From NCBI RefSeq assembly GCF_014701235.1, contig NZ_AP022873.1:744001-808000 (forward strand): a DNA stretch of 64,000 nt, read 5' to 3'. The position numbers were made by a program, and so were the translations under genes. The notes beneath the pieces are model-generated. The model ran no database searches. It was given only the letters and a program-made list of their open reading frames with translations, and was not told where the DNA came from. Of this stretch, positions 1 through 64,000 are shown one piece after another (positions within the stretch are counted from its first letter, which is position 1; every line of letters begins with the position of its first letter). The stretch comes from Dissulfurispira thermophila. GTDB lineage: Bacteria; Nitrospirota; Thermodesulfovibrionia; Thermodesulfovibrionales; Dissulfurispiraceae.

Positions 1-1359
1 AAGGCACTTTCCAATGGTGGTGAATATGCTGATATATTTATAGAACACAGAAAATCTACAGCTATTCAACTTGAGGATGACAAGATAGAAAAGGTTATCG
101 CGGGTTCTATTGTAGGTATCGGCATCAGACTTATATACAAAGCCAAGACTGCTTATGCATACAGCAATGATCTTTCTGAAAGTGTGCTTATGGATATTGC
201 TGACACAGTTAGTAAAGCAGCGGCAGATGCTGAGAGGGATATTGTTGTGAATATGAAGAGGAGATACCCTGAAACTACATTTATTATAAAGAAGTATCCT
301 GAAACAGTCCCTGTATCAGAGAAAATTGCCCTTGTTAAGATTGGAAATGATACTGCAAGAAAGTTCGATCCAAAAATTAAACAGGTTAATATAATGTACA
401 AAGATTCTATGCAGAAGATTAAGATATATACATCAGAGGGCTTTGTGTCTGAAGACGAAAGGGTCTACACACTGGGAGTAGTGCAAGTGATTGCTGCAGA
501 TGGAGAGATAATTCAGACAGGGTATGAGCCTGTCAGTGGACTGATGGGTTACGAACTCTTTGATGAAAATCCTATTGATATGGTTGCTCTTAAGGCTGCA
601 CAAAGGGCAGTGATGATGCTCAGAGCAAAAAGGGCACCCGGCGGGAGGATGTCTGTTGTTATTTCCTCCGAGGCAGGAGGTACCATGGTTCATGAGGCAA
701 TCGGGCATGGACTTGAGGCTGACTTAGCCCAACAAGGGCTTTCTGTATATTCAAGAAAGGTCGGTCAACAGGTAGCTTCTGCTGCAGTTACAGTTATAGA
801 TGACGCAACCCTTCCTAACAAAAGGGGGTCTTTTTCTTTTGATGACGAAGGAACTCCATCCAGAAGGAATATTCTCGTAAAGGAAGGAATATTGCAAGGC
901 TATATGTATGATAAGTACACAGCCATGATTGACGGGACTTTGTCCACAGGTAATGGCAGGAGAGAATCTTACGAGCATAAACCTGTCCCAAGAATGACTA
1001 ATACATTTATAGCTCCGGGAAAGCTCTCTTGCGATGAGATTATTGCATCAGTGAACAAGGGCTTGATGGTCAAAAAAATGGGTGGGGGACAGGTAAATAC
1101 AGTGACAGGTGATTTTGTATTTGAGGTTCAAGAAGGATATATTATCGAAAATGGAATGGTCGGTGAACCTGTAAGAGGTGCAACCCTTATTGGTAACGGT
1201 CCTGAGATTTTAATGTCTATAGATATGGTTGCATCTGATATCGGATTCTCTGTGGGCACTTGCGGAAAGGATGGACAAGGCGTGCCTGTATCTGATGCCA
1301 TGCCTACCATTAGAATTCCAGAAATGGTAGTAGGAGGTGAGATTAGCTCAATATCTTAA
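1..1359 (+). CDS. tldD: TldD-type metalloprotease, 5' end missing
   Basis: The reading frame is open from the first base and ends at 1359, so the true start lies upstream of the window. The protein belongs to the TldD/PmbA family. In E. coli TldD works with TldE/PmbA in peptide processing (microcin B17 maturation, CcdA turnover). The zinc motif is visible as HEAIGHGLEAD near bases 691-720, the HExxxH form typical of TldD rather than TldE. The C-terminal glycine-rich region (GGGQVNTVTGDF, RGATLIGNGPEIL) also fits. The family is usually about 450-480 residues, so little is missing. Its pmbA/tldE partner is not in the window. Confidence 0.93.
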   Translation, partial: KALSNGGEYADIFIEHRKSTAIQLEDDKIEKVIAGSIVGIGIRLIYKAKTAYAYSNDLSESVLMDIADTVSKAAADAERDIVVNMKRRYPETTFIIKKYPETVPVSEKIALVKIGNDTARKFDPKIKQVNIMYKDSMQKIKIYTSEGFVSEDERVYTLGVVQVIAADGEIIQTGYEPVSGLMGYELFDENPIDMVALKAAQRAVMMLRAKRAPGGRMSVVISSEAGGTMVHEAIGHGLEADLAQQGLSVYSRKVGQQVASAAVTVIDDATLPNKRGSFSFDDEGTPSRRNILVKEGILQGYMYDKYTAMIDGTLSTGNGRRESYEHKPVPRMTNTFIAPGKLSCDEIIASVNKGLMVKKMGGGQVNTVTGDFVFEVQEGYIIENGMVGEPVRGATLIGNGPEILMSIDMVASDIGFSVGTCGKDGQGVPVSDAMPTIRIPEMVVGGEISSIS

Positions 1360-1373
1360 CATTAGCCTTAACC
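1356..1373. repeat. hexanucleotide degenerate repeat
   Basis: Three consecutive six-base units of the form TTARCM (TTAACA, TTAGCC, TTAACC) overlap the tldD stop codon. Reverse-complement relatives occur at 18429-18479 and similar units at 6511-6528. Confidence 0.45.
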
Positions 1374-1497
1374 TACCTTTATTTGGTGTGGTAAATATTA
1401 CACACAATTGAAATTAATCAACACCTTTAATTTTCTATCCTTTTGTTTTGTATAAGTATTTATAATGGCATGTTATTTGCAAGCATTAAAATCCATA

Positions 1498-2397
1498 ATG
1501 AGACTCCAGAGGACAATAAAAAAAGAGACTACCTTCTATGGTATTGGTCTGCATACAGGCAAGTACGCAACAGTGAAGCTGAAACCTGCCTCCAGAGATA
1601 CAGGCATAATTTTCTACCGAGTAGATAAGGGTGCAATAATTCGAGCAAATATAGGTTCTGTTATTGACACGGCTTTTGCTACAACAATAGGTTTTGTTAA
1701 TGGTTCTGATGTGGTAAAGATAAAGACAGTAGAGCATCTGCTTGCTGCTATAGCTGGTCTTGGGATAGATAACCTTATTGTTGAAGTTGACGGACCTGAA
1801 ATTCCGATACTGGATGGAAGTTCTACACAGCTTGTTGGAATTATATTAGATGCAGGTATAGCAAAACAAGGTAAGAAGATGCCCTATATAAAGATAAAAA
1901 AACCTATTGTTTATGAGGATGCATATTCAAGGATTATAGTATTGCCATACGACGGCGTAAGAATATCGTACTGTATAAACTTCGGGCACCGAATACTAGG
2001 ACAGCAAGAACTCTCTATAGACATAAATGAAAAGACATTTGTGCAGGAGATAGCACCTGCCAGAACATTTGGGTTCCTTAGTGATGTGGAGAAACTCAGG
2101 GCAAACGGTCTTGCAAAGGGTGGCTCACTTGACAATGCAGTGATTGTGGGAGATAATGGTATTTTAAACGATGCAGGTCTGAGGTTTGAGGATGAGTTTG
2201 TAAGACATAAAGTTCTTGATTCTATTGGAGATTTGTCATTAATTGGGTTTCCTATACAAGGGCATATCATGCTTGAAAAGGCAGGTCATACAGCAAACAT
2301 AAATTTTCTAAAGAAGTTAATAACATCAGTTGACTCTTATAGCCTTATCTCATCAGAAGTTGACCATTTACCAAATCATGTTTTAAACTATAACTAA
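1498..2397 (+). CDS. lpxC: UDP-3-O-acyl-N-acetylglucosamine deacetylase
   Basis: LpxC catalyses the first committed step of lipid A synthesis: Zn-dependent removal of acetate from UDP-3-O-acyl-GlcNAc in the cytosol. Visible hallmarks are TVEHLLAA with the first zinc histidine, IPILDGSS, and the block KVLDSIGDL followed by GH around the remaining ligands and catalytic histidine. Length is 299 residues, normal for the family. I chose the ATG at 1498 (protein beginning MRLQRTIKKETTFYG) because family homology begins there; an in-frame ATG at 1465 would add 11 unmatched residues. No strong ribosome binding site is seen at either. It is followed by a strong hairpin terminator. Presence implies an LPS-bearing outer membrane. 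Confidence 0.95.
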   Translation: MRLQRTIKKETTFYGIGLHTGKYATVKLKPASRDTGIIFYRVDKGAIIRANIGSVIDTAFATTIGFVNGSDVVKIKTVEHLLAAIAGLGIDNLIVEVDGPEIPILDGSSTQLVGIILDAGIAKQGKKMPYIKIKKPIVYEDAYSRIIVLPYDGVRISYCINFGHRILGQQELSIDINEKTFVQEIAPARTFGFLSDVEKLRANGLAKGGSLDNAVIVGDNGILNDAGLRFEDEFVRHKVLDSIGDLSLIGFPIQGHIMLEKAGHTANINFLKKLITSVDSYSLISSEVDHLPNHVLNYN

Positions 2398-2404
2398 CAA
2401 AAAG

Positions 2405-2462
2405 AGGGAATACCCAAAATCTCAGTTTCCTCAAATATAAAATTGTCTTTTGGGTATTCCCT
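2405..2462. terminator. bidirectional hairpin terminator
   Basis: A perfect 15-bp inverted repeat (arms 2405-2419 and 2448-2462, AGGGAATACCCAAAA and its complement, 28-nt loop) lies between lpxC and the oppositely oriented lysine/alanine micropeptide genes. It probably ends transcription from both sides. Confidence 0.75.
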
Positions 2463-2492
2463 AATTTCTTGCTTTTTCTGTGAAAGCGATTG

Positions 2493-2573
2493 TTATTTCT
2501 TCTTTGCAGTCTTTTTTGCTGCAGTCTTCTTTGCTGCAGTCTTCTTTGCTGGAGCCTTCTTTGCTGTTGCCAT
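2493..2573 (-). CDS. 26-residue Lys/Ala micropeptide, histone H1-like
   Basis: On the minus strand an ATG at 2573 opens 26 codons ending in TAA at 2493. The peptide begins MATAKKAPAKKTAAKK, continues with (T/A)AAKK units and ends KKK. It consists only of Met, Ala, Lys, Thr and Pro. A near-perfect Shine-Dalgarno (AAAGGAGGTGA) sits five bases upstream of the ATG. The composition matches the PAKKA-type tails of bacterial histone H1-like DNA-binding proteins (HctA/AlgP type). A nucleic-acid-binding role is inferred only from composition. A second similar gene lies just upstream in the same orientation, and the lpxC-side hairpin terminates the unit. It is far shorter than standard gene finders accept, so it is probably unannotated. 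Confidence 0.72.
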   Translation of the reverse strand: MATAKKAPAKKTAAKKTAAKKTAKKK

Positions 2574-2617
2574 TAAGTTCACCTCCTTTCAATTCTAAAA
2601 TACCTTTAAAGCAGTTA

Positions 2618-2683
2618 TTATTTTTTCTTTGCGGCCTTTTTTGCCGGGGCCTTCTTTGCTGCTGCCTTTTTTGTTGCTGCCAT
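2618..2683 (-). CDS. 21-residue Lys/Ala micropeptide, histone H1-like
   Basis: ATG at 2683 on the minus strand opens 21 codons, beginning MAATKKAAAKKAPAKKAAK and ending in lysines before TAA. The ribosome binding site GGGAGGTGA is strong and six bases from the ATG. It is a shorter paralogue of the gene 44 bases downstream and has the same AAKK/APAKK repeat logic. A promoter-like pair (TTGACC, 17-base spacer, TAGATA) lies upstream at 2723-2751, so both peptides could be made from their own short transcript. Function is unknown. The basic composition suggests binding to DNA, RNA or polyphosphate. Confidence 0.7.
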   Translation of the reverse strand: MAATKKAAAKKAPAKKAAKKK

Positions 2684-2722
2684 GTTATTCACCTCCCTTC
2701 CTATCCCTTAAAGATATGGAAG

Positions 2723-2751
2723 TATCTATAAGGGAACTTTTAAAAGGTCAA
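2723..2751 (-). promoter_or_regulatory. sigma-70-like promoter of the micropeptide pair
   Basis: On the minus strand, -35 TTGACC (2746-2751) and -10 TAGATA (2723-2728) are separated by 17 bases. Predicted transcription starts about 33 bases before the first micropeptide ATG. It overlaps the stop codon of the upstream gene. Confidence 0.5.
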
Positions 2752-3293
2752 ACTCTTCCCAGCAATGTAATCCTTTTTTCTGCGAGGATGCGTTTTAAAG
2801 CAGCATCCTTTTTCTTTTTCTGCTTATATTCTGTTTCTTCAATTACTGTGCAATTTATCCTCTTGCCGAATTTTTTTTCTATGTCGTGTAAGCCGACTAA
2901 AAGTGTTGGGGTGAACGAACCAATTACGATTAAATCAACAGTTGGAGTATCTTCTCCTTCGGCATATGGTCCATAGATAAAGGCAGACTTTATGTCATTT
3001 GCCCGCAAGAGACTTTTTAGCGCACCTGGAAGGCCGAGTGATTTTGCTATAAGGTCTTTTAGCTCTGAAAACAGGGGGGAATTCTTATTTGCATGGAAGT
3101 ATTTTAGATTTGCAACTTTTTCACTTATTACAAGGCCCATTTCTTCGAGTTTGTCGAGTTCTCTTTTTACTCCTGATGGATTTTTTCTTAGAAGCTTTGC
3201 AATCTCTCTCACATAGAATTTTTCTTCAGGGCTGTTTAATAACAGCGCCAGAACATCGGCTCGTATAGATGATGAGAATAGACTTTTAAGCAT
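2748..3293 (-). CDS. winged-helix protein with nucleotidyltransferase-like domain
   Basis: A 181-residue cytosolic protein. Residues 1-80 form an ArsR/MarR-like winged helix (FYVREIAKLLRKNPSGVKRELDKLEE). The second half resembles a Pol-beta-type nucleotidyltransferase (AFIYGPYAEGED...VDLIVIG), but the usual GS-x-ARG start is altered to GPYAEG, so catalysis is doubtful. The family is known in bacteria and archaea as HTH-NTase proteins of unresolved function. I placed the start at 3293 (MLKSLFSSS). It has AAGGAG at proper spacing and a promoter at 3313-3341 whose predicted start lies just upstream; the longer frame from 3344 would begin before the promoter. It may regulate itself or the micropeptides downstream. 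Confidence 0.75.
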   Translation of the reverse strand: MLKSLFSSSIRADVLALLLNSPEEKFYVREIAKLLRKNPSGVKRELDKLEEMGLVISEKVANLKYFHANKNSPLFSELKDLIAKSLGLPGALKSLLRANDIKSAFIYGPYAEGEDTPTVDLIVIGSFTPTLLVGLHDIEKKFGKRINCTVIEETEYKQKKKKDAALKRILAEKRITLLGRV

Positions 3294-3312
3294 TCTTTCT
3301 CCTTTTAGAGAA

Positions 3313-3341
3313 AATATACAACATAATTTTCTTTTTGTCAA
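3313..3341 (-). promoter_or_regulatory. sigma-70-like promoter of the HTH-NTase gene
   Basis: Minus strand -35 TTGACA (3336-3341), 17-base spacer, -10 TATATT (3313-3318), near consensus. Predicted start is about 13 bases from the ATG at 3293, which supports that start codon. Confidence 0.65.
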
Positions 3342-3470
3342 CAAAAAAATTCATTTTTAAAACAAAAGTTGTTTTTTATAGAACATTCTATTTTTGAGAA
3401 CGATTGTTTAATAATTAGATTAGTTTATATTGCGGTCTTAAAGATGGCTTGACTAAAGGGATTTTAAAAA

Positions 3471-4067
3471 CTAAATATGTATTGCTCCGTGTCTGATGAT
3501 TTTCAGTGTATTGTCAGTTATGTCAACAATTGTAGAAGATAATCCCCCTTTTGTTTTGCCACCATCAATTATTAAATCAATATTTTCCCCGAAATAGTTA
3601 AACACCATAGATGCGCTGTCAGCAGGAGGCATACCAGATATATTTGCACTTGTTGAGGTTATCGGAAATTTAGCAGCCATAGCAAGTCTGAGGGCAAATG
3701 ATTCGCCGGGGATCCTTACTGCTACCTTATTTTCAGATACAATATATTCTGAAAGACCATGACGTGCACGGAAAAGGATAGTTAAAGGACCTGGCCAAAA
3801 TCTATCCATAAGCTCTATAGCAGAGGATGTAATTGTATCTGTTATTAGAGACAACTCATCTTTGCTACCTATGATTAATGGCATGGTCTTTTCTGTAGGT
3901 CTATTCTTTATTTCGTAAAGCCTTCTTAGTGCTGAATCTATATCGTATTTTACTCCGAGTCCATAAAATGTCTCTGTAGGATATGCGATGATTCCCCCAT
4001 TTTTGAGGATAGTAATGGCTTTATTTATTGCTTTGTCAAAGTTTTTGCTGGTGAGTTTTATTATCAT
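3471..4067 (-). CDS. tsaC: threonylcarbamoyl-AMP synthase
   Basis: A YrdC/Sua5-family enzyme that makes threonylcarbamoyl-AMP from threonine, bicarbonate and ATP, the first step of the tRNA t6A37 modification. The 198-residue single-domain length indicates the short TsaC form without the Sua5 tail. Visible family features are the N-terminal GGIIAYPTETFYGLG, the KxRPxxKxMPLI-like segment (KNRPTEKTMPLIIG), and TSTSANISG-PP (TSTSANISGMPPA). It overlaps the end of fliD by four bases (ATGA-type junction), so the two are translationally coupled. Its pathway partners tsaB and rimI lie together at 15.9-17.1 kb. Confidence 0.92.
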   Translation of the reverse strand: MIIKLTSKNFDKAINKAITILKNGGIIAYPTETFYGLGVKYDIDSALRRLYEIKNRPTEKTMPLIIGSKDELSLITDTITSSAIELMDRFWPGPLTILFRARHGLSEYIVSENKVAVRIPGESFALRLAMAAKFPITSTSANISGMPPADSASMVFNYFGENIDLIIDGGKTKGGLSSTIVDITDNTLKIIRHGAIHI

Positions 4068-5293
4068 CTGTTGAATGACTTGTAGACTACTTTTTCAGCC
4101 TTGATGTATTCATTTATGAACGTTCTGTAGATATCCTGTTGGTTAGGGATAATAGAGTCAATATAGCTGTTGACTGTTGTCTCCAGTTCTTCTGCAAGGG
4201 AATTGAGGGCAGTGGTTATATTGCTCAGATTCGAAATCATTGCATTATTCATTTTTCCGATATCAATAGACATGATATCCTTTGTGTCGAATTTAAACCC
4301 AATAGACTCAAGTGTTGAATTGTTATAAGTCTTTGCCTGTATGCCTGTGAGGGAGTTCCTCAAATAACCCACAGATGAGTCCCTTTTCATTATACTGCTT
4401 GTATCCCGAAGTTCATCTACTAATTTGACAGTATTATTATATGCCTCGACAAAGGAATTGAGCTTTTCGAATATCAGAGAGTTCTGATCTTCTGATACTG
4501 TAATATATACTGGGAATTTATCATCTTCTTTTAAGAGTTTCATGGTTATGCCGGTTATTGCATCTGTTATTTTGTTTTCGGCCTTTTCAAAGAAGTTGCT
4601 GTCTGCAAACAAAATAGCATTATAAGGAGGAGTGAACTCAGTCAAATTTTTTGCAGTGTTAGTATCATATGAAAGAGCGGAAAGGCCATTTAAGTCAGCA
4701 TTATTCAGATCATCATCAGATACAATTATGTTTATTTTATTTTCGTCACCACTATCTTTAGCTGATATCACGAGTCTGTAGCCTGATGTTTCTTTTAGCA
4801 GCGATGCATTTATATTGGCATTAGATGCATTCAAGGCATCTTTTATTCTGGAGAGTGTCTTTCTCGATTCCGTTATATCTAAATCGATTCCTATATTGTC
4901 TCCTATCCTTATGGTTAGTGTGCCTGTACCAACAACCGAGTTTTCATCGGGGTATATCTTTGAATAGAGGGTATGCGATTTTGCAGTTCTATCGACCTTT
5001 ACTGAATATAAACCTTCTGCTGCTGATGAGGATGCCGTGGCTGTTAAAATACCTTTGTCCGAGACCTCGGTCTTCATTATCTTGAGGGATTCTATTTTTA
5101 TGCCTTCGAGGCTTGTTTTAAGTTCTTCGAGGGAATTAAGGAGTTTGCCAAGGGCACTTATTTTAGTATTTGCTGCATCTTCCTTGGATTGGATGGACTT
5201 TATATAACTGCTTTTCTGAACCTGCGTGTATTTGCTGTAGATGGAATTGGTAAGGCTGAAATTTAAGAGAGATGTGTCAACTATAGAACTCAT
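4064..5293 (-). CDS. fliD: flagellar filament cap protein FliD
   Basis: FliD (HAP2) forms the pentameric cap that folds flagellin at the filament tip; it is exported by the flagellar type III system. At 409 residues it is somewhat short for the family. The N-terminal region contains the coiled-coil stretch followed by the characteristic segment that begins at SAAEGLYSVKVD and runs through GTLTIRIGD. The C-terminal region (LIFEKLNSFVEAYNNTVKLVDEL... ending in a helical tail) also matches FliD. No other flagellar structural gene is adjacent. It sits with tsaC, which is unusual. I saw no FliA-type promoter upstream. Confidence 0.9.
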   Translation of the reverse strand: MSSIVDTSLLNFSLTNSIYSKYTQVQKSSYIKSIQSKEDAANTKISALGKLLNSLEELKTSLEGIKIESLKIMKTEVSDKGILTATASSSAAEGLYSVKVDRTAKSHTLYSKIYPDENSVVGTGTLTIRIGDNIGIDLDITESRKTLSRIKDALNASNANINASLLKETSGYRLVISAKDSGDENKINIIVSDDDLNNADLNGLSALSYDTNTAKNLTEFTPPYNAILFADSNFFEKAENKITDAITGITMKLLKEDDKFPVYITVSEDQNSLIFEKLNSFVEAYNNTVKLVDELRDTSSIMKRDSSVGYLRNSLTGIQAKTYNNSTLESIGFKFDTKDIMSIDIGKMNNAMISNLSNITTALNSLAEELETTVNSYIDSIIPNQQDIYRTFINEYIKAEKVVYKSFNR

Positions 5294-5398
5294 CTAACAA
5301 ATCCTTCTTTAATATTAAAATTAGCATTATTCAAAAAATAATGCAATATTTTTGTGTACCTCGTTGACATCTGGTGAAAGCTTTTGTTAGCCTAAAAA

Positions 5399-6514
5399 GT
5401 GCTGACATCTATTCCTTCAAAAAAACAGCAGTTCGGTCATGTAGAAATCCCGCTTCAGAGAGTTCATATAGAACTTACAAATGTATGCGATTTTAACTGT
5501 GTATTCTGTCCAAAATCGGAAATGAAAAGGAAGTATGGTTATATGGATACCAGTCTTGCAAAGCGAATTATAGCTGAACTCAGAGAAAATAATATATGCG
5601 AAAAGATTACCTTTCATGTAATGGGTGAGCCAACTCTGCATCCTGAATTTTTTGATATCCTCTCATATGCTATTGATAGAGGTATAAAGATAGGGTTAAC
5701 AACCAACGGGGGTGGGCTCGGTGATGAGATTGGAAAAAGACTCTTAAACTATAATCTCTCCCAGATTGATGTCTCTTTGCAAACACCTGATGAGAAATCT
5801 TTTGCACTTAGGAAGGCTAAATCACTGACATTTGAAGAATATATTAATGGTATATTAGATTTTTTCTATTCTTATCATTTAAGACATAAAGATGCTATTT
5901 TTAAGTTTCGTTTTTTGAACACGAGATTCCGCAAAAGGCATATGGAAAAAAGGACAGGTCCTTTACATGTCATCTCATCAACAGGGGATTTGAGGAGTAC
6001 ATTCGGCTATTGGACAGGACGCATCTATGAAATGCTTGATGTTGATAAAGGTAAAAGGAATGCTGCACTGAAGGAAATAAATAAGCTTGTCTCTTATAAA
6101 TGGAATGTAGTAGAAATATATCCTAATATATTTTTTGAGACTTATATGCTTGAAGACTGGGGACATGCCTTTGGTGCCGAAAAGATATATGATGCATGGG
6201 CAGGATACTGTTTTGGCATGCGTGACCACTTCGGTATACTTTATAATGGTGATGTGACACTCTGTTGCGTGGATTTTGATGGCCGTACAAAAATAGGAAA
6301 TCTTAATGAGTCATCTTTAAAGGGAATTCTTTCATCAGATAAGTTAGGGGAAATTATAGAAGGTTTTAAGAAGTTTAGGGTTATCCATCCTCACTGTAAG
6401 CGATGTCTTGGGAGCAAATCAAGGGCATCGTGGCTCTTAAAGCCTATCGTATCTGTATTAGCTCTCAAGACCCTCAAACCATTTTTTTATTCGAAGACAA
6501 AACTCTATCTTTAA
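5399..6514 (+). CDS. radical SAM protein with SPASM-like C-terminus
   Basis: A 371-residue radical SAM enzyme. The [4Fe-4S] motif is C30-DFN-C34-VF-C37 (CxxxCxxC). The C-terminal part has extra cysteines (LCCVDFDGRTKIGNL, HCKRCLG) arranged as in SPASM/Twitch auxiliary-cluster domains, which often modify peptides or sugars. The start is a GTG at 5399. No later start precedes the cluster motif. The substrate cannot be inferred: no small precursor peptide gene is obvious beside it. It has its own intergenic region upstream, divergent from fliD. Confidence 0.8.
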   Translation: MLTSIPSKKQQFGHVEIPLQRVHIELTNVCDFNCVFCPKSEMKRKYGYMDTSLAKRIIAELRENNICEKITFHVMGEPTLHPEFFDILSYAIDRGIKIGLTTNGGGLGDEIGKRLLNYNLSQIDVSLQTPDEKSFALRKAKSLTFEEYINGILDFFYSYHLRHKDAIFKFRFLNTRFRKRHMEKRTGPLHVISSTGDLRSTFGYWTGRIYEMLDVDKGKRNAALKEINKLVSYKWNVVEIYPNIFFETYMLEDWGHAFGAEKIYDAWAGYCFGMRDHFGILYNGDVTLCCVDFDGRTKIGNLNESSLKGILSSDKLGEIIEGFKKFRVIHPHCKRCLGSKSRASWLLKPIVSVLALKTLKPFFYSKTKLYL

Positions 6515-6528
6515 CCTCAACCTTAATC
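6511..6528. repeat. hexanucleotide degenerate repeat
   Basis: Three units TTAACC, TCAACC, TTAATC begin at the stop codon of the radical SAM gene, followed by TGTCTT. This matches the reverse complement of the AAAGACAG-plus-hexamer context seen near 18447-18479. Confidence 0.4.
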
Positions 6529-6603
6529 TGTCTTTATAATATCTTGACAAATATATTCAAATATTCTTATATTTTTATATATCAATCCGGAGGTGAGGTT
6601 TCT

Positions 6604-6945
6604 ATGAGGGCATTAGGCAAAAGGATAGAACTTCTAAAAATCATTGCTCATCCTGTGAGGATAAAGATTCTTGAAGAGCTTACAAAAGGCGTAAAGTGCG
6701 TGAGTGACCTTGAGGAGTTCCTTGATATAAGCCAGCCAAAAGTATCCCAGCACCTTGCACTCTTAAGGCAATATGGAGTAATAGACTATTACATGGACGG
6801 AAGGCTCAGGTGCTATTTTCTCAAAGACCCGATAATCCCTGATATCCTTGAGATTCTAAAAAAAGACTACATTGAAGAACTTCCAGCACCTGCCTGCTGT
6901 CCAGTAACAAAAAAAGGCAAATATCCAGGTAAAAGGAGGCATTAA
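6604..6945 (+). CDS. ArsR-family transcriptional regulator
   Basis: A 113-residue winged-helix protein (HPVRIKILEEL, SQPKVSQHLALLRQYGVI) of the ArsR/SmtB family. The start at 6604 has GGAGGTGAGG upstream; a longer in-frame extension from 6403 lies inside the preceding gene. Cys near GVKCVSDL and a C-terminal CC pair (PAPACCP) could bind a metal or sense reactive sulfur, as in the related SqrR/BigR regulators. That is inference. It is the first gene of the dsrE/F/H-like operon: its TAA is directly followed by the next ATG, so it probably controls sulfur-relay expression. Confidence 0.88.
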   Translation: MRALGKRIELLKIIAHPVRIKILEELTKGVKCVSDLEEFLDISQPKVSQHLALLRQYGVIDYYMDGRLRCYFLKDPIIPDILEILKKDYIEELPAPACCPVTKKGKYPGKRRH

Positions 6946-7290
6946 ATGCAAAGGGAGATCGTGATGTTCCTTTCAACAACGCCTTATAGTTTTGAAAATA
7001 CCCACACCATATTCAAACTTGCAGATGCTGCATTAAAAAAGGGACAAAAAGTGAGGCTTATCGCCTCTGGTGATGGTGTTTTCTCAATTGTCAAAGGACA
7101 GGTTCCACGTGCATTATCCGCACTGGAAGATCTTGTTGGTAGAGGTCTCAAGGTTGATATATGAACTGGCTGTATGCAACTCCGCGGTCTTGCGGATGAG
7201 GATGCTGTCGAGGGCGGAGAGATGAGTTCTCTGAAAGGTCTCTTTAATGTAATCAAGGCAAATCCCATTTTTTTAAATTTCGGTGTATAG
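6946..7290 (+). CDS. DsrE-like protein, candidate selenoprotein (Sec73)
   Basis: The frame from ATG 6946 meets an in-frame TGA at 7162-7164 but continues 41 more codons to TAG at 7288-7290, giving 114 residues. The continuation keeps strong DsrE-family character: GLKVDI-U-TGCMQLRGLADED. The TGA falls where homologues carry the conserved cysteine before xxCxxRG, making a UxxC redox motif. A 5-bp hairpin with apical loop GGUCUU follows (7181-7196), resembling a bacterial SECIS. DsrE-like selenoproteins have been reported in other bacteria. DsrE/TusD proteins carry persulfide sulfur. Translation start has AAAGGAGG. The alternative is a nonsense mutation, since genes further downstream are decaying. 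No selenocysteine-machinery gene is in the window. Confidence 0.82.
7181..7196 (+). promoter_or_regulatory. SECIS-like hairpin after in-frame UGA
   Basis: Perfect 5-bp stem UCCGC/GCGGA closing the loop GGUCUU. The stem begins 16 bases after the UGA and the loop G lies about 22 bases after it, within the usual bacterial SECIS distance. The loop matches the GGUCU apical loop known from E. coli fdhF. Confidence 0.72.
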
Positions 7291-7300
7291 GGGGGAGTAT

Positions 7301-7654
7301 ATGGGAAGCATAAGCATAATCTTGAGAAGACCTCCATACGGCACTGTTGATGCACCGGAAGCAATCCGTCATGCCCTTGGAGGCATAATCGAGGACATGA
7401 GTGTGAGTTTGATACTCGTAGACGGAGGTGTGAATGTAGCACGAAAGGGGCAGGACATATCTAATACCGAATATTCAAGCATGGAGGCTGCAATTAAAGA
7501 TTGTATTGATATGGGCGTTGAAGTCTATGTTGATAAAGCATCCATAAAAGGTGAGCATCTTGAGGTCGAAAAACTCATAGATGGTGTGGTTATTACTGAT
7601 GAATTAGAGATTGCTGAGATTATAAAAAAAACAGATACAACCATGATTTTTTAG
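7301..7654 (+). CDS. DsrF/TusC-like sulfur relay protein
   Basis: A 117-residue DsrE/F-fold protein (SISIILRRPPYGTVDAPEAIRHALGG ... VSLILVDGGVNVARKGQD), the DsrF/TusC type found in DsrEFH heterohexamers that pass persulfide sulfur. The start at 7301 follows GGGGGAG at ideal spacing; an in-frame ATG at 7283 has no such signal. It lies 10 bases after the selenoprotein candidate and 10 before the DsrH-like gene. The set therefore forms a compact three-subunit operon. Confidence 0.85.
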   Translation: MGSISIILRRPPYGTVDAPEAIRHALGGIIEDMSVSLILVDGGVNVARKGQDISNTEYSSMEAAIKDCIDMGVEVYVDKASIKGEHLEVEKLIDGVVITDELEIAEIIKKTDTTMIF

Positions 7655-7664
7655 GGAGGAAATA

Positions 7665-7946
7665 ATGCTTGTTATCATTAAGAGTTCACCTGATACAGCA
7701 GAGGGCAAAAGGGGAGTAAAACTTGCAAGGGACATGGCTGGTGATATTTGCCTGATACAAAATGCAGTATATTTTGCTCAAAAAGGTAGGATCGAAGATT
7801 TTTGTGGAACAGCTTATGTCCTTGACGAAGATGCAAGATTGAGAGGACTAAAATCAGAGGATATAGACAAAGGGATTAAGGAAATAAGTTACAATGGGCT
7901 TGTAGATTTAATGGTAAAAGAGGATAAGGTAGTGGGAATGTTTTAG
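7665..7946 (+). CDS. DsrH/TusB-like sulfur relay protein
   Basis: A 93-residue DsrH/TusB-family protein. The usual features are the N-terminal LVIIKSSPDT strand and the central VYFAQKGRIED...GTAYVLDEDARLRGL region. AGGGAGG precedes the ATG. It closes the arsR-dsrE-dsrF-dsrH-like operon and presumably joins the other two proteins in a persulfide-transfer complex. The sequence directly after its stop switches into a truncated sulfide:quinone oxidoreductase, suggesting a deletion that removed the intervening gene starts. Confidence 0.82.
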   Translation: MLVIIKSSPDTAEGKRGVKLARDMAGDICLIQNAVYFAQKGRIEDFCGTAYVLDEDARLRGLKSEDIDKGIKEISYNGLVDLMVKEDKVVGMF

Positions 7947-8280
7947 GAGTTTGCCTTCTCTTCCATGGCTGATTATCGGACATAGAAGACCTGATGACAT
8001 AAAACTAAAGGTTTCTGAAATACTAAAGCCAAAAGCTATAGATTTTATTAACGAGGCTGCAGTAAGAATAGAGCATGATTCGTCAAAGGTATACACTGCA
8101 AAAAGAGAAATTCCGTACAACTATCTCGTAATATCAACAGGCCCGTATCTCTCATTTGATGAGGTGCAAGGGCTTGGTCCTGAAAAAGGATACACAGACT
8201 GCACCTTTACCCTTGATCATGCTATAAAGACCAATCTTTCATGGAAGAAACTCCTCAAAGAACCTATGACCATCATATGA
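7942..8280 (+). pseudogene. sulfide:quinone oxidoreductase fragment
   Basis: The frame reads SLPSLPWLIIGHRRPDDIKL ... REIPYNYLVISTGPYLSFDEVQGLGPEKGYTDCTF, typical of the middle of FAD-dependent sulfide:quinone oxidoreductases (SQR). The N-terminal dinucleotide-binding GxGxxG region is absent. The frame begins right at the DsrH-like stop and breaks off after KKLLKEPMTII at a TGA. About two thirds of a normal protein of some 400 residues is missing. It was probably a functional partner of the DsrEFH-like genes before deletion. Confidence 0.75.
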
Positions 8281-8832
8281 ACTCGCATTCAAAATGGATG
8301 CAGAGCTTAGGAAAAGGAAAAAAAGGGGAAGATACGTTTTACATAGCATGGGACCCTGTTGCAAGAGATACCTTCGGTGCAGAGATGTTCAAATTGATGG
8401 CAATCTTTGCTCCCCTTGCAGGTCTGATAATGCTTGTTGTGAGGTATCTCATGTTCACGGATCTATTCCTTCTCAGTCACATTGATGATGGATGCAATGG
8501 TGAGCATTATCTGGAGCATGGGTCTTTTGATAGGAGCAGGAATCCCTGTTCACATCATGAGTTAAATGGCTCCTGTATTCTTTATGGCTATTGCAATAGA
8601 CAGCATCCATATATTCAATTAATTCTACTTCTGTTTCAGTGAGATTAAAAATAAGAGACTTGTGATCATATAGACAATGAGATCTGTTGGAAGGCCTATC
8701 CGTTACACAGCAGCAACAACCGCAGCAAATATGTATTATAGCTACAAAATATCATGGATTGATAAGGCAAACTTCCTGACTTTAAAAGAAGAATCCTTTT
8801 ATCAGAAATGCAACAATGCCTATGAGGTTTAA
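8281..8832 (+). pseudogene. MMPL/RND exporter remnant joined to LolA-like remnant
   Basis: Reading across frames recovers pieces of an MMPL/RND-type membrane transporter: DTFGAEMFKLMAIFAPLAG, then after a frameshift near 8465 MVSIIWSMGLLIGAGIPVHIM, MAIAIDSIHIFN and RSVGRPIRYTAATTAA, with internal stops. Just past 8730 the frame continues as YKISWIDKANFLTLKEE. That resembles the lipoprotein-sorting (LolA-like) protein commonly encoded beside such exporters. The junction looks like a deletion fusing two neighbouring genes. The 3' end overlaps the minus-strand coiled-coil gene. Confidence 0.65.
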
Positions 8833-9138
8833 GATTACAATTATATATAGTCTGTCAAAGCGTTTATTGATGTTATCAAAGCGTTCGTTGGCATCAAGCA
8901 TGAATGAGTCAAAGCGTTTGTTAATGTTATCAAAGCGTTCGTTGACATCCAGCATGAAGGTGTCAAGGCGTTTGTTAGTTTCGTCAATTCGCTTATTGAT
9001 ATTAGCAAATTCTTCTTTTGTTTCTGATTTAAAATCCCTTATCTCATCCCGTATTAAATCCAATTCTCTGAAGATAAAAGTTAGGGGATCCGCCTTATAC
9101 AGAATGTCTTCTTTCTTTTCTTCTGTTTGCGGTGCCAT
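8782..9138 (-). CDS. coiled-coil protein with C-terminal membrane anchor
   Basis: A 118-residue protein: acidic N-terminus (MAPQTEEKKED), a long helical region with near-identical 18-residue repeats (NERFDNINKRFDSFMLDA), and a C-terminal hydrophobic helix (LYIIVILNLIGIVAFLIKGFFF). The repeats are also nearly identical in DNA (54-bp units), so their number may vary between strains. I chose the ATG at 9138; an upstream ATG at 9177 would overlap a promoter-like element at 9146-9173. Neither start has a clear Shine-Dalgarno. Similar small tail-anchored coiled-coil proteins are common and of unknown function. The gene lies inside the remains of the exporter/outer-membrane gene cluster. Confidence 0.65.
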   Translation of the reverse strand: MAPQTEEKKEDILYKADPLTFIFRELDLIRDEIRDFKSETKEEFANINKRIDETNKRLDTFMLDVNERFDNINKRFDSFMLDANERFDNINKRFDRLYIIVILNLIGIVAFLIKGFFF

Positions 9139-9636
9139 ATCTTTTATTATATTAATTCTAACAGTAATGTCAAGCATTACTTATGCTCAGGATATCTCTA
9201 TTCACGGTTTCTTTCAGGGAAACTATTCCTTCAGCACGAGGGCAAATCATGCTGGAGGCGATTTCAAATGGGGAGATGTGAGAGCCCAATTAAGGCTCGA
9301 GGTATCAAAAGGGAGACTTAGAGTTGTATGCATGACTATTCGGAATACAAGAAAAATCAGCCTGCAGGACTTCCCATAGATAAAAGACTTTATCAGCTTG
9401 CCACGATAAGGCTGACACAGCTTCTGATGCACCAGAACTTAAGGCTTAGCTTTTTTTCCTTTTACAGTCCGTCAGATGGAGATTACATGCTGAATCCTGA
9501 GATTAAATACAACTTCTCCGACCACATCTGGGCAGCAATCGGAGGTAATATCTTTGGCGGAGGAGAGAGATGGAGCCAATTCGGGCAACTGGTTAAAAAT
9601 GATAATATTTATTTACAGTTGAGGTGTGAATTCTAA
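9139..9636 (+). pseudogene. outer-membrane beta-barrel protein, broken
   Basis: A signal-peptide tail and mature start (SSITYA then QDISIHGFFQGNYSFSTRA) lead into barrel-like sequence (KWGDVRAQLRLEVSK). After a frameshift and apparent internal deletion near 9325 the next frame resumes and ends in the terminal barrel strands (DGDYMLNPEIKYNFSDH, IYLQLRCEF). Such proteins of the DUF1302-like type usually accompany MMPL exporters, so this is the third member of the same decaying cluster. The start codon is lost. Confidence 0.6.
9146..9173 (-). promoter_or_regulatory. possible promoter of the coiled-coil gene
   Basis: Minus strand TTGACA (9168-9173), 16-base spacer, TATAAT (9146-9151). Both hexamers are perfect. 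Predicted transcription begins at or within a base or two of the ATG at 9138, implying a leaderless message. It lies in former signal-peptide coding DNA, so it could be fortuitous. Confidence 0.4.
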
Positions 9637-10016
9637 AGATGAAAAATTGGCACTTTATATGCCTTTTGTCTCCGGAGACGACGAAATGTTTTACATCACT
9701 GCTGTCCAAAATAATCTAAATTCATACTGACTACCTGCATAAAATAAAGCTCATGAGCAGGCTAATCCACATTTTTGAAATCAGGTTGCCCTTTATTTTT
9801 TTTATCTTTTATCATTATGCCGTCCAATTAAATCCATCCCATTGAAAGCTGTGCTGCAACCTCAATCATCTGTAGCGGTTCAAATGTATTGCATATCTAT
9901 ACCCATAAATCTCTATGGAAGGCTTTTCTAATATTTTTTGGACAGGTGTGGCTTTGATATAAATAACCAACAGTTTCTGACATTGCCGTCTTAATTTTGG
10001 TCAACCAAAAAAGAGG
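9637..10016. other. 380-base region without an intact gene
   Basis: Plus-strand frame at about 9637-9730 reads DEKLALYMPFVSGDDEMFYI then stops, apparently another gene fragment that I cannot assign. The rest is AT-rich with no coding frame I would defend. It separates the decayed exporter cluster from the toxin-antitoxin remnant. Confidence 0.5.
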
Positions 10017-10028
10017 ATGTTTGAAATA

Positions 10029-10289
10029 ATGAAAACATTATCTCTTTCAGAGGCAAAAATGAAACTGAGTAGTCTTGTAAATTCGGTTTGCAGAACAAAT
10101 GAAGAGATCATTATTACAAAAAACGGCTCTCCTGCTGCCGTACTGATCAGCCCTGATGAGCTTGAGAGTTGGAAAGAGACAGTCGGTATACGTTCTGCCC
10201 CTGACTTTATGGCTGAGATTAAGAAAAACTTGGCTACTTTGAAAAAAGGCAAGGCAAAACTCTATACTCTTGAGGAACTGTTCAGATAA
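10029..10289 (+). CDS. Phd/YefM-family antitoxin
   Basis: An 86-residue Phd/YefM antitoxin. The N-terminal DNA-binding fold is visible in MKTLSLSEAKMKLSSLVNSV and EEIIITKNGSPAAVLISPDELE, followed by a C-terminal toxin-neutralising tail. The start at 10029 matches the family start; an alternative ATG at 10017 is possible, and AAGAGG at 10011 is rather far from 10029. Its stop codon is immediately followed by the ATG of a RelE/ParE-type toxin that is truncated, so the antitoxin appears orphaned. Confidence 0.85.
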   Translation: MKTLSLSEAKMKLSSLVNSVCRTNEEIIITKNGSPAAVLISPDELESWKETVGIRSAPDFMAEIKKNLATLKKGKAKLYTLEELFR

Positions 10290-10463
10290 ATGAGTATACA
10301 TAGGCTAAAGATGTCTGATGAGACAGCAGAATTAATCCGCACCCTACATCCAGGCATTAAACGGAAAATTAAGGCAGCATTAAAGGTTATTTTAGATGAC
10401 CATTGGTCAGGTATGGCATTAAAAAATGAACTTGAAGGACTTCAAAGTTTTAAAGGATTTTTA
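10290..10463 (+). pseudogene. RelE/ParE-family toxin, C-terminus lost at tRNA-Asp
   Basis: Starts directly after the antitoxin stop. Residues MSIHRLKMSDETAELI...HPGIKRKIKAAL...DDHWSGMALKNELEGLQSFK follow the RelE/ParE pattern. After SFK the expected R-(Y/F)R-(I/V) strand and C-terminal catalytic region are missing. The frame instead runs into the antisense of tRNA-Asp (reading GRGSNPRPPA) and stops. About one third of the toxin is gone, so it is presumably inactive. Confidence 0.75.
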
Positions 10464-10540
10464 TGGCGGGGCGGACGGGGCTCGAACCCGCGACCTCCGG
10501 CGTGACAGGCCGGCGTTCTAACCAGCTGAACTACCGCCCC
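10464..10540 (-). tRNA. tRNA-Asp (GTC)
   Basis: A 77-nt cloverleaf on the minus strand: acceptor stem GGGGCGG/CCGCCCC, D-loop GTTCAGCTGGTTAGAAC, anticodon loop CTGTCAC with anticodon GTC, T-loop GGTTCGAGCCC, discriminator G and encoded CCA (10464-10466). It forms a pair with tRNA-Val 11 bases upstream. Confidence 0.95.
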
Positions 10541-10551
10541 AAAGCGGTTTA

Positions 10552-10627
10552 TGGTAGGCGGAACAGGGATCGAACCTGTGACCCCAGCCTTGTAAGGGCT
10601 GTGCTCTCCCATCTGAGCTATCCGCCC
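10552..10627 (-). tRNA. tRNA-Val (TAC)
   Basis: A 76-nt cloverleaf on the minus strand: acceptor GGGCGGA/TCCGCCT (one G-U pair), D-arm GCTCAGATGGGAGAGC, anticodon stem CAGCC/GGCTG with loop CTTACAA (anticodon TAC), T-arm ACAGGTTCGATCCCTGT, discriminator A, encoded CCA. Confidence 0.95.
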
Positions 10628-10712
10628 AAAAAGCGATTTATATTAAACTATATAAAGTTTAATTTTGTCAATTGCTTGAATTATATGGCGATTGTTGGTT
10701 ATTATTCAACTT

Positions 10713-11690
10713 ATGAGATTTTTAAGGATTGTTATATATGCTTTGGTGTTTTTTGTAGTATATTTTACATCTGCCTTTGCTGAGGTTTATTCTTTTAGCA
10801 AAGAAAATACAGTAATAGGAATTATCAAGACACACAAGATTAATGGTAATGAATCTTTAATAGAAGTAGCAAGGAACTACGGACTCGGTTACAACGAGAT
10901 TGTGGATGCAAATCCAAAGCTTGATCCTTTTCTTCCTGGGAATAATTCGATTGTTAATATACCTACTATGTGGATATTGCCTGATGTGGCAATATATGAT
11001 GGAATTGTCATAAATATCTCAGAAATGAGGCTTTACTATTTTTTTAAACAAAAAAAGACTGTATTGGTAAGAACATTTCCTATAGGTATTGGTGACGAAG
11101 GAAATGATACCCCAGTTGGAAACTTCAAGATAATAGAAAAAATAGTTAATCCTGCGTGGCATGTGCCAGAGTCAATTAAGAAGGAGAAACCTGATTTACC
11201 TGATGTGGTCCCGCCGGGTCCTGATAACCCTCTTGGCACGCATGCATTAAGGTTATCTCTTGGAAGTTATCTAATTCATGGAACGAACAGGCCATGGGCC
11301 GTTGGAAGAAGGGTTACTCATGGATGTATAAGACTTTATCCTGAGGATGTCCCTAAGCTTTTTCAGATGGTGCCTAATGGTACTAAAGTGACCATTGTCA
11401 GGCAGCCTGTTAAAGTAGGTGTGAAGGACAATAAGGTGTATATAGAAGTGCATAAAGATGATATGGAAAAGAATATGAACTATTTTAATGAGGCTGTGGA
11501 ATTATTGAGAAAAAAAGGTTTGCTTAAAAGAATAAATACAGAGAAATTATACCATGCTATTAGAGAAAAGAGTGGAGTTCCTGTGGAGATTTCGAGTCTG
11601 AAAATAGAACTCCCGCAAAAAATTTTCGCAGAAAATTTTTTGCGGGAGGACAAATTTACTTTTTCTGCTGTAACTCAAAAGCCTTTTTAG
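10713..11690 (+). CDS. L,D-transpeptidase with LysM-like domain
   Basis: An exported YkuD/ErfK-family L,D-transpeptidase of 325 residues. A signal peptide ends near YFTSAFA-EVY. A LysM-like segment (NESLIEVARNYGLGYNEIVDANP) follows, then the catalytic domain with SYLIHGTNRPWAVGRRVTHGCIRL. HGCIRL holds the active cysteine (HxxxSHGChR type). Such enzymes make 3-3 peptidoglycan crosslinks or attach lipoproteins to meso-DAP. It is convergent with an Lpp-like coiled-coil lipoprotein gene, a plausible substrate. The start at 10713 (MRFLRIVIY) gives a clean signal peptide; 10692 is also possible. A perfect 17-bp inverted repeat lies within its last 27 codons, and its end overlaps the opposing gene by 35 bases. 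Confidence 0.88.
   Translation: MRFLRIVIYALVFFVVYFTSAFAEVYSFSKENTVIGIIKTHKINGNESLIEVARNYGLGYNEIVDANPKLDPFLPGNNSIVNIPTMWILPDVAIYDGIVINISEMRLYYFFKQKKTVLVRTFPIGIGDEGNDTPVGNFKIIEKIVNPAWHVPESIKKEKPDLPDVVPPGPDNPLGTHALRLSLGSYLIHGTNRPWAVGRRVTHGCIRLYPEDVPKLFQMVPNGTKVTIVRQPVKVGVKDNKVYIEVHKDDMEKNMNYFNEAVELLRKKGLLKRINTEKLYHAIREKSGVPVEISSLKIELPQKIFAENFLREDKFTFSAVTQKPF
11610..11648. terminator. 17-bp inverted repeat inside the gene end
   Basis: Arms 11610-11626 and 11632-11648 (CTCCCGCAAAAAATTTT and its exact complement) with a 5-base loop. It is coding for the L,D-transpeptidase tail and lies 8 bases past the lipoprotein gene stop. The GC-rich base plus T-run geometry suits a bidirectional terminator. 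Confidence 0.6.
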
Positions 11691-12027
11691 CCTTACCAAA
11701 TGCAGCTTCAGCTCTGTCAGCAGCAGCTTCAGCTCTTTTTGCAGCAGCCTCAGCCCTATCAGCAGAGTCTTTTGCAATCCTCATTGCCTCCTGTGCAAGA
11801 GATTTGGCTTCTGCTGCATCTCTCTTAGCTGCAGAGACATCAGAAGACAGTGCTCCAACCTTGCCTTCGAGAGCGCTTACTTTGGATTCAAGAGATGAGA
11901 CCCTTGCCTCGAGTTTGCTGATCCTATCAACAAGAGGGTCTATCTGCTGCTTTACATAGTCTTTTGTAGCACATCCGAAGGAGAAGAGGAATAATACTGC
12001 TATTACTAATAGAAGTGCCTTTTTCAT
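11656..12027 (-). CDS. Lpp-like coiled-coil lipoprotein
   Basis: A 123-residue lipoprotein: signal peptide MKKALLLVIAVLFLFSFGC with lipobox FSFG-C, then a continuous heptad region (VDRISKLEARVSSLESKV...) and an alanine-zipper stretch (AEAAAKRAEAAADRAEAA) as in Lpp/OprI. It ends in ...LQQKK; a C-terminal lysine in Braun lipoprotein is the residue joined to peptidoglycan by L,D-transpeptidases. A GGGGGTGAAAA ribosome site precedes the ATG. Its facing neighbour is an L,D-transpeptidase, consistent with an outer-membrane tethering pair. That pairing is inference. Confidence 0.85.
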   Translation of the reverse strand: MKKALLLVIAVLFLFSFGCATKDYVKQQIDPLVDRISKLEARVSSLESKVSALEGKVGALSSDVSAAKRDAAEAKSLAQEAMRIAKDSADRAEAAAKRAEAAADRAEAAFGKAKKAFELQQKK

Positions 12028-12058
12028 CTATTTTTTCACCCCCTTTCTGGAAAAATAT

Positions 12059-12081
12059 TGTATCTTTAAGAGAAAGATACA
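12059..12081 (-). terminator. terminator of the znu operon
   Basis: Perfect 9-bp stem TGTATCTTT/AAAGATACA with a 5-base loop, 18 bases after the znuB stop on the minus strand, followed in that direction by ATATTTTT. Confidence 0.65.
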
Positions 12082-12098
12082 CCTAACCAAATAAAATT

Positions 12099-12905
12099 TC
12101 AAGTATTTTTTAAGATTTTGCTGAAAAATGCAACAAAAAATATAGTGGCCAATAGAATCACTATAGTTCCACCTGATGCTAAATTAAAGCGATAAGATAT
12201 TATAATGCCGGCGATTGCAGAAAACATGGATATAAAACATGAGACTATTATCATTTTGTAAAATCGTTTTGTTAACATTTGTGCGGCAGCACCCGGTATT
12301 ACGAGTAGCGCTGAAATGAGTATAATACCTACCAGTTTAATGCCTATAACTATTGCGACTGCCATGGTCAGCAGAAATATGGATTTTATAAGTCTTACTT
12401 TTATACCGCTTACAAATGCAAGTTCTTCATTAAATGTGATGAAGTAGAGTTTTTTTATGATTAGCGTTAAGACTCCCATCAAAACGAGTGTCGTGAATAC
12501 TGCTATTAATGCATCCTCATCTGTTATTGCCAGAATGCTGCCAAAAAGATAGCCGAATAGGTCAACATTATAACTTGACGATAGCCCGATAAGAACTATG
12601 CCGAGAGCCATTGAACTCGAAAAGAATATTCCTATAGCCGTATCTTCTGCGAGCCTTCCCTTTGAGCTTATCTGCTCTATGCCAAATGCCATTACAACTG
12701 AATATACAAGTGCTGTAAGCAAAGGATTTATACCCAGCAGGAAACCTATTGAGACACCTCCAAAGGCAGCATGAGAAATACCTGATCCAAGAAATGATAT
12801 GCGTCTCAATACTATAAAGACAGATATTATCCCTGAAAAAAGGGAAAGCACTGCCCCTGTAAGCAATGCCCTTTGCATGAAACCATATGAAATAATTTCT
12901 AACAT
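12099..12905 (-). CDS. znuB: zinc ABC transporter permease
   Basis: A 268-residue ABC-3-family permease with about eight hydrophobic helices. Characteristic stretches are GSGISHAAFGGVSIG near the N-terminus and GIILISALLVIPGAAAQ in the second half. It starts one base after the end of the ATPase gene. The operon is znuA-znuC-znuB, with a hairpin terminator downstream. Manganese cannot be excluded from the permease alone, but the solute-binding protein is ZnuA-like. Confidence 0.9.
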   Translation of the reverse strand: MLEIISYGFMQRALLTGAVLSLFSGIISVFIVLRRISFLGSGISHAAFGGVSIGFLLGINPLLTALVYSVVMAFGIEQISSKGRLAEDTAIGIFFSSSMALGIVLIGLSSSYNVDLFGYLFGSILAITDEDALIAVFTTLVLMGVLTLIIKKLYFITFNEELAFVSGIKVRLIKSIFLLTMAVAIVIGIKLVGIILISALLVIPGAAAQMLTKRFYKMIIVSCFISMFSAIAGIIISYRFNLASGGTIVILLATIFFVAFFSKILKNT

Positions 12906-12906
12906 T

Positions 12907-13689
12907 TCAATTTTTTTGTCCGCTTTGCAGCCTCTCGCATTTATCGCATAACTCTGTGTGCATCATAATATCTACATGTTTGCCATAAAGCTGCTTTATT
13001 ACTGTATCATTAAGGGCGCCGAGTGGGCTGCCATGATAGTGCAAGGTCTTGTTTAGACACGCAATTTCATCGACATATGATGTTACTGCCCCTATATCGT
13101 GTGAGACCATTATTATGGTGAGATTGAGTTTTTTTTGAAGTCCCTTCAGTAGGTGATAAAAATCTTCCTGGCCAACTACATCTATTCCTGTGCTTGGTTC
13201 ATCAAGTACCAATATCTTTGGATTATTTATGAGTGCACGTGCAATGGATACTCGCTGTTGCTGACCTCCTGAGAGATTCCCGAATAATTCATTTTCATAG
13301 CCAGACATATTCATCATAGATAGCATTTCTTTTGCAAGATTAATTTCTTCTTTAGAATGCCAACTGAAGACCCCAAGCCTTGAATAGATGCCCATTAAGA
13401 CGACATCTATTGCCCTTGCAGGAAATGTTGTCTCTATCATTTGGCTCTGTGGAAGGTAACCGAATATCCCCTTTTTTATGGCGATTATTGGTGTATCACC
13501 AAATATTTTTATGCTGCCGGATTTTGGCTTTATGATGCCTATAATTACTCTAAGCAATGTTGTCTTTCCACTCCCGTTTGGTCCAACAATACCGAGAAAT
13601 CTTCCTTCCGCAAGTTCGAGATTTATATCTTTTAATATCTCCTTATTGTTTATGGATACATCGAGATTTTTTATTTCAACAGCATTCAT
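12907..13689 (-). CDS. znuC: zinc ABC transporter ATP-binding protein
   Basis: A 260-residue ABC ATPase: Walker A GPNGSGKTT, Q-loop YLPQSQ, signature LSGGQQQR, Walker B ILVLDEPSTGID, switch histidine MVSHD. The C-terminal tail is rich in Cys/His (MMHTELCDKCERLQSG), an addition that could bind metal. It lies between znuA and znuB in one operon with gaps of 13 bases or fewer. Confidence 0.92.
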   Translation of the reverse strand: MNAVEIKNLDVSINNKEILKDINLELAEGRFLGIVGPNGSGKTTLLRVIIGIIKPKSGSIKIFGDTPIIAIKKGIFGYLPQSQMIETTFPARAIDVVLMGIYSRLGVFSWHSKEEINLAKEMLSMMNMSGYENELFGNLSGGQQQRVSIARALINNPKILVLDEPSTGIDVVGQEDFYHLLKGLQKKLNLTIIMVSHDIGAVTSYVDEIACLNKTLHYHGSPLGALNDTVIKQLYGKHVDIMMHTELCDKCERLQSGQKN

Positions 13690-13702
13690 TTTATGAGTTC
13701 CT

Positions 13703-14602
13703 TTATCTCATAGCTTTTTCCATTTGTAATAGATTATAGCGCATAAGCTTTATATATGTATCTCTATCAGGTATATTTGCTGCACCAATTGGGTCAAGGA
13801 ATAGTACCTTTGCATTGACTTCTTTTGCTATCGCCTCTGCTATTTTGGGATTAAACTGAGGCTCTGCAAATACCACACGGGCATTTGATTTCTTAAGTCC
13901 TTGTATTATTCTTGCAATATCACGAGGTGCAAGTTCTCTACCCGGAGCTTCTTCTATAACACCGATAACCTTTAGTCCATATCTTTTAGAGAAATAGTTC
14001 CATGCAGGATGGAAGGTCACATATTCCCTTGTCTTAAATATTTTTACCTTTTGTAATATTTCTTCGTTCAATCTATCGAGTTCTTTTTTATAACTATCTG
14101 CATTGTCAGTATAGAGTTTTCTGTTTTGAGGATCTATTTTTATAAGTGTATTTGCTACTCTATCGACGATTTTTTTTGTAAGTACAGGGTCGAGCCAGAA
14201 ATGTGGGTCCGCTGTCTGTCCTTTATGCCCATGCCCATGTTCATGCTCGTGCTCGTGAATACCATATATGAGGGGCATGTCATTTGATAGGTCTATTACC
14301 ATCAGATTTTTATTGGATGCAGCCTTTACTACTCTGTCTGCCCAGAACTCAAGACCCGCCCCTATTTTAATGAATACCTTTGCATTGTAAAGTTCCATCA
14401 TCTGTTTTGGCGTGGGCTCAAAGGTATGGGGTGATGCAGCGGGAGGGAGCAAGGTCTTTACAATAACCTTATCCTTCCCTATTTGTTTTGTTATGTCATA
14501 AAGGGGATGGATTGAAACAATGACTTTTACAGGTTCTGCAAGAACAGCACGAGCAAAAAAAAGATAGATGAGTAAAAATAGGAAAACAAAAGTCTTTTTC
14601 AT
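13703..14602 (-). CDS. znuA: zinc ABC transporter substrate-binding protein
   Basis: A 299-residue periplasmic metal-binding protein (cluster A-I). A signal peptide ends near ARAVLA-EPVK. A histidine-rich loop HEHEHEHGHGHKG, typical of ZnuA rather than manganese-specific homologues, is followed by DPHFWLDP. Other ligand regions include SPHTFEPTPKQ and TFHPAWNYFSKRYG. GGAGG precedes the ATG. Only 40 bases separate it from the divergent MFS gene. That gap contains an AT-rich imperfect dyad (ATGTTATTATATCAATAT) that might be a Zur site, but I would not assert it. Confidence 0.92.
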   Translation of the reverse strand: MKKTFVFLFLLIYLFFARAVLAEPVKVIVSIHPLYDITKQIGKDKVIVKTLLPPAASPHTFEPTPKQMMELYNAKVFIKIGAGLEFWADRVVKAASNKNLMVIDLSNDMPLIYGIHEHEHEHGHGHKGQTADPHFWLDPVLTKKIVDRVANTLIKIDPQNRKLYTDNADSYKKELDRLNEEILQKVKIFKTREYVTFHPAWNYFSKRYGLKVIGVIEEAPGRELAPRDIARIIQGLKKSNARVVFAEPQFNPKIAEAIAKEVNAKVLFLDPIGAANIPDRDTYIKLMRYNLLQMEKAMR

Positions 14603-14642
14603 TTATACCTCCGAAATTCCCTCAATATTGATATAATAACAT

Positions 14643-15869
14643 ATGGATAATGGACAGAGATTTCCTGCATTATATGTGAGAGATTTTAGACTCTTCTGGT
14701 TTGGACAGATAATATCTCTTTCAGGCACATGGATGCATTCAGTTGCACAGAGTTGGCTTGTGTATTCCCTTACAAGGTCTCCACTTTATCTTGGTATTAT
14801 TGCATCACTCTCTTCACTGCCTATCCTTTTATTCACACTCTTTGGAGGAATGGTTGCTGACAGATACCCAAAGAGGAATATTCTTATTGTTACCCAGATG
14901 TTGTCTGTTATTCCTGCACTTGCTGTAGCGATACTTGCTGATAAAAAGATAATAACTGTGTGGCATGTTGGGATTACTGCTACTTTTCTTGGGATAGTAA
15001 ATGCATTTGATGTGCCCGCAAGACAGGCATTTCTCGCAGAAGTCGTGGGTAAGGCAGATATTACAAATGCCATTGCCCTTAACTCAGCGGCCTTTAATGG
15101 AGCGAGGATTGTTGGGCCTGTAGTAGCTGGGTTTATAATCTCCAGCATAGGGATTCCTGCCTGTTTTTATCTTAATGCAGTAAGTTTTATTCCTGTGATT
15201 TTTGCACTCTCTAAAATAAAGGCAAAGGGTACGATAAAAACTTACGAAGGCAATGTCTGGAGGGATATAGCAGATGGATGGAGGTTTATAACAAGGCAAA
15301 GGCCTGTTTTATACATTATGTCTCTTATAGCAGTGTTCAGCCTGTTTGGAGTGCCATATATTACGCTTTTGCCAATACTTGCTGGTGAGATATTGAATGT
15401 CGGTGCAAGAGGGCTGAGTTTTCTTGTTGCATCAGCTGGTGCAGGGTCATTTTTAGCTGCAATGATGATAGCTTTTAAAAGAGAAGTAAAAAGAAAAGAT
15501 TTGTATATTCCTCTTTCATCTATTGTATTTTCTACAGCTATTTTTAGTATTCCTTTCTCTAATAGTTTGCATCTTTCCATGCTTTTTATATTCTTTGCAG
15601 GATGGGGTATCGTGAGCTTTCTTGCTGTAAGCAATAGTTTTATACAGCATGCAGTGCCTGATGTATTAAGGGGGAGGGTGATGAGTTTATATACCCTTGT
15701 ATTTCTTGGTTTTGCACCTGTAGGGAATTCAATCATAGGGATTGCAGCACATTCATTTGGCACAATTGCTTCGTTGAAGATTTTTGCTATAGTCTGTATT
15801 ACAGGCAGTATAATATTTTCGGTCCGATTTAAGCGATATTATATGTCATGCACGGCTCAAAAACTTTAA
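14643..15869 (+). CDS. MFS transporter, EntS/MFS_3 type
   Basis: A 408-residue major facilitator with about twelve helices. The opening RDFRLFWFGQIISLSGTWMHSVAQSWLVY and the loop GGMVADRYPKRNILI are typical of the MFS_3 (enterobactin-exporter-like) group. VPARQAFLAEVV and VPDVLRGRVMSLY also fit. The substrate is unknown. The ATG has no clear Shine-Dalgarno; TATAAT at 14632-14637 ends six bases before it, so the message may be leaderless or the start is imperfectly placed. It is divergent from znuA. Confidence 0.85.
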   Translation: MDNGQRFPALYVRDFRLFWFGQIISLSGTWMHSVAQSWLVYSLTRSPLYLGIIASLSSLPILLFTLFGGMVADRYPKRNILIVTQMLSVIPALAVAILADKKIITVWHVGITATFLGIVNAFDVPARQAFLAEVVGKADITNAIALNSAAFNGARIVGPVVAGFIISSIGIPACFYLNAVSFIPVIFALSKIKAKGTIKTYEGNVWRDIADGWRFITRQRPVLYIMSLIAVFSLFGVPYITLLPILAGEILNVGARGLSFLVASAGAGSFLAAMMIAFKREVKRKDLYIPLSSIVFSTAIFSIPFSNSLHLSMLFIFFAGWGIVSFLAVSNSFIQHAVPDVLRGRVMSLYTLVFLGFAPVGNSIIGIAAHSFGTIASLKIFAIVCITGSIIFSVRFKRYYMSCTAQKL

Positions 15870-15930
15870 AAGATCTATGGACTATATTGTCGCTGGATAT
15901 CGATTTGAGATTATTTAGAAGAGAGGCAGT

Positions 15931-16617
15931 ATGAAACTACTTTCGATAGAGACATCCACAATGGTTGGAGGCGTGGCAATAATGGATGATGATACCCTTA
16001 TTGCTGAGTCAAGGATAAATGTTAGAGTAACACACTCAGAACGGATAATGACTGCAATAGATCATATATTGATGCAGTCAGGCATGAAGATAGAAGATAT
16101 AGATGTGTTTGCCATTGCTATCGGCCCGGGTTCATTTACAGGGTTAAGAGTAGGTCTCAGCACTGCAAAAGGGCTTGTTTATGCATCAGGAAAAAAGCTT
16201 GTCTCTGTCCCAACTCTTGAGGCATTTGCATGGAATGTGTCTTTCAGTAGGTATCAGGTCTGTCCTTTGCTTGATGCGAGGAAGAAAGAGGTTTATGCAG
16301 GTTTATTCAGGTGGGAAGGTAACGGATTTCTGAGAATTAAGAATGAACAGACGGTTAGGATAGACAAACTTCTTTTAGATATAAGTGAGCCAACAATTTT
16401 TTTAGGTGAGGGCGCAGTAATCTATAAAGATAGCATCAAAGAACGGCTTAAAGATTTTGCTATATTTGGGAATCCACAAAATATGGTGCCTTGTCCTGCT
16501 AATGTTGCATATATAGGTATGATAAAGGCAAAAAAAGGTGAATTTGAAGATCCTGTAAAACTTGTGCCGTTATATATCAGGAGGTCAGAAGCAGAGATAA
16601 AACAGCCTATAGCCTGA
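15931..16617 (+). CDS. tsaB: t6A synthesis protein TsaB
   Basis: TsaB (YeaZ) is the ASKHA-fold partner of TsaD in the threonylcarbamoyl transfer to tRNA A37. The 228 residues show KLLSIETSTMVGGVAI, the loop AIAIGPGSFTGLRVGLSTAKGLVYA and LDARKKEVYAGLF. GAGAGGCAG precedes the ATG. It overlaps functionally with tsaC at 3.5 kb; tsaD and tsaE are not in the window. rimI follows after two bases, a widespread pairing. Confidence 0.93.
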   Translation: MKLLSIETSTMVGGVAIMDDDTLIAESRINVRVTHSERIMTAIDHILMQSGMKIEDIDVFAIAIGPGSFTGLRVGLSTAKGLVYASGKKLVSVPTLEAFAWNVSFSRYQVCPLLDARKKEVYAGLFRWEGNGFLRIKNEQTVRIDKLLLDISEPTIFLGEGAVIYKDSIKERLKDFAIFGNPQNMVPCPANVAYIGMIKAKKGEFEDPVKLVPLYIRRSEAEIKQPIA

Positions 16618-16619
16618 TT

Positions 16620-17063
16620 ATGAATACTGTATATATCCGTGAAATGTATATAGAAGATATACCCGAAGTTGTAAGCATAGAGAGACTCTCGTTTAGTATG
16701 CCATGGTCAGAAACATCATTTCGTAGCGAGATTTACAGCAGATATTCTATTACAAGGGTTGCTGAACTTAATGGCATCGTGGTTGGGTATATCTGCGTGA
16801 AGCATGTGGCAGATGAATGCCATCTCCTCAATCTTGCAGTGCATCCTGATTACAGGCGGCGCGGTATTGCAAAGGTGTTGCTTGATAATATGATTCGTGA
16901 ATTAAAAATAGAAGGCTGTAGATTTTTTTATCTTGAGGTAAGGGCATCCAATTATGCGGCAAGGAGGCTCTATGAAGGGGTCGGATTCAACATGGTTGGC
17001 ATAAGAAAGGGGTATTATGTTAACCCCGTAGAGGATGCAATTATTATGATGAAGGAGCTTTAG
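16620..17063 (+). CDS. rimI: ribosomal protein alanine N-acetyltransferase
   Basis: A 147-residue GNAT enzyme of the RimI type that acetylates the N-terminus of ribosomal protein S18. Acetyl-CoA site motif RRRGIAKVLLDNMI, followed by FYLEVRASNYAARRLYEGVGF, the diagnostic RimI block. It is coupled to tsaB (two-base gap) and its end overlaps the convergent XRE gene by 20 bases. Confidence 0.92.
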   Translation: MNTVYIREMYIEDIPEVVSIERLSFSMPWSETSFRSEIYSRYSITRVAELNGIVVGYICVKHVADECHLLNLAVHPDYRRRGIAKVLLDNMIRELKIEGCRFFYLEVRASNYAARRLYEGVGFNMVGIRKGYYVNPVEDAIIMMKEL

Positions 17064-17415
17064 TTTTCTTTGCCATTGTCTTGATAAATTCAATAATAGC
17101 CTTTTTAATCTTTTTGTTTTTTATTTCCCTGAATGAATGCAGTAGGAGTTGTTCATCGTCTGTCAATTTCCCGTAAGCCACCTGTGTTTCTGAAACTGTC
17201 AGTTTTTCCTGAATAAAGAATTCGGTTATTGTTACATCAAGGGCATTTGCTATTTGTTTAAGTCTATCAACACTTATCTTATTGATTCCTTTTTCGTATT
17301 TCTGCACCTGTTGATACGAAACACCAATGGCTTCTGCAAGATCCATCTGGGACATGCCTTTTGCCCTTCGATATTCTTTTACGATCTGCCCAATTGTTTT
17401 TGCTGATGCTCTCAT
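17044..17415 (-). CDS. XRE-family transcriptional regulator
   Basis: A 123-residue protein with an N-terminal Cro/C1 helix-turn-helix (IGQIVKEYRRAKGMSQMDLAEAIGVSYQQVQKYEKGINKISVDRLKQIANAL) and a Lys-rich helical C-terminus. The start at 17415 has AAGGTG upstream and matches the family; a longer frame reaches 17436. A perfect 18-bp palindrome lies about 35 bases upstream (17451-17468), a likely autoregulatory operator. The divergent promoter at 17501-17529 could be controlled as well. Confidence 0.88.
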   Translation of the reverse strand: MRASAKTIGQIVKEYRRAKGMSQMDLAEAIGVSYQQVQKYEKGINKISVDRLKQIANALDVTITEFFIQEKLTVSETQVAYGKLTDDEQLLLHSFREIKNKKIKKAIIEFIKTMAKKTKAPSS

Positions 17416-17450
17416 AGAAATACACCTTAATAGCATTTATTTTAAGAAGT

Positions 17451-17468
17451 CTATAAGCAGGCTTATAG
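17451..17468. promoter_or_regulatory. palindromic operator candidate
   Basis: CTATAAGC-AG-GCTTATAG, 8-bp perfect half-sites, upstream of the XRE gene. A partial half-site (TCTATAA) recurs at 17474-17480. Candidate binding site for the adjacent regulator. Confidence 0.5.
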
Positions 17469-17500
17469 AGATGTCTATAAATCTTGGGTTGTGAAATATA

Positions 17501-17529
17501 TTGACAAATACAACCTATGATAGTATATT
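17501..17529 (+). promoter_or_regulatory. sigma-70-like promoter
   Basis: TTGACA (17501-17506), 17-base spacer, TATATT (17524-17529). It drives the interrupted receiver-domain gene starting at 17567. Confidence 0.6.
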
Positions 17530-17566
17530 TTAGTGAAATATTTGTGAAGACCTAATCTGATAACAT

Positions 17567-17791
17567 ATGAAAAAACAGAATACAGTTCTTATAGTAGATG
17601 ATGATGAAATGGTCAGGAAATTTCTTTTCGATGCCCTTAAAGAAATTCCTAACACACAGATATCTAAAGAGAATGTTAGAAAAAAGACTAAACTCAAAAA
17701 TGAGTATGATTCTAAGAAAATATTAGCATCCTTTGATAATTCTGATGCTAAATCTTTAAAAGAAATACATATGGTTTTTTGTTGTCTTTGA
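17567..17791 (+). pseudogene. response regulator receiver, N-terminal part
   Basis: Begins as a receiver domain (KKQNTVLIVDDDEMVRKFLFDALKEI, with the acidic pocket DDD). After about 28 residues it turns into Lys-rich sequence with no receiver pattern, and the phosphoacceptor region is missing. The C-terminal part of a receiver lies at 18513-18632 on the same strand. The two are probably halves of one gene disrupted by a rearrangement. It still has a good promoter, so a short peptide may be made. Confidence 0.6.
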
Positions 17792-17797
17792 TGCTTT

Positions 17798-18175
17798 ATG
17801 ATAAAAGGGTTTGCATTTATTTCATCTCTGCTAATTTTCACAGTACTTTTTAGTTCGGTAGGACATTTATATAAGGAAAAGGATTATCAGAAGGCTTGGT
17901 GTGAAAGAGAACATGGGATTATTGAGTATGTATTAGACGATCAGACCCGCGTGGATTGTCTGCTGCCTGATTATGCCGTAGAATTTGACTTTGCACCAAA
18001 ATGGGCGGAAAGCATTGGGCAGTCCCTTTATTATGGCTTAAAGACCAACCGGCAACCGGGAGTAGTACTGATATTAGAGCACCCAGATAAAGACGAGAAG
18101 TATCTAAAACGGCTGAATACCGTTGCAATGCATTATAACATAAAAGTATGGACAATGACGCCTTATCAGCTATAG
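17798..18175 (+). CDS. nuclease-like protein with N-terminal hydrophobic segment
   Basis: A 125-residue protein. An N-terminal hydrophobic segment (GFAFISSLLIFTVLFSSVG) may be a signal or anchor. The remainder contains REHGIIEYVLDDQTRVDCLL-PDYAVEFDFAPKWAESIGQSLYYGL and PGVVLILEHP. The spacing of VD, EFDFAxKW and IGQ resembles small PD-(D/E)XK-type nuclease-like proteins seen in phage and mobile DNA. That assignment is by pattern only. No ribosome binding site is obvious. The gene sits between the two receiver halves, so it may belong to the inserted segment. Confidence 0.55.
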   Translation: MIKGFAFISSLLIFTVLFSSVGHLYKEKDYQKAWCEREHGIIEYVLDDQTRVDCLLPDYAVEFDFAPKWAESIGQSLYYGLKTNRQPGVVLILEHPDKDEKYLKRLNTVAMHYNIKVWTMTPYQL

Positions 18176-18512
18176 AAATACTTTTGTAAACCTTTATAAA
18201 TTAAAATGGCTTTTTGTAAACTTGTAAAGCATTATTCTGAAATTTGAGCAGCTTCCTTATTAAAGTCCTTTTTTTCATAATAATAGGTCATCATGAAACC
18301 CTTATTCACCTAAGCACTATCTCCTATTCACGATATTATATTTGTCAAAAGATAAGTTGTAATTAACACCCAATCTGAACAATTTTATGTGTTAGGCATG
18401 GTTCAAAGCCATGTTAATATTAAAAGAAGGTTAAGGCTAATATTAAGTAAAGACAGGCTAAGGTTAATGCTAATGTTAAGAAAAGACTTTTTCTCCGAAT
18501 TCTTTGGTAATA
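18176..18512. other. 337-base noncoding stretch with hexamer repeats
   Basis: No defensible gene. It contains degenerate six-base repeats of the type GGTTAA/GGCTAA/TGCTAA at 18429-18446 and 18456-18479, the two blocks separated by a GTAAAGACA-type segment. The right end runs into the receiver C-terminal fragment. Confidence 0.55.
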
Positions 18513-18632
18513 GGTATCAGTGCAGATTGTAATGAAAGAGTTTTTTTCGATGCAGGGGCAGATGCATTTCTTTATAAACCATTCTATCTTCATGACCTAT
18601 TGTCTGTAATTCGTCAGGAATCACCTTGCTAA
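18513..18632 (+). pseudogene. response regulator receiver, C-terminal part
   Basis: An open frame without start reads GISADCNERVFFDAGADAFLYKPFYLHDLLSVIRQESPC and stops at 18630-18632. AGADAFLYKPF is the conserved last third of receiver domains, including the invariant Lys before Pro. Its N-terminal half is at 17567; about 860 bases intervene. Confidence 0.65.
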
Positions 18633-18699
18633 ATTTGACTTTAGATTCATTGATATGCAATTATTAAACAATAGATTTTTGTTAGGAGGTGTTTTGGGT

Positions 18700-18900
18700 A
18701 TGCCAATTTATGAATATGCCTGTAATAAATGTAGTGAAGTTTTTTCAGTATTTCAGAGTGTTAATGCCAGTGAAAAAGATACAAGATGCCCCAAATGTGG
18801 CTCAAATGATGTAAAGAAAAAAATATCTTCATTTAGTTGCTGTTCTATTGGTGCGAGCAGTGCGTCTTTTAGTTCTTCTGGGGGCTTTGGTGGTGGCTGA
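18700..18900 (+). CDS. FmdB-family zinc ribbon protein
   Basis: A 66-residue protein of the FmdB/CxxC_CXXC_SSSS family: MPIYEYACNKCSEVFSVFQ, then CPKCGS, then a serine/glycine-rich tail (SSASFSSSGGFGGG). The four cysteines form one zinc ribbon. The start at 18700 has AGGAGG upstream and matches the family's invariant MP(I/T)YEY. Function is unknown beyond a proposed regulatory role. Confidence 0.92.
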   Translation: MPIYEYACNKCSEVFSVFQSVNASEKDTRCPKCGSNDVKKKISSFSCCSIGASSASFSSSGGFGGG

Positions 18901-18924
18901 GGTCCTGCCTGCTAAGCTGTAAGT

Positions 18925-19674
18925 TTAGCAAATTATATTTATTTTATGTGCAAGGCACCCAGCTCCAAATCCATTGTCTATATTTACCACAGCAATGCCC
19001 GGTACGCATGAGTTGAGCATTGCAAATAATGCAGTAAGTCCGCCGAGACTTGTTCCATAGCCTACAGAGGTTGGTACTGCGATTACAGGCTTGTCTGTAA
19101 GCCCGCCAACAATTGATGGTAATGCTCCCTCCATTCCAGCGGCTACTATTATAACTTTTGTCTTTTGTATTAATTTCCTGTGGCTCAGTAGCCTGTGAAT
19201 CCCTGCAACACCAACATCATAGAGTCTTTCTGTCCTGCTGCCTAAGAAAGATGCTGTTACTTCAGCCTCTTCTGCTACAGGTATGTCGGATGTGCCTGCT
19301 GAAATAATAAGCACATGCCCTTTTTTATTTTTTGTTTCACCATAAGAGATGATTTTTGATTTAGGATAAAATTTTAGTTTTTTAGAATCTATTGCCTTTA
19401 TTAATGCCTTATATATTTCCTCTGTCGCCTTTGTGATAAGAAATCTCCCGCTTTTTTCCAGCATTGCAAGGGCTATAGCCACAGCATCATCTGTTTTTTT
19501 GTTCTGTGCGAATATTACTTCTGGAATGCCATTTCTCATCCCTCTATGATGGTCTATTTTTGCAAAGTCTATATCTTCATAAGGCAGGTTTTTGAGTGCA
19601 TCAAGTGCTGCGCTTATAGATATTTTGCTGTTTTTTAGATCATTAAGGAGTGATTCTAATTTCTTAATATCCAT
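18925..19674 (-). CDS. larB: nickel-pincer cofactor synthesis carboxylase LarB
   Basis: LarB carboxylates and hydrolyses nicotinic acid adenine dinucleotide in the pathway to the nickel-pincer nucleotide cofactor. The 249-residue protein has the family's N-terminal helical segment and a PurE-like core (VLIISAGTSDIPVAEEAEVTA, VIIVAAGMEGALPSIVGGL, IAVPTSVGYGTSLGG). It overlaps gpsA by 11 bases and is last in a bioF-gpsA-larB operon. larC and larE are not in the window, so use of the cofactor cannot be judged here. Confidence 0.9.
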   Translation of the reverse strand: MDIKKLESLLNDLKNSKISISAALDALKNLPYEDIDFAKIDHHRGMRNGIPEVIFAQNKKTDDAVAIALAMLEKSGRFLITKATEEIYKALIKAIDSKKLKFYPKSKIISYGETKNKKGHVLIISAGTSDIPVAEEAEVTASFLGSRTERLYDVGVAGIHRLLSHRKLIQKTKVIIVAAGMEGALPSIVGGLTDKPVIAVPTSVGYGTSLGGLTALFAMLNSCVPGIAVVNIDNGFGAGCLAHKINIIC

Positions 19675-20674
19675 AAAATTCAGATTTCAGGGTGCGATTC
19701 ATAAGGTCCCTGACCGCTTCTTTCGGTGATTTTTCTTTATATAGAGTGAGATATACTTGTTCTGTTATGGGCATATCTATAGCATATTTTTTGGAGAGGT
19801 CATATGCAGAAAGTGTTGTGGTTACTCCTTCGGCAACGGATTTTGTCTGACTTATAATATCTGATAATTTTAGCCCCTGTCCGAGTTTGTATCCTACTGA
19901 ATAGTTCCTCGACAGGGGTCCAGTGCATGTCAATACGAGATCGCCAAGACCACTTAGTCCTGAGAATGTTATTTCCTTTGCATTCATGCTAATACCAAGC
20001 CTTGTTATTTCAGAAAGTCCCCTTGTTATCAAGGCAGCCCTTGAATTATATCCGAGGCCAAGTCCATCGCAAATGCCAGAGGCAATTGCGATTACATTTT
20101 TTAATGCTCCGCCTATCTCTGCACCCATGACATCATCATGAGTATATACCCTGAAGTAATCTGTATTGAATATTTCCTGAAGTAATAACCCTGTTTCTTT
20201 GTCTTCTGTCGCAAGAGTGACCGCAGTTGGCATTTTTGCCATCACCTCTTTTGCAAAGCTTGGTCCTGAAATAACTGAAACAGGTTTATTCAGAATTTCC
20301 TTTATTACCATTGATGGCGTCATGAGGGTATTGTTTTCTATACCTTTTGAAGCACTTATAATGATGGATTCGTCTTTTATGTATGGTTTGGCTTGTGTGA
20401 ATATTGTTCTTATGTATTGTGTTGGTACAACATTAAGTATATATCGAGAATTTGTTACTGCCTCGGCAATATCATGAGTGGCTTTTAAATTTTCTGGTAT
20501 AACTACATCGGGCAAATAGATATTATTTATCCTTTGTTTATTTATATGTTCTGCCAATTCTTTTTCATATGTCCATAGTGTTACATCATAGCCTTTTTCT
20601 GCAAGGAGTGATGCGAGAGTAGTTCCCCAACTTCCAGCACCTATGACCGATATATAGCTGTTAGGATAATTCAT
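19664..20674 (-). CDS. gpsA: glycerol-3-phosphate dehydrogenase [NAD(P)+]
   Basis: GpsA makes sn-glycerol 3-phosphate for phospholipids. The protein has 336 residues. N-terminal Rossmann motif VIGAGSWGTTLASLLAEKG, ASKGIE, SGPSFAKEV, and the C-terminal GAEIGGALKNVIAIASG with catalytic lysine. I used the ATG at 20674 (MNYPNSYISVIG), although neither it nor the upstream 20698 start shows a Shine-Dalgarno. It is coupled to larB by overlap and lies 26 bases after bioF. Confidence 0.95.
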   Translation of the reverse strand: MNYPNSYISVIGAGSWGTTLASLLAEKGYDVTLWTYEKELAEHINKQRINNIYLPDVVIPENLKATHDIAEAVTNSRYILNVVPTQYIRTIFTQAKPYIKDESIIISASKGIENNTLMTPSMVIKEILNKPVSVISGPSFAKEVMAKMPTAVTLATEDKETGLLLQEIFNTDYFRVYTHDDVMGAEIGGALKNVIAIASGICDGLGLGYNSRAALITRGLSEITRLGISMNAKEITFSGLSGLGDLVLTCTGPLSRNYSVGYKLGQGLKLSDIISQTKSVAEGVTTTLSAYDLSKKYAIDMPITEQVYLTLYKEKSPKEAVRDLMNRTLKSEFYGY

Positions 20675-20700
20675 AACAAAACAATATAACAAAAACAATT

Positions 20701-21837
20701 TTATTTGGCAAATCTCAGCCCTTTTAGGAGTTTATTAATATCTTCTTCAGTATGTGCTGCTGTGACTGAAACCCTTATTCTCGGCACCTTTACTGTCGGG
20801 GGCCTTATGGCAGGGGCATAGATATTGTGGTGCATAAGTAATTCTGAGAATTTCAATGTGGTATTGGTATCGCCAACAACAATGGGTATTATTGGTGTCT
20901 CGCTGTTTATTGTATAAAAACCCAAGTCCATGAGCCCTTTGAAAAGCATTTCTCGATTTTGCCACAAATTTTTTATGAGAGACAAATCGTTTTGAACAAT
21001 ATTCAATGCCTCTAATGATGCTGCTATAACACATGCAGGAAGTGCTGTTGAATAGATAAAGCCCCTTGCTGTGTTTATAAGCCACTGGATGACATTTTTA
21101 TCTGCAGCTATAAATGCGCCATAAGAACCGAGTGCTTTTGAGAATGTGCCCATCTGGATTATTTGAGGAGTAGGCTTTATTCCAAAATGTGTTAGTGCCC
21201 CTCTCCCACTACCGAGAACACCTGTTCCATGTGCATCATCTATATAAAGTATTGCATCATGTTGAGTGCAAATATCAGAAATTTCCTTTAGTGGAGCAAT
21301 GTCACCATCCATACTGAATACAGTGTCTGTGATTACCATCTTTCTTTTTCCATGTTCCTTTTTTATTAGTTCTGAAAGATGCTCTACATCCCTATGTCTA
21401 TAAATTACTTTTTTTGCTTTGCTTAATCTGCACCCGTCAATAATGCTTGCATGATTGAGTTCATCACTGAAAATAATATCTCCTTCGCTTGCAAGGACAG
21501 GTATAGCGCTTATATTGGCAGTATATCCTGAATTAAATATCAATGCTGCGTCTGAGCCTTTGAATTCAGCTATTTTTTTTTCTAATGTGGCATGTAATTC
21601 TGTCCCACCTGATAAGAGTCTCGATGCCCCTGCGCCTAATCCATATTTTTCTATAGCCTTGTTAGCAGCCTCAATAATAGATGGATGATTTGAGAGACCG
21701 AGATAGTCATTTGATGAGAAATTTATATATTCGATATTGTTTATTAATATTCGTGCAGGAGGGCAAATCGGTCCCCTATCCTTTATATGCCTGAACAAAT
21801 TGTCATGTCTCAATCTTTCTATTTCATCAGAAAACAC
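20701..21837 (-). CDS. bioF: 8-amino-7-oxononanoate synthase
   Basis: A 378-residue alpha-oxoamine synthase, most like BioF, which condenses pimeloyl-ACP/CoA with alanine in biotin synthesis. Features: NYLGLSNHP, GAGASRLLSGGTELHATLE, PLP aspartate region YIDDAHGTGVLG, and PLP lysine in TFSKALGSYG. Related KBL or SPT activity is less likely because this length and the RLLSG block favour BioF. No other bio gene is adjacent; it heads the bioF-gpsA-larB operon. A second family member at 59.4 kb is a serine-palmitoyltransferase candidate. Confidence 0.88.
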   Translation of the reverse strand: MFSDEIERLRHDNLFRHIKDRGPICPPARILINNIEYINFSSNDYLGLSNHPSIIEAANKAIEKYGLGAGASRLLSGGTELHATLEKKIAEFKGSDAALIFNSGYTANISAIPVLASEGDIIFSDELNHASIIDGCRLSKAKKVIYRHRDVEHLSELIKKEHGKRKMVITDTVFSMDGDIAPLKEISDICTQHDAILYIDDAHGTGVLGSGRGALTHFGIKPTPQIIQMGTFSKALGSYGAFIAADKNVIQWLINTARGFIYSTALPACVIAASLEALNIVQNDLSLIKNLWQNREMLFKGLMDLGFYTINSETPIIPIVVGDTNTTLKFSELLMHHNIYAPAIRPPTVKVPRIRVSVTAAHTEEDINKLLKGLRFAK

Positions 21838-21860
21838 TTTATTGACCTCTTAGCCTACCC

Positions 21861-21888
21861 AATATATAGTATTTTTCATAAAAATCAA
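21861..21888 (-). promoter_or_regulatory. promoter of bioF-gpsA-larB
   Basis: Minus strand TTGATT (21883-21888), 16-base spacer, TATATT (21861-21866). The predicted start is about 17 bases before the bioF ATG, with AGAGGTC as ribosome site. Confidence 0.5.
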
Positions 21889-21928
21889 CCACATAATATA
21901 GAAATTTTAAAAAAAATGCATTTTTTTC

Positions 21929-21958
21929 TTGACAAACCCTATTTTTTATAAATATCAT
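21929..21958 (+). promoter_or_regulatory. promoter of the division/cell-wall cluster
   Basis: TTGACA (21929-21934), 18-base spacer, TATCAT (21953-21958). Predicted transcription starts at about 21965, exactly where the MraZ-type repeats begin. Confidence 0.55.
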
Positions 21959-21964
21959 TTCATT

Positions 21965-21989
21965 GTGGTAAAAAGTGGTATAAAGTGGA
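21965..21989 (+). promoter_or_regulatory. MraZ operator: three GTGG repeats at 10-bp spacing
   Basis: GTGGT (21965), GTGGT (21975) and GTGGA (21985), each separated by AT-rich 5-base spacers, lie directly upstream of mraZ and over the predicted transcription start. MraZ is known to bind repeated GTGG/TGGG-type boxes at one-helical-turn spacing in other bacteria. Confidence 0.72.
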
Positions 21990-21999
21990 GGAAAAGGGA

Positions 22000-22455
22000 A
22001 TGACTTCGTTTCATGGCAAATATTACTACACATTAGACCAGAAAGGGAGAATCATTATCCCTGCTCCTCTCCGCGATATTATCTCCAAAAAATACAATGA
22101 TTCAAAACTATATATCACAAATGCTGCATTTGACAAGTGTCTGCATATATATCCACTTGATGAATGGAACAGGCTTGAGGAAAAGATACGGTCAATGCCA
22201 AAAATGGAGGAGGCTGTAAAGTACTTTTTAAGGCGTGTTGTAGCATCTGCGATGGAGTGCGATATGGACAAACAGGGAAGAATACTCATTCCTTATGAAC
22301 ACAGGCAGGATGCAGGGATAAGCACAGAGGTAGTAATAGTAGGACAACTGGATAAGATAGAGATATGGGATAAGACCTTATGGAGTTCGGTAACTGATCC
22401 ACAGAAGGTCGATGCAAAGGCATATGAATCGGTGCTTGCAGGCTATGGGCTGTAG
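22000..22455 (+). CDS. mraZ: transcriptional regulator MraZ
   Basis: MraZ is the AbrB-like DNA-binding repressor that heads dcw clusters and controls its own operon. The 151 residues contain two tandem swapped-hairpin repeats, with DQKGRIIIPAPLRD in the first and DKQGRILIPYEHRQDAGI in the second (DxxGRIxIP core). The start at 22000 has GGAGGAAAAGG upstream, and the frame before it contains the operator repeats. It is the first gene of the long cluster running to ftsZ. Confidence 0.95.
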   Translation: MTSFHGKYYYTLDQKGRIIIPAPLRDIISKKYNDSKLYITNAAFDKCLHIYPLDEWNRLEEKIRSMPKMEEAVKYFLRRVVASAMECDMDKQGRILIPYEHRQDAGISTEVVIVGQLDKIEIWDKTLWSSVTDPQKVDAKAYESVLAGYGL

Positions 22456-22468
22456 AACAAAACACATT

Positions 22469-22502
22469 GCTGGATGGCAAGAATATTTTTTACGCATCCA
22501 GC
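22469..22502 (+). promoter_or_regulatory. hairpin between mraZ and the next ORF
   Basis: Perfect 8-bp stem GCTGGATG/CATCCAGC with an 18-base AT-rich loop, 13 bases after the mraZ stop. No T-run follows, so it looks more like an mRNA processing or stability element than a terminator. Confidence 0.45.
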
Positions 22503-22527
22503 TACCTTTAGGAGAGGAGGTAGTGTT

Positions 22528-22704
22528 ATGTTGACAGTGGATGAGGTAAGAGAAGCTATAAAGGCATCGCCATTTTACGAAAAATGGGGTAATGAGAATG
22601 ATATGGAAGAGATAATTATCAGGATAAAGGAACATATAGACCCATTCTCACTGTATAACTACAATGTCTCTTACTATATTGGTGAGGTTTATGCTGGCTC
22701 ATGA
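22528..22704 (+). CDS. 58-residue conserved-looking small protein
   Basis: ATG at 22528 has an excellent ribosome site (GGAGAGGAGG). The protein starts MLTVDEVREAIKASPFYEKW and contains EEIIIRIKEHIDPFSLYNYN; it is acidic and helical with no membrane segment. It ends inside the rsmH start (14-base overlap), so translation is coupled. I do not recognise the family. Its place between mraZ and rsmH suggests a role in, or regulation of, this cluster. Confidence 0.72.
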   Translation: MLTVDEVREAIKASPFYEKWGNENDMEEIIIRIKEHIDPFSLYNYNVSYYIGEVYAGS

Positions 22705-23575
22705 GGTGACCCATGTTCCTGTTCTAATAAAGGAGACTTTAGAAATGCTAAATGTGAAGGCAAATGGAATATATGTAGATGCAACTGTTGGACTTGGCGG
22801 ACATGCAGAGGCTGTGTTATCTATGCTTGGTTCTGAAGGCAGGCTAATTGGAATAGACAGGGATGAGAATGCTATCAGATATACACGTCAAAGACTTGGT
22901 AACAGAAGGGTTTTTCTTGAAAATGGGAGCTTTTCACAGATCGGGGACATATTATCTTCTATAAATATAAAAGAGGTTGATGGTGTTTTATTTGACCTTG
23001 GGGTTTCGATGCTTCAGTTAAAAGATATGGAACGAGGTTTTAGCTTTAGTTCTGATGCGTGGCTTGATATGAGGATGAATACATCGCAGGAATTAACAGC
23101 ATGGGATGTTGTGAATAAATACAATGAAAAGGACATTGAAAGGATATTGAAAGACTATGCAGAAGAGCCTTTTGCCAGAAGGATAGCAAGGGCGATTATT
23201 GCCAGCAGGAAAGTATCTCCGATAAATACATGCAAAGAGTTATCCGATATTGTGATGAAGGTCTATGGCGGCAGGGGTAAGATACATCCCGCAACAAGGA
23301 CATTTCAGGCATTGAGAATAGAGGTAAACAGAGAACTTGATGAATTGAGAAAAGGACTTGCATCTGCTCTGAATATATTGAGGGTAGGTGGGAGATTGTG
23401 TGTTATTTCTTATCATTCTCTTGAAGACAGAATAGTAAAAAACTTTATCAGAGACAGTGCTAAGAGTGGAATAATGAGGATTTTGACAAAGAAGCCTATA
23501 ACTACCAGTTTAAATGAAGTAAAGGCTAATCCTTCATCAAGGAGTGCGAAGCTCAGAGGGGCAGAGCGAATCTAA
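22691..23575 (+). CDS. rsmH: 16S rRNA (cytosine-1402-N4) methyltransferase
   Basis: RsmH (MraW) methylates C1402 in the ribosomal P site. The 294-residue protein begins MLAHEVTHVPVLIKETLEML, the family-standard H-PVL-EV start. SAM-binding motif YVDATVGLGGHAEAVL, motif GVLFDLGVSMLQL, and the C-terminal HPATRTFQALRIEVNRELD and CVISYHSLEDRIVKNFI are diagnostic. GGTGAGG precedes the ATG at 22691; an earlier frame start at 22664 is not needed. Confidence 0.96.
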   Translation: MLAHEVTHVPVLIKETLEMLNVKANGIYVDATVGLGGHAEAVLSMLGSEGRLIGIDRDENAIRYTRQRLGNRRVFLENGSFSQIGDILSSINIKEVDGVLFDLGVSMLQLKDMERGFSFSSDAWLDMRMNTSQELTAWDVVNKYNEKDIERILKDYAEEPFARRIARAIIASRKVSPINTCKELSDIVMKVYGGRGKIHPATRTFQALRIEVNRELDELRKGLASALNILRVGGRLCVISYHSLEDRIVKNFIRDSAKSGIMRILTKKPITTSLNEVKANPSSRSAKLRGAERI

Positions 23576-23607
23576 ATAATGGAGTATTGGAGTGATGGGA
23601 TAATAAT

Positions 23608-23943
23608 ATGATTTACAGAAGAAATAAATTAATTTTTATACTAAAACCCTTTTCCATAATATTGCTTCTTATTTCGATCTTTACAATAGTGTGGATGAGG
23701 TCAAGCTTTGTTTCGCTTGAATACAGCATTAGCACCCTCGAAAAGAAAAAGGCTGCACTTATGAGGGATAAGAAAGTATTTGTAGCTGAAAGGGCGAGCC
23801 TGTTATCTGCTGAGAGGTTTGAGAAGTTTGTCAGTAACAGCACTGTCAGTGGAGGCTTTGTCTTTCCTGACAGGGTCAAGGTTGTATATGTAAAAAGGGC
23901 AAAGGAAAACGAGCCTTACAGGGCATCGTTCAAGGAGAAATAG
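23608..23943 (+). CDS. ftsL: cell division protein FtsL-like
   Basis: A 111-residue bitopic membrane protein: short cytosolic N-terminus (IYRRNKLIFILK), one transmembrane helix (FSIILLLISIFTIVWM), then a periplasmic coiled coil (LEYSISTLEKKKAALMRDKK). This is the FtsL architecture, and it is in the standard position between rsmH and ftsI. Sequence identity across FtsL proteins is very low, so assignment rests on topology and position. Confidence 0.82.
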   Translation: MIYRRNKLIFILKPFSIILLLISIFTIVWMRSSFVSLEYSISTLEKKKAALMRDKKVFVAERASLLSAERFEKFVSNSTVSGGFVFPDRVKVVYVKRAKENEPYRASFKEK

Positions 23944-23961
23944 ATGAAGCAGAGGCTATGA

Positions 23962-24090
23962 GTGATAGACAGAAACATCTGGTTGGATGAAGATGAAGAT
24001 GAAGATACAGGGTTTTTGGAATATTTTATAATTGCTATTTTTCTTGGTCTTTTGATGTGGATGATAACTACATGGCTTCTTGTGCGATAG
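23962..24090 (+). CDS. 42-residue acidic single-pass membrane micropeptide
   Basis: A GTG at 23962, seven bases after AGAGG, opens 42 codons to TAG at 24088. The peptide begins VIDRNIWLDEDEDEDTG, with an alternating Asp/Glu run, and continues as one hydrophobic helix (LEYFIIAIFLGLLMWMITTW) ending LLVR. It fits between ftsL and ftsI with no overlap. The charge pattern (acidic N-side, Arg at the C-end) suggests an N-out or re-entrant orientation. I know no such standard dcw gene. Divisome or peptidoglycan-synthase regulation is a guess from position. Its short length and GTG start make it easy to miss. Confidence 0.6.
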   Translation: MIDRNIWLDEDEDEDTGFLEYFIIAIFLGLLMWMITTWLLVR

Positions 24091-24154
24091 GATGGGAGGT
24101 TTTTTACTGTAACAGGGAGGATTTAAAGATAAAATTTTATAGTAACGGAGTCTT

Positions 24155-25876
24155 ATGAAAAAAAGGGCGATTATTTTGAGCACTGCCATTACATTTGGTT
24201 TTATTGCTGTTGTCTTTCGGCTTGTGGATATTATGCTCTTTAATCATGAATGGTTTTCTGAAAGGGCAAAATTTCAGCAGATTAGAAAAGAAATTATTCC
24301 TGTCAAGAGAGGTATTATTTTTGATAGAAGAGGCAGAGAACTTGCTATAAATCTGGATACTGAATCCATTTATTGCGATCCATCAGAGGTAATATCACCT
24401 AATAAAGTTGCCTTTGCTATTTCAGAAAGGATTAATCAAAAGCCTGAAATTATACTGGCAAAACTGAATGCAGATAAGAAATTTAATTGGATAGAAAGAA
24501 AGGTAAATATTGAATACACACAGAGTATAAAGGACTTGAAACTGAGAGGAATAGGGTTTGCTCCTGAGGTGAAGAGATATTATCCAAAAGGCAGTCTTGC
24601 ATCTCATATTATAGGTTTTGTGAATGTGGACAATGACGGACTCGAGGGTATCGAACAGAAATATGACAAATATCTTACATCAAGGAGCGAAAAGGCTTAT
24701 GTGTTCAGAGATGCAAAGGGCAATGTTCTTTCAGATGGACAGAGTTTTTCTCTGAGTAAGGAAGTAATGGGCAATAATGTAGTTTTAACCATTGACGAGG
24801 GATTACAATATATATTAGAGAAAAATCTTGATGCCGCATATTTGCAATGGCATGCTGCATCAGCAACAGCTATAATGATGGATCCTTATACAGGTGAAAT
24901 ACTGGCCATGGCGAACAGGCCAACCTTTGATATTAATGACCCTTCTAATGCTGCGCCGAGTCAGAGGAGGAATAGGGCTATCACAGATTGCTATGAGCCC
25001 GGCTCAACCTTTAAAATAATAGCTGGTACTGCTGCTCTTGAGGAGGGGCTTGTAAAACCTGATACAAGATTCGATTGCAGTGCTGGCTATATAGAGGTTG
25101 GAGGTAAAAGGATAAAGGATCCCCATAAACATGGTGTCTTATCATTCAAAGAAGTGATACAGAAATCATCAAATGTTGGAACTATAAAGATAGGATTGAG
25201 TCTTGGTAGAGAAAGATTATATGAATATATCAAGCGTTTTGGCTTTGGCGAAAAGACAGGTATAGACCTTACGGGTGAAGCTTCAGGATGGGTATATAGT
25301 CCTTCGAAGTGGTCGGGCACATCTATTGGCGCTATCTCTATAGGTCAAGAGGTTGCAGTAACCCCTCTTCAGATTTTAAGGGCGTACGCATCTATTGCCA
25401 ATGGCGGATTTCTTGTCAGACCTTATGTTGTTTCAAAGGTAGTATCGCCAGAAGGAAACACTATCTATAAAACAAATCCAGAGACCAAGAGAATCCTTTC
25501 AGAAAAGACAGCAAATCTTTTCAGGGAAATACTCAAGACAGTTACAGAGGAAGGCGGTACAGCACTGGAGGCTGCTGTTGATGGTAATCAAGTTGCAGGT
25601 AAGACAGGTACAGCGCAGTTGATAGACCCTAAAACAAAAAGGTATTCCAAAGATAAATATGTGAGTTCATTTGTTGGTTTTGTGCCTGCAGACAAACCAA
25701 GGATAGCAATGATAGTTGTTATTCACGAGCCCAAAGGGCAGATATATGGCGGCGTAGTTGCTGGTCCTGTTTTTAAAAGGATAGCCAGCGAGTCCCTCTC
25801 TTATCTTAGCATCCCGAGAGATGACTCAGGAGAAAAGGGATTATTAATGATTTCTAAAAATGTTACAGGCAAATGA
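24155..25876 (+). CDS. ftsI: septal peptidoglycan transpeptidase (PBP3)
   Basis: A class B penicillin-binding protein of 573 residues that crosslinks septal peptidoglycan with FtsW. N-terminal membrane helix (IILSTAITFGFIAVVFRLV), dimerisation domain with RGIIFDRRGRELA, then the transpeptidase: STFK (catalytic serine, in YEPGSTFKIIAG), SSN (QKSSNVGTIK), and KTGT (VAGKTGTAQL). There is no C-terminal PASTA domain. It lies in the canonical position ahead of murE. Confidence 0.95.
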   Translation: MKKRAIILSTAITFGFIAVVFRLVDIMLFNHEWFSERAKFQQIRKEIIPVKRGIIFDRRGRELAINLDTESIYCDPSEVISPNKVAFAISERINQKPEIILAKLNADKKFNWIERKVNIEYTQSIKDLKLRGIGFAPEVKRYYPKGSLASHIIGFVNVDNDGLEGIEQKYDKYLTSRSEKAYVFRDAKGNVLSDGQSFSLSKEVMGNNVVLTIDEGLQYILEKNLDAAYLQWHAASATAIMMDPYTGEILAMANRPTFDINDPSNAAPSQRRNRAITDCYEPGSTFKIIAGTAALEEGLVKPDTRFDCSAGYIEVGGKRIKDPHKHGVLSFKEVIQKSSNVGTIKIGLSLGRERLYEYIKRFGFGEKTGIDLTGEASGWVYSPSKWSGTSIGAISIGQEVAVTPLQILRAYASIANGGFLVRPYVVSKVVSPEGNTIYKTNPETKRILSEKTANLFREILKTVTEEGGTALEAAVDGNQVAGKTGTAQLIDPKTKRYSKDKYVSSFVGFVPADKPRIAMIVVIHEPKGQIYGGVVAGPVFKRIASESLSYLSIPRDDSGEKGLLMISKNVTGK

Positions 25877-25896
25877 TGTAATAGGTGATAATTGAT

Positions 25897-27579
25897 ATGA
25901 AGCTGAAGGATATATTAATAGACGGATTTAAGGTGATCGGGGATACAGAAAAGAGGATTTCCGGCATAACCTATGATTCAAGAAGGGTCAGGTGTGGAGA
26001 TGTTTTTGTAGCTATAAAAGGCGAAAATTATGATGGTCATGACTTTATAGAGGATGCAATTAATCGTGGAGCTGCAGCAGTGATTTATGAAATTAAACGA
26101 TTTCAACCATATAGTGAAGGCTTGAGGCATTCAAATACAGTCTGGATTGGTGTTGATGACTCAAGAGATGCACTCGCAGCTATCTCTAATAGATTCTACG
26201 AAAAGCCATCTTCAAAAGTTACAGTTATCGGCATTACTGGCACAAATGGCAAGACAACCACATCATACATGATAAAGTCTATCCTCGAAAGATGGGGAAG
26301 AGATGTTGGTCTAATAGGTACAATTACCTATCTCATAAAAGACAGGGCTTATGATGCCCAGCATACAACACCAGAAGCCTCTGAATTTCAGGCATTGATC
26401 AGAGAGATGGTTGATAATGGCTGTAGTCATGTGGTCACTGAGGTCTCCTCACATTCCCTTTCTCAAAAAAGGGTTGATTATACAGAATTCAAGATAGCGA
26501 TTTTTACAAATCTTACAAGAGATCATCTTGATTTCCATAAGACGATGGAAGATTATTTCATGGCAAAGAAAAGACTCTTTACTGAACTTCTAATAGAAGA
26601 AGGCGTTGCGGTTATTAATCTGGATGATCTATATGGAAAAAGACTTGTGAATGACTTGAAAAACCAAAAATCAAAAGCAAATGGGAAAAGGATATTAACT
26701 TATGCCATTAATAATCAAGATGCTGATGTGCTGGCTTATGATATTAAGACAACATTCAGAGGGACATCGTTTAAGTTAAAAGTTCAAAACTCAAAGTTCA
26801 AAGTAGTGGAAAGTGAGATCTATGAGATAAACTCTCCGCTTGTCGGGGTAATTAATGTATATAACATCCTTTCTGCTATATGTGCAGCTTTATCAATGGA
26901 TATACCAATTAAAACAATAAAGGAGGGAATTGCCATGACAGGATTAGTAAAGGGAAGATTTGAAAAGGTCGATATGGGGCAGGACTTCCTCGCTGTTGTG
27001 GATTATGCCCATACAGAGGATGCCCTTGAGAGACTTTTGCTCACTGCCCGTCAGTTGCTTCAGGCATATCGGTTTGCAGAAAAGACAGAGGAGATGATGA
27101 AGGTAAAAAGACAAGAGTATTCTGTATGCCCTGAATCTGAAGAAAATGAAAAGAGAGGGAGGATTATTACTGTCTTTGGTTGTGGTGGCAATAGGGACAG
27201 AGGAAAACGTTCGAAAATGGGAGAGATTGCAGCAAGACTTAGCGATTTTGTGATAATAACATCTGATAATCCAAGAAATGAGAGTCCAAGGGCAATTATA
27301 CGAGACATAGAGAAGGGAATGGTAAGAGATAATTATATTGTAATTCCTGACAGGAATGTTGCCATAAGCATGGCAGTGGAGCTTGCATCATCAGGAGATA
27401 TAGTATTAGTTGCAGGTAAGGGGCATGAGGATTATCAGGAGATAGAGGGGAAAAAATATGATTTCAGCGACAGGGTTGCCCTTGAGAATGCAATCAGGCG
27501 AACAATAAACAGACCGTCTTTCAGTGGTGGCACTAATTATAAAGGGACGCAAAATATCGATTGTACAGGCAGATGTTAA
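25897..27579 (+). CDS. murE: UDP-MurNAc-tripeptide synthetase (meso-DAP type)
   Basis: MurE adds the third residue to the peptidoglycan stem peptide. ATP-binding motif GITGTNGKTTTSYM, carbamoylated-lysine region, and DNPRNESP; the DNPR motif marks meso-diaminopimelate specificity. At 560 residues it is about 60 longer than usual. Part of the excess comes from an in-frame heptanucleotide repeat (26775-26803, giving LKVQNSKFKVV) and from a Lys/Glu-rich insertion around EEMMKVKRQEYSVCPESEEN. I chose the ATG at 25897 with AGGTGAT upstream over a GTG at 25885. It overlaps murF by seven bases. Confidence 0.94.
   Translation: MKLKDILIDGFKVIGDTEKRISGITYDSRRVRCGDVFVAIKGENYDGHDFIEDAINRGAAAVIYEIKRFQPYSEGLRHSNTVWIGVDDSRDALAAISNRFYEKPSSKVTVIGITGTNGKTTTSYMIKSILERWGRDVGLIGTITYLIKDRAYDAQHTTPEASEFQALIREMVDNGCSHVVTEVSSHSLSQKRVDYTEFKIAIFTNLTRDHLDFHKTMEDYFMAKKRLFTELLIEEGVAVINLDDLYGKRLVNDLKNQKSKANGKRILTYAINNQDADVLAYDIKTTFRGTSFKLKVQNSKFKVVESEIYEINSPLVGVINVYNILSAICAALSMDIPIKTIKEGIAMTGLVKGRFEKVDMGQDFLAVVDYAHTEDALERLLLTARQLLQAYRFAEKTEEMMKVKRQEYSVCPESEENEKRGRIITVFGCGGNRDRGKRSKMGEIAARLSDFVIITSDNPRNESPRAIIRDIEKGMVRDNYIVIPDRNVAISMAVELASSGDIVLVAGKGHEDYQEIEGKKYDFSDRVALENAIRRTINRPSFSGGTNYKGTQNIDCTGRC
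26775..26803 (+). repeat. in-frame heptanucleotide repeat in murE
   Basis: Four 7-base units of consensus GTTCAAA (GTTAAAA, GTTCAAA, ACTCAAA, GTTCAAA) inside murE. Because seven is not a multiple of three, adjacent units are read in different frames, giving KVQNSKFK. Confidence 0.7.
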
Positions 27580-28973
27580 ATATCGGAGACATAATCAAGG
27601 CAACAGGCGGTAGTATTGTCGTGAAAGGGGATGCCGAATTTACAGGCATATCCATAGACTCACGGACAATAAAGGATGGCGAACTGTTTATTGCATTAAA
27701 AGGAGATAGATTTGATGGCCATAATTTCACAATGGATGCGCTGAAGTCAGGGGCAGGCGCTATTGTCAGCAATCTGCAATTCATTGCTCAAGACGTGGTG
27801 GCCAACAATAGAACCATTATCCTTGTTGATAATACACTGCTCGCACTTCACAATTTAGCTCGTTATATGAGAAAAAAATTCAAGGGGCATGTTATCGGTG
27901 TTGTTGGGAGCAATGGCAAGACAACGACAAAGGAGCTTATATCCTCAATTCTCAGTATTCGTCTGAATGTTCTCAAGACATCAGGGAATCTTAACAACCA
28001 TATTGGAATGCCTCTATCAATTACGAGGATGAATAAAAATACTCATATCATGGTGTTGGAGATGGGGACAAATATGCCCGGAGATGTGGATGAACTGTGC
28101 AGCATAGCGCTACCTGATATTGGTGTTATCACTAACATAGGATATGAGCATCTTCAGGGATTTGGCTCTCTGCATAAGGTCAGGGATGCCGAACTTGAAA
28201 TAGCACCTTTCGTAAAAAAGCTGGTTGTAAATGCCGATGACCTTTTTCTGATGGAAGGTGTGGTCAAAAAGTTTAAAGGAGAAATTATAACATTTGCAAT
28301 AGATGTAGAAGGGGCAGATATAACAGTCCGAGATATTGTTTTTTCGGATGAATATACTAAATTTCTTTTATGTGCGAAGAGTGAGTACATTGATATAAAT
28401 CTAAAAATACATGGGCGGTTTAATATATATAATTCCATTGCAGCAGCAGCTACAGCATATGCTGTTGGATTTAATCTACAGGAAATAAAAAATGGTCTGG
28501 AGTCTTTTGAGGGTGTTAATATGAGATTCGAGATAAAGAAGGCAAGGGGAGTGACATTCCTTAATGATGTCTACAATGCTAATCCCTCATCAATGCAAGA
28601 GGCTATCAATGAACTGGTAAGGCTTATTAATTCTGGCAAATACAGAAGGGCTATTGCAGTTCTTGGAGATATGCTGGAATTAGGTGATTATGGAGTCTCA
28701 GAACATAAAAAATTGGGACAGAGGCTTTCTGTTATTCCTGTAGATACTTTTATAGGTGTTGGACCATTGATGTCTTTTGCTGTTTCAGAATTTGTCGGGA
28801 AAGGTATATCTGTTGATACATCAGATGATGCTGGAATAAAGTTGGGAGAGATAATACAAGAGGGTGATATTGTTCTGATAAAGGGTTCACGAGGGATGAG
28901 GATGGAAAGGGTAATAGCTGCTGTTGAGGACTCAGAAGAGGCTATCGGTTTATTACAGCAGAATAGGAGTTGA
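27573..28973 (+). CDS. murF: UDP-MurNAc-tripeptide--D-Ala-D-Ala ligase
   Basis: MurF adds the D-Ala-D-Ala dipeptide to complete the cytosolic pentapeptide precursor. The 466-residue protein has the N-terminal Mur ligase domain (SIDSRTIKDGELFIALKG), VGVVGSNGKTTTKELISSIL, and the later EMGTNMPGDVDELCSIA and NDVYNANPSSMQEAI. Start chosen at 27573 (MLNIGDII), which matches family starts and overlaps the murE end. Confidence 0.95.
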   Translation: MLNIGDIIKATGGSIVVKGDAEFTGISIDSRTIKDGELFIALKGDRFDGHNFTMDALKSGAGAIVSNLQFIAQDVVANNRTIILVDNTLLALHNLARYMRKKFKGHVIGVVGSNGKTTTKELISSILSIRLNVLKTSGNLNNHIGMPLSITRMNKNTHIMVLEMGTNMPGDVDELCSIALPDIGVITNIGYEHLQGFGSLHKVRDAELEIAPFVKKLVVNADDLFLMEGVVKKFKGEIITFAIDVEGADITVRDIVFSDEYTKFLLCAKSEYIDINLKIHGRFNIYNSIAAAATAYAVGFNLQEIKNGLESFEGVNMRFEIKKARGVTFLNDVYNANPSSMQEAINELVRLINSGKYRRAIAVLGDMLELGDYGVSEHKKLGQRLSVIPVDTFIGVGPLMSFAVSEFVGKGISVDTSDDAGIKLGEIIQEGDIVLIKGSRGMRMERVIAAVEDSEEAIGLLQQNRS

Positions 28974-28975
28974 AT

Positions 28976-30058
28976 ATGTTCTATGAATTGCTTTATAGCC
29001 TGCGTGATTATTTTTCTCCTTTTAATGTATTTAGATACATAACATTCAGGACATCCTTATCAGCAATGACAGCCCTGATAGTTACATTTATTATTGCCCC
29101 TTATGTAATAAGATGGCTCAAAAAAATAAGTATGACACAGCAAATAAGGGATGACGGACCTAAGACGCATTATTCTAAAGCAGGCACCCCAACAATGGGG
29201 GGAATTATAATTCTGATTTCAATTACTTTCTCCATGCTGATGTGGGGAAATTTCAGAAATATCTATATATGCGTGGTAATGACATCACTGCTTGGTTTTG
29301 GTGCTATTGGATTGTGGGATGATTATCTGAAGGTTGTGAAGCGAAATCCAAAGGGATTAAAGGCGATGTATAAGTTTGGTTTGCAGTTATTGCTTGCATT
29401 GGTTATAGGGATATTTCTTTATACAAATCCAAAAGATCCATACAATGATGTATTGAGCATCCCATTTTTTAAGAAATGGCTATTTGACCTGGGCTATTTT
29501 TATATACCGTTTTCTGTATTTGTTATTGTAGGCTCATCCAATGCTGTGAATCTTACAGATGGTATAGATGGGCTTGCAATAGGCCTTGTAGCTATTGCTA
29601 CTATAGCTAATGTAGCCCTTGTATATATATCAGGCCATGCACAGTTTGCAAAATATCTACAGGTCCTCTATCTGCCTGGTATCGGTGAATTGACAGTATT
29701 CTGTGGTGCTATGCTCGGTGCCTCGCTCGGATTCCTATGGTATAACTCATATCCTGCAGAGGTTTTTATGGGGGATGTAGGATCATTGTCACTTGGAGGT
29801 GCATTAGGCACATTAGCTGTCATCACAAAGCATGAAATAGTCCTTGCAGTTGTGGGAGGTATATTTGTCGTAGAGACTATATCGGTTGTAATGCAGGTTA
29901 TGTCATTTAAGCTTACCGGTAAAAGGATATTCAGGATGGCGCCAATACACCATCATTTTGAGTTGAAGGGGTGGCCTGAACCAAAAGTTATTGTAAGGTT
30001 TTGGATTGCAGGAATAATCCTTGCATTATTTAGTCTTGCAACATTAAAATTGAGGTGA
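28976..30058 (+). CDS. mraY: phospho-MurNAc-pentapeptide transferase
   Basis: MraY attaches phospho-MurNAc-pentapeptide to undecaprenyl phosphate, forming lipid I. It is an integral membrane enzyme of 360 residues with about ten helices. Signature regions: GPKTHYSKAGTPTMGGIIIL, GLWDDYLKVV, the catalytic NLTDGIDGLAIG and MGDVGSLSLGG, and C-terminal MAPIHHHFELKGWPE. The ATG at 28976 follows TAGGAG. Confidence 0.97.
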   Translation: MFYELLYSLRDYFSPFNVFRYITFRTSLSAMTALIVTFIIAPYVIRWLKKISMTQQIRDDGPKTHYSKAGTPTMGGIIILISITFSMLMWGNFRNIYICVVMTSLLGFGAIGLWDDYLKVVKRNPKGLKAMYKFGLQLLLALVIGIFLYTNPKDPYNDVLSIPFFKKWLFDLGYFYIPFSVFVIVGSSNAVNLTDGIDGLAIGLVAIATIANVALVYISGHAQFAKYLQVLYLPGIGELTVFCGAMLGASLGFLWYNSYPAEVFMGDVGSLSLGGALGTLAVITKHEIVLAVVGGIFVVETISVVMQVMSFKLTGKRIFRMAPIHHHFELKGWPEPKVIVRFWIAGIILALFSLATLKLR

Positions 30059-30061
30059 GAT

Positions 30062-31138
30062 ATGAAACTAAGGTCAAGGTTAAATTTTGGACAAAGGGCT
30101 GTAGGCATTATTTTTGGGGCTCTGTTTTTTAGCATTAGCCTCAACATTGGTCTTTCATTTGCCCATGAAATCTCTGCGAGGGCTGCTGTTGTTATAGACA
30201 GTGCAAGCGAAAAGATACTTTATGCAAAAAATCCAAGTCTTAAGCAGCCCCCTGCGAGCACTACAAAGCTTGTGACAGCAATTGTTGTACTGGATAAACT
30301 CCATCCAGATCATATAGTCACAATCAGCGAAAAGGCAGCAGGTACACCTTCTATAAGCCCTCATTTAAGAAGTGGGGAGCGATTCAGTGTAAGGGATCTG
30401 TTGTATCTTGCCCTTATGAGATCAGTAAACAGCGCTGCTGTTGCGCTTGCAGAGGCAGTAGCAGGCTCTGAAGAAGAGTTTGTATATATGATGAATGACA
30501 GAGTAAGCCGTCTGGGGGCAGAGAATACGAAATTTATAAATGCATCAGGACTACCTGGCCATGACCAATATATAACAGCTTTTGATCTTGCCAAAATAAT
30601 GAAGGAATCCCTTAAGTATCCACTCATAAGAGAAATTATAACTACTCGAGCAAAAGAGGTATTTTCAGAGGCAGGGAGAAAGATATTTATAAAAAACACA
30701 AATCAACTCCTCTGGACAGACGATGACAATCTTGGAGGAAAGACAGGTTATACAAGGGCAGCAAGACACTGCTTTGTATGTGCTGTAAAGAAAGAACATA
30801 ATACGCTTATAGCTGCTATTCTTGGAGAGTCAGCACGAGACAATCTATGGGATGATTCCGAAGTGCTTTTATCAAAAGGTTATGATGTCTTGACCCAAAA
30901 GGCAGAGCCAATGATATATATTAGCAGCGAAAGTGAAAGACCTGTAGTTTTTGCATCGTATAAGACAGATGGGAAAAATAAAAAGGTAAAGGCATTTGCA
31001 AGAGGGCATAAATACAAGGCCAAAAAAGTTGCTCATATAAATAGCAAGAAAGGCTCTAAAAAGATAGTTAAAAAGAAAATGAGATCTTCTAATAAAGAGC
31101 TTTCTGTACGAAGAAGTGAAACATTTGATAAATCATAA
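30062..31138 (+). CDS. D-alanyl-D-alanine carboxypeptidase (PBP5/6-like)
   Basis: A 358-residue low-molecular-weight penicillin-binding protein (DacA family) that trims the terminal D-Ala of stem peptides. A signal peptide ends near LSFAHEISA. Active-site motifs: STTKLV (SxxK), SVNSA (SxN), GKTGYT (KTG). The C-terminus is strongly basic (KKVKAFARGHKYKAKKV... KKGSKKIVKKKMRSS) instead of the amphipathic anchor of E. coli PBP5. It may bind acidic glycans or phospholipid. A dacA-type gene between mraY and murD is unusual for a dcw cluster. Confidence 0.9.
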   Translation: MKLRSRLNFGQRAVGIIFGALFFSISLNIGLSFAHEISARAAVVIDSASEKILYAKNPSLKQPPASTTKLVTAIVVLDKLHPDHIVTISEKAAGTPSISPHLRSGERFSVRDLLYLALMRSVNSAAVALAEAVAGSEEEFVYMMNDRVSRLGAENTKFINASGLPGHDQYITAFDLAKIMKESLKYPLIREIITTRAKEVFSEAGRKIFIKNTNQLLWTDDDNLGGKTGYTRAARHCFVCAVKKEHNTLIAAILGESARDNLWDDSEVLLSKGYDVLTQKAEPMIYISSESERPVVFASYKTDGKNKKVKAFARGHKYKAKKVAHINSKKGSKKIVKKKMRSSNKELSVRRSETFDKS

Positions 31139-31178
31139 GTGCTGAGACTTGCAAACAAAAAAGGAGTTGGAATAGGAA

Positions 31179-32612
31179 GTGATAGATGTTAAAGGTAAGA
31201 AGATTACCATTGTCGGACTTGCCAGAAGCGGTGTTGGTGCAGCAAATCTCCTTTGTAAATTAGGTGCCTTAGTTACAGTAACAGATAAGAAAAACATTGA
31301 AGAACTTGAACCCTATTTAAAAAGACTCAGTTCTGATATCAGACTTCAACTCGGCAATCATCCTGTAGAGCTATTCGAACAAAGTGATATTATTGTTGTA
31401 AGCCCGGGCGTTCCTTTAAATACTGCACCTCTAATGGCAGCATCTGAGAAAGGCATAAAGATAATAGGCGAACTGGAACTCGCATACCAAATAGTTAATA
31501 GTTTACCGCTCATAGTTAGCAGTAGTGATGAATTTGGCATCCATAAGCCATCTTTTCTTGCAGTAACAGGGACAAACGGAAAATCTACAACAACAGCACT
31601 CCTTTATGAGATACTAAAAAATAGCGATTTTAATGTTGTTGTGGGTGGTAATATAGGCAATGCACTTACAGAGGAAATCTCAAATCTCAGATTTAAAATT
31701 TCAGATCTTAATTACATTGTTGCCGAGGTATCGAGTTTTCAGCTTGAATCAATTGACACATTCAGACCGAAGGGTGCAGCAATTCTTAATATAACGCCTG
31801 ACCATTTGGACAGATACCATACAATGGCTGATTATATAGATGCTAAATGCAGGATATTTATGAATCAGTCAGCAGGAGATTTCCTGATATTAAATGCTGA
31901 TGATCCAACAACTGAAGAAATACAAAAAATAGGCAATAGACAATGGGCAATGGACAATAGACCCGAGATTTTTTACTTTAGCAGGAAGAGAGGGGTCAAA
32001 GGTGCTTACTGTAAAGACGGTGTTATTTATTTTAACTTGCCGGGACTGACTTCTGACTTTTGTCTTCTAACCTCTGATTTTAAAATCAAGGGTGTTCACA
32101 ATATTGAAAATGCTATGGCAGCTTCTTTAATGGCATTGCTGTCAGGCTGTAGCATTGATGCTGTAGCGGGTGCTTTGAAAGTTTTTTCGGGACTTGAGCA
32201 CAGGCTTGAGTTTGTTAGAGAGATAGATAATGTAAAATTTATAAATGATTCAAAAGGAACCAATGTAGGGGCAGTGGTGAAGTCTCTTGAGAGTTTTAAC
32301 GAGCCAATAGTGCTTATTGCAGGTGGAAGGGATAAGGATGGTGATTTTGCAATATTAAGGCCGATTATTAAAGAAAAAGTAAAGGCACTTATTCTTATTG
32401 GTGAAGCAAAGGATAAGATAAAAAAGGCAGTTGGAGATGTGATAAAAGATGTTTTTATTGAAGATGATTTTAAGACAGCGATAATAAAGGCAAAGCAGGT
32501 AGCATCATCAGGAGATGTGGTTTTGCTTTCACCTGCGTGTGCTAGTTTTGATATGTTCAGGGACTTTGAGGATAGGGGAAGGCAATTTAAAAGGGTGGTA
32601 ATGGAGTTATGA
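31179..32612 (+). CDS. murD: UDP-MurNAc-L-alanine--D-glutamate ligase
   Basis: MurD adds D-Glu to UDP-MurNAc-L-Ala. Visible motifs: TIVGLARSGVGAANLL, VTGTNGKSTTTALL, VAEVSSFQLESI, and NDSKGTNVGAVVKSLES. GTG start at 31179 after ATAGGA. At 477 residues it is longer than the usual 440-450. The extra length coincides with three separate heptanucleotide repeat arrays, coding for EEISNLRFKISDL, GNRQWAMDNRPE and LTSDFCLLTSDFKI. These presumably form surface loops. The four-base overlap with ftsW suggests coupling. Confidence 0.94.
   Translation: MIDVKGKKITIVGLARSGVGAANLLCKLGALVTVTDKKNIEELEPYLKRLSSDIRLQLGNHPVELFEQSDIIVVSPGVPLNTAPLMAASEKGIKIIGELELAYQIVNSLPLIVSSSDEFGIHKPSFLAVTGTNGKSTTTALLYEILKNSDFNVVVGGNIGNALTEEISNLRFKISDLNYIVAEVSSFQLESIDTFRPKGAAILNITPDHLDRYHTMADYIDAKCRIFMNQSAGDFLILNADDPTTEEIQKIGNRQWAMDNRPEIFYFSRKRGVKGAYCKDGVIYFNLPGLTSDFCLLTSDFKIKGVHNIENAMAASLMALLSGCSIDAVAGALKVFSGLEHRLEFVREIDNVKFINDSKGTNVGAVVKSLESFNEPIVLIAGGRDKDGDFAILRPIIKEKVKALILIGEAKDKIKKAVGDVIKDVFIEDDFKTAIIKAKQVASSGDVVLLSPACASFDMFRDFEDRGRQFKRVVMEL
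31675..31709 (+). repeat. heptanucleotide repeat 1 in murD
   Basis: Five 7-base units: AAATCTC twice, then AGATTTA, AAATTTC, AGATCTT. The array is in frame within murD. Confidence 0.68.
31932..31962 (+). repeat. heptanucleotide repeat 2 in murD
   Basis: Four units of consensus GRCAATR (GGCAATA, GACAATG, GGCAATG, GACAATA) plus GAC. Each base difference is a transition. Confidence 0.75.
32046..32080 (+). repeat. heptanucleotide repeat 3 in murD
   Basis: Five units: CTGACTT twice, TTGTCTT, CTAACCT, CTGATTT. They encode the peptide LTSDFCLLTSDF, which is itself a direct repeat of LTSDF. Confidence 0.72.
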
Positions 32613-33847
32613 AACAGCAATATGACAGATGGATATTGATTATAGTGATTCTGCTTATATTAATCGGGTTGATGGCTGTATATAGCTCTACATCAGTGAT
32701 TTCCCCTGATATTGTGGAGAAGTATCGAAAAAAAGGTGTAGTTATAAGCCAGTTTGGCTTCCTCAAGAAACAGTTGTTTACGGTTTTGCTTGGCTTAATT
32801 GCAATGTTTGCTGCATATAAAGTACCTTTACAATATCTGAAAAAAATCTCTATTCCTCTGCTTGTTATATCACTCATTTGTCTGGTAATGGTATTTACAA
32901 AACTGGGCATTACTGCAGGTGGAGCAAGGAGATGGATAAGGATATGGCCTTCTTCATTCCAGCCTTCAGAACTTGTGAAACTCTCGATGGTTATATTTCT
33001 TTCATGGTATATGAGCCTTTCGAGTTACAGAAATGATAAATTCATGTCGTTTGCTATTCCTGTAGGAATAATGGGATTATTTCAGATTGTATTCTTGAAG
33101 CAACCTGATTTTGGAGCTGTCATGAGTCTTGGCATATTGACAATAGCTATGCTTTTTTTATCTGGCATAAAATTGCGTTATATATTATCACTTAGCATTA
33201 TCACTATGCCCATTATTTTCAAGCTTATATCTGAACCATATCGATGGAAAAGGGTTGCAGCATTTCTTGATCCGTGGAAAGATCCACAAGGCAGTGGATT
33301 TCAACTTGTTCAATCATTTATAGCCCTTGGGAGTGGAGGTATTAAGGGAGTTGGGCTTGGAGAAGGAAAGCAGAAACTTTCATTTTTGCCAGAGGTTCAT
33401 ACAGATTTTATATTTTCATTGATAGGTGAGGAATTGGGGTTTATTGGTGTAATTTTTGTGATTTTTTTATTTTTTATTTTATTTATCAAAGGAATTGGCA
33501 TAGCACAGAAGACATCTGACACATTTGCATATTATCTTGCATATGGCATATCCATGATGATAGCGATTCAGGCTGTTATTAATTTTGCTGTTGTCACAGG
33601 AATGGTTCCGACAAAAGGTCTTCCTCTACCGTTTATAAGCTATGGGGGGTCATCACTCCTTGTCAGTATGACGGCTATAGGGCTGTTGTTGAATGTTTCT
33701 AAAAGCAGTAACGAGTTGTCAGTAATAAGTAGTGATGCAAAGGCAGTAAAGGCTAAAAGCTCACTGCTCGTTACTCGTTACTCTTTGCCGAACAAATGGC
33801 AGAGAGGACATGGATATAGAAGATATAGTAGAATGAAAAGGATATAA
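32609..33847 (+). CDS. ftsW: septal peptidoglycan glycosyltransferase FtsW
   Basis: A SEDS-family membrane protein of 412 residues that polymerises lipid II at the septum with FtsI. Motifs: AVYSSTSV near the N-terminus, GARRWIRIWPSSFQPSELVKLS, RWKRVAAFLDPWKDPQGSGFQLVQS, FLPEVHTDFIFSLIGEELGF, and GLPLPFISYGGSSLLVSM. The cytosolic C-terminal tail is extended by low-complexity sequence (KAVKAKSSLLVTRYSL) coming from a heptamer repeat. It overlaps murD. Confidence 0.96.
   Translation: MKQQYDRWILIIVILLILIGLMAVYSSTSVISPDIVEKYRKKGVVISQFGFLKKQLFTVLLGLIAMFAAYKVPLQYLKKISIPLLVISLICLVMVFTKLGITAGGARRWIRIWPSSFQPSELVKLSMVIFLSWYMSLSSYRNDKFMSFAIPVGIMGLFQIVFLKQPDFGAVMSLGILTIAMLFLSGIKLRYILSLSIITMPIIFKLISEPYRWKRVAAFLDPWKDPQGSGFQLVQSFIALGSGGIKGVGLGEGKQKLSFLPEVHTDFIFSLIGEELGFIGVIFVIFLFFILFIKGIGIAQKTSDTFAYYLAYGISMMIAIQAVINFAVVTGMVPTKGLPLPFISYGGSSLLVSMTAIGLLLNVSKSSNELSVISSDAKAVKAKSSLLVTRYSLPNKWQRGHGYRRYSRMKRI
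33760..33787 (+). repeat. heptanucleotide repeat in the ftsW tail
   Basis: Four units: CTCACTG, CTCGTTA, CTCGTTA, CTCTTTG, coding within the FtsW C-terminal tail. Confidence 0.68.
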
Positions 33848-33880
33848 TCCCAATTTATGTAAAAGGTTTTCAGGTACAAT

Positions 33881-34975
33881 ATGAAGATAATAATCGCAGG
33901 CGGAGGTACAGGAGGACATCTTTATCCTGGCATTGCAGTAGCGGAAGAAATTAAAAGGAGATTTCCTGATGCTAATATAATCTTTGTTGGGACGGATCAT
34001 GGGATAGAGGCTAAAGTTATTCCCAGGGAGGGGTATCCTATAAAATTTTTAAAAGCAGAGGGGCTTGTAGGAAAGTCTCTGTTTAAAAAAATTAAGGCGT
34101 TGATTACCTTTTTGTCCTCTATTTGGGGTTCTTACAAGATACTCAGGTCAATAAGACCTGATATTGTTATAGGGGTTGGCGGCTATGCATCCGTGGGCAT
34201 GGTGCTTACAGCACATTTCAAAGGCATACCAACATTAATACTGGAACAAAATTCTGTCCCAGGGTTTGCAAATAAATTTCTTGGAAGATTTGTAGATGCA
34301 ATTACCTTGACATATCAGGAGAGCATCTCTTTTTTCTCAAAAGAGAAATCATATTTAACAGGAAATCCAGTAAGAAAACAGATACTCCAAAGAGACGAAA
34401 AAAAGGCGTATAGTGTATTTCCTGTTGAAAAGGAAAGGTTTACAGTATTTGTGTTTGGAGGTAGTTCAGGCGCAAGGAGCATAAACAGTGCAATGGTAGA
34501 GGCATTGAATTATCTGCTCGATTTAAGACAAAATATTCAGTTTCTTCATCAGACGGGTGAGATTGATTACGATATAGTGAAGGATGCTTATAGGAGGCTT
34601 GGTTTTAACGGTATTGTGGTGCCTTTTGTATATCAAATGGCAGAGGCATATTCAATATCTGATATTGTTATCTGTAGGGCAGGGGCAACAACCCTGTCAG
34701 AAATCACGGCTATAGGAAAGCCAGCTATATTGATACCGTTTCCTTATGCAGCATCAAATCATCAGGAGTCTAATGCAAGAAAGCTCCAAGACATGGGGGC
34801 TGCTCGTGTGATACTTGACAGAGATTTGAGCGGTGAGGTGCTGGCAGATGCTATAAGGAATCTATATGTTGATGAGAAGGCGAGGAAGGAGATGCAGAAA
34901 GCTGCACTGGCATTCGGAAGAGCGGATGCAGCAGAAAAAATCGTAGATTTAGCGATAAGCTTAATAAAGAAATGA
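33881..34975 (+). CDS. murG: lipid II synthase MurG
   Basis: MurG transfers GlcNAc from UDP-GlcNAc to lipid I on the inner face of the membrane. The 364-residue GT-B protein begins IIIAGGGTGGHLYPGIAVAEE (G-loop 1) and has GVGGYASVGMVL (G-loop 2), EQNSVPGFANKFL, FVFGGSSGARSIN (G-loop 3), and CRAGATTLSEI. Normal length and position. Confidence 0.97.
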   Translation: MKIIIAGGGTGGHLYPGIAVAEEIKRRFPDANIIFVGTDHGIEAKVIPREGYPIKFLKAEGLVGKSLFKKIKALITFLSSIWGSYKILRSIRPDIVIGVGGYASVGMVLTAHFKGIPTLILEQNSVPGFANKFLGRFVDAITLTYQESISFFSKEKSYLTGNPVRKQILQRDEKKAYSVFPVEKERFTVFVFGGSSGARSINSAMVEALNYLLDLRQNIQFLHQTGEIDYDIVKDAYRRLGFNGIVVPFVYQMAEAYSISDIVICRAGATTLSEITAIGKPAILIPFPYAASNHQESNARKLQDMGAARVILDRDLSGEVLADAIRNLYVDEKARKEMQKAALAFGRADAAEKIVDLAISLIKK

Positions 34976-35008
34976 ATTCAAACAAACTCGATTTAAACAG
35001 GAGTTAAA

Positions 35009-36397
35009 ATGTTCAATAAATACAGGATAATTCATTTTGTCGGTATCGGTGGTATTGGAATGAGCGGTATCGCAGAGGTGCTGTATAATTTAGGATATGA
35101 GGTTACAGGCTCCGATATAAAGGAATCAGAAGTAACAAGTAGATTAAGAAATCTTGGTATAAAGATATTTATAGGACATGACAGTAAAAATATAAATAGC
35201 GCCCATGTTGTTGTCATATCATCTGCTGTCTCTACAGACAACCCAGAGGTTTTAGAGGCAAAACAGAGGTCTATCCCTGTAATACCAAGAGCTGAGATGC
35301 TCGCAGAACTTGGCAGGCTTAGATATGGCATTCTTGTTGCAGGCGCTCATGGTAAAACAACAACAACATCACTTGTTGCAACTATACTCAATGAAGGAGG
35401 GCTTGACCCAACAGTTATTATAGGTGGAAAACTTAAGTCCATGGGAAGCAATGCAAAGCTTGGTCAGGGTGACTATATAGTGGCAGAGGCAGATGAAAGT
35501 GATGGCTCTTTTCTTAAGCTCAATCCGACAATTGCTGTTATAACCAATATAGACAGGGAGCATATGGATTATTTTAAAGATATAGACCTTCTTAAGCATG
35601 CATTCTTATCATTTATAAATAAAATACCATTTTATGGGATTGCAGTTGTTTGTATCGAGAATGGATATATCAGAGAGATAATCCCATTAATCCAGAGGAA
35701 ATATTTGACCTATGGACTGTCAGAAGGATCGGATATTTATGCCAGGAATATACAGTCTTTAGGCATGAGGATAGGCTTTGAGGCAGTGTATAAGGGTAAG
35801 CCTCTGGGAATGTTTAATATCCCATTGCCCGGAAAACACAATGTGCTGAATAGTCTTGCGGCAATAGCTGTTGCAATGGAACTCCAGATACCTCTGGATG
35901 TTATTGCGAGGGCATTGAACAATTTTAGCGGAATACAGCGCAGATTTGAATTTAAAGGAGAAGTAAACGGTATTAAGATTTTTGATGATTATGGTCATCA
36001 TCCTTCTGAAATAATGGCGACACTCAGAGCAGCAAGGGAATGTTTTAATGACAGCAGGTTGTTTGTTTTGTTTCAACCACATAGATATACACGCACAAGG
36101 GATTTGATGAATGAATTTATTACAAGCTTTACCTCGTGCCTGAATAGCTCTGACAGATTGTTTTTAATGGATATATATTCTGCAGGTGAAAAGCCCATAG
36201 AGGGGGTAAGTTCTAAAGTCCTTGCTAAAAAGATACAGTATGCAGGATTTAAAAATTTATCATATATTCCTGATAGGAGGGAAATACTTGAAAAAGTAGC
36301 ATCTGAACTGAAACAAGGCGATGTGCTTATAACTCTCGGCGCAGGCGATGTGTATAAGATTGGCGAAGAGGTATTAAAAAAAACAAATTTAGGTTGA
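35009..36397 (+). CDS. murC: UDP-MurNAc--L-alanine ligase
   Basis: MurC adds the first L-Ala to UDP-MurNAc. The 462-residue protein shows FVGIGGIGMSGIAEVL, VAGAHGKTTTTSLVA, EADESDGSFLKLNP, FDDYGHHPSEI and FQPHRYTRTRD. AGGAG precedes the ATG. In most clusters murB follows immediately; here a three-gene restriction-modification module intervenes. Confidence 0.96.
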   Translation: MFNKYRIIHFVGIGGIGMSGIAEVLYNLGYEVTGSDIKESEVTSRLRNLGIKIFIGHDSKNINSAHVVVISSAVSTDNPEVLEAKQRSIPVIPRAEMLAELGRLRYGILVAGAHGKTTTTSLVATILNEGGLDPTVIIGGKLKSMGSNAKLGQGDYIVAEADESDGSFLKLNPTIAVITNIDREHMDYFKDIDLLKHAFLSFINKIPFYGIAVVCIENGYIREIIPLIQRKYLTYGLSEGSDIYARNIQSLGMRIGFEAVYKGKPLGMFNIPLPGKHNVLNSLAAIAVAMELQIPLDVIARALNNFSGIQRRFEFKGEVNGIKIFDDYGHHPSEIMATLRAARECFNDSRLFVLFQPHRYTRTRDLMNEFITSFTSCLNSSDRLFLMDIYSAGEKPIEGVSSKVLAKKIQYAGFKNLSYIPDRREILEKVASELKQGDVLITLGAGDVYKIGEEVLKKTNLG

Positions 36398-36418
36398 GGA
36401 TGAGGTTTGGGAGTAGCT

Positions 36419-37828
36419 ATGAAGATAAAAACTGTCTTTACAACAAAAGAGGCTGCAAGATATCTCGGCATCAGCCCCTCCACAATCTACCGCATGGAGA
36501 AACAGGGATTGATAACATCAATCAGGACTCCCGGTGGTCAGAGGAGATTCAGCAGGGAAAGCATAGAGAGATATTTACAGAGGAGTCAGGATTTTGAAGC
36601 CCCCCAGAACCCGAGTAGATTCAAAAAAGGCGACCTTATGGTGAGAGAGAGCGTGGAGGTTTATGGTGAAGGGGAAGAAAAATATCAGGGTTGTATTTTT
36701 ACATGCACTGATAGCACGGAAAAGGACTGTTTCGATAGGATGCTTTTTGCAACCAATAAGATATACGAAGATAAGGCACTTAAAGTAAAAAAGGGCGACA
36801 TTCTCTTTTTGTTAAATTTAGACAGTGATGTGCTTTACGGTCCTTTTAAAGCCAAAACAGATGGTGCAAAAGACATTGTTCCAGAGGCATGGAATGGCAA
36901 GTATCCGTATCAGGTGAAAGTAGAAAGGGATGGACAGGTTAAAGTCATAAGGGGCGCCAAAAAGATACTTGCAAGAATGAATGTTAGCTGGAAGGATATT
37001 TTAAATAAAGACGATGCTGATCTAATCTTGGATTACATAAAGGAACCTGATAGATTTAATTGGAACAGAGTTAAAACAAAAAAGCCTGCAAATAACAATG
37101 AGAAGCCATCTCTTGAGGCTACAACCCTATGGGATTATCCAAAACAGAGTTATGGAAAAACTCCAAAGGGAAATAACAAATATGCTGGAGTAACTCCAGC
37201 CTTTATTATTTATAACATGATTAAACGCTATACGGAAAAGGGGGATTTAGTTGTTGACCCAATGGCAGGTAGTGGGACTACGCTTGATGTCTGCAAAGAA
37301 GAAGAAAGAAGGTGTATTGCCTACGACATAAAGCCTCCAAGACCTGACATTATCCAGAACGATGCAAGGCATATCCCTCTTGATGATAACAGTGTTGATA
37401 TGATATTCATCGATTCACCTTATGGGGACAATATAAAATACAACGACCATCCAGACAATATAGGCAATATCTCATCAGAGGATGAAAGATTTTACGACGA
37501 GTTAGAAGAGGTGATGAAGGAATGTCACCGTATATTAAAGCCTGGAAAGGTTCTTGGCTGGCTGATTGGAGACCAGTGGGTAAAAAAGAAATTTACGCCT
37601 GTTGGATTCAAGATTTACGAGAGATTGTGTAAATATTTTGATACAGTAGATATTATCTGTGTGGCAAGGCGCGGACAGACATCAAATACAGGCATATGGT
37701 ATAACAGGGCTATTCGTTTCAATTTCTATCTGCGCGGTTTTAAGTACCTATTCTTAATGAGAAAGCCATTGCCAAATCTGCAAGTATCATCCAAAAGAGA
37801 TATTAAATGGACACACTATAAAAGGTAA
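36419..37828 (+). CDS. HTH-DCD-DNA methyltransferase fusion
   Basis: A 469-residue protein with three parts. Residues about 5-55: excisionase/MerR-like helix-turn-helix (FTTKEAARYLGISPSTIYRME, TPGGQRRFSRESIERYL). Residues about 90-170: a segment matching the DCD-domain pattern (YQGCIFTCTDSTEKDCFDRM, ILFLLNLDSDVLYGPFKAK, IVPEAWNGKYPYQVKV). DCD is best known from plants and is related in fold to YTH/EVE-type base readers. Residues about 235-440: amino-methyltransferase with SAM motif DPMAGSGTT and catalytic DSPY (variant of D/S-PPY), so N6-adenine or N4-cytosine methylation. The start at 36419 follows GGGAG; a TTG at 36407 is possible. The next gene is a type II nuclease, five bases away. HTH and DCD may steer target recognition or autoregulation. 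Confidence 0.8.
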   Translation: MKIKTVFTTKEAARYLGISPSTIYRMEKQGLITSIRTPGGQRRFSRESIERYLQRSQDFEAPQNPSRFKKGDLMVRESVEVYGEGEEKYQGCIFTCTDSTEKDCFDRMLFATNKIYEDKALKVKKGDILFLLNLDSDVLYGPFKAKTDGAKDIVPEAWNGKYPYQVKVERDGQVKVIRGAKKILARMNVSWKDILNKDDADLILDYIKEPDRFNWNRVKTKKPANNNEKPSLEATTLWDYPKQSYGKTPKGNNKYAGVTPAFIIYNMIKRYTEKGDLVVDPMAGSGTTLDVCKEEERRCIAYDIKPPRPDIIQNDARHIPLDDNSVDMIFIDSPYGDNIKYNDHPDNIGNISSEDERFYDELEEVMKECHRILKPGKVLGWLIGDQWVKKKFTPVGFKIYERLCKYFDTVDIICVARRGQTSNTGIWYNRAIRFNFYLRGFKYLFLMRKPLPNLQVSSKRDIKWTHYKR

Positions 37829-37833
37829 AGAAA

Positions 37834-38763
37834 ATGAACGAGCAGGAGATCAAAAAGGAAATAGAAGAGAAGATCAACAGTTTAGAAAAACTGAAAGGAA
37901 AAGATATTGCTGATATTCTCCTCTCAATATATAAAAGAGAAACCGTTGGCTTGTCAATAGAAGAGAGGATTGATCAAATCTCAACTTTGTGGGGTTTTGT
38001 AGAGGAAATCTTCGCTATAGATAAAGAAAACATACATCCATATTTAGAAAGATTGGATGATCCAGAACAATCTAAGAAGGGTTTTTTAGGAAATGCATGG
38101 GAACAAATATTTGAAGCATTAGCAAATGAATTTTTAGAAACACTTGATATTAAAGTGATCAGATTATCAAAGGAAAACATAGAAAGACTTGTAAAAGAAA
38201 AAATAAAAGATTTAGAAGATAATTTTAAAAAATTTAGAGATCTTGGTTTAATAAAAGAGTCCAGTTTTTCTTTCAGACGAATCGTTGAGTTGCTTTATGA
38301 AGACATAATAAGGCAATTAAAAGTATATATAGATGATGAATATAAAGTTTCTGTTAACCCAGATTGTGATCTTATAATTGTTAAATATATAAATGATGGA
38401 ACTTATACAGGTAAGATGCTTGTTTTAGCTGTTTTGTCTTCAAAAAAGAAGTTTAGAGAGCGTATTGCTCAGGTTGGTTATTGGACTGTAAAATTTAGGC
38501 ATTCTGGTTCAAAGATTAAAAATCTGCTGATCACACCTGATGAAGATAAAGATTTTCTTAAGGATAGCGATCACAAGAAGATTGCAGAGTTTGATACCGA
38601 TGGAACTTATGTTGTGTATTCTAAGGAAATAAGAAGTACGAAAATAAAGCATCTAAAGTTCTTAAGAGAAGATGTGGAAAAGATATTAAATGAACGAAGT
38701 GAAGAAATAGCAATGTATGATAGATATGGCAGTATTATCGGCAAACTTTTAAATCAGAGGTGA
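37834..38763 (+). CDS. type II restriction endonuclease, BsaWI-like
   Basis: A 309-residue protein. The first half is helical and charged. The second half carries a PD-(D/E)XK-like core: NPDCDLIIVKY followed by MLVLAVLSSKKKFRERIAQVGYW. The S-x-K-x-x-FRER-x-x-Q-x-x-YW pattern is that of BsaWI-family and related CCGG-recognising nucleases. This assignment is by motif recall, not by a search. Cleavage specificity is unknown, with W-CCGG-W as a hypothesis. It follows the methyltransferase after five bases with AAAGGTAAAG as ribosome site. A further small gene follows after four bases. Confidence 0.68.
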   Translation: MNEQEIKKEIEEKINSLEKLKGKDIADILLSIYKRETVGLSIEERIDQISTLWGFVEEIFAIDKENIHPYLERLDDPEQSKKGFLGNAWEQIFEALANEFLETLDIKVIRLSKENIERLVKEKIKDLEDNFKKFRDLGLIKESSFSFRRIVELLYEDIIRQLKVYIDDEYKVSVNPDCDLIIVKYINDGTYTGKMLVLAVLSSKKKFRERIAQVGYWTVKFRHSGSKIKNLLITPDEDKDFLKDSDHKKIAEFDTDGTYVVYSKEIRSTKIKHLKFLREDVEKILNERSEEIAMYDRYGSIIGKLLNQR

Positions 38764-38767
38764 GACT

Positions 38768-39031
38768 ATGAAACCACATCTTATAGAAATCAGAGAGCCA
38801 GAGACTCAACAAAGTATCATCATTGATATGGAGGGACCTTATCACTCAAAAAACAAGAAAATCGGTGAGCATATGTATGGGGCAACAATCTATATTGATG
38901 GTATCCCCTATCACTTTGAAAAATATATTCCTACAGAGGATGAGCTAAATAAATTTGGAGAAGAAAATGAAGGCAGACCGAGATTTTCAAGAAATGGTTT
39001 TTTATATCGCCTTGTGCCTTTTACTGAATAG
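38768..39031 (+). CDS. 87-residue protein of the restriction module
   Basis: Unrecognised. A hydrophilic protein with beta-like pattern (SIIIDMEGPYHSKNKKIGE, YGATIYIDGIPYHFEKYIP, FLYRLVPF) and no membrane segment. It lies four bases after the nuclease gene with AGGTGAG upstream of its ATG, and 15 bases before murB. It therefore probably belongs to the inserted module, as a controller or accessory protein, rather than to peptidoglycan synthesis. Confidence 0.65.
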   Translation: MKPHLIEIREPETQQSIIIDMEGPYHSKNKKIGEHMYGATIYIDGIPYHFEKYIPTEDELNKFGEENEGRPRFSRNGFLYRLVPFTE

Positions 39032-39046
39032 TAAGGTTATGGAGCA

Positions 39047-39970
39047 ATGACCTATGAACATTTAAAAGATTTTTGCATTTCACGGAATATTGACATTCGG
39101 TTTAACGAACCAATGTCAATACATACATCTCTTAAAATCGGTGGCCCAGCCGATATTGCACTATTCCCTAATGAATCTTCTATATCTGAACTCATAAAAA
39201 CTCTTACTAAAGAAGGAATTCCGTATATAGTTATTGGTGGTGGCACGAATATACTGATAAAGGACAGTGGCATCGGTGGTGCTGTAATTTTTACATCAAG
39301 GATTAATGGTATCACACAAAATACAGAATACAGAACACAGGATGCAGACACAGAATGTATCTTTGTGCAATCTGGCTGCCTTCTTCAGAAAGTTATTAAT
39401 CTATGTATTGAGCATGGACTTTCTGGGATGGAGGGATTGGCAGGGATTCCTGGTTCAGTGGGAGGTGCAATTGCAGGAAATGCAGGTTCATTTGGATATG
39501 AGATAAAAGATGTGATTAAATCAGTCAATTTAGTAATGCCAGATGGAAGCATAAAGAATCTATCTTCAAGTGATATTGGTTTTCAATATAGGAGTTCAAA
39601 TATCACTTCAGGTGCGATTATCCTCAGCACTATTTTATGCCTTAGGAGAGACGAGCCTTTTAAAATTAAAAAAAGATTTGTAGAATTCATCAATGAAAAA
39701 AAATCAAGACAGCCTGTGTCAAAACTATCAGCAGGATGCGTTTTTAAAAATCCAAAAGATATAGCTGCTGGCAAACTCATAGCTGATGCGGGATGCAAGG
39801 GTATGAGGTTTGGGGATATAGAGGTCAGCACAATGCATGCAAATTTTTTTATAAATAGAGGAAAAGGAACAGCAGATGATTTTCTCAAACTTATGGATAT
39901 TGTGAGCAAAAAGGTAAAAGATAAATTTGGGATAGTTCTTGAGCCAGAGATAAAGGTATTAGGGAGATAA
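39047..39970 (+). CDS. murB: UDP-N-acetylenolpyruvoylglucosamine reductase
   Basis: MurB reduces UDP-GlcNAc-enolpyruvate to UDP-MurNAc using FAD and NADPH. The 307-residue protein has NTSLKIGG-like HTSLKIGGPADIALFP, VIGGGTNILIKD, GMEGLAGIPGSVGGAIAGNAGSFG, the catalytic-serine region KLSAGCVFKNP and C-terminal EPEIKVLGR. A heptanucleotide array (39320-39347) supplies the low-complexity loop QNTEYRTQDADTE. Confidence 0.95.
   Translation: MTYEHLKDFCISRNIDIRFNEPMSIHTSLKIGGPADIALFPNESSISELIKTLTKEGIPYIVIGGGTNILIKDSGIGGAVIFTSRINGITQNTEYRTQDADTECIFVQSGCLLQKVINLCIEHGLSGMEGLAGIPGSVGGAIAGNAGSFGYEIKDVIKSVNLVMPDGSIKNLSSSDIGFQYRSSNITSGAIILSTILCLRRDEPFKIKKRFVEFINEKKSRQPVSKLSAGCVFKNPKDIAAGKLIADAGCKGMRFGDIEVSTMHANFFINRGKGTADDFLKLMDIVSKKVKDKFGIVLEPEIKVLGR
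39320..39347 (+). repeat. heptanucleotide repeat in murB
   Basis: Four units: AATACAG twice, AACACAG, GATGCAG, in frame within murB. Confidence 0.7.
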
Positions 39971-40038
39971 AATAGATTGGAGATATTATGTATTTACCTG
40001 ATAAAATAAGAGGCAAGAAATTTGAGAGGTAATAATTT

Positions 40039-40977
40039 ATGGTAACGAATAAAAGAATAGGGGTTCTTGCAGGAGGGACATCTGCTGAGAGAGAGATTTC
40101 CCTTAAAAGTGGTAATGCTATTTATAAGGCTTTACTTAATCTCGGATATGATGTTGTCTTTGTTGATGTGTCTAATAATATTTGTGAAGACTTAAAAAAG
40201 AAAAATGTAGAGATTGCATTTTTGGCACTCCACGGTGGACATGGTGAAAATGGTGCTATACAGGGGCTTCTTGAGGTGATGGGGATTTCATATACAGGCT
40301 CTGGTGTTTTATCATCTGCTATTGCTATGGATAAAGAGGCATCTAAAAAAGTATTTCTTTATCATGATATTCCTGTAGCACCTTTTGTGGTAATTAACAG
40401 GGAGCAGTTAGGAGAGAGGATAAATGCCCAGTTGATAACTGCTATTGTTGATTTTCCATTGCCATGGGTTGTGAAGCCTGTTGCAGAGGGATCGAGCATA
40501 GGCGTGAACATTGTGAAGGAATGTGAAGATATAGACGATGCGGTGCATAGTGCTTTTTTATATGGCAGTAAAATAATTGTCGAGAAATACATAAGCGGCA
40601 GGGAGATTCAGATAGGTGTTCTTGGGCAGAGGGTGCTTGGCGGTGTAGAGGTAAGGCCGTCAACAGAATTTTATAGCTATGAAGCAAAATATACGCCAGG
40701 TCTTACAGAGTATATACTTCCACCCGAGATTGATGGATATGCCTATGAAACACTTAAGAATATGGCATTGAAGGCGCATAATGCACTTGGGTGCAGAGGT
40801 GCTACAAGGGTTGATTTTATTTTAGATGAATCTAATGAACCATATATACTCGAGGTAAACACGATACCGGGCATGACAGAAACGAGTCTTTTGCCTAAGA
40901 TTGCAAAGTTATCAGGACTTGATTTCCCTGATTTAATAGAGGAGATAATAAGGCAGGCATTGATAGATAAAGATTAA
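40039..40977 (+). CDS. ddl: D-alanine--D-alanine ligase
   Basis: Ddl makes the D-Ala-D-Ala dipeptide used by MurF. A 312-residue ATP-grasp enzyme: [74 protein letters not shown] precedes the ATG. It sits between murB and ftsQ, the common order. Confidence 0.96.
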
Positions 40978-40981
40978 GGCT

Positions 40982-41752
40982 ATGGACATAGGCAGAAGAA
41001 ATCTGAGGTCACTGCAGAGGAAAAAGGAAAAAAAGAAGATTAAATTATTTGTTTTTCTTTTTTTGACTTTTGTTGCTGCTTTTTTTACTTCATATTTTTT
41101 GATAAAAAACAACATGCTGGTCAGGGATATTGTTTTTGTGGGCAACCATCACCTCAAGACAGATGAGTTAAGGTCATTGATAAAGATTAAAAAAGGAGAT
41201 GAACTTTTTGGGATTTCAGGGAGAGAGCTTTATGATAGACTTAGAACATCACCATGGATAAGAGATGCGATTATTAAGAAGGAACTTTCAGGGAGGGTGC
41301 TGATAAATGTAATAGAGGCAGTTCCTGTTGCAGTTTTAAGCATGGCTGGCAGAGCATATCTTATAGATAAGGAAGGGAATATACTTGAACCAATGAAAGA
41401 AGGAACGGTTTTATTCCTTCCTGTAATCAAAGACATTGATTATAAAAACAATAGAGAGGCATATTTAGAGGCAGTTAGATTTGTAAATGTGCTTCATAAT
41501 AAAAGGGTGATGCCTTATGGAGATGTTATTGAAATAACAGGGCAGAGGCCTGAAGATATTACATTGAAGTTCGATAAAATATCTATAAAGATTGGCATGG
41601 GTGACTTCGAAAAGAAACTCGAGCGTCTTGAGTTTGTGAGAGATGAAATAGAAAAGAGGAAAATATCTGTTGAATATATAGACCTGAGATTTGCAAATAA
41701 GATAATAGTTAAGCCTACAGGCGATATGGAAAGAGAACAGATTTCAAATTAA
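40982..41752 (+). CDS. ftsQ: cell division protein FtsQ
   Basis: A 256-residue bitopic divisome protein. Basic cytosolic N-terminus (RRNLRSLQRKKEKKKIK), one membrane helix (LFVFLFLTFVAAFFTSYFLI), then a POTRA domain (VRDIVFVGNHHLKTDELRSLIKIKKGDEL) and the FtsQ beta domain (LINVIEAVPVAVLSMAGRAYLIDKEG). It starts four bases after ddl. Confidence 0.93.
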   Translation: MDIGRRNLRSLQRKKEKKKIKLFVFLFLTFVAAFFTSYFLIKNNMLVRDIVFVGNHHLKTDELRSLIKIKKGDELFGISGRELYDRLRTSPWIRDAIIKKELSGRVLINVIEAVPVAVLSMAGRAYLIDKEGNILEPMKEGTVLFLPVIKDIDYKNNREAYLEAVRFVNVLHNKRVMPYGDVIEITGQRPEDITLKFDKISIKIGMGDFEKKLERLEFVRDEIEKRKISVEYIDLRFANKIIVKPTGDMEREQISN

Positions 41753-41793
41753 GGCATGAAGAGATAAACGAAATTATATAAGGTGCAATACTA

Positions 41794-43059
41794 ATGGCAG
41801 AGAAAAAAAGAAAAGGCAGCAATATTGTTGTTGGACTCGATGTAGGTACGACAAAGATATGTGCTATTGCAGGGGAGATTACCGAAGATGGAGTGGATAT
41901 ACTTTCTGTAAGTTCGCACCCTTCAAATGGCATTAGGAAAGGTGTTGTGATAGATATAGAGGCTACAGCAAACTCTATAAAAAAAGCCATATCAGATATC
42001 GAGGAACAAATAGGTATCAATGTTAGGGATGTTTATGTGGGCATTGCAGGAAGCCATATAAAGAGTTTTAGTAGTTATGGAGCAGTTGGAATAAAAGGTA
42101 AAGAGGTAATGAGCGAAGATGTAGAGAGGGCGATAGATTCTGCAAGTGCGGTATATGTGCCGCTTGACCGAGAGATACTTCATGTTCTTCCAACTGATTT
42201 TATCCTCGATGGACAAGACGGGATAAAGGACCCTGTTGGCATGGCAGGGGTGAGGCTTGAGGTAAAGGTTTATATTGTTACAGGCTCTGTTGCATCTGTA
42301 CAGAATTTGTTGAAGTGTTGTGAAAGGGCTGGACTTAATGTTGTGGACATTGTTCTTCAGCCGCTTGCCTCAGCAGAAGCAACATTAAACAATGATGAAA
42401 GAGACATGGGAATAGCACTTGTGGATATTGGAGGTGGAACAACTGATATAGCCATTTATAGGGAGGGATGGCTTAGACATACAGCAGTGTTGGGGATAGG
42501 GGGTAATCATTTTACGAATGACCTGTCGATTGGGCTGAGACTGCCTTTTAATGAGGCAGAAAGGGTAAAAAAGAGATATGGGGCTATTGCCCTTGATACA
42601 GACAATTCCGAAGTAGAGGTCGTGGCGATTGATGGGCAGGTGAGAGGGATACCCAGAAAATATATTACCGAAATACTCCAGCCGAGGTGTGAAGAACTTC
42701 TGGAACTTATAAGACAGGAAATAGATGGTGTTCAAAATAATGGTGTTGCTGTATCAGGTGTTGTTTTAACAGGAGGAGCGTCATTGCTTTCAGGCTTTGA
42801 TAGGCTGGCAGAGACAATTTTATCTATGCCTGTTCGAATAGGTTATCCACATTTATCACACAAAAATTTCTCTGAAGATAATAATGGCATGCGCATACTG
42901 AGGGGAGAGTTTAACAATCCCATGTATGCTACAGGTATAGGGCTTGTGCTTTATGGTATTGGCTCTATGATGCCATTTGAAAGAGATGGTTCTAATTCGT
43001 TTATTAAGATTCTAAATAAAATGGCAGGATGGTTTAAGAAAATAGCAGGTAGGAGGTAA
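41794..43059 (+). CDS. ftsA: cell division protein FtsA
   Basis: An actin-like ATPase that tethers FtsZ to the membrane, 421 residues. N-terminal phosphate-binding loop VVGLDVGTTKICAIAGE, second loop ALVDIGGGTTDIAIY, VVLTGGASLLSGF, and a C-terminal amphipathic membrane-targeting helix (NKMAGWFKKIAGRR). ftsZ follows after two bases, preceded by GTAGGAGG. Confidence 0.96.
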   Translation: MAEKKRKGSNIVVGLDVGTTKICAIAGEITEDGVDILSVSSHPSNGIRKGVVIDIEATANSIKKAISDIEEQIGINVRDVYVGIAGSHIKSFSSYGAVGIKGKEVMSEDVERAIDSASAVYVPLDREILHVLPTDFILDGQDGIKDPVGMAGVRLEVKVYIVTGSVASVQNLLKCCERAGLNVVDIVLQPLASAEATLNNDERDMGIALVDIGGGTTDIAIYREGWLRHTAVLGIGGNHFTNDLSIGLRLPFNEAERVKKRYGAIALDTDNSEVEVVAIDGQVRGIPRKYITEILQPRCEELLELIRQEIDGVQNNGVAVSGVVLTGGASLLSGFDRLAETILSMPVRIGYPHLSHKNFSEDNNGMRILRGEFNNPMYATGIGLVLYGIGSMMPFERDGSNSFIKILNKMAGWFKKIAGRR

Positions 43060-43061
43060 CT

Positions 43062-44363
43062 ATGTTTGAACTGGAGGATGTAGGCAGACTTGTTGCGAAG
43101 ATAAAGGTTATAGGCGTTGGCGGTGGTGGTACAAATGCTGTAAACAGTATGGTTGCAGCAAATCTCTATGGTGTGGAGTTTATTACTGTTAATACAGACA
43201 GTCAGCATCTCGATGCATCTCTTGCCCCGGTGAAGGTAAAGATAGGCACAAGCCTTACAAAAGGGCTTGGTGCTGGATCAAATCCTGTTATTGGTAGACA
43301 GGCAGCTATTGAGGATAAGGATTCTTTATCAGGGTGTATTGAAGGAGCAGACATGGTTTTTATTACAGCAGGCATGGGTGGAGGTACAGGCACAGGAGCA
43401 GCACCTGTCATTGCTAATATTGCAAAAGAGATGGGGATACTTACAGTTGCAGTTGTAACGAAACCCTTCTATTATGAAGGCAGAAAAAGGGCAATAAATG
43501 CAGAAGAAGGTATAAGAGAGATTAAAAAGTATGTAGATACCTTGATTGTTATACCTAATGACAGGATACATCTTGTTGTTGAGAAGGGCACACCTTTGCT
43601 TAAATCATTTTCTATAGCGAATGATGTATTAAGACAGGCAATACAGGGTATATCTGATTTGATACTTATACCTGGCCTTATAAATCTTGATTTTGCAGAT
43701 GTAAAATCAATAATGGAAAATGCAGGAAGGGCTGTTATCGGTATGGGATCAGGCAGTGGTGAAGGCGGCGCATTTGAGGCTGCAAAGAGGGCAATATCAA
43801 ATCCACTGCTTGAAGAATCATCCATTGAAGGTGCAAAGGGCATACTTATAAACATAACAGGCGGTCTCAATATGTCTATAGATGCTGTTCAGGAGGCATC
43901 ATCTTTGATTTACGACTCTGCCCATGATGAGGCAAATATTATTTTGGGCGCTGTTATAAATCCTGACATGGAGGATGAAGTAAGAGTGACAGTCATAGCT
44001 ACAGGACTTGAAGACAGGGTTGAAAAGGCAGAACTCCCACAGGTAAAGAAATGGATGCCTACCAAAGACCCTGTGAGCTTTAAAGGTTCGGGGAGACTAT
44101 TATCAAAGAGCATAGATATACCTTCGGAGAGTTCAGGAGTTAAGGGGCAGAAGTCAGAAGAAGATTATATCAAAGAGGTTGTAAAAGCAAAAGATATAGA
44201 GAACATTGCAGAGGGTGTGCAGGGAAAAACCAATGAGATGAGTCTTTTGAATTTCCATGATCAATTACAGGAAGAACAAAAGCCTGCTTTAAACGAATCT
44301 GTTATCCCACAGGAAGATATTTATGATATACCTACCTTTTTAAGAAAGAAGACAGGAGAGTGA
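43062..44363 (+). CDS. ftsZ: cell division protein FtsZ
   Basis: The tubulin-like GTPase that forms the division ring, 433 residues. VIGVGGGGTNAVNSMV, tubulin signature GGGTGTGAAPVIA and the T7-loop region NLDFADVKSIM are intact. After a variable linker, the C-terminal peptide DIYDIPTFLRKKTGE matches the FtsA/ZipA-binding consensus. The stop overlaps the next gene by four bases. Confidence 0.97.
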   Translation: MFELEDVGRLVAKIKVIGVGGGGTNAVNSMVAANLYGVEFITVNTDSQHLDASLAPVKVKIGTSLTKGLGAGSNPVIGRQAAIEDKDSLSGCIEGADMVFITAGMGGGTGTGAAPVIANIAKEMGILTVAVVTKPFYYEGRKRAINAEEGIREIKKYVDTLIVIPNDRIHLVVEKGTPLLKSFSIANDVLRQAIQGISDLILIPGLINLDFADVKSIMENAGRAVIGMGSGSGEGGAFEAAKRAISNPLLEESSIEGAKGILINITGGLNMSIDAVQEASSLIYDSAHDEANIILGAVINPDMEDEVRVTVIATGLEDRVEKAELPQVKKWMPTKDPVSFKGSGRLLSKSIDIPSESSGVKGQKSEEDYIKEVVKAKDIENIAEGVQGKTNEMSLLNFHDQLQEEQKPALNESVIPQEDIYDIPTFLRKKTGE

Positions 44364-45997
44364 ATCGTAGGCTTATAGAAAAAGTTGATACCATTCTTTC
44401 AAAAGAGAAGGGCACGATCTTTAAAGACCCGGGTGGAAAGATAAATATATGTCTTGTGTATCCAGATGCTTATCATATAGGCATGTCAAATTTAGGATTT
44501 CAAGGGATTTATAGTTTTCTTAATCGAAGAGATGATGTTGTATGCGAAAGGGCATTTTTACCTGATGAAAGAGATATCGGAGAATATATAAGGACAGAGA
44601 CTTCTATCTTTTCCTATGAATCAAAGAGATCATTAAATAGATTTGATATAGTTGCCTTTTCCATTTCCTTTGAAAATGACTATCCGAATATTTTAAAGGC
44701 ACTCAATATTGCTAAAATTCCTTTTAGTTCATCAGAAAGAAATGAATATCATCCACTCCTGATTGCAGGAGGGGTCTGCTGTTTTTTCAATCCAGAGCCA
44801 ATAGCTCCAATCTTTGATATTATCTTCGTTGGTGAGGCAGAGGACTCTCTGAATGAGTTTATTGATAAATATAAGGTGAAGGGCAAAGGGCAAAAGGGCG
44901 AGATTAAGAGAGAATTATCAAACATTGAAGGTATTTATGTCCCTGAGTTTTATCAGGTGGCTTATAATAATGATGGAACTATTGCTGAAAGGATTTCTCT
45001 GAATAATGCGCCGAAGAAAATAAAGAGGAGGTATATAAAAGACCTGTCTGTTTCACCTGTGACAACTACAATTACTACTCCTGAGGCTGAATTTTCTGAT
45101 ATGTATCTCATCGAGGCTATGAGGGGATGCCCATGGAAATGCAGGTTTTGTCTTGTAGGGCATATTTATAGCCCTCCACGAAAAAAGGATTTGACAGCTA
45201 TTACAACAGAGATAAATAGGGCAAAGGAGATTACTTCAAAAATAGGCTTGATTGGTCCATCACTAACTGATTATGCACATATCAAAGATGTTTTAAGTAT
45301 TGAGGATGTGGATTTTTCTATAACCTCTTTACGTGCAAGTGAAAAGAGTGTTGAACTCGTGGCACTTTTAAAAGGGCACAAGAGCGTGTCTATTGCGCCG
45401 GAGGCAGGTACAGAGAGGATGAGAAGGGTTGTCAATAAAAAGATAACGGAGAAGGACATCCTCGATACTTCAAGCCTTATACTTAATGCGGGAATAGAGA
45501 ATCTCAGGCTTTATTTTATTATCGGACTTCCAAGCGAGACTCAGGAAGATGTTTCCGGAATTGTTGAGCTTGTGAAAAAAGCGCGGCGGCTCTCAAATAG
45601 AGGCAATATAATATTGAGCATAAGCACATTTGTTCCAAAGCCATTTACACCATTTCAATGGCATGCAATGGAGCCTCTTGACTCTATAAAGGAGAAACTG
45701 AAATTTATCAAAAAGGCATTAAAGGATGAAAAAGGTGTTAAGGTCTTTCATGATGTCCCTAAATACGCTTATATGCAGGGGCTTTTTTCTATGGGTGACA
45801 GAAGAGTATTTAATGTTTTAAAGGCAATGGTTAAGACAGATGACTATAAAGCAGCATGTTCTGAGGCAGGGGTAGATATGGACTATTATATTTTTAGAGA
45901 GAAGAACTTTGACGAAATACTGCCGTGGGATTTTATAGATACGGGCATATCAAAAGAAAAACTATGGAACGAGTATATAGAGGCTATGAGTGTATAA
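44360..45997 (+). CDS. B12-binding radical SAM protein
   Basis: A 545-residue protein with an N-terminal cobalamin-binding-like domain (YPDAYHIGMSNLGFQGIYSFLNRR, FVGEAEDSLNEFI) and a radical SAM core with cluster motif C-PWK-C-RF-C (CxxxCxxC, about residue 260). It resembles the TIGR03960-type family, but lacks the C-terminal DUF2344 half often fused or adjacent. GTG start overlaps the ftsZ stop by four bases, so it is expressed with the division genes. Substrate unknown. Confidence 0.85.
   Translation: MNRRLIEKVDTILSKEKGTIFKDPGGKINICLVYPDAYHIGMSNLGFQGIYSFLNRRDDVVCERAFLPDERDIGEYIRTETSIFSYESKRSLNRFDIVAFSISFENDYPNILKALNIAKIPFSSSERNEYHPLLIAGGVCCFFNPEPIAPIFDIIFVGEAEDSLNEFIDKYKVKGKGQKGEIKRELSNIEGIYVPEFYQVAYNNDGTIAERISLNNAPKKIKRRYIKDLSVSPVTTTITTPEAEFSDMYLIEAMRGCPWKCRFCLVGHIYSPPRKKDLTAITTEINRAKEITSKIGLIGPSLTDYAHIKDVLSIEDVDFSITSLRASEKSVELVALLKGHKSVSIAPEAGTERMRRVVNKKITEKDILDTSSLILNAGIENLRLYFIIGLPSETQEDVSGIVELVKKARRLSNRGNIILSISTFVPKPFTPFQWHAMEPLDSIKEKLKFIKKALKDEKGVKVFHDVPKYAYMQGLFSMGDRRVFNVLKAMVKTDDYKAACSEAGVDMDYYIFREKNFDEILPWDFIDTGISKEKLWNEYIEAMSV
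44873..44900 (+). repeat. heptanucleotide repeat in the radical SAM gene
   Basis: Four units: AAGGTGA, AGGGCAA, AGGGCAA, AAGGGCG, coding for KVKGKGQKGE. Confidence 0.6.
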
Positions 45998-46117
45998 ATA
46001 TCCGTAATGTCCTTATGATAAAGTCTTTTTCAACAGACCTGCCCTATAAGCTGAGATATTTTAATTGCAGATTGTGGAAGTGTATAATAAAAAAACTAAG
46101 CAAAGGAGGAAGGGAAA

Positions 46118-46345
46118 ATGCCTGAGATAGAAGATATTGCCTTTAAGATTTCTGCTGCCTTTGAAGACAACTACTTTATTATTCCAAAAAGAAACGCCTT
46201 TAATGCAGTATTCGATAAGTATTTGTCTTTATCTGACCCAACTGCATCAATGGAACCGTATGAGGCAATCGTGCAGCTTGGATACAGGTTTCGTACCGAG
46301 TTTGATGAGATGGTGAAACAGTTAAAAGAGCTTGCTTTGATCTAA
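46118..46345 (+). CDS. 75-residue acidic protein of unknown function
   Basis: ATG at 46118 with a strong AAAGGAGGAAGGG ribosome site. The protein is helical and acidic (EIEDIAFKISAAFEDNYFII, YEAIVQLGYRFRTEFDEMVKQLKEL) without membrane segment. I do not recognise it. It lies 120 bases after the radical SAM gene and overlaps the convergent RidA gene end by four bases. Confidence 0.65.
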   Translation: MPEIEDIAFKISAAFEDNYFIIPKRNAFNAVFDKYLSLSDPTASMEPYEAIVQLGYRFRTEFDEMVKQLKELALI

Positions 46346-46800
46346 ATCACTTCAAAAATAAAATCTATCTCTATAGGCGAGTTTAGAGGAAGTGATGACA
46401 CACCGACTGCTGCCCTTGCATGTCTGCCTGCCTCGCCAAAGATTTCGAATAGCAAATCAGATGCGGCATTTAATACTTTTGGCTGTTCTGCAAAGTCAGC
46501 AGCAGATGCAATATAGCCGTTCAGTTTTACACATCGCTTTACTTTGTTAAGACTGCCAAGATGAGATTTCAAGACTGATAGTGCATTGATAACGCATTGC
46601 CGAGCGTATTCCTGAGCTTCTTCAATTGACACCGATTCTCCGAGCTTTCCCGTCTTAATTAGTTTGCCATCCTTCAATGGAAGCATTCCGCTTAAAAAAA
46701 GGAGATTGCCTGCTTGGACGCACGGTACATAGGAACCGAGGGGCTTTGGAGCCTCCGGAATCGTGATGTCAAGCTGTTTCAGTTTATCTTCAGGTGTCAT
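46342..46800 (-). CDS. RidA-family enamine/imine deaminase
   Basis: A 152-residue RidA/YjgF/YER057c-family protein of the longer subgroup: MTPEDKLKQLDITIPEAPKPLGSYVPCVQAGNLLFLSGMLP, and C-terminal GRHARAAVGVSSLPLNSPIEIDFIFEV. The family hydrolyses reactive 2-aminoacrylate-type imines, but the conserved arginine context here (RHARAAVG) is that of the atypical subgroup, so substrate is uncertain. I chose the start at 46800 by homology; longer frames to 46872 lack support and no strong ribosome site is visible. Confidence 0.85.
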   Translation of the reverse strand: MTPEDKLKQLDITIPEAPKPLGSYVPCVQAGNLLFLSGMLPLKDGKLIKTGKLGESVSIEEAQEYARQCVINALSVLKSHLGSLNKVKRCVKLNGYIASAADFAEQPKVLNAASDLLFEIFGEAGRHARAAVGVSSLPLNSPIEIDFIFEVI

Positions 46801-46940
46801 AATTTTTATAACTTTAGCATATAGGGGTATGGATTTTCTATTATAGATTTTTATTTTGATTTCATGCGCCATGCGTTTACCGGTAAGGATAAAACATTTT
46901 ATACAGGGTGTTCAAGCGGTCAGTGGCTATAAAATAAAGA

Positions 46941-46971
46941 TTGACAGCGATACTATTATTGATACCATAAT
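46941..46971 (+). promoter_or_regulatory. possible promoter of hicAB
   Basis: TTGACA at 46941-46946 is perfect. The -10 could be TACCAT (46963-46968, 16-base spacer) or CATAAT (46966-46971, 19-base spacer); neither is ideal. Confidence 0.4.
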
Positions 46972-47006
46972 TTTACATGGGTAAGATTGCAGAGATAGTT
47001 CTGTAA

Positions 47007-47237
47007 ATGAGAAGCAATCCTCAAAATGTGCGCTTCGCTGACTTATGCGTGGTTTGTGATTACTACTTTGGAACTGCCCGACAAAAAGGAACCAGTCATG
47101 GGATATATAAAACACCGTGGCAGTGGGACCCGAGAATTAATATTCAAAACAACAGAGGAAAGGCTAATGCATATCAGGTAAAACAATTACTTAAAGCTAT
47201 CGAGATATTGGAGGTAAATCATGGCACTGAAAGATGA
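47007..47237 (+). CDS. hicA: HicA-family toxin, N-terminus shortened by a stop codon
   Basis: HicA is an mRNA interferase of the dsRBD-like fold. The 76-residue frame has RFADLCVVCDYYFGTARQKGTSHGIYKTPWQ with the catalytic histidine, then NIQNNRGKANAYQVKQLLKAIE. Immediately upstream and in frame is ATG 46977, then GKIAEIVL and a TAA at 47004-47006 directly before ATG 47007. Homologues of this subgroup usually start with about ten residues of that kind, so a Glu codon probably became TAA. Translation may restart at 47007. It overlaps hicB by 17 bases. Confidence 0.72.
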   Translation: MRSNPQNVRFADLCVVCDYYFGTARQKGTSHGIYKTPWQWDPRINIQNNRGKANAYQVKQLLKAIEILEVNHGTER

Positions 47238-47550
47238 TCATTACACTTACAGGGTAACATGGTCGGCGGCAGATAATGAATATGTCGGGCTGTGCGCTGA
47301 ATTTCCGAGCTTAAGCTGGTTATCGAAAACTCCGGAAGAGGCTTTAAAGGGTATTCGTAAATTAGTTGCCGACGTAATAGTGGATATGAGGAAAACAGGT
47401 GAAGTTATACCAGAGCCGATAACAAACCGCCATTACAGCGGAAAATTCGTTGTGCGTGTTACTCCAGAAACATATAAAGATCTTGCCATACAGGCGGCTG
47501 AAAGCGGGGTAAGCTTAAACCGTCTTGTTGCTGCTAAATTAAGCCGGTGA
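47221..47550 (+). CDS. hicB: HicB-family antitoxin
   Basis: A 109-residue antitoxin: HicB partial RNase H-fold domain (YRVTWSAADNEYVGLCAEFPSLSWLSKTPEEALKGI) followed by a ribbon-helix-helix segment (KFVVRVTPETYKDLAIQAAESGVSLNRLVAAKL) for DNA binding. GGAGG precedes its ATG inside the end of hicA. It presumably neutralises HicA and represses the operon. Confidence 0.9.
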   Translation: MALKDDHYTYRVTWSAADNEYVGLCAEFPSLSWLSKTPEEALKGIRKLVADVIVDMRKTGEVIPEPITNRHYSGKFVVRVTPETYKDLAIQAAESGVSLNRLVAAKLSR

Positions 47551-47691
47551 CATTTTAAAAAATTCATTGCTTATCCGAAAGCATAGCCGGGATAGAGATA
47601 ATATAAGACTCTCTTCTTGGGTAATTTTCACATCCATTCTTTCATGAAAGCTGATATAATTTTCCTATAGTTGAAGCAAAGGGGGGATAAG

Positions 47692-47838
47692 ATGCGATAT
47701 TTCATAAAGGTTTTTCTCGCAGTTATTTCCGGTATATTCCTGTTTGCTGGATTATCCATCGCTGGAAAAGGTATATCAAGGCTTTCTATCAAAATAATAC
47801 ACCAATGCCCTTGTGGTATTAGGTGTCCATTGTCCTGA
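47692..47838 (+). pseudogene. exported protein, only the signal peptide region left
   Basis: AAAGGGGGGAT precedes ATG 47692. The frame gives a good signal peptide (MRYFIKVFLAVISGIFLFAG, then LSIAG). After about 28 codons it runs into the antisense of the pilin-like gene end at 47776 and stops at 47838. It is the start of a secreted protein whose remainder was lost in a rearrangement. TATAAT at 47654-47659 may be its -10. Confidence 0.5.
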
Positions 47839-48297
47839 TGTAAAACCTCCTCCAAACATTACAAACCAGTCTCCCCAATTGCCGCCCTGAGCACTCCCGT
47901 TATGGGCAATGACTCTTCCACTACTCCCATCGGCAACACCATCAATAGCCGTATCAAGAGCCTCTAGAAATAATATTTCATCTTCAGAAAATGTGTTGGG
48001 ACATCCCACTCCCCCATTTTCATCATAATCTTTACAGATTATAATTACATTCCTTTTGGAAAGATTGACAGCAGGACCATCTCTTGATGCAAGGAAATAA
48101 AACCTATAACCTCCAATTGTTATTGTATTGGTTTCACTTCCTGCTGATCCTTCATATGGTGGGTCAGTAAAACGGCCGTTTAACATGTCTGTTTTAAAAG
48201 GACCCGCCCATGAGCCATTTCTATCAGTATCTCCCGGCAGTCTGCCTTTTCTGTTATTAATTCGTATTCAAGGAACTAAATCAGTAGCTAAGAAATA
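47776..48297 (-). pseudogene. prepilin-like protein, C-terminal part
   Basis: The minus-strand frame reads RLPGDTDRNGSWAGPFKTD, GSAGSETNTITIGGYRFYF, VNLSKRNVIIICKDYDENG, FLEALDTAIDGVADGSSGRV and ends GGNWGDWFVMFGGGF...YYFDRKP. The Gly/Asn-rich pattern and disulfide-like pair resemble the globular part of type IV pilin-like or pseudopilin proteins. An in-frame TGA (48268-48270) interrupts it; a few matching residues (YFLATDLVP) continue upstream, then nothing. The hydrophobic N-terminal helix and prepilin cleavage site are absent. Confidence 0.5.
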
Positions 48298-48480
48298 GCA
48301 CCTCTTTAGGAAAATGGTTTGCAATAAGGAATAAAGCAAGCCATAGGAGGCTTTAATTAAAATAGGGGAGAGGTGGTAAAGAGAGATTTTTCATCTGCTG
48401 CGGGAAGCCGGAAAATTGATAAGATAAATGGAAAGAATCTTAACGGCTGATAATAAGGCTGCGTATAAGGTATAATCAAA

Positions 48481-48597
48481 ATGGATAGAGATAAGTTAAA
48501 AGCCGCTCTTGAGAATGGTTATGTGGAATGGCAGAGACATGCTCTTGAACGAATAATAGAAAGGGGCATATCAAGAAAGGCTGTTAAGGAGAATATT
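48481..48597 (+). pseudogene. DUF4258-like toxin fragment
   Basis: An open frame (MDRDKLKAALENGYVEWQRHA, LERIIERGISRKAVKENI) resembles the N-terminal third of DUF4258 (RelE-like) toxins (xxSxHALERMxERGIS pattern). It then runs directly in frame into the vapB start, so most of the domain is missing. It may be translated as a fusion with VapB. Confidence 0.45.
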
Positions 48598-48753
48598 ATG
48601 CCTACAAATCTTGCAATAGATGAAAAGCTTTTAAATGAAGCCTTGAAGGTGAGCGGTCATAAGACCAAGAAGAATACGGTAAACGAGGCGTTAAAAGAAT
48701 TTATCCAACGGAGAAAACAGAAGGATATTCTCTCGCTTTTTGGAAAAGATTGA
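48598..48753 (+). CDS. vapB: VapB-type antitoxin
   Basis: A 51-residue ribbon-helix-helix antitoxin (MPTNLAIDEKLLNEALKVSG, KTKKNTVNEALKEFIQRRKQ, ILSLFGKD), matching VapB of the MazE/VapB45-free short type. ATG 48598 has AAGGAG seven bases upstream, so it can be translated independently of the frame that opens at 48481. Its toxin gene downstream is truncated. Confidence 0.82.
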   Translation: MPTNLAIDEKLLNEALKVSGHKTKKNTVNEALKEFIQRRKQKDILSLFGKD

Positions 48754-48795
48754 GATGAAACCTTCTTATGACTATAAGAGAGACAGAAGAGATAG

Positions 48796-48918
48796 ATGAA
48801 GGTTATCGTTGACACATCTGTCTGGTCTTTGGTTTTGCGAAGACACAGTCCTGCGCAAAATCCTGAAACTGGAATTCTCAGAAAAATGATCGAGAATGGC
48901 AAGGATTGGGAAGATTAA
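48796..48918 (+). pseudogene. vapC: VapC PIN-domain toxin, truncated
   Basis: MKVIVDTSVWSLVLRRHSPA is a canonical VapC PIN start with the first catalytic Asp. After LRKMIENGKDWED a stop occurs at 48916. The other acidic residues of the PIN site are lost (about 40 of some 130 residues remain), so it should be inactive. It lies 42 bases after vapB. Confidence 0.72.
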
Positions 48919-48922
48919 TAAA

Positions 48923-49297
48923 CTATTTCAACTCCTCTATAAACTCTTCAGCGCTTTTTAACGCGCCTTTTACAATATCTACGCGGTGTAATAACCCTCT
49001 GTAATAACCTGCAATATGGAGTTCGTCGTAAAGATCGTCAAACTCTTTTAAAAGTTTTCCGTTATGCACGGAAACATATTTTTGGAGGGCATTGCGGTAT
49101 TCTTCAACTTTTTTGGGGAGTTCTTTTTTTGTCAGTCCTTTTTTGAGAAGATGCTCTTCGATAGCCTTTAATACGCCGAGATATGCCACCCCGCAGGCGG
49201 ACTTTACATACTTTTCATCAGTGTAGTGATTCCCCTCAATCGGAGACTTGCGTAGCAGTTCCTTTGCATTATCAAGGTATCTGACAAGCTCTTTCAT
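48923..49297 (-). CDS. DUF5618-like helical protein
   Basis: A 124-residue all-helical protein (MKELVRYLDNAKELLRKSP, KYVKSACGVAYLGVLKAIEEHLL, AGYYRGLLHRVDIVKGALKSAEEFIEEL). The pattern resembles the DUF5618 family, which has HEPN-like helical character. Function unknown. The start at 49297 matches the family; a longer frame to 49354 would overlap leuC. It occupies the position where leuD normally follows leuC. Confidence 0.65.
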   Translation of the reverse strand: MKELVRYLDNAKELLRKSPIEGNHYTDEKYVKSACGVAYLGVLKAIEEHLLKKGLTKKELPKKVEEYRNALQKYVSVHNGKLLKEFDDLYDELHIAGYYRGLLHRVDIVKGALKSAEEFIEELK

Positions 49298-49316
49298 ATT
49301 TTTATTATAACCTATT

Positions 49317-50576
49317 CTACAATCCCAATTCCTCTGGCACGCCGATTCTTCCAAGCACTGCTGATGCCGCTGCTACTGCCGGATTACTGAGATAGACCTC
49401 GCTTTCTGGGTGTCCCATTCTCCCCACAAAATTCCTGTTTGTAGTTGCTATAGCCCTTTCTCCTTTTGCAAGTATTCCCATATGTCCGCCCAGGCATGGC
49501 CCGCATGTTGGTGTTGAGACAACTGCCTCTGCATCTATGAAAATGTCTATAAGCCCTTCTTTCATTGCATCTTTATAAATCTGCTGTGTTGCGGGAATGA
49601 CAATCATCCTGATATTCGGATTTACTTTTCTCCCTTTGATAACCTGTGCAGCCTCTCTTAAGTCTTCAAGTCTGCCGTTTGTGCAAGAGCCTATTACTAC
49701 CTGATCTATGGTGATGTGTGAGAGTTCCGATGCCGGCTTTGTATTTGACGGAAGATGCGGACATGCCACTGTTAACGGTATCTTTGAGCAGTCATATTCC
49801 CTGATTTCAACATATTTTGCATCTGAATCCGATATGTAAAATTTATAAGGCCTTTTAGCCCTGTCTTTTACATATTCCTCTGTTATGCTGTCAGGAACGA
49901 TTATGCCACTTTTGCCGCCAGCCTCTATTGCCATGTTGCACATGGTGAGCCTACTGTGCATAGGCAAATTTCTTATTGTCTCTCCTTCAAATTCCATTGC
50001 CCTGTATAAGGCACCATCAACACCTATATCTCCAATGGTATAAAGTATTAAATCCTTGCCTCCAACCCATTTATTAAGCCTTCCATAATATATGAATTTC
50101 ATGGATTCAGGCACCTTAAACCAGCATTCACCTGTTGCCATTGCAGCAGCTACATCTGTTGAGCCAACACCTGTTGCAAATGCACCAAGTGCGCCGTATG
50201 TGCATGTATGGCTATCAGCACCGATAACTAAGTCTCCCGGTACGACAAGTCCCTGTTCAGGCAAAAGTGCATGCTCTATCCCCATTCTTCCTATCTCAAA
50301 GTATAGACCCAGATGGTATTCTTTTGAAAAATCCCTTAAGAGTTTGCACTGCTCTGCGGCCTTTATATCTTTTTGGGGTGTAAAATGGTCTGGGATAAAT
50401 GCCACCCTGTCTTTATCAAATACATTTTTGGCTCCTATTTTTTTAAATTCCTGAATCGCGATAGGAGCGGTAATGTCATTAGCAAGGATAAGGTCGACCT
50501 TTGCATTTATTAGTTCGCCAGCAGAAATTTCTTTCTTGTCTGCATGTGCTGCAAGAATCTTTTCAGTAATAGTCAT
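49317..50576 (-). CDS. leuC: 3-isopropylmalate dehydratase large subunit
   Basis: LeuC, with LeuD, isomerises 2- to 3-isopropylmalate in leucine synthesis. The 419-residue protein is the short (archaeal/clostridial-type) form. Fe-S ligands are visible in [14 protein letters not shown] and [37 protein letters not shown] is diagnostic. It follows leuA after about 95 bases. No leuD is found downstream; instead a DUF5618-like gene and TA remnants occupy the space. Confidence 0.93.
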
Positions 50577-50670
50577 ATGTCCTCCAAAGCATGAAGTTTT
50601 TAGAACAGTATTATATCCTTATAAAAGCAGGGTTGACAAGGTTTAAAAATAAAGAGTAAGCTTTAAAAGA

Positions 50671-52173
50671 CTATCTCTTTTTGGCAGCCAGCTTATTCAA
50701 TGCATTTATGTAAGCCTTTGCAGCAGCAACAATTATGTCTGTATCAGCGCCGTGTCCCCTTACAGTGTGGCCATCTTCTTCCAGAGAAACCATAACCTCT
50801 CCCAGTGCATCTGTTCCACCTGTAATGCTTTTGACCTCGAACTTTAACAGGTTGCTCTTTGTCTGAGTAATGGCTGCAATTGCCTTATAAACAGCATCCA
50901 CAGGACCGTCGCCGTGCTCCATTTTTTCAGCAATATTGTCATTAATCTTTAGCTTTAATGCTGCCGTAGGCTTTACATTAATGCCGCTTGTAATGGACAG
51001 GTCAACGAGGCTATATATCTCGGGTGTCTTTGATACCTCCTCAGACACGAGGGCTTCCAGATCCTCATTGAAGATGTACTTTTTCTGATCCGCAAGATGC
51101 TTGAACTTTTTAAAGGCTGTATCGATTTCCTCCTGGCTGAGGTCATAGCCCAATTCCTGGAGCCTCGTTTTAAATGCGTGCCTGCCTGAATGTTTTCCGA
51201 GCACAAGTTCAGTTTTCTGAAGACCTATGTCTTCAGGCCGTATTATTTCGTAGGTCATCTTTTCCTTCAGCAGACCGTCCTGATGTATTCCTGATTCATG
51301 GGCAAATGCATTGGCTCCAACTATTGCCTTGTTAGGCTGAACAGCCATGCCGGTTATTCTTGTTATGAGTCTGCTTGTGCGAATAATCTCCCTTGTATTG
51401 ATATTCGTATCTGCATTGTAGAAATCCCTGCGAGTTTTTAGAGCCATTACCACTTCTTCCATGGCGCAGTTGCCTGCCCTTTCACCTATACCGTTGATAG
51501 TGCATTCCACTTGTCCAGCCCCATTAATGATTGCTGCGAGGGAATTTGCAACAGCAAGACCGAGGTCATTATGACAGTGTACAGAGATAACTGCCCTGTC
51601 GCCTATCCTTTCCTTGATTGTCCTGATCAGTTCCCCGAATTCGGTCGGTGTTATATATCCTACAGTATCTGGGATGTTTACAGTTGATGCACCTGCCTCA
51701 ATGACTGCCTCAACCACATCGAGCAAATAAGATACTTCTGTCCTTGTCGCATCCATAGGTGAGAATTCGACATCCTCTACGAGGGTGCGTGCCAGTTTTA
51801 CCATTTCAACTGATCTCTTCAACGCCTCTTCACGACTAACCCTGAACTGGTATTTCAGGTGTATGTCTGAAGTGGAATGAAATGTGTGTATACGTTTCCT
51901 CGGTGCGTCTTTGAGAGCCTCGTACGCTCTCTTTATATCATCTTCTTTTGCTCGTGCGAGTCCTGCAATGATAGCACCCCTGACTTCATTGGCAATGCGC
52001 TTCACTGCCTCGAAGTCTCCGGGTGATGCGAACGGAAAGCCTGCTTCTATAATATCCACGCCTAATTTTACGAGTTGCTTTGCCACCTGAATCTTTTCAT
52101 CCACATTCATAGAAGCACCAGGTGACTGTTCTCCATCTCTGAGAGTTGTATCGAATATCTTGATGATCCTCAT
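50671..52173 (-). CDS. leuA: 2-isopropylmalate synthase
   Basis: LeuA condenses acetyl-CoA with 2-oxoisovalerate, the first committed step to leucine. The 500-residue protein has the HMGL-like TIM barrel (FDTTLRDGEQSPGASM, VHCHNDLGLAVANSLAAI, GIGERAGNCAMEEVVMAL, GKHSGRHAF) and the C-terminal LeuA allosteric domain (VDLSITSGINVKPTAALKL, GTDALGEVMVSLEEDG), implying feedback inhibition by leucine. It lies three bases after pssA. Confidence 0.95.
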   Translation of the reverse strand: MRIIKIFDTTLRDGEQSPGASMNVDEKIQVAKQLVKLGVDIIEAGFPFASPGDFEAVKRIANEVRGAIIAGLARAKEDDIKRAYEALKDAPRKRIHTFHSTSDIHLKYQFRVSREEALKRSVEMVKLARTLVEDVEFSPMDATRTEVSYLLDVVEAVIEAGASTVNIPDTVGYITPTEFGELIRTIKERIGDRAVISVHCHNDLGLAVANSLAAIINGAGQVECTINGIGERAGNCAMEEVVMALKTRRDFYNADTNINTREIIRTSRLITRITGMAVQPNKAIVGANAFAHESGIHQDGLLKEKMTYEIIRPEDIGLQKTELVLGKHSGRHAFKTRLQELGYDLSQEEIDTAFKKFKHLADQKKYIFNEDLEALVSEEVSKTPEIYSLVDLSITSGINVKPTAALKLKINDNIAEKMEHGDGPVDAVYKAIAAITQTKSNLLKFEVKSITGGTDALGEVMVSLEEDGHTVRGHGADTDIIVAAAKAYINALNKLAAKKR

Positions 52174-52176
52174 TTT

Positions 52177-52959
52177 TTATTCTCCATGTTGTTCAGACGA
52201 AATATGTTGTTCCATCTGCTTTAATTTTCTTCTTTTTGCAAAAAGAAATATATTTTCAATTATACCCCATAGCAGGTATGTTATTGCAAAGATGAATATT
52301 GCAGTCGAAGGATGCACAAATAAGACAAAGAGCACTAAAACAAATACAATCAATACCCAGAAGGGCTTTCTTTCTCTGAAATCTATCTCCTTAAGACCAT
52401 GATAGCGAAGTGTGCTCACCATTAATAAAGAAATAATGATTGTGATAATAGGGAAAAAGATATTTTTTTCAGGTATACCTGTCCAGAATTCATAATAAAA
52501 GATAACGATAGATGCCAAAATAGTTGCAGCACCCGGTATCGGCATGCCTTTAAATGCCTTTGAGCCGGGGGTGCCTGTCTGTATATTGAATCTTGCAAGC
52601 CTTAGGGCACCACATGCAACAAATAAAAATGCTGCCGCCCATCCCACTCTACCAAATGGTGATAGAGCCCATTTATACATCATTACTGACGGAGCAACAC
52701 CAAATGCCACAAGATCTGAGAGGGAATCGAGTTCAATGCCGAATCGTGTAGATGTGTTTGTGAGTCTTGCAATCCAGCCGTCAAGCCCATCGAATATATT
52801 TGCAATTATTATTGCCCATGCCGCGTTGAGAAAATTACCATTTATAGCTGATAGGATTGCAAAAAAGCCGGCAAACATGCCGCAGAGGGTTATGGTGTTG
52901 GGCAGGAGATATACGCCTTTTTTGGGTTTTCTTTCCTCTCTTTTGTGTTTCGATGTCAT
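52177..52959 (-). CDS. pssA: CDP-diacylglycerol--serine O-phosphatidyltransferase
   Basis: An integral membrane enzyme (260 residues) that makes phosphatidylserine from CDP-diacylglycerol and serine. The CDP-alcohol phosphotransferase motif DG-x2-DG-x2-AR-x8-G-x3-D-x3-D is present as FDGLDGWIARLTNTSTRFG...ELDSLSD. About seven helices. It follows psd and precedes leuA; psd-pssA-leuA is a recurrent operon order in several phyla. Confidence 0.92.
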   Translation of the reverse strand: MTSKHKREERKPKKGVYLLPNTITLCGMFAGFFAILSAINGNFLNAAWAIIIANIFDGLDGWIARLTNTSTRFGIELDSLSDLVAFGVAPSVMMYKWALSPFGRVGWAAAFLFVACGALRLARFNIQTGTPGSKAFKGMPIPGAATILASIVIFYYEFWTGIPEKNIFFPIITIIISLLMVSTLRYHGLKEIDFRERKPFWVLIVFVLVLFVLFVHPSTAIFIFAITYLLWGIIENIFLFAKRRKLKQMEQHISSEQHGE

Positions 52960-53021
52960 TTTTAAGTATTATACCACCTAAATTGTTGCGATTCTAATTT
53001 TAAAATTATATGTCAGGTGCT

Positions 53022-53651
53022 TTATATTATTGCAATTATTGTTTCTCCAGCCTTTACCTTATCCCCCAGCTTGACTTTAATGTTAACATCTTTTGGCAGA
53101 TATACATCCAACCTTGAACTGAATTTAATTATTCCGTATCTTTCACCCTTTTTTAGTGCATCACCTATCTTCACTCTGCATACTGCTCTCCTTGCAACAA
53201 AGCCAGCAACCTGGCGCACAAGCACTTTGCCATATCTTGTATTAAGTAACATTATGATATTTTCATTTTGCAAAGATGCCTCGTGTTTAAATGCAGAAAG
53301 AAACTTGCCTTTTGTATGAATTACAGATTCAACAATCCCGTCACATGGTGACCTGTTCACATGGACATTCAGAGGCGACATAAAGATGCTGACCATTATT
53401 GCATTGCTTTTTAGATACTGTTCTTCATATACATTTTTTATCAGTATGACCTTACCATCAGCGGGTGACACAAAGATATTTTCACCTTCAGGTATAATTC
53501 TTTCGGGGTCTCTGAAGAAGTACAGCATAAAAAGTGTAAGAATGAATGGTAAAAGGGCTATCCATATCCCGCTTGATAAGAAGAACGAAATAATGGTTAA
53601 TACAGAGAAAAATATGATAAATGGATAGCCTTCTGGTGCGAGTTTAAGCAT
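53022..53651 (-). CDS. psd: phosphatidylserine decarboxylase, type II-like
   Basis: A 209-residue short Psd that converts phosphatidylserine to phosphatidylethanolamine. N-terminal membrane segments (FIIFFSVLTIISFFLSSGIW), then VSPADGKV, FMSPLNVHVNRSPCDGIV, and the C-terminal maturation site. Family members self-cleave at Gly-Ser (FGS-R-x-D) to form the pyruvoyl group from Ser. Here the site reads FSSRLDVYLP: the serine is kept but the preceding glycine is replaced by serine. Processing may still occur, but this is a departure from the usual motif. Confidence 0.88.
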   Translation of the reverse strand: MLKLAPEGYPFIIFFSVLTIISFFLSSGIWIALLPFILTLFMLYFFRDPERIIPEGENIFVSPADGKVILIKNVYEEQYLKSNAIMVSIFMSPLNVHVNRSPCDGIVESVIHTKGKFLSAFKHEASLQNENIIMLLNTRYGKVLVRQVAGFVARRAVCRVKIGDALKKGERYGIIKFSSRLDVYLPKDVNIKVKLGDKVKAGETIIAII

Positions 53652-53748
53652 GGTAGATTATAACATTAAATCTGAGAGATTGGGCAACAATGCGACTAAA
53701 TTTTTATTTTGTCAAAAATTTAATCAAATACTGTATTAATTGGATATT

Positions 53749-53991
53749 ATGAAATTTGAGTGGGATGCTGCTAAAGGCAAAGCGAACAAGGAAAAACATG
53801 GTATTGATTTTGAAATGGCAAAGGCTCTCTGACTCGATTATCACAGGATAGAGATTGATGCCCCCTTATCCTGTGGAGAAAAGAAGTATTATGTAATTGC
53901 CAAACTTCATGAGAAACTCTGGACTGCTGTATATACGATGAGAAGTGATGCCATTAGAATAATTTCTGTGAGGCGATCAAGAAGAAAGTAG
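53749..53991 (+). pseudogene. brnT: BrnT-family toxin with internal stop
   Basis: MKFEWDAAKGKANKEKHGIDFEMAKAL is a standard BrnT start. A TGA at 53830-53832 replaces the Trp usual in this position; the same frame then continues DYHRIEIDAPL...YVIAKLHEKLWTAVYTMRSDAIRIISVRRSRRK to TAG, with the C-terminal RIISVRRA-type motif intact. A single TGG-to-TGA change would explain it. A promoter-like TTGTCA-17-TGTATT (53709-53737) is upstream. brnA follows after ten bases. Confidence 0.78.
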
Positions 53992-54001
53992 GCTGAGTTA
54001 T

Positions 54002-54211
54002 ATGGCAAAGAAGAAGAAATTGGCTAAAAGCATGTCTGAATTTGACAGACGATTTGATTTGTGCGAAGACATACATGACTTGATAGATATGCCAAAGGCA
54101 AAGATTATTCGTCATGGCAAAAAGGTGCGATTAACCATGGACATTGCTGAATCTCTGATAAATGAGATAGATGATATTCGGCAGAGGATAGGGGGGACAG
54201 AGGTGCATTGA
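54002..54211 (+). CDS. brnA: BrnA-family antitoxin
   Basis: A 69-residue antitoxin with basic N-terminus (AKKKKLAKSMSEFDRRFD) and a C-terminal ribbon-helix-helix segment (KVRLTMDIAESLINEIDDIRQRIG). It follows the disrupted brnT and is intact, so it is an orphan antitoxin if the toxin is dead. The pair is inserted, in opposite orientation, between ilvC and psd. Confidence 0.82.
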   Translation: MAKKKKLAKSMSEFDRRFDLCEDIHDLIDMPKAKIIRHGKKVRLTMDIAESLINEIDDIRQRIGGTEVH

Positions 54212-54271
54212 TAAAGGTCTGGCTCCACGAGCGCGTAAAACAGGAAAAACGGCGATAAAATAATTTGCTTA

Positions 54272-54294
54272 GGACGGCGTTTTTAACGCCGTCC
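54272..54294. terminator. hairpin between brnA and ilvC
   Basis: Perfect 10-bp stem GGACGGCGTT/AACGCCGTCC with a three-base loop, lying between convergent brnA and ilvC. The T-run is weak on both sides. Confidence 0.6.
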
Positions 54295-54309
54295 GACAAT
54301 TTTGGATAT

Positions 54310-55329
<1,020 letters not shown>

Positions 55330-55430
55330 CTACCTCCATATGAGTTTGTTTTGTTATTTTAAGAATAACAAGTTACTATTTTACACATTTTTGCAAATAA
55401 TTTCTCACTGAATTTAAGTTAAAATGAAAA

Positions 55431-56309
55431 ATGGAAAATTTATGGGTACTGCTTTCGCTTATTGCAGCATTTAGCCTTGCTACAAGTGATGCCCTTACAA
55501 AAAGGGCATTATTGCTTCATAATGAGTATCTCATTGCATGGCTGAGACTTCTGCTTTCGCTGCCTGTGCTTTTGGCATCCCTCCTTTTTATTCCGGTTCC
55601 TCAATTGGACAGGGACTTCTATATCTCCTTTCTTACAGCACTGCCCCTTGAAATAATCGCAATTATACTCTATATAAAGGCATTAAAGATTTCTCCATTA
55701 AGTCTGACACTGCCATTTCTTTCTTTAACGCCAATCTTCTTAATCATTGTCCCTTATATTATTCTTGGAGAAAAGGTTTCATTTGTGGGTGCGATGGGTG
55801 TTTTGCTTATAGCAGCGGGAGGATACACGCTTAATCTAAAAGAATTTAAAAAGGGCATTCTTGAGCCGTTTGCTGCCATAAAGAGGGAGAAAGGTTCTAT
55901 ATTTATGATTATCGTTGCCCTTATTTACAGCTTTACATCCTCCCTCGGCAAAAGGGCAATTGAACATTCTTCCCCAATATTTTTCGGCGCCACGTATATT
56001 ACATTGCTTGTTATTGTTCTGACGCCGATAGCCTTATACAAGGGAAGGGGTGAGTTGAGAGTAATATTCCGCAATGGGGCTATAAAATCGACAATTCTTC
56101 CTGGAATGTTACAGTCCGTAATGATTATTTCCCATATGATAGCAATGAGCCTGACAGAGGTCGCATACATGATTTCTGTGAAGAGGTTGAGTCTGCTGAT
56201 TGGCGTATTTTATGGCTATCTGTTCTTTAAAGAGTCGGGGATAAGGGAAAGAATGATAGGGACTATTTTGATGCTTATAGGTTTTGTGCTGATAGTGCTT
56301 TATCACTGA
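55431..56309 (+). CDS. EamA/DMT-family transporter
   Basis: A 292-residue protein with ten predicted helices and two EamA repeats (N-terminal repeat through PIFLIIVPYIILGEKVSFVGAMGVLLIAAGGY, second repeat ending RLSLLIGVFYGYLFFKESGIRERMIGTILMLIG). The LGE and FKE-type helix ends are typical. Substrate unknown. It is divergent from ilvC by about 100 bases. Confidence 0.87.
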   Translation: MENLWVLLSLIAAFSLATSDALTKRALLLHNEYLIAWLRLLLSLPVLLASLLFIPVPQLDRDFYISFLTALPLEIIAIILYIKALKISPLSLTLPFLSLTPIFLIIVPYIILGEKVSFVGAMGVLLIAAGGYTLNLKEFKKGILEPFAAIKREKGSIFMIIVALIYSFTSSLGKRAIEHSSPIFFGATYITLLVIVLTPIALYKGRGELRVIFRNGAIKSTILPGMLQSVMIISHMIAMSLTEVAYMISVKRLSLLIGVFYGYLFFKESGIRERMIGTILMLIGFVLIVLYH

Positions 56310-56343
56310 GATGCGGTTTTCCGATATGGCTTTAAGGATATGA

Positions 56344-56374
56344 TATAATGTATTTAAAATATCCGATCGGATAT
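56344..56374 (+). promoter_or_regulatory. extended -10 promoter with palindromic operator
   Basis: TGATATAAT (extended -10, TATAAT 56344-56349) is followed at the predicted start by a perfect 16-bp palindrome ATATCCGATCGGATAT (56359-56374). Position and symmetry suit autoregulation by the toxin-antitoxin genes that begin at 56423. Confidence 0.6.
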
Positions 56375-56422
56375 GAAATATATTCAACTGGATAAAAATA
56401 AATCCAAAAGGAGGGGCGATTT

Positions 56423-56662
56423 ATGTTGAAAACATTAGACCGGATAACGATAGACCCTGAAATATTTCAGGGACAACCATGTATCAGGGGTATGAGAATA
56501 CCTGTAACGCTTATCCTTAAATTGCTTGCTGTTGGCAAAACACATGCAGAAATAATTGATGACTATCCGGAGATTGAAGAAGAAGATATAAAGCAGTGCA
56601 TAGAGTATGCCGCATGGCTTGCCAGTGAGAGAAATGTTGCAATTGCAGGCGCGCATAAATGA
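56423..56662 (+). CDS. DUF433 antitoxin
   Basis: A 79-residue DUF433 protein (RITIDPEIFQGQPCIRGMRIPVTLIL, EIIDDYPEIEEEDIKQCIEYAAWLA), the VapB45-like antitoxin family with a helix-turn-helix. AAAGGAGGGG precedes the ATG. It overlaps the toxin gene by four bases and has a palindrome in its promoter. Confidence 0.9.
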   Translation: MLKTLDRITIDPEIFQGQPCIRGMRIPVTLILKLLAVGKTHAEIIDDYPEIEEEDIKQCIEYAAWLASERNVAIAGAHK

Positions 56663-57021
56663 AATTCCTCGCCGATATGCCTATCTCGCCAAAGACAGTG
56701 ATGCATCTGCGTTCGCTGGGCCATGATGTTTACCGTATAAGCGAAAAGGGACTTTATAGGGCAAAAGACCACGATATTGTCGAAATTGCCGTTATAGAAA
56801 ACAGGGTAATTCTTACAATGGATCTTGATTTTGCAGCAATTATAGCAATATCTCACATGGCTATCCCGTCAACTGTCATCTTCCGTGTGATGGATGAGAG
56901 TTATGAAAACATCAATGCCCTGCTTGAAAATATTCTTCCTCGTGTGGGAAACGATCTGCTCAATGGGGCTATCGTAATTATAGAAGATGATAGATTCAGG
57001 ATTAGAAAACTGCCGATTTGA
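56659..57021 (+). CDS. DUF5615 PIN-like toxin
   Basis: A 120-residue Mut7-C/DUF5615 PIN-like ribonuclease: MKFLADMPISPKTVMHLRSLGHDVY with the first Asp, then KDHDIVEIAVIENRVILTMDLDF with further acidic residues. The acidic site appears complete, so this is the one toxin in the 47-57 kb zone with no visible damage. It forms a VapBC45-like pair with the overlapping DUF433 gene. Confidence 0.88.
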   Translation: MKFLADMPISPKTVMHLRSLGHDVYRISEKGLYRAKDHDIVEIAVIENRVILTMDLDFAAIIAISHMAIPSTVIFRVMDESYENINALLENILPRVGNDLLNGAIVIIEDDRFRIRKLPI

Positions 57022-57112
57022 GCATTTTAGCTATAAGGGGCAACCGCAGGGTTGCTCCATCAACTTAATTTTGAAAACCCTAACCTTTCTTGTTTTCATG
57101 CTATAATTTTAC

Positions 57113-58417
57113 ATGAACAGGAAATTCATGGCTCTATCACTTATTTTTATCTCTACTGTTTTCTTTTTAAGTCCATTGCTGTATTCTGTCGAAAACAAGA
57201 AACCGGAAGTGCTTGTCATAACTGTAAGCGGTGTTATTAATCCTGTTTCGGCAGAGTATATAGGTAAGTCTATTAAGAAGGCGTCGGAAATGAATGCAGA
57301 GGTACTGATTATCGAACTGGACACACCGGGCGGGCTTGATACATCAATGAGGAGCATAGTCAAAGATATTATCGGAAGCAGTGTTCCTGTTGTGGTTTAT
57401 GTTTCTCCAAGCGGGGCAAGGGCTGCATCAGCAGGGGTTTTTATAACAATGGCTGCGCATATTGCTGTGATGTCGCCCGGCACAAATATAGGTGCTGCGC
57501 ATCCAGTTGCAGTGGGAGAGAAGATGGATAAGGTTATGACTGAGAAGGCTACAAATGATGCAGCAGCCTATATTAAGTCTATCGCAGAAAGCAGAGGAAG
57601 AAATGCTAAGTGGGCAGAAGATGCTGTAAGAAAGAGCATTTCTACAACAGAGACAGAGGCATTGAAGAACAATATTATCGACCTGATTGCAAGGGATATG
57701 AATGCACTCCTTTCCGGAATAGATGGTAGGACAATAAAGACCGCCTATGGAGACAGAAAATTAAAAACACAAGGTGCAAAAATTATCAGACATGAGATTG
57801 ATTTGAGATACAAAATTTTAAATCTAATAAGTGACCCAAATGTTGCGTATATACTTATGATGCTCGGTTTTTATGGACTGTTTTTTGAGCTTACAAATCC
57901 TGGTGCAATATTTCCGGGTGTTATTGGCGGTATATGTCTTATTCTTGCCTTTTATTCGTTTCAAACTCTTCCTGTGAATTATGCAGGGCTTTTGCTTATT
58001 ATTATTGGTCTTATACTATTTATACTCGAGGTAAAGATTGTATCATATGGAATGCTGACTATAGGGGGTATAGTATCTATTGTTCTTGGCTCATTAATGC
58101 TTTTTGAGTCGCCTATGCCATTTTTGAAACTGTCACTTTCTATAATTATTCCTGTTGCAATCGTGACTGCTATATTTTTTGTTCTCACATTTAGACTTGC
58201 TTATAAGGCATATAAGAGAAAGCCTGTGACAGGAACGGAGGGGCTTATAGGTATGGAAGGGATTGCAAAGACTGACATTACCAATACAGAAGGAATGGTC
58301 ATCGTGCATGGTGAATACTGGTCTGCCTATTCAGATGATGTTATACAGAGAGGCGAGAGGGTAATCGTCGAAGATGTCAGTGGATTAAAAGTGAAGGTAA
58401 GAAAAGTAAATAAATGA
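57113..58417 (+). CDS. NfeD-family membrane serine protease
   Basis: A 434-residue NfeD1b-type protein. Signal/anchor helix (MALSLIFISTVFFLSPLLY), ClpP-like protease domain with ELDTPGGLDTSMRSIV and catalytic serine in VYVSPSGARAASAGVFI, then four or five membrane helices and a C-terminal OB-fold (GMEGIAKTDITNTEGMVIVHGEYWSA). Family members cleave stomatin-type partners, but no stomatin gene is adjacent here. Confidence 0.92.
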   Translation: MNRKFMALSLIFISTVFFLSPLLYSVENKKPEVLVITVSGVINPVSAEYIGKSIKKASEMNAEVLIIELDTPGGLDTSMRSIVKDIIGSSVPVVVYVSPSGARAASAGVFITMAAHIAVMSPGTNIGAAHPVAVGEKMDKVMTEKATNDAAAYIKSIAESRGRNAKWAEDAVRKSISTTETEALKNNIIDLIARDMNALLSGIDGRTIKTAYGDRKLKTQGAKIIRHEIDLRYKILNLISDPNVAYILMMLGFYGLFFELTNPGAIFPGVIGGICLILAFYSFQTLPVNYAGLLLIIIGLILFILEVKIVSYGMLTIGGIVSIVLGSLMLFESPMPFLKLSLSIIIPVAIVTAIFFVLTFRLAYKAYKRKPVTGTEGLIGMEGIAKTDITNTEGMVIVHGEYWSAYSDDVIQRGERVIVEDVSGLKVKVRKVNK

Positions 58418-58492
58418 TTGAGTAATTAGATGGTTTATATTTATAATACATTTTTAATTAGTGTCAGAGCTTAATATCTCGATAACTAACTT

Positions 58493-59455
58493 ATGAAAGT
58501 CCTCGTTACAGGTGCAACAGGTTTTATAGGGAGTCATCTTGCAGGTGCCCTGATTCGTAAAGGTTTTGATGTTGTTTGTCTTGTAAGAAATCCTACAAAC
58601 CTGAGATTTCTCGAAGATATCGATGTCAAAATAATAAAGGGAGACTGCACAGACATGGGATCCCTTACGGATGCTGTTAAGGATGTCGATTATATATTTC
58701 ATCTTGCAGGATTGACAAAGGCATGCTCAGAATCGGATTTTTTTAATGCAAATGTCAAAGGGACAGAGAACGTTGTCAAGGCAGTGCTTGAAAATAATCC
58801 TTATATTAAGAGATTTGTTTATTTGAGCAGTCTTGCTGCGGTAGGTCCAAGCTATGATGGTAATCCTGTTACAGAAGAAAGTGAACCGTCTCCTGTATCG
58901 ATTTATGGGAAGACAAAACTCGAAGGGGAAAAGATAGTTATGTCGAATAAAAAGAATATACCGGTGACTGTTATAAGACCTCCTGCTGTTTATGGTCCGA
59001 GAGACAGAGACTTACTGGTCTTTTTTAAAATGATAAAATTAGGTTTAATTCCTTACTGGGGTAAATGCTACTACTCTTTTTTATATGTGGAAGACCTAAT
59101 AAATGGTATAATACTTTCTACCTTGAGCAAGGATGCAGAAGGAGAGATTTTTTTCATGTCTGATGGTAAAATTTATTCTAATGATGATATTATCGAAGCA
59201 ATATCAAATGCACTTCAGAGAAGCCCGATAAAGGTGAATATCCCTAAATTTATTATGCCGTTGCTCGGATTTATCTCTGAAAAATTTAAAGGGGCAAATA
59301 TAATAAATACAGACAAAATAAAAGAAATGAAGCATTCTTACTGGATTTGTGATACAACAAAGGCAATAGAAAGGCTGAAGTTTGAGCCAAAGGTAACTAT
59401 AAAGGAAGGAGCAAAATGGACAGCAAATTGGTACAGGATACATCAATGGCTATGA
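58493..59455 (+). CDS. NAD-dependent epimerase/reductase, CerR-like candidate
   Basis: A 320-residue extended short-chain dehydrogenase: [20 protein letters not shown] (GxxGxxG), [13 protein letters not shown], catalytic YGKTK (YxxxK) after SSLAAVGPS, then [16 protein letters not shown]. Its end overlaps the next gene by 40 bases. The following genes are a serine-palmitoyltransferase-like enzyme and a GNAT-like acyltransferase. In Caulobacter a protein of this family (CerR) reduces 3-oxo-ceramide, which is the basis for the proposed role. Sugar epimerase activity is the alternative. Confidence 0.72.
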
Positions 59456-60663
59456 ATCAGGAGACAGAGAAAAGAAGACAAGTAACAGATATTTTTGAAA
59501 AATGTTTTAAATTCAATACTGCCAAAGAATTGCAGCAGATAGGGGTTTATCCGTTTTTCAGAATGATAGAGAGCGCTCAGGATCCCGAGGTAATAATGAA
59601 TGGTAAAAGGATGATAATGATCGGTTCGAATAATTACCTTGGTCTTACAAATCATCCAAAGGTCAAAGAGGCAGCAATAGAGGCTGTAAAAAAATATGGT
59701 ACAGGTTGCGCAGGCTCGAGATTTCTCAATGGCACACTTGACATACATGTAAAGTTAGAAGAAAAACTTGCCCGCTTTATGAGGAAGGAGGCTGCTCTTG
59801 TTTTCTCAACAGGTTTTCAGGTTAATCTCGGTGTAATATCCGCACTTGTTGGAAAGGATGATGTGGTTATAATTGATAAGATGGACCATGCAAGCATTGT
59901 TGATGGCTGTAGGCTTTCATATGGAGAGGTCAAAAGGTTTAAGCATAATGATATATCTGACCTCGAAAGGGTAATTAGTGAAAACAACGGGAGAGGAAAA
60001 CTTGTTGTAGTGGACGGTGTGTTTAGCATGGAAGGTGATATTATAAATCTTCCTGATGTGCTGAAGATAACAAAGAAATATGGTGCAAGGCTGCTTGTTG
60101 ATGATGCACATGGAATTGGTGTGCTGGGCAAGACAGGTAGGGGAACAGCAGAACACTTTGGTCTTGAGGATGAAGTTGATTTGATAATGGGCACATACAG
60201 TAAGTCGCTTGCATCTATTGGAGGGTTTATAGCTGGAGATGCTGATGTCATACATTATATAAAACATTTTGCAAGGGCATTAATATTCAGTGCAAGCCCA
60301 CCACCTGCATCGATAGCAGCAGTTAGTGCAGCAGTAGATATAATTGAGAATGAACCCGAAAGAATAGAAAGGCTATGGAAAAACACATACAAAATGCTCA
60401 AAGGCTTTAAAGAACTTGGTTTTAACTTGGGACCAAGCGAGACGCCGATTATTCCTATTATTGTTGGAGAGGATGAGACTGCGTTTAAGTTTGTTATGAT
60501 GCTTCAGGAAGAGGGGGTGTTTGCCAATGTTGCTGTATCGCCTGCAGTGCCTCCTGGAAAGGCACTTATAAGAACGAGCTATATGGCAACTCATACTGAC
60601 GAGCATCTCGATAAGGTGCTTGAGGCATTCAAAAAAGTTGGAAAGGCGATGGGGTTGATATAG
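59416..60663 (+). CDS. alpha-oxoamine synthase, serine palmitoyltransferase-like
   Basis: A 415-residue PLP enzyme. [59 protein letters not shown] and PLP lysine in [13 protein letters not shown]. The RFLNG and IGGF motifs and the N-terminal extension (YPFFRMIE) match bacterial serine palmitoyltransferases better than BioF or KBL. The reaction would be L-serine plus acyl-CoA or acyl-ACP to 3-ketosphinganine. ATG 59416 has AAGGAAGGAG upstream; 59446 is an alternative. BioF is encoded separately at 20.7-21.8 kb. Confidence 0.78.
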
Positions 60664-60669
60664 GTAAAA

Positions 60670-61776
60670 GTGGAGATAATACATGCCCGAACAAAATCAG
60701 AAATTAATGCCTTTATAAAATTCCCGCTTAAAGTTTATAAAAACGATGACCTTTATGTCCCACAATTATCAATGGATATGAAGGTGCATTTTTCTGAGAG
60801 AAATCCTTTTATAAAGGACTCAGAAGTCAAATTTTTTCTTGCAATAAAAGACGGAAACGTAGTTGGTCGTATAGCATCTATAATTAATCCTCAACACATA
60901 AAATTCCATAATGAAATGGCAGGCTTTTTCGGTTTTTTCGAATGCATTAATGATAGTGATATTTCTAATGCACTGTTAAACAGGGTGCAGAATGAATTGA
61001 AGAAAAAGGGCATGAATATTATGCGTGGTCCCATGAATTTTTCCACAAATGAGGAATGTGGATTTCTGATAGAGGGATTTGATAGTTCTCCAATGCTAAT
61101 GATGCCTTATAATCCTTTTTATTATAATGAGTTAATGGATATATTCGGAATGACAAAGGCAAAAGACCTTTATGCATATATATATGAGTTCAGCAATACA
61201 TTGCCGGAGAAGGTCTTACGGGTGGCTTCGCTTGCTGAAAAAAAGGGAATAAGGGTCAGGACGATAGATAAGAAAAATTTCTTGTCTGATATGAAGATCT
61301 TTCAAGATATTTATAATACGGCATGGAGAAAAAACTGGGGATTTATTCCGATTACAGATGAAGAATTATTTTATAGTGCTAAGAGACTTAAACCGATAGT
61401 AGAAACAGATATTACCCTTATTGCTGAAAAAGATAGAGAGCCGGTTGGATTTCTTGGACTTATTCCAGATTATAATTATGTTCTGAAAAGGATGAAAGGC
61501 AAGCTGAATCCTATTACATTTCTTAAAGGACTGTATTATTCCAGACGAATTCCTGATCTTAGGCTGCTGCTATATGGAATAAAGCCTGAATACCGCAATA
61601 GGGGTGTTGATGCACTTTTATTCAAAGAAGGGCATAAGAATATTTTGAAAAAAGGCGGTTGCAGGCAGATAGAATTTTCATGGATACTCGAAGATAATAT
61701 CCAGGTGCTGAGGATGTGTGAGATGTTTGGTGCAAGGCTTTATAAGAAGTACAGGATTTATGAAAAGGCAATTTAG
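60670..61776 (+). CDS. GNAT-like N-acyltransferase, bCerS-like candidate
   Basis: A 368-residue protein of the GNAT superfamily with the long two-part architecture: DDLYVPQLSMDMKVHF, then GPMNFSTNEECGFLIEGFDSSPMLMMPYNP and C-terminal GIKPEYRNRGVDALLFKEGHK, the acyl-CoA pyrophosphate loop region. Caulobacter bacterial ceramide synthase (bCerS) belongs to this kind of protein. It starts at GTG 60670, six bases after the SPT-like gene, and is probably cotranscribed. Proposed role: N-acylation of 3-ketosphinganine. Its stop overlaps the convergent ketoacyl-synthase gene by four bases. Confidence 0.7.
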   Translation: MEIIHARTKSEINAFIKFPLKVYKNDDLYVPQLSMDMKVHFSERNPFIKDSEVKFFLAIKDGNVVGRIASIINPQHIKFHNEMAGFFGFFECINDSDISNALLNRVQNELKKKGMNIMRGPMNFSTNEECGFLIEGFDSSPMLMMPYNPFYYNELMDIFGMTKAKDLYAYIYEFSNTLPEKVLRVASLAEKKGIRVRTIDKKNFLSDMKIFQDIYNTAWRKNWGFIPITDEELFYSAKRLKPIVETDITLIAEKDREPVGFLGLIPDYNYVLKRMKGKLNPITFLKGLYYSRRIPDLRLLLYGIKPEYRNRGVDALLFKEGHKNILKKGGCRQIEFSWILEDNIQVLRMCEMFGARLYKKYRIYEKAI

Positions 61777-63035
61777 CTATTGTCTGCTGCCTTTAAAACA
61801 ATTACTGCATTTACTCCTCCGAATCCGAATGAATTTGTTATAGCAAATTTTATATCTAACTCTTTTTTTTCTGTTATCACATTAATGTTGCATTCATGGT
61901 CCTTTTCTATAAGATTAATTGTAGGCGGTATAATGCCCTCTTTTATGCTCATTGCGGTGCATGCAACCTCAAACGCGCCCGATGCAGCAAGCATATGACC
62001 TGTTATAGATTTTACAGCACTTACAGGTATGTTTTGCTTGAATACAGATTTTATTGCTTGGGCTTCTGTCCTATCACCGATTGGTGTTGATGTTCCATGA
62101 GCATTGATATAATCAATATCATCAGGTGAGATCTCCGCATCTTCAAGTGCAGTTTTTATTGCCATTATCTCACCCTCAATATCAGGCTTTGTTATATGAA
62201 AGGCATCTGTTATGCTGCTGTAGCCAATGATTTCTCCATAAATTTTGGCATTTCTTTTTAATGCAGATTTGTATTCTTCAAGTACGAGCACGCATGCACC
62301 TTCTGAAAGAACAAAGCCATCCCTTTTAACATCAAACGGCCTGCTTGCGGAAGGATTATCCTTTTCTGACAATGCACCTGAAATGCCGTATCCTTCAACA
62401 CATAGCCTGCATATTGGTGCTTCTGTTCCACCTGCAATTGCTATATCAGCATAGCCATGTCTTATTAGTCTGTATGCCTCTCCAATAGCACTCGTTCCTG
62501 ACGCGCAGGCATTAGAAATTCCTATGCAATGACCTTTTATCCCAAATTTTTGTGCTATATAAGAAGCAGCTATGTTTATTGTTGTCGAAGGCATTAAATA
62601 TGGCGATAGGCGATAGGCTATAGGTGATAGACATGAGGAGTATAACTTTTGCAATCCTTTTTCGATAGTTGTAATTCCACCCCTGCTTGAGCCAATAATG
62701 ACGCCTGCTGAATAAAGTGATGAGTTCGAGGAATTCTTATCGGCTTTTAACCCATTACTCTCTTTAATCAGTTTTGCATCATTAACAGCCATTGCTGCTG
62801 CTGCAACTGCGTATTGCACAAAAAGGTCAAGTCTTAAGATCTCCTTTTTAGATAAATACATATCAGCATCAAATGTTTTTATTTCTCCTGCCATTATCCA
62901 TGGTAAATCTGCGGTATTGAATCTTGAAATCCTACCTATACCTGAAATTCCATTTTTAACAGATGACCATGAGTCAGTGAAATTATCTGATAGCGGTGTT
63001 ACTGCCCCTATGCCGGTGATTGCAACTCTTCTCAT
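61773..63035 (-). CDS. beta-ketoacyl-ACP synthase, FabF-like
   Basis: A 420-residue KAS II-type condensing enzyme. Catalytic triad: Cys in CIGISNACASGTSAIGEAY, His in INAHGTSTPIGDRTEAQAI, His in VKSITGHMLAASGAFE. N-terminal RRVAITGIGAVTPL. The loop before SPYLMPSTT contains a heptanucleotide repeat (62602-62630, protein LSPIAYRLSPYLM). A FabF-like enzyme facing a sphingolipid cassette could supply specialised acyl chains; equally it may act in ordinary fatty-acid synthesis. No acpP or fab genes are adjacent. Confidence 0.9.
   Translation of the reverse strand: MRRVAITGIGAVTPLSDNFTDSWSSVKNGISGIGRISRFNTADLPWIMAGEIKTFDADMYLSKKEILRLDLFVQYAVAAAAMAVNDAKLIKESNGLKADKNSSNSSLYSAGVIIGSSRGGITTIEKGLQKLYSSCLSPIAYRLSPYLMPSTTINIAASYIAQKFGIKGHCIGISNACASGTSAIGEAYRLIRHGYADIAIAGGTEAPICRLCVEGYGISGALSEKDNPSASRPFDVKRDGFVLSEGACVLVLEEYKSALKRNAKIYGEIIGYSSITDAFHITKPDIEGEIMAIKTALEDAEISPDDIDYINAHGTSTPIGDRTEAQAIKSVFKQNIPVSAVKSITGHMLAASGAFEVACTAMSIKEGIIPPTINLIEKDHECNINVITEKKELDIKFAITNSFGFGGVNAVIVLKAADNS
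62602..62630. repeat. heptanucleotide repeat in the ketoacyl synthase gene
   Basis: Four units: GGCGATA twice, GGCTATA, GGTGATA, plus G (plus-strand notation). In frame on the coding (minus) strand. Confidence 0.75.
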
Positions 63036-63088
63036 TGTAAACTTATATTAACATAGTAGGTTTACAAATTAAATGTTTCTTTTATGCC

Positions 63089-63115
63089 TAAATGGCTTAT
63101 AGGTAATGCCGAATG
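63089..63115 (+). promoter_or_regulatory. possible sigma-28 (FliA) promoter of cheV
   Basis: TAAA (63089-63092), exactly 15 bases, GCCGAATG (63108-63115), against the FliA consensus TAAA-N15-GCCGATAA. It lies 67 bases upstream of the cheV ATG. Confidence 0.55.
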
Positions 63116-63182
63116 CTTGCAAAAGTGCTATTGTAAAGCTATAATGTAAAATAAAATTGGTAAATGAGCGAAGGGAGGGTAT

Positions 63183-64000
63183 ATGGCTCAGAGTATTGGT
63201 GCTTTGCCTGAGGTTTTAAAAGTTGGAACAAATGAAATGGAACTTGTTGTTTTCAGGATGTATGGGACACAACCTGATGGCAGTCCCGAGGTTCTGGATT
63301 ATGGTGTAAATGTTGCTAAAGTCAGAGAGATTATCCCAATGCCTACACTCACAAAGGTGCCTGATATGCCAGCATATGCAGATGCACTTGCCGAGGTAAG
63401 AGGAGAGGTTATTCCTATAGTGGATTTGGGCAAATGGATGAAGATAGTCCCCCCATCCAGTATAGAAATAAGACCAAAGGTTATAGTGCTGGAAATGCTT
63501 GGACAAACAACAGGGATGATTGTTCATGAGGTAGAGAGGATAAGGAGGATCAAATGGGACCAGATAAAACCACCGCCATCAATGCTTCAGGCAAAGCACA
63601 GCGGAAGGATAACAGGGGTAACAAAGATAGACGATGAAGGAGAGGCACTTCTTCTTATACTTGATTTAGAGAGCATTATTTCTGACATGGGTGGTTTTAT
63701 GCCAAAGCATGAGATAGCACTTGAGGAAATAGAAAGAGTAGGGAAGAAAAAACTCAAAGGGACTGTGCTAATAGCAGATGATTCATCAGTTGCAAGGAAG
63801 ATACTGAAGGACACACTTGAAAATGTTGGGCTTCATGTAATTGAAGCAGTTGATGGAAAACAGGCAATGGATATATTGAATGATTTTCTTCAGAGGATTG
63901 GAGATCAACCAATTAACAATTTTATTCAGCTTATTATTTCTGATGTAGAAATGCCTGAAATGGACGGCTTGACATTCACAAAAAATGTTAAAGCCAATAG
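63183..64000 (+). CDS. cheV: chemotaxis coupling protein CheV, 3' end missing
   Basis: A CheW domain fused to a receiver domain. CheW part: MELVVFRMYG...YGVNVAKVREIIPMPTLTKVPDMP, VRGEVIPIVDLGKWM, and TKIDDEGEALLLILDLE. Receiver: VLIADDSSVARKILKDTLE, phosphoacceptor in LIISDVEMPEMDGL. The reading frame is still open at the last base, so only the final receiver helix region is missing. CheV couples chemoreceptors to CheA and is modulated by phosphorylation. AGGGAGG lies upstream of ATG 63183. Confidence 0.95.
   Translation, partial: MAQSIGALPEVLKVGTNEMELVVFRMYGTQPDGSPEVLDYGVNVAKVREIIPMPTLTKVPDMPAYADALAEVRGEVIPIVDLGKWMKIVPPSSIEIRPKVIVLEMLGQTTGMIVHEVERIRRIKWDQIKPPPSMLQAKHSGRITGVTKIDDEGEALLLILDLESIISDMGGFMPKHEIALEEIERVGKKKLKGTVLIADDSSVARKILKDTLENVGLHVIEAVDGKQAMDILNDFLQRIGDQPINNFIQLIISDVEMPEMDGLTFTKNVKAN

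What the first reader, a model, noticed from the sequence alone, without database searches (positions are those of the whole stretch)
2493..2683. Two tandem 21- and 26-residue Lys/Ala peptides with ideal ribosome sites
Both minus-strand ORFs have near-perfect Shine-Dalgarno sequences, only Ala/Lys/Thr/Pro after Met, a shared AAKK unit, their own promoter (2723-2751) and a terminator. They look like free-standing tails of histone H1-like proteins. Such short polycationic peptides would escape gene callers. They could be nucleoid, RNA or polyphosphate binders.
Basis: partly seen in the sequence, partly recalled or inferred. Interest (0 to 1): 0.75.

Follow-up and report, generated by a model that had tools for sequence, protein, structure and literature searches.

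The report
Conserved lysine-alanine micropeptides beside ex-antitoxin regulator
Two unusually small genes make peptides built almost only of lysine and alanine, like loose tails of the DNA-packing protein histone H1; they are real, conserved across a bacterial phylum, and always sit behind a gene for a DNA-binding protein that looks like a retired toxin-antitoxin part.

Summary
Window 2618-2683(-) and 2493-2573(-) encode MAATKKAAAKKAPAKKAAKKK and MATAKKAPAKKTAAKKTAAKKTAKKK, behind the two strongest ribosome sites in the window. The peptides are not free-standing genes. They are the last genes of an operon headed by a winged-helix/minimal-nucleotidyltransferase protein (window 2748-3293) of the candidate system PDC-M05. 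In outer classes of the phylum a HEPN gene lies between. In all 111 peptide-bearing loci the nucleotidyltransferase motif GSX10DXD is lost; the 22 HEPN proteins lack RX4HXY; the window's clade has lost HEPN. Outgroups with an intact motif have no peptide. Most likely the peptides are abundant H1-tail-like nucleic-acid binders controlled by a domesticated, catalytically dead toxin-antitoxin regulator. Translation, selection and the operon are well supported; nucleic-acid binding and autoregulation are inferred.

The parts
2618..2683 (-). micropeptide gene 1, 21 aa MAATKKAAAKKAPAKKAAKKK (net charge about +9)
   Evidence: conserved in the genus and in g13; purifying selection
2493..2573 (-). micropeptide gene 2, 26 aa MATAKKAPAKKTAAKKTAAKKTAKKK (net charge about +11); the copy found in the whole family
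   Evidence: about 70-85% DNA identity in relatives
2689..2701 (-). extended Shine-Dalgarno site of peptide 1 (GGAAGGGAGGTGA)
   Evidence: -21.9 kcal/mol, stronger than all 51 window genes; consensus GAAAGGNGGTGA across loci
2579..2590 (-). extended Shine-Dalgarno site of peptide 2 (GAAAGGAGGTGA)
   Evidence: -21.5 kcal/mol
2704..2735 (-). intercistronic hairpin between regulator stop codon and the first Shine-Dalgarno site
   Evidence: 83 distinct intergenic regions, mean folding z -2.0, 66 of 83 below -1, hairpin ends 2-7 nt before the SD core in most, sequences of the arms differ while pairing is kept
2748..3293 (-). PDC-M05A-like regulator, 181 aa: ArsR/MarR-type winged helix plus degenerate minimal nucleotidyltransferase domain (GPYAEGEDTPTVDLI)
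   Evidence: (PDC-M05A E 8e-41); GSX10DXD not present
3313..3341 (-). operon promoter TTGACA-17-TATATT upstream of the regulator gene
   Evidence: 76 of 104 loci have such a site against 14 of 121 control stretches; region visibly conserved into the HEPN-bearing clade
2398..2461 (-). terminator: 14-bp stem, about 29-nt loop, U tract; lies between the peptides and the convergent lpxC
   Evidence: z -4.6; hairpin plus U tract found after the last peptide in 84 of 104 loci, with a lenient-scan background of 55 of 121

Best explanation
The two ORFs are members of a conserved family of translated Lys/Ala/Pro/Thr micropeptides that work like free histone-H1 C-terminal tails: short, disordered or DNA-induced-helical polycations (+9 and +11), made in large amounts, that coat and partly neutralise nucleic acid (nucleoid DNA and/or RNA). 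They are the last genes of an operon transcribed from a strong TTGACA promoter upstream of a winged-helix/degenerate-MNT protein. That protein descends from the antitoxin side of a HEPN-MNT module; it has lost the adenylyltransferase motif and, in this clade, its HEPN partner, and now most likely acts as a DNA-binding (auto)regulator of the operon. The hairpin before the first ribosome site probably shields a processed 3' mRNA piece so that far more peptide than regulator is made. Shown: ORFs, selection on the peptide sequence, co-inheritance, operon architecture, exceptional ribosome sites, loss of both catalytic motifs. Inferred: nucleic-acid binding, high abundance, autoregulation, mRNA processing.
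For: Conservation: 80 of 80 named loci that encode the regulator carry a K/A peptide 30-110 nt downstream of its stop codon with GGNGGTGA; distant classes carry one to three peptides of 15-30 aa after regulator plus HEPN. Coding: 126 synonymous against 39 non-synonymous changes, replacements almost only A/T/P/S/V. Composition of 110 short members: 51% K, 34% A, 7% T, 5% P. Initiation: strongest SD sites of the window. Co-loss: 20 genomes without the regulator have no micropeptide by a pattern that finds 83 of 102 known loci. Regulator: wHTH fold, PDC-M05A E 8e-41, weak hit to HEPN-MNT complex 8xeh. Degeneration: GSX10DXD in 0 of 111 peptide-bearing loci, present in L175, L176, L177, L178, L180, L181 and in four plasmid relatives without peptide. 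Tree: loss of HEPN needs one change. Literature: KPAA-repeat peptides of AlgP bind DNA in vitro (PMC9239181); MntA needs GSX10DXD (PMC7641770).
Against: No binding, expression or localisation data. A 13-aa peptide (MAAKKKAAKKKKK, L089-L091) would bind only weakly. The same genomes also hold a longer H1-like gene (40-93 aa), so why a second, tiny one is needed is unclear. Why this peptide stays tied to one regulator is not explained by generic DNA coating.
Confidence: 0.6

Rival explanations
1. Ribosome- or rRNA-associated micro-protein: the peptide sits on 16S/23S rRNA, working like bacterial bTHX or eukaryotic eL41, both about 25 aa and highly basic.
For: Size, charge and very strong initiation fit an abundant ribosomal accessory; no DNA-specific feature is present.
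Against: Length varies from 13 to 160 aa between related genera, unlike a precise rRNA-pocket peptide; composition K/A/P/T rather than the Arg-rich make-up recalled for bTHX/eL41 (from memory, not tested); linked to a DNA-binding regulator.
Confidence: 0.15
2. Third component of a toxin-antitoxin-like module: the peptide is a toxin or an inhibitor handled by the wHTH-MNT protein (and formerly by HEPN).
For: The regulator is a PDC-M05A homologue; in outer classes the order is MNT, HEPN, peptide.
Against: Peptide persists after HEPN is lost and appears only where both enzymatic motifs are already lost; modules with an intact motif lack the peptide; fixed housekeeping neighbourhood tldD-lpxC-operon, often with tsaC, in most of the window's family rather than the patchy spread of TA loci.
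Confidence: 0.12
3. The conserved thing is the RNA: a structured 3' region or small RNA whose ORFs are translated only to regulate it.
For: Conserved intercistronic hairpin and terminator.
Against: Selection acts on codons, with third positions free; the peptides are the last genes before a terminator and face lpxC tail to tail, so they cannot be leader peptides.
Confidence: 0.06
4. Counter-ion peptide for polyphosphate or another polyanion granule, as AlgP organises polyphosphate granules.
For: Composition like the KPAA domain of AlgP (PMC9239181).
Against: No polyphosphate gene was seen next to the operon in the loci examined; AlgP has a structured N-terminal domain in addition.
Confidence: 0.06
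5. Chance ORFs in a K/A-rich stretch.
For: Low complexity sequence.
Against: Conservation, selection, SD sites and co-inheritance.
Confidence: 0.01

Closest known systems
Bacterial histone H1-like proteins (Chlamydia Hc1/Hc2, Bordetella BpH1, Pseudomonas AlgP C-terminal domain)
   Same: K/A/P/T-only repeats of the AAKK/PAKK kind, length variation by repeat number (Hc2 165-237 aa, PMC2848022), no stable fold expected
   Different: 13-30 aa in most members, about one eighth of Hc2 or less; far below the HC2 cutoff (14.4 against 40 bits); tied to a regulator gene; tandem copies
HEPN-MNT (HepT/MntA) toxin-antitoxin modules and PADLOC candidate PDC-M05
   Same: Regulator matches PDC-M05A at E 8e-41; in outer Nitrospirota classes the next gene matches HEPN PF05168 / PDC-M05B and overlaps by 8 nt
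   Different: GSX10DXD lost in all peptide-bearing loci, RX4HXY absent in all their HEPNs, HEPN absent in the window's clade, extra K/A peptide gene(s)
Very small basic ribosomal proteins bTHX and eL41 (from general knowledge)
   Same: About 25 aa, extremely basic, easily missed by gene callers
   Different: No sequence test made; composition and length variability differ

Membership tests
HepT/MntA type VII toxin-antitoxin system | MNT protein with GSX10DXD adenylyltransferase motif (PMC7641770) | tested here: not met
   0 of 111 peptide-bearing loci, window included (GPYAEGEDTPTVDLI); present in outgroups L175-L178, L180, L181
HepT/MntA type VII toxin-antitoxin system | HEPN toxin gene next to it with RX4HXY | tested here: not met
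   No HEPN in the window operon; the 22 HEPNs of related operons lack RX4HXY; only L172 keeps an R-x4-H
PADLOC PDC-M05 | M05A wHTH-nucleotidyltransferase | tested here: met
   PDC-M05A E 8.2e-41 over residues 3-180
PADLOC PDC-M05 | M05B HEPN protein in the same operon | tested here: not met
   Absent in the window's clade; present in the outer classes L151-L173
Histone H1-like HC2 (PF07382, NF038052) | Score above the family cutoff | tested here: not met
   26-mer 14.4 bits against 40; 21-mer no match; 150-aa relative in L174 38.5 bits
H1-tail-like nucleic-acid-binding peptides (works like) | Lys/Ala/Pro/Thr-only composition with AAKK/PAKK units | tested here: met
   110 short members: 51% K, 34% A, 7% T, 5% P
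H1-tail-like nucleic-acid-binding peptides (works like) | Binds and condenses DNA or RNA | not testable with these tools
   needs binding assays
bTHX / eL41 ribosomal micro-proteins | Bound to the ribosome | not testable with these tools
   needs ribosome purification
ArsR/MarR-type winged-helix regulators (regulator protein) | Winged-helix DNA-binding fold | tested here: met
   AlphaFold2 model pLDDT 88; residues 1-95 match BigR, CzrA, CadC, SqrR at Z 11-12; PF01022 above cutoff

The most novel reading that the evidence does not exclude
A toxin-antitoxin-like module was domesticated: after both enzymes lost catalysis, the toxin was replaced by a 'micro-histone', and the dead antitoxin plus the 13-30 aa polycation now form a phylum-wide two-part chromatin or RNA regulator, among the shortest conserved proteins known in bacteria.
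Probability: 0.3. Interest if true: 0.88.

Novelty: new variant of a known kind. Interest (0 to 1): 0.74.

Why it matters
It would add a family of some of the shortest conserved bacterial proteins, missed by gene callers and domain libraries, spread over much of a phylum. Because length runs naturally from 13 to 160 aa in one orthologous locus, it offers a ready series to ask how short a histone-H1-like tail can be and still work. It also gives a traceable case of a HEPN-MNT module losing both catalytic motifs, then its toxin gene, while keeping its DNA-binding domain and an unrelated polycation partner.

Tried and rejected
Leader peptide or attenuator for lpxC: rejected, the genes converge with a terminator between. 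Internal promoter at 2723-2751: no scanner hit and not conserved. Known RNA element: no Rfam match near the locus. First pattern for the peptide in regulator-less genomes was mis-framed and found nothing even in G000; the corrected one is. First synteny run used out-of-frame queries for lpxC and the regulator; repeated correctly. The third SD-like match in the genome (L003) is a sulfur-relay-type gene, not a micropeptide. Clear palindromic operator upstream of the regulator: conserved A/T-rich promoter but no single palindrome shared by all. MNT half of the model: the Foldseek and VIA lists are filled by the wHTH half, so the C-terminal fold rests on PADLOC, on homologues that match Pfam Polbeta and on one weak HEPN-MNT hit. 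L166 (contig too short) cannot show a peptide. Papers: no description of such peptides found in the open library, which does not cover subscription journals.

Full report
OBSERVATION. On the minus strand, window 2618-2683 encodes MAATKKAAAKKAPAKKAAKKK and 2493-2573 encodes MATAKKAPAKKTAAKKTAAKKTAKKK. Both start codons follow long Shine-Dalgarno sites (GGAAGGGAGGTGA, GAAAGGAGGTGA). Their pairing energy with the 16S 3' end, -21.9 and -21.5 kcal/mol, exceeds that of all 51 longer genes called in the window, whose best is -16.0. A terminator-like structure follows at 2461-2398 (z -4.6). The genes converge on lpxC (1465-2397, +).

CONSERVATION. A DNA search of 60 related genomes brought 30 loci, the window's own among them; 29 of them hold one or two such peptides of 21-29 aa with the same kind of ribosome site. 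In all 29 the nearest gene upstream on the same strand is the same one: a 181-aa protein at window 2748-3293, 58-96% identical to the window's over nearly its full length. lpxC is present in most loci, but where it is not seen the 181-aa gene still is. I therefore used that protein as bait. A scan of 84,980 species genomes returned 80 loci, practically all labelled Nitrospirota/Nitrospirae/Thermodesulfovibrionales. All 80 hold a Lys-rich Ala/Pro/Thr peptide within about 110 nt downstream of its stop codon, 79 by the first length filter and L114 with a 160-aa version. The shortest are 13 aa (MAAKKKAAKKKKK in L089, L090, L091, L094, L096) and the longest 160 aa. Of 253 good genomes of the phylum searched, 102 hold a homologue of the 181-aa protein.

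CODING. In 30 close pairs, 126 codon changes were synonymous and 39 not. Random single changes in these codons would be synonymous in 22% of cases. Third, first and second positions changed 139, 31 and 14 times, and replacements were almost only among A, T, P, S and V. The pairs overlap in part, so these are counts of comparisons, not of independent events. Length differences are whole codons. The peptides are therefore translated and selected for composition and charge.

OPERON. A TTGACA-17-TATATT promoter lies 48 nt upstream of the 181-aa gene in the window (3341-3313). Such a promoter is found within 130 nt in 76 of 104 loci against 14 of 121 control stretches, and the surrounding sequence is visibly conserved even into the most distant clade. 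Between its stop codon and the peptide lies a hairpin (window 2735-2704). Over 83 distinct intergenic regions the mean folding z is -2.0 and 66 are below -1; the hairpin usually ends 2-7 nt before the SD core, with different arm sequences in different genera. Downstream, 84 of 104 loci have a hairpin plus U tract within 130 nt, though the lenient scan also scores 55 of 121 inside genes, so only the long near-perfect stems carry weight.

THE REGULATOR. The 181-aa protein is modelled with pLDDT 88. Residues 1-95 are an ArsR/MarR-type winged helix (BigR, CzrA, CadC, SqrR; Z 11-12). As a whole it matches PADLOC PDC-M05A at 8e-41. PDC-M05 is described as a nucleotidyltransferase plus HEPN protein typical of toxin-antitoxin modules (PMC12988326). 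In outer classes of the phylum (L151-L173) a gene overlapping by 8 nt in nearly all follows, matching HEPN PF05168 and PDC-M05B, and one to three peptides of 15-30 aa come after it. HepT/MntA needs GSX10DXD in the antitoxin and RX4HXY in the toxin (PMC7641770). No peptide-bearing locus of 111 has GSX10DXD and none of the 22 HEPNs has RX4HXY; only L172 keeps R-x4-H. Outgroup proteins L175-L178, L180 and L181 keep GSX10DXD and have no peptide. So do relatives on Bradyrhizobium, Cupriavidus, Sulfuricella and Legionella anisa plasmids. On the tree the HEPN-less, peptide-bearing set is one side of a branch and HEPN loss needs one change, with modest support at the deepest fork and some long branches.

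CO-LOSS. Twenty genomes of the same order (one of them of the same family) without the regulator have no match to a pattern for SD plus micropeptide that recovers 83 of 102 known loci and all three positive-control genomes.

MECHANISM. Shown: selection, architecture, exceptional initiation signals, loss of catalytic motifs in the partner. Inferred: a peptide of charge +9 to +11 with this composition will bind nucleic acid electrostatically, as KPAA peptides of AlgP do in vitro (PMC9239181); very strong initiation and a protective hairpin would make it abundant; the winged-helix protein probably controls the operon. I cannot tell DNA from RNA or polyphosphate. A toxin role is less likely because the peptide outlives HEPN and is present wherever this regulator is, mostly at a fixed housekeeping site.

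CLASSIFICATION. The peptides work most like free H1 tails, but they do not pass the HC2 cutoffs and are not filed as HC2. The regulator is a PDC-M05A homologue, but the window's operon is not a HEPN-MNT toxin-antitoxin system, since two defining features were tested and not met. The combination is, to my knowledge and in the open papers searched, undescribed; subscription papers were not covered.

Noticed in passing
L006:1396-1581 (own genome C1 about 522.2 kb): A second, longer Lys/Thr/Ala protein (61 aa, MKMAVAKKPSVKK...) near a ribosome-hibernation-like gene; counterparts of 40-93 aa occur in related genomes (L196-L203).
   Followed up: partly
L089, L090, L091, L094, L096: 13-residue peptides MAAKKKAAKKKKK kept identical between species, behind full-strength ribosome sites; among the shortest conserved proteins I know of.
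   Followed up: partly
L154, L157, L158, L172: Tandem arrays of three micropeptide genes with separate ribosome sites behind a HEPN gene.
   Followed up: partly
L101-L107, L112, L114, L187: In one sub-clade the peptide expanded by repeats (mostly 74-160 aa), recreating an H1/HC2-like protein in the same locus.
   Followed up: partly
window 2735-2704 and intergenic regions: The C-rich 5' arm of the hairpin could pair either with its 3' arm or with the G-rich Shine-Dalgarno site, so a translational switch is conceivable.
   Followed up: no
window 3310-3400: Promoter region of the regulator is conserved well beyond the hexamers (TTTTTTGTTGACAAA...TTGTTGTATA and an upstream GAATGTTC/CGTTTT stretch); operator not resolved.
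   Followed up: partly

Follow-up and report, generated by a model that had tools for sequence, protein, structure and literature searches.

The locus at 6946-7290 of the window, by which we mean the whole stretch of 64,000 nucleotides that was analyzed, raises the question of whether an in-frame TGA ends a short gene or encodes a selenocysteine (Sec) in a longer one. Translation of this plus-strand frame showed that the TGA at 7162-7164 (codon 73) is its sole internal stop. The product reads MQREIVMF...KVDI-U-TGCMQLRG...FGV, 41 codons follow the TGA up to the TAG at 7288-7290, and directly 3' of that TAG lie a G-rich ribosome site and then the dsrF ATG at 7301. A sequence-only reading of this DNA had described a frame running 41 codons past the TGA, through TGCMQLRG, to a TAG before the dsrF ribosome site, and its coordinates and counts were right. 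It had also predicted that ordinary annotation would shorten this gene, dsrE, to 72 residues, which is the length given by mechanical gene calling. The observation itself (in-frame TGA, continuing frame and hairpin) was thus confirmed, and its interpretation as a selenoprotein is supported by the results below.

To see how codon 73 fares in relatives, we scanned genome contigs and obtained 24 close dsrE relatives that are 78-93% identical. Their titles name Nitrospirae, Nitrospirota or Thermodesulfovibrionales, the exception being one uncultured bacterium. Codon 73 was TGA in all 24, and all 114 residues were kept in 22 of them, with L031 stopping at 109 and L033 cut by a contig end. When 396 genomes of the phylum were then searched with a profile, dsrE fell into two groups. 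Group A, the window's kind, had 31 matches with E below 1e-45, and every one of them carries a single TGA. Group B (E about 1e-34 to 1e-17) is the same operon gene, 41-49% identical, with the TGA, the hairpin and a motif that is mostly UGGC; the TGA was present in 64 genomes. Altogether, 79 distinct TGA genes were gathered. Family f23 (G012, G021, G030 and G045) has Cys at position 73 in a CGTC motif and no hairpin, and Cys was also found at the Sec position in G183 and in the host genome's own paralogue. The sequence-only reading had placed the TGA at the position of the DsrE cysteine; every relative checked had TGA or Cys at codon 73, and a relative with neither, which it had regarded as evidence against a selenoprotein, was not seen. 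The protein tree separates three sets, namely group A, group B and the Cys lineage, the last of which lies beside group B (92/70). This tree would fit either one ancestral Sec that was lost in f23 or two gains, and the data allow both.

These relatives also bear on an alternative, that UGA 73 is a true stop, the product has only 72 residues and the downstream frame is decaying. The mechanical gene call agrees with it, and the adjoining SQR and RND genes have decayed in the same genome. However, the 41 downstream codons are kept, with synonymous changes, in relatives 78-93% identical, a 72-residue product would be without the active-site residue, and neither TAA nor TAG ever stands for TGA at codon 73 in 83 distinct genes. 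A true stop is, therefore, extremely improbable. The sequence-only reading had named decay of the downstream frame as a point against itself; the frame is intact in close relatives, but one distant homologue is frameshifted after the TGA. This is the group B dsrE of G240 (L074 2979-3324; G240:C46), in which about 8 bases are gone right after the TGA and the hairpin is kept, and the frameshift could be either decay or an assembly error. Two apparent cases of TGA plus TAA (G199 and G104) turned out to be the normal terminal stop, and a short match in G114 reflects a contig end. A search of plasmids gave two distant matches.

The next question was whether the mRNA carries a signal for Sec insertion. 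A SECIS-like hairpin spans 7181-7196 on the plus strand, with a core stem at 7182-7185/7192-7195 and the loop GGTCTT at 7186-7191, so that the core reads CCGC-GGTCTT-GCGG at 7182-7195. An extra U-A pair, 7181/7196, accounts for the spacing of 16 bases from the TGA that had been given earlier together with an fdhF-like loop. With this pair the spacing is right, and the loop word GGTCT is truly common to both elements, since the fetched E. coli fdhF sequence reads TGACACGGCCCATCGGTTGCAGGTCTGCACC with GGTCT in its loop. Like the fdhF SECIS, the window hairpin is in frame and just 3' of the UGA, but its stem is different and its loop begins about 3 bases further on. The loop GGTCTT occurs in 29/33 of group A, whereas group B elements depart from fdhF in that their loops are mostly CGTGCN.

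The folding energy of the hairpin was unexceptional (z -0.69; 43/200 shuffles folded at least as well) and was discarded as support for a SECIS element, and an Rfam search of 6940-7300 at E up to 1 gave no match. The case is made instead by conservation at synonymous sites and by covariation. In group A, codons 80-83 (CGC GGT CTT GCG) have codon homozygosities of 0.94, 0.94, 0.88 and 1.0, the four highest of the gene, compared to a mean of 0.42 over the 89 other codons. In the 79 distinct TGA genes, 370 of the 395 cells of the five core pairs are paired, while sliding the partner by 1-4 bases left 34-59% of pairs. None of 1000 column shuffles reached 370 (mean 325), although these shuffles ignore kinship and serve as a control, not as a probability. 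Two-sided changes were found in L027, where C-G became A-U, between group A and group B, and inside group B as U-A / C-G exchanges. The hairpin is lost in the Cys homologues, as the four Cys genes formed core pairs in only 8/20 cells. Conservation, with no help from folding energy, shows that a stem-loop 3' of the UGA is under selection. The TGA in 24/24 relatives and the codon homozygosity at the hairpin together place the dsrE element far beyond chance.

Decoding of a Sec codon requires dedicated machinery, and the sequence-only reading had proposed a search for selA, selB, selD and tRNA-Sec. All four were found in the host genome, a single contig of 2,370,875 bases, so none of the three conditions that the reading had held against itself, lack of selB or tRNA-Sec being the first, was borne out. 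SelB (378 bits), SelA (630 bits) and SelD (327 bits) matched over curated cut-offs, and a tRNA-Sec scored 65.4 bits at 1899596-1899689, with the anticodon TCA according to ARAGORN. The SelD gene is itself interrupted close to its start by an in-frame TGA (L089 around 1520-1570; G000:C1 about 665.5 kb), so SelD is probably a selenoprotein as well. Among the 396 genomes of the phylum, SelB was present in 86/91 with a TGA-type gene and 86/305 others (Fisher p 7e-32, uncorrected for kinship). The TGA-type genomes without SelB (G034, G041, G073, G084 and G308) are fragmented assemblies that are 74-96% complete. SelB was also found in one Cys genome (G012). Another possible explanation is that UGA 73 is decoded as a different amino acid, Cys or Trp, free of selenium. 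Nothing in its favor was found. The complete Sec machinery, the constrained SECIS-like element, a SelD with its own in-frame TGA and the co-occurrence of TGA-type genes with SelB all speak against this, and it would be a great surprise if it were true. The Sec-DsrE arrangement is thus shared by many selenium-using Nitrospirota.

What kind of protein would carry this Sec? With Cys set at 73, the dsrE product scored 47.2 bits against Pfam DsrE (PF02635), over the gathering cut-off of 22.7. Against the TusD/DsrE equivalog TIGR03012 it scored 15.3 bits, under the curated cut-off of 89.25. The window DsrE would therefore be DsrE-like in function without being filed under TusD, and none of the NCBIfam models matches it over its cut-off. 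Alignment of the 114-residue product with DsrE families, the check that had been suggested from the sequence alone, put residue 73 at Cys78 of E. coli TusD (hhalign, E 6e-4, with a probability of just 28%) and at the first Cys of CKTC in YchN. The latter (PDB 1jx7; E 1e-12) is the best full-length solved relative, and its CKTC stands opposite UTGC with Cys, not Sec. The AlphaFold model of the window DsrE was of middling confidence (pLDDT 71, pTM 0.67) but matched DsrE-fold structures at Z 9-11.5 and rmsd 2.3-3.1 over 97-109 residues, clearly higher than the unrelated rows at about 6. PDB profile matches to designed pentatricopeptide repeats were rejected, as they are sums of weak repeats, none of which passes alone. 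In Allochromatium vinosum, sulfur bound by DsrE-Cys78 is passed on to DsrC, and this residue is indispensable in vivo (PMC3397948). By alignment, then, residue 73 stands at the catalytic, sulfur-carrying Cys position of TusD/DsrE.

The neighboring genes described next all lie on the plus strand. An ArsR/SmtB-type repressor gene, arsR, precedes dsrE at 6604-6945 (HTH_5, 49 bits; NF033788, 75.9 bits, over cut-off). Its four cysteines (32, 70, 98 and 99) are invariant in 30/30 loci, and the tail APACCPVTKKGKYPG is strongly conserved in the same 30. A dsrF/tusC-like gene at 7301-7654 (Pfam DsrE, 46.3 bits; TusC is the best NCBIfam model) and a dsrH/tusB-like gene at 7665-7946 (Pfam DsrH, 46.5 bits; TIGR03011, 51 bits, over cut-off) follow. 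The Pfam and NCBIfam matches thus bear out the DsrEFH-like gene set with an ArsR regulator that had been read from the sequence. Across Nitrospirota the same operon is met again and again in the order arsR-dsrE(Sec)-dsrF-dsrH-SQR-RND, and dsrE, dsrF and dsrH are adjacent in the window and in nearly all loci. The dsrF genes group by dsrE type, splitting into A and B as dsrE does, whereas A and B types are intermingled in the ArsR tree (one-clade test, p-AU 2e-5). Co-segregation of dsrE and dsrF would fit a physical pair.

The last two genes of the operon are remnants in the window. Using tblastn with the intact L024 gene, residues 60-172 of 417 of an SQR-like flavoprotein were located at 7942-8277, and with the intact L012 gene, residues 182-325 of 792 of an RND/MMPL transporter, in two frames, at 8298-8730. 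The remnants at 7942-8730 are fused by deletion, and both genes are intact in relatives. The operon's SQR-like protein keeps three cysteines. The nearest NCBIfam SQR model, which has a cut-off of 525 bits, gave it only 94, so its name is limited to SQR-like. Since there is a known type III SQR with Sec, the operon SQR genes were inspected for an in-frame TGA; none was found within the coding part, and TGAs seen in the SQR loci L026 and L076 belong to the 5' leader. In the operon's DsrH proteins, the Cys20-type residue is not among the frequent cysteines.

Considering all of these results, 6946-7290 is likely to encode a selenoprotein DsrE subunit of a DsrEFH/TusBCD-type complex in which Sec73 replaces the sulfur-carrying cysteine. 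UGA 73 would be decoded as Sec through SelB, tRNA-Sec and the hairpin at 7181-7196, placing Sec73 where TusD/DsrE has its catalytic Cys78. Sec73 would most likely take sulfane sulfur as an Se-S species, and in most relatives the source could be the co-encoded SQR-like flavoprotein. Since the adjoining SQR of the window is broken, the source in the host organism would have to be another. Sec73 may then pass the sulfur to an acceptor such as DsrC or release it reductively, in which case Cys76 of UxxC would be the resolving thiol. Contact with reactive sulfur or another thiol-reactive compound would make the cysteine-rich ArsR-type repressor release the operon. For the Sec codon, the constrained SECIS-like element, the Sec machinery, the active-site position, the operon and the dsrE-dsrF co-segregation, the sequences themselves provide the evidence. 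We infer the chemistry, sulfur donor, acceptor and inducing signal of Sec-DsrEFH, as well as the persulfide role and "highly reactive" chemistry proposed in the sequence-only reading.

Several findings count against a DsrE of the sulfur relay: the 15 versus 89 bits for the TusD equivalog, YchN rather than DsrE as the nearest full-length solved relative, the hhalign probability of 28%, the lack of a frequent Cys20-type residue in DsrH, the broken SQR and the absence of UxxC from TusD, in which Cys78 is the only nearby Cys. The main rival is that the selenoprotein is a YchN-like UxxC redox enzyme that reduces polysulfides, persulfides or other oxidants and is not a sulfur carrier. Group A has UxxC without exception and the other members almost always have it, YchN has CxxC, and most UxxC selenoproteins are redox enzymes (PMC13188914). 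On the other hand, the gene lies in a dsrEFH set adjoining an SQR-like gene and co-segregates with dsrF, both of which are expected of a sulfur-relay complex. A redox enzyme is thus a real but unlikely alternative to the sulfur-carrying DsrE.

DsrE-like selenoproteins were known in other bacteria, as had been stated in the sequence-only reading. Those with UxxC were predicted in 2005 from two Sargasso Sea sequences (PMC1088965), followed by predictions in Desulfovibrio vulgaris in 2006 (PMC1794560) and, in 2008, in the GOS data (PMC2398784). In a review of 2026 they are counted among the high-confidence predictions (PMC13188914). The published family, a few marine sequences and that of D. vulgaris, was compared with the window DsrE by Pfam family and motif, and shares PF02635, Sec in UxxC and a bacterial SECIS adjoining the UGA. 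Our literature searches, which covered the main texts of openly accessible papers, found no description of DsrE-like selenoproteins from Nitrospirota, as part of a dsrEFH operon or as two clades that can replace each other. The kind of selenoprotein is therefore already known, and a Sec-DsrEFH operon, or its distribution across the phylum, did not turn up in this literature. DsrEFH of A. vinosum and TusBCD of E. coli share the gene order E-F-H, the DsrE fold and a catalytic Cys78 on which residue 73 aligns. In contrast to them, the window set has Sec for Cys, an extra Cys three residues on, ArsR and SQR-like partners, and scores far under the TusD/TusC equivalog cut-offs.

Selenium would here sit on the atom that carries sulfur in the DsrE family, and an Se-S bond would form and break with each turn. 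Ordinary gene calling would shorten the Sec-dsrE genes, leaving an annotation gap: 79 distinct TGA genes were gathered here, and the window DsrE matches no NCBIfam model over its cut-off. The locus ties selenium to sulfur metabolism in a phylum whose known members include sulfate reducers and a sulfur disproportionator. The host genome has dsrA, two dsrC-type genes and, about 10 kb from dsrA, a Cys-based DsrH-DsrE-DsrF-TusA set (L087 1125-2485; G000:C1 about 2300.5-2301.8 kb) with CEAC opposite UTGC. The sequence-only reading had noted neither this second set, nor the degraded SQR and RND genes, nor the two Nitrospirota clades of DsrE-like selenoproteins. The gain from selenium is testable, since controls are at hand in the natural Cys lineage and in the host genome's own Cys paralogue. 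The chances are even that Sec-DsrEFH is a widespread Nitrospirota sulfur-trafficking module, in which two clades with different SECIS loops are interchangeable in one operon, and that it runs beside the Cys-based DsrEFH-TusA set near dsrAB, giving a cell selenium and sulfur versions of the relay for different tasks.

Two other features of the window were seen. By eye, 10017-10505 looks like a Phd/RelE-type toxin-antitoxin pair, the end of the second ORF resembling a tRNA region that has been translated spuriously. A small ORF on the minus strand at 8782-9177 is internally repetitive, with NINKRFD units of about 30 bases.
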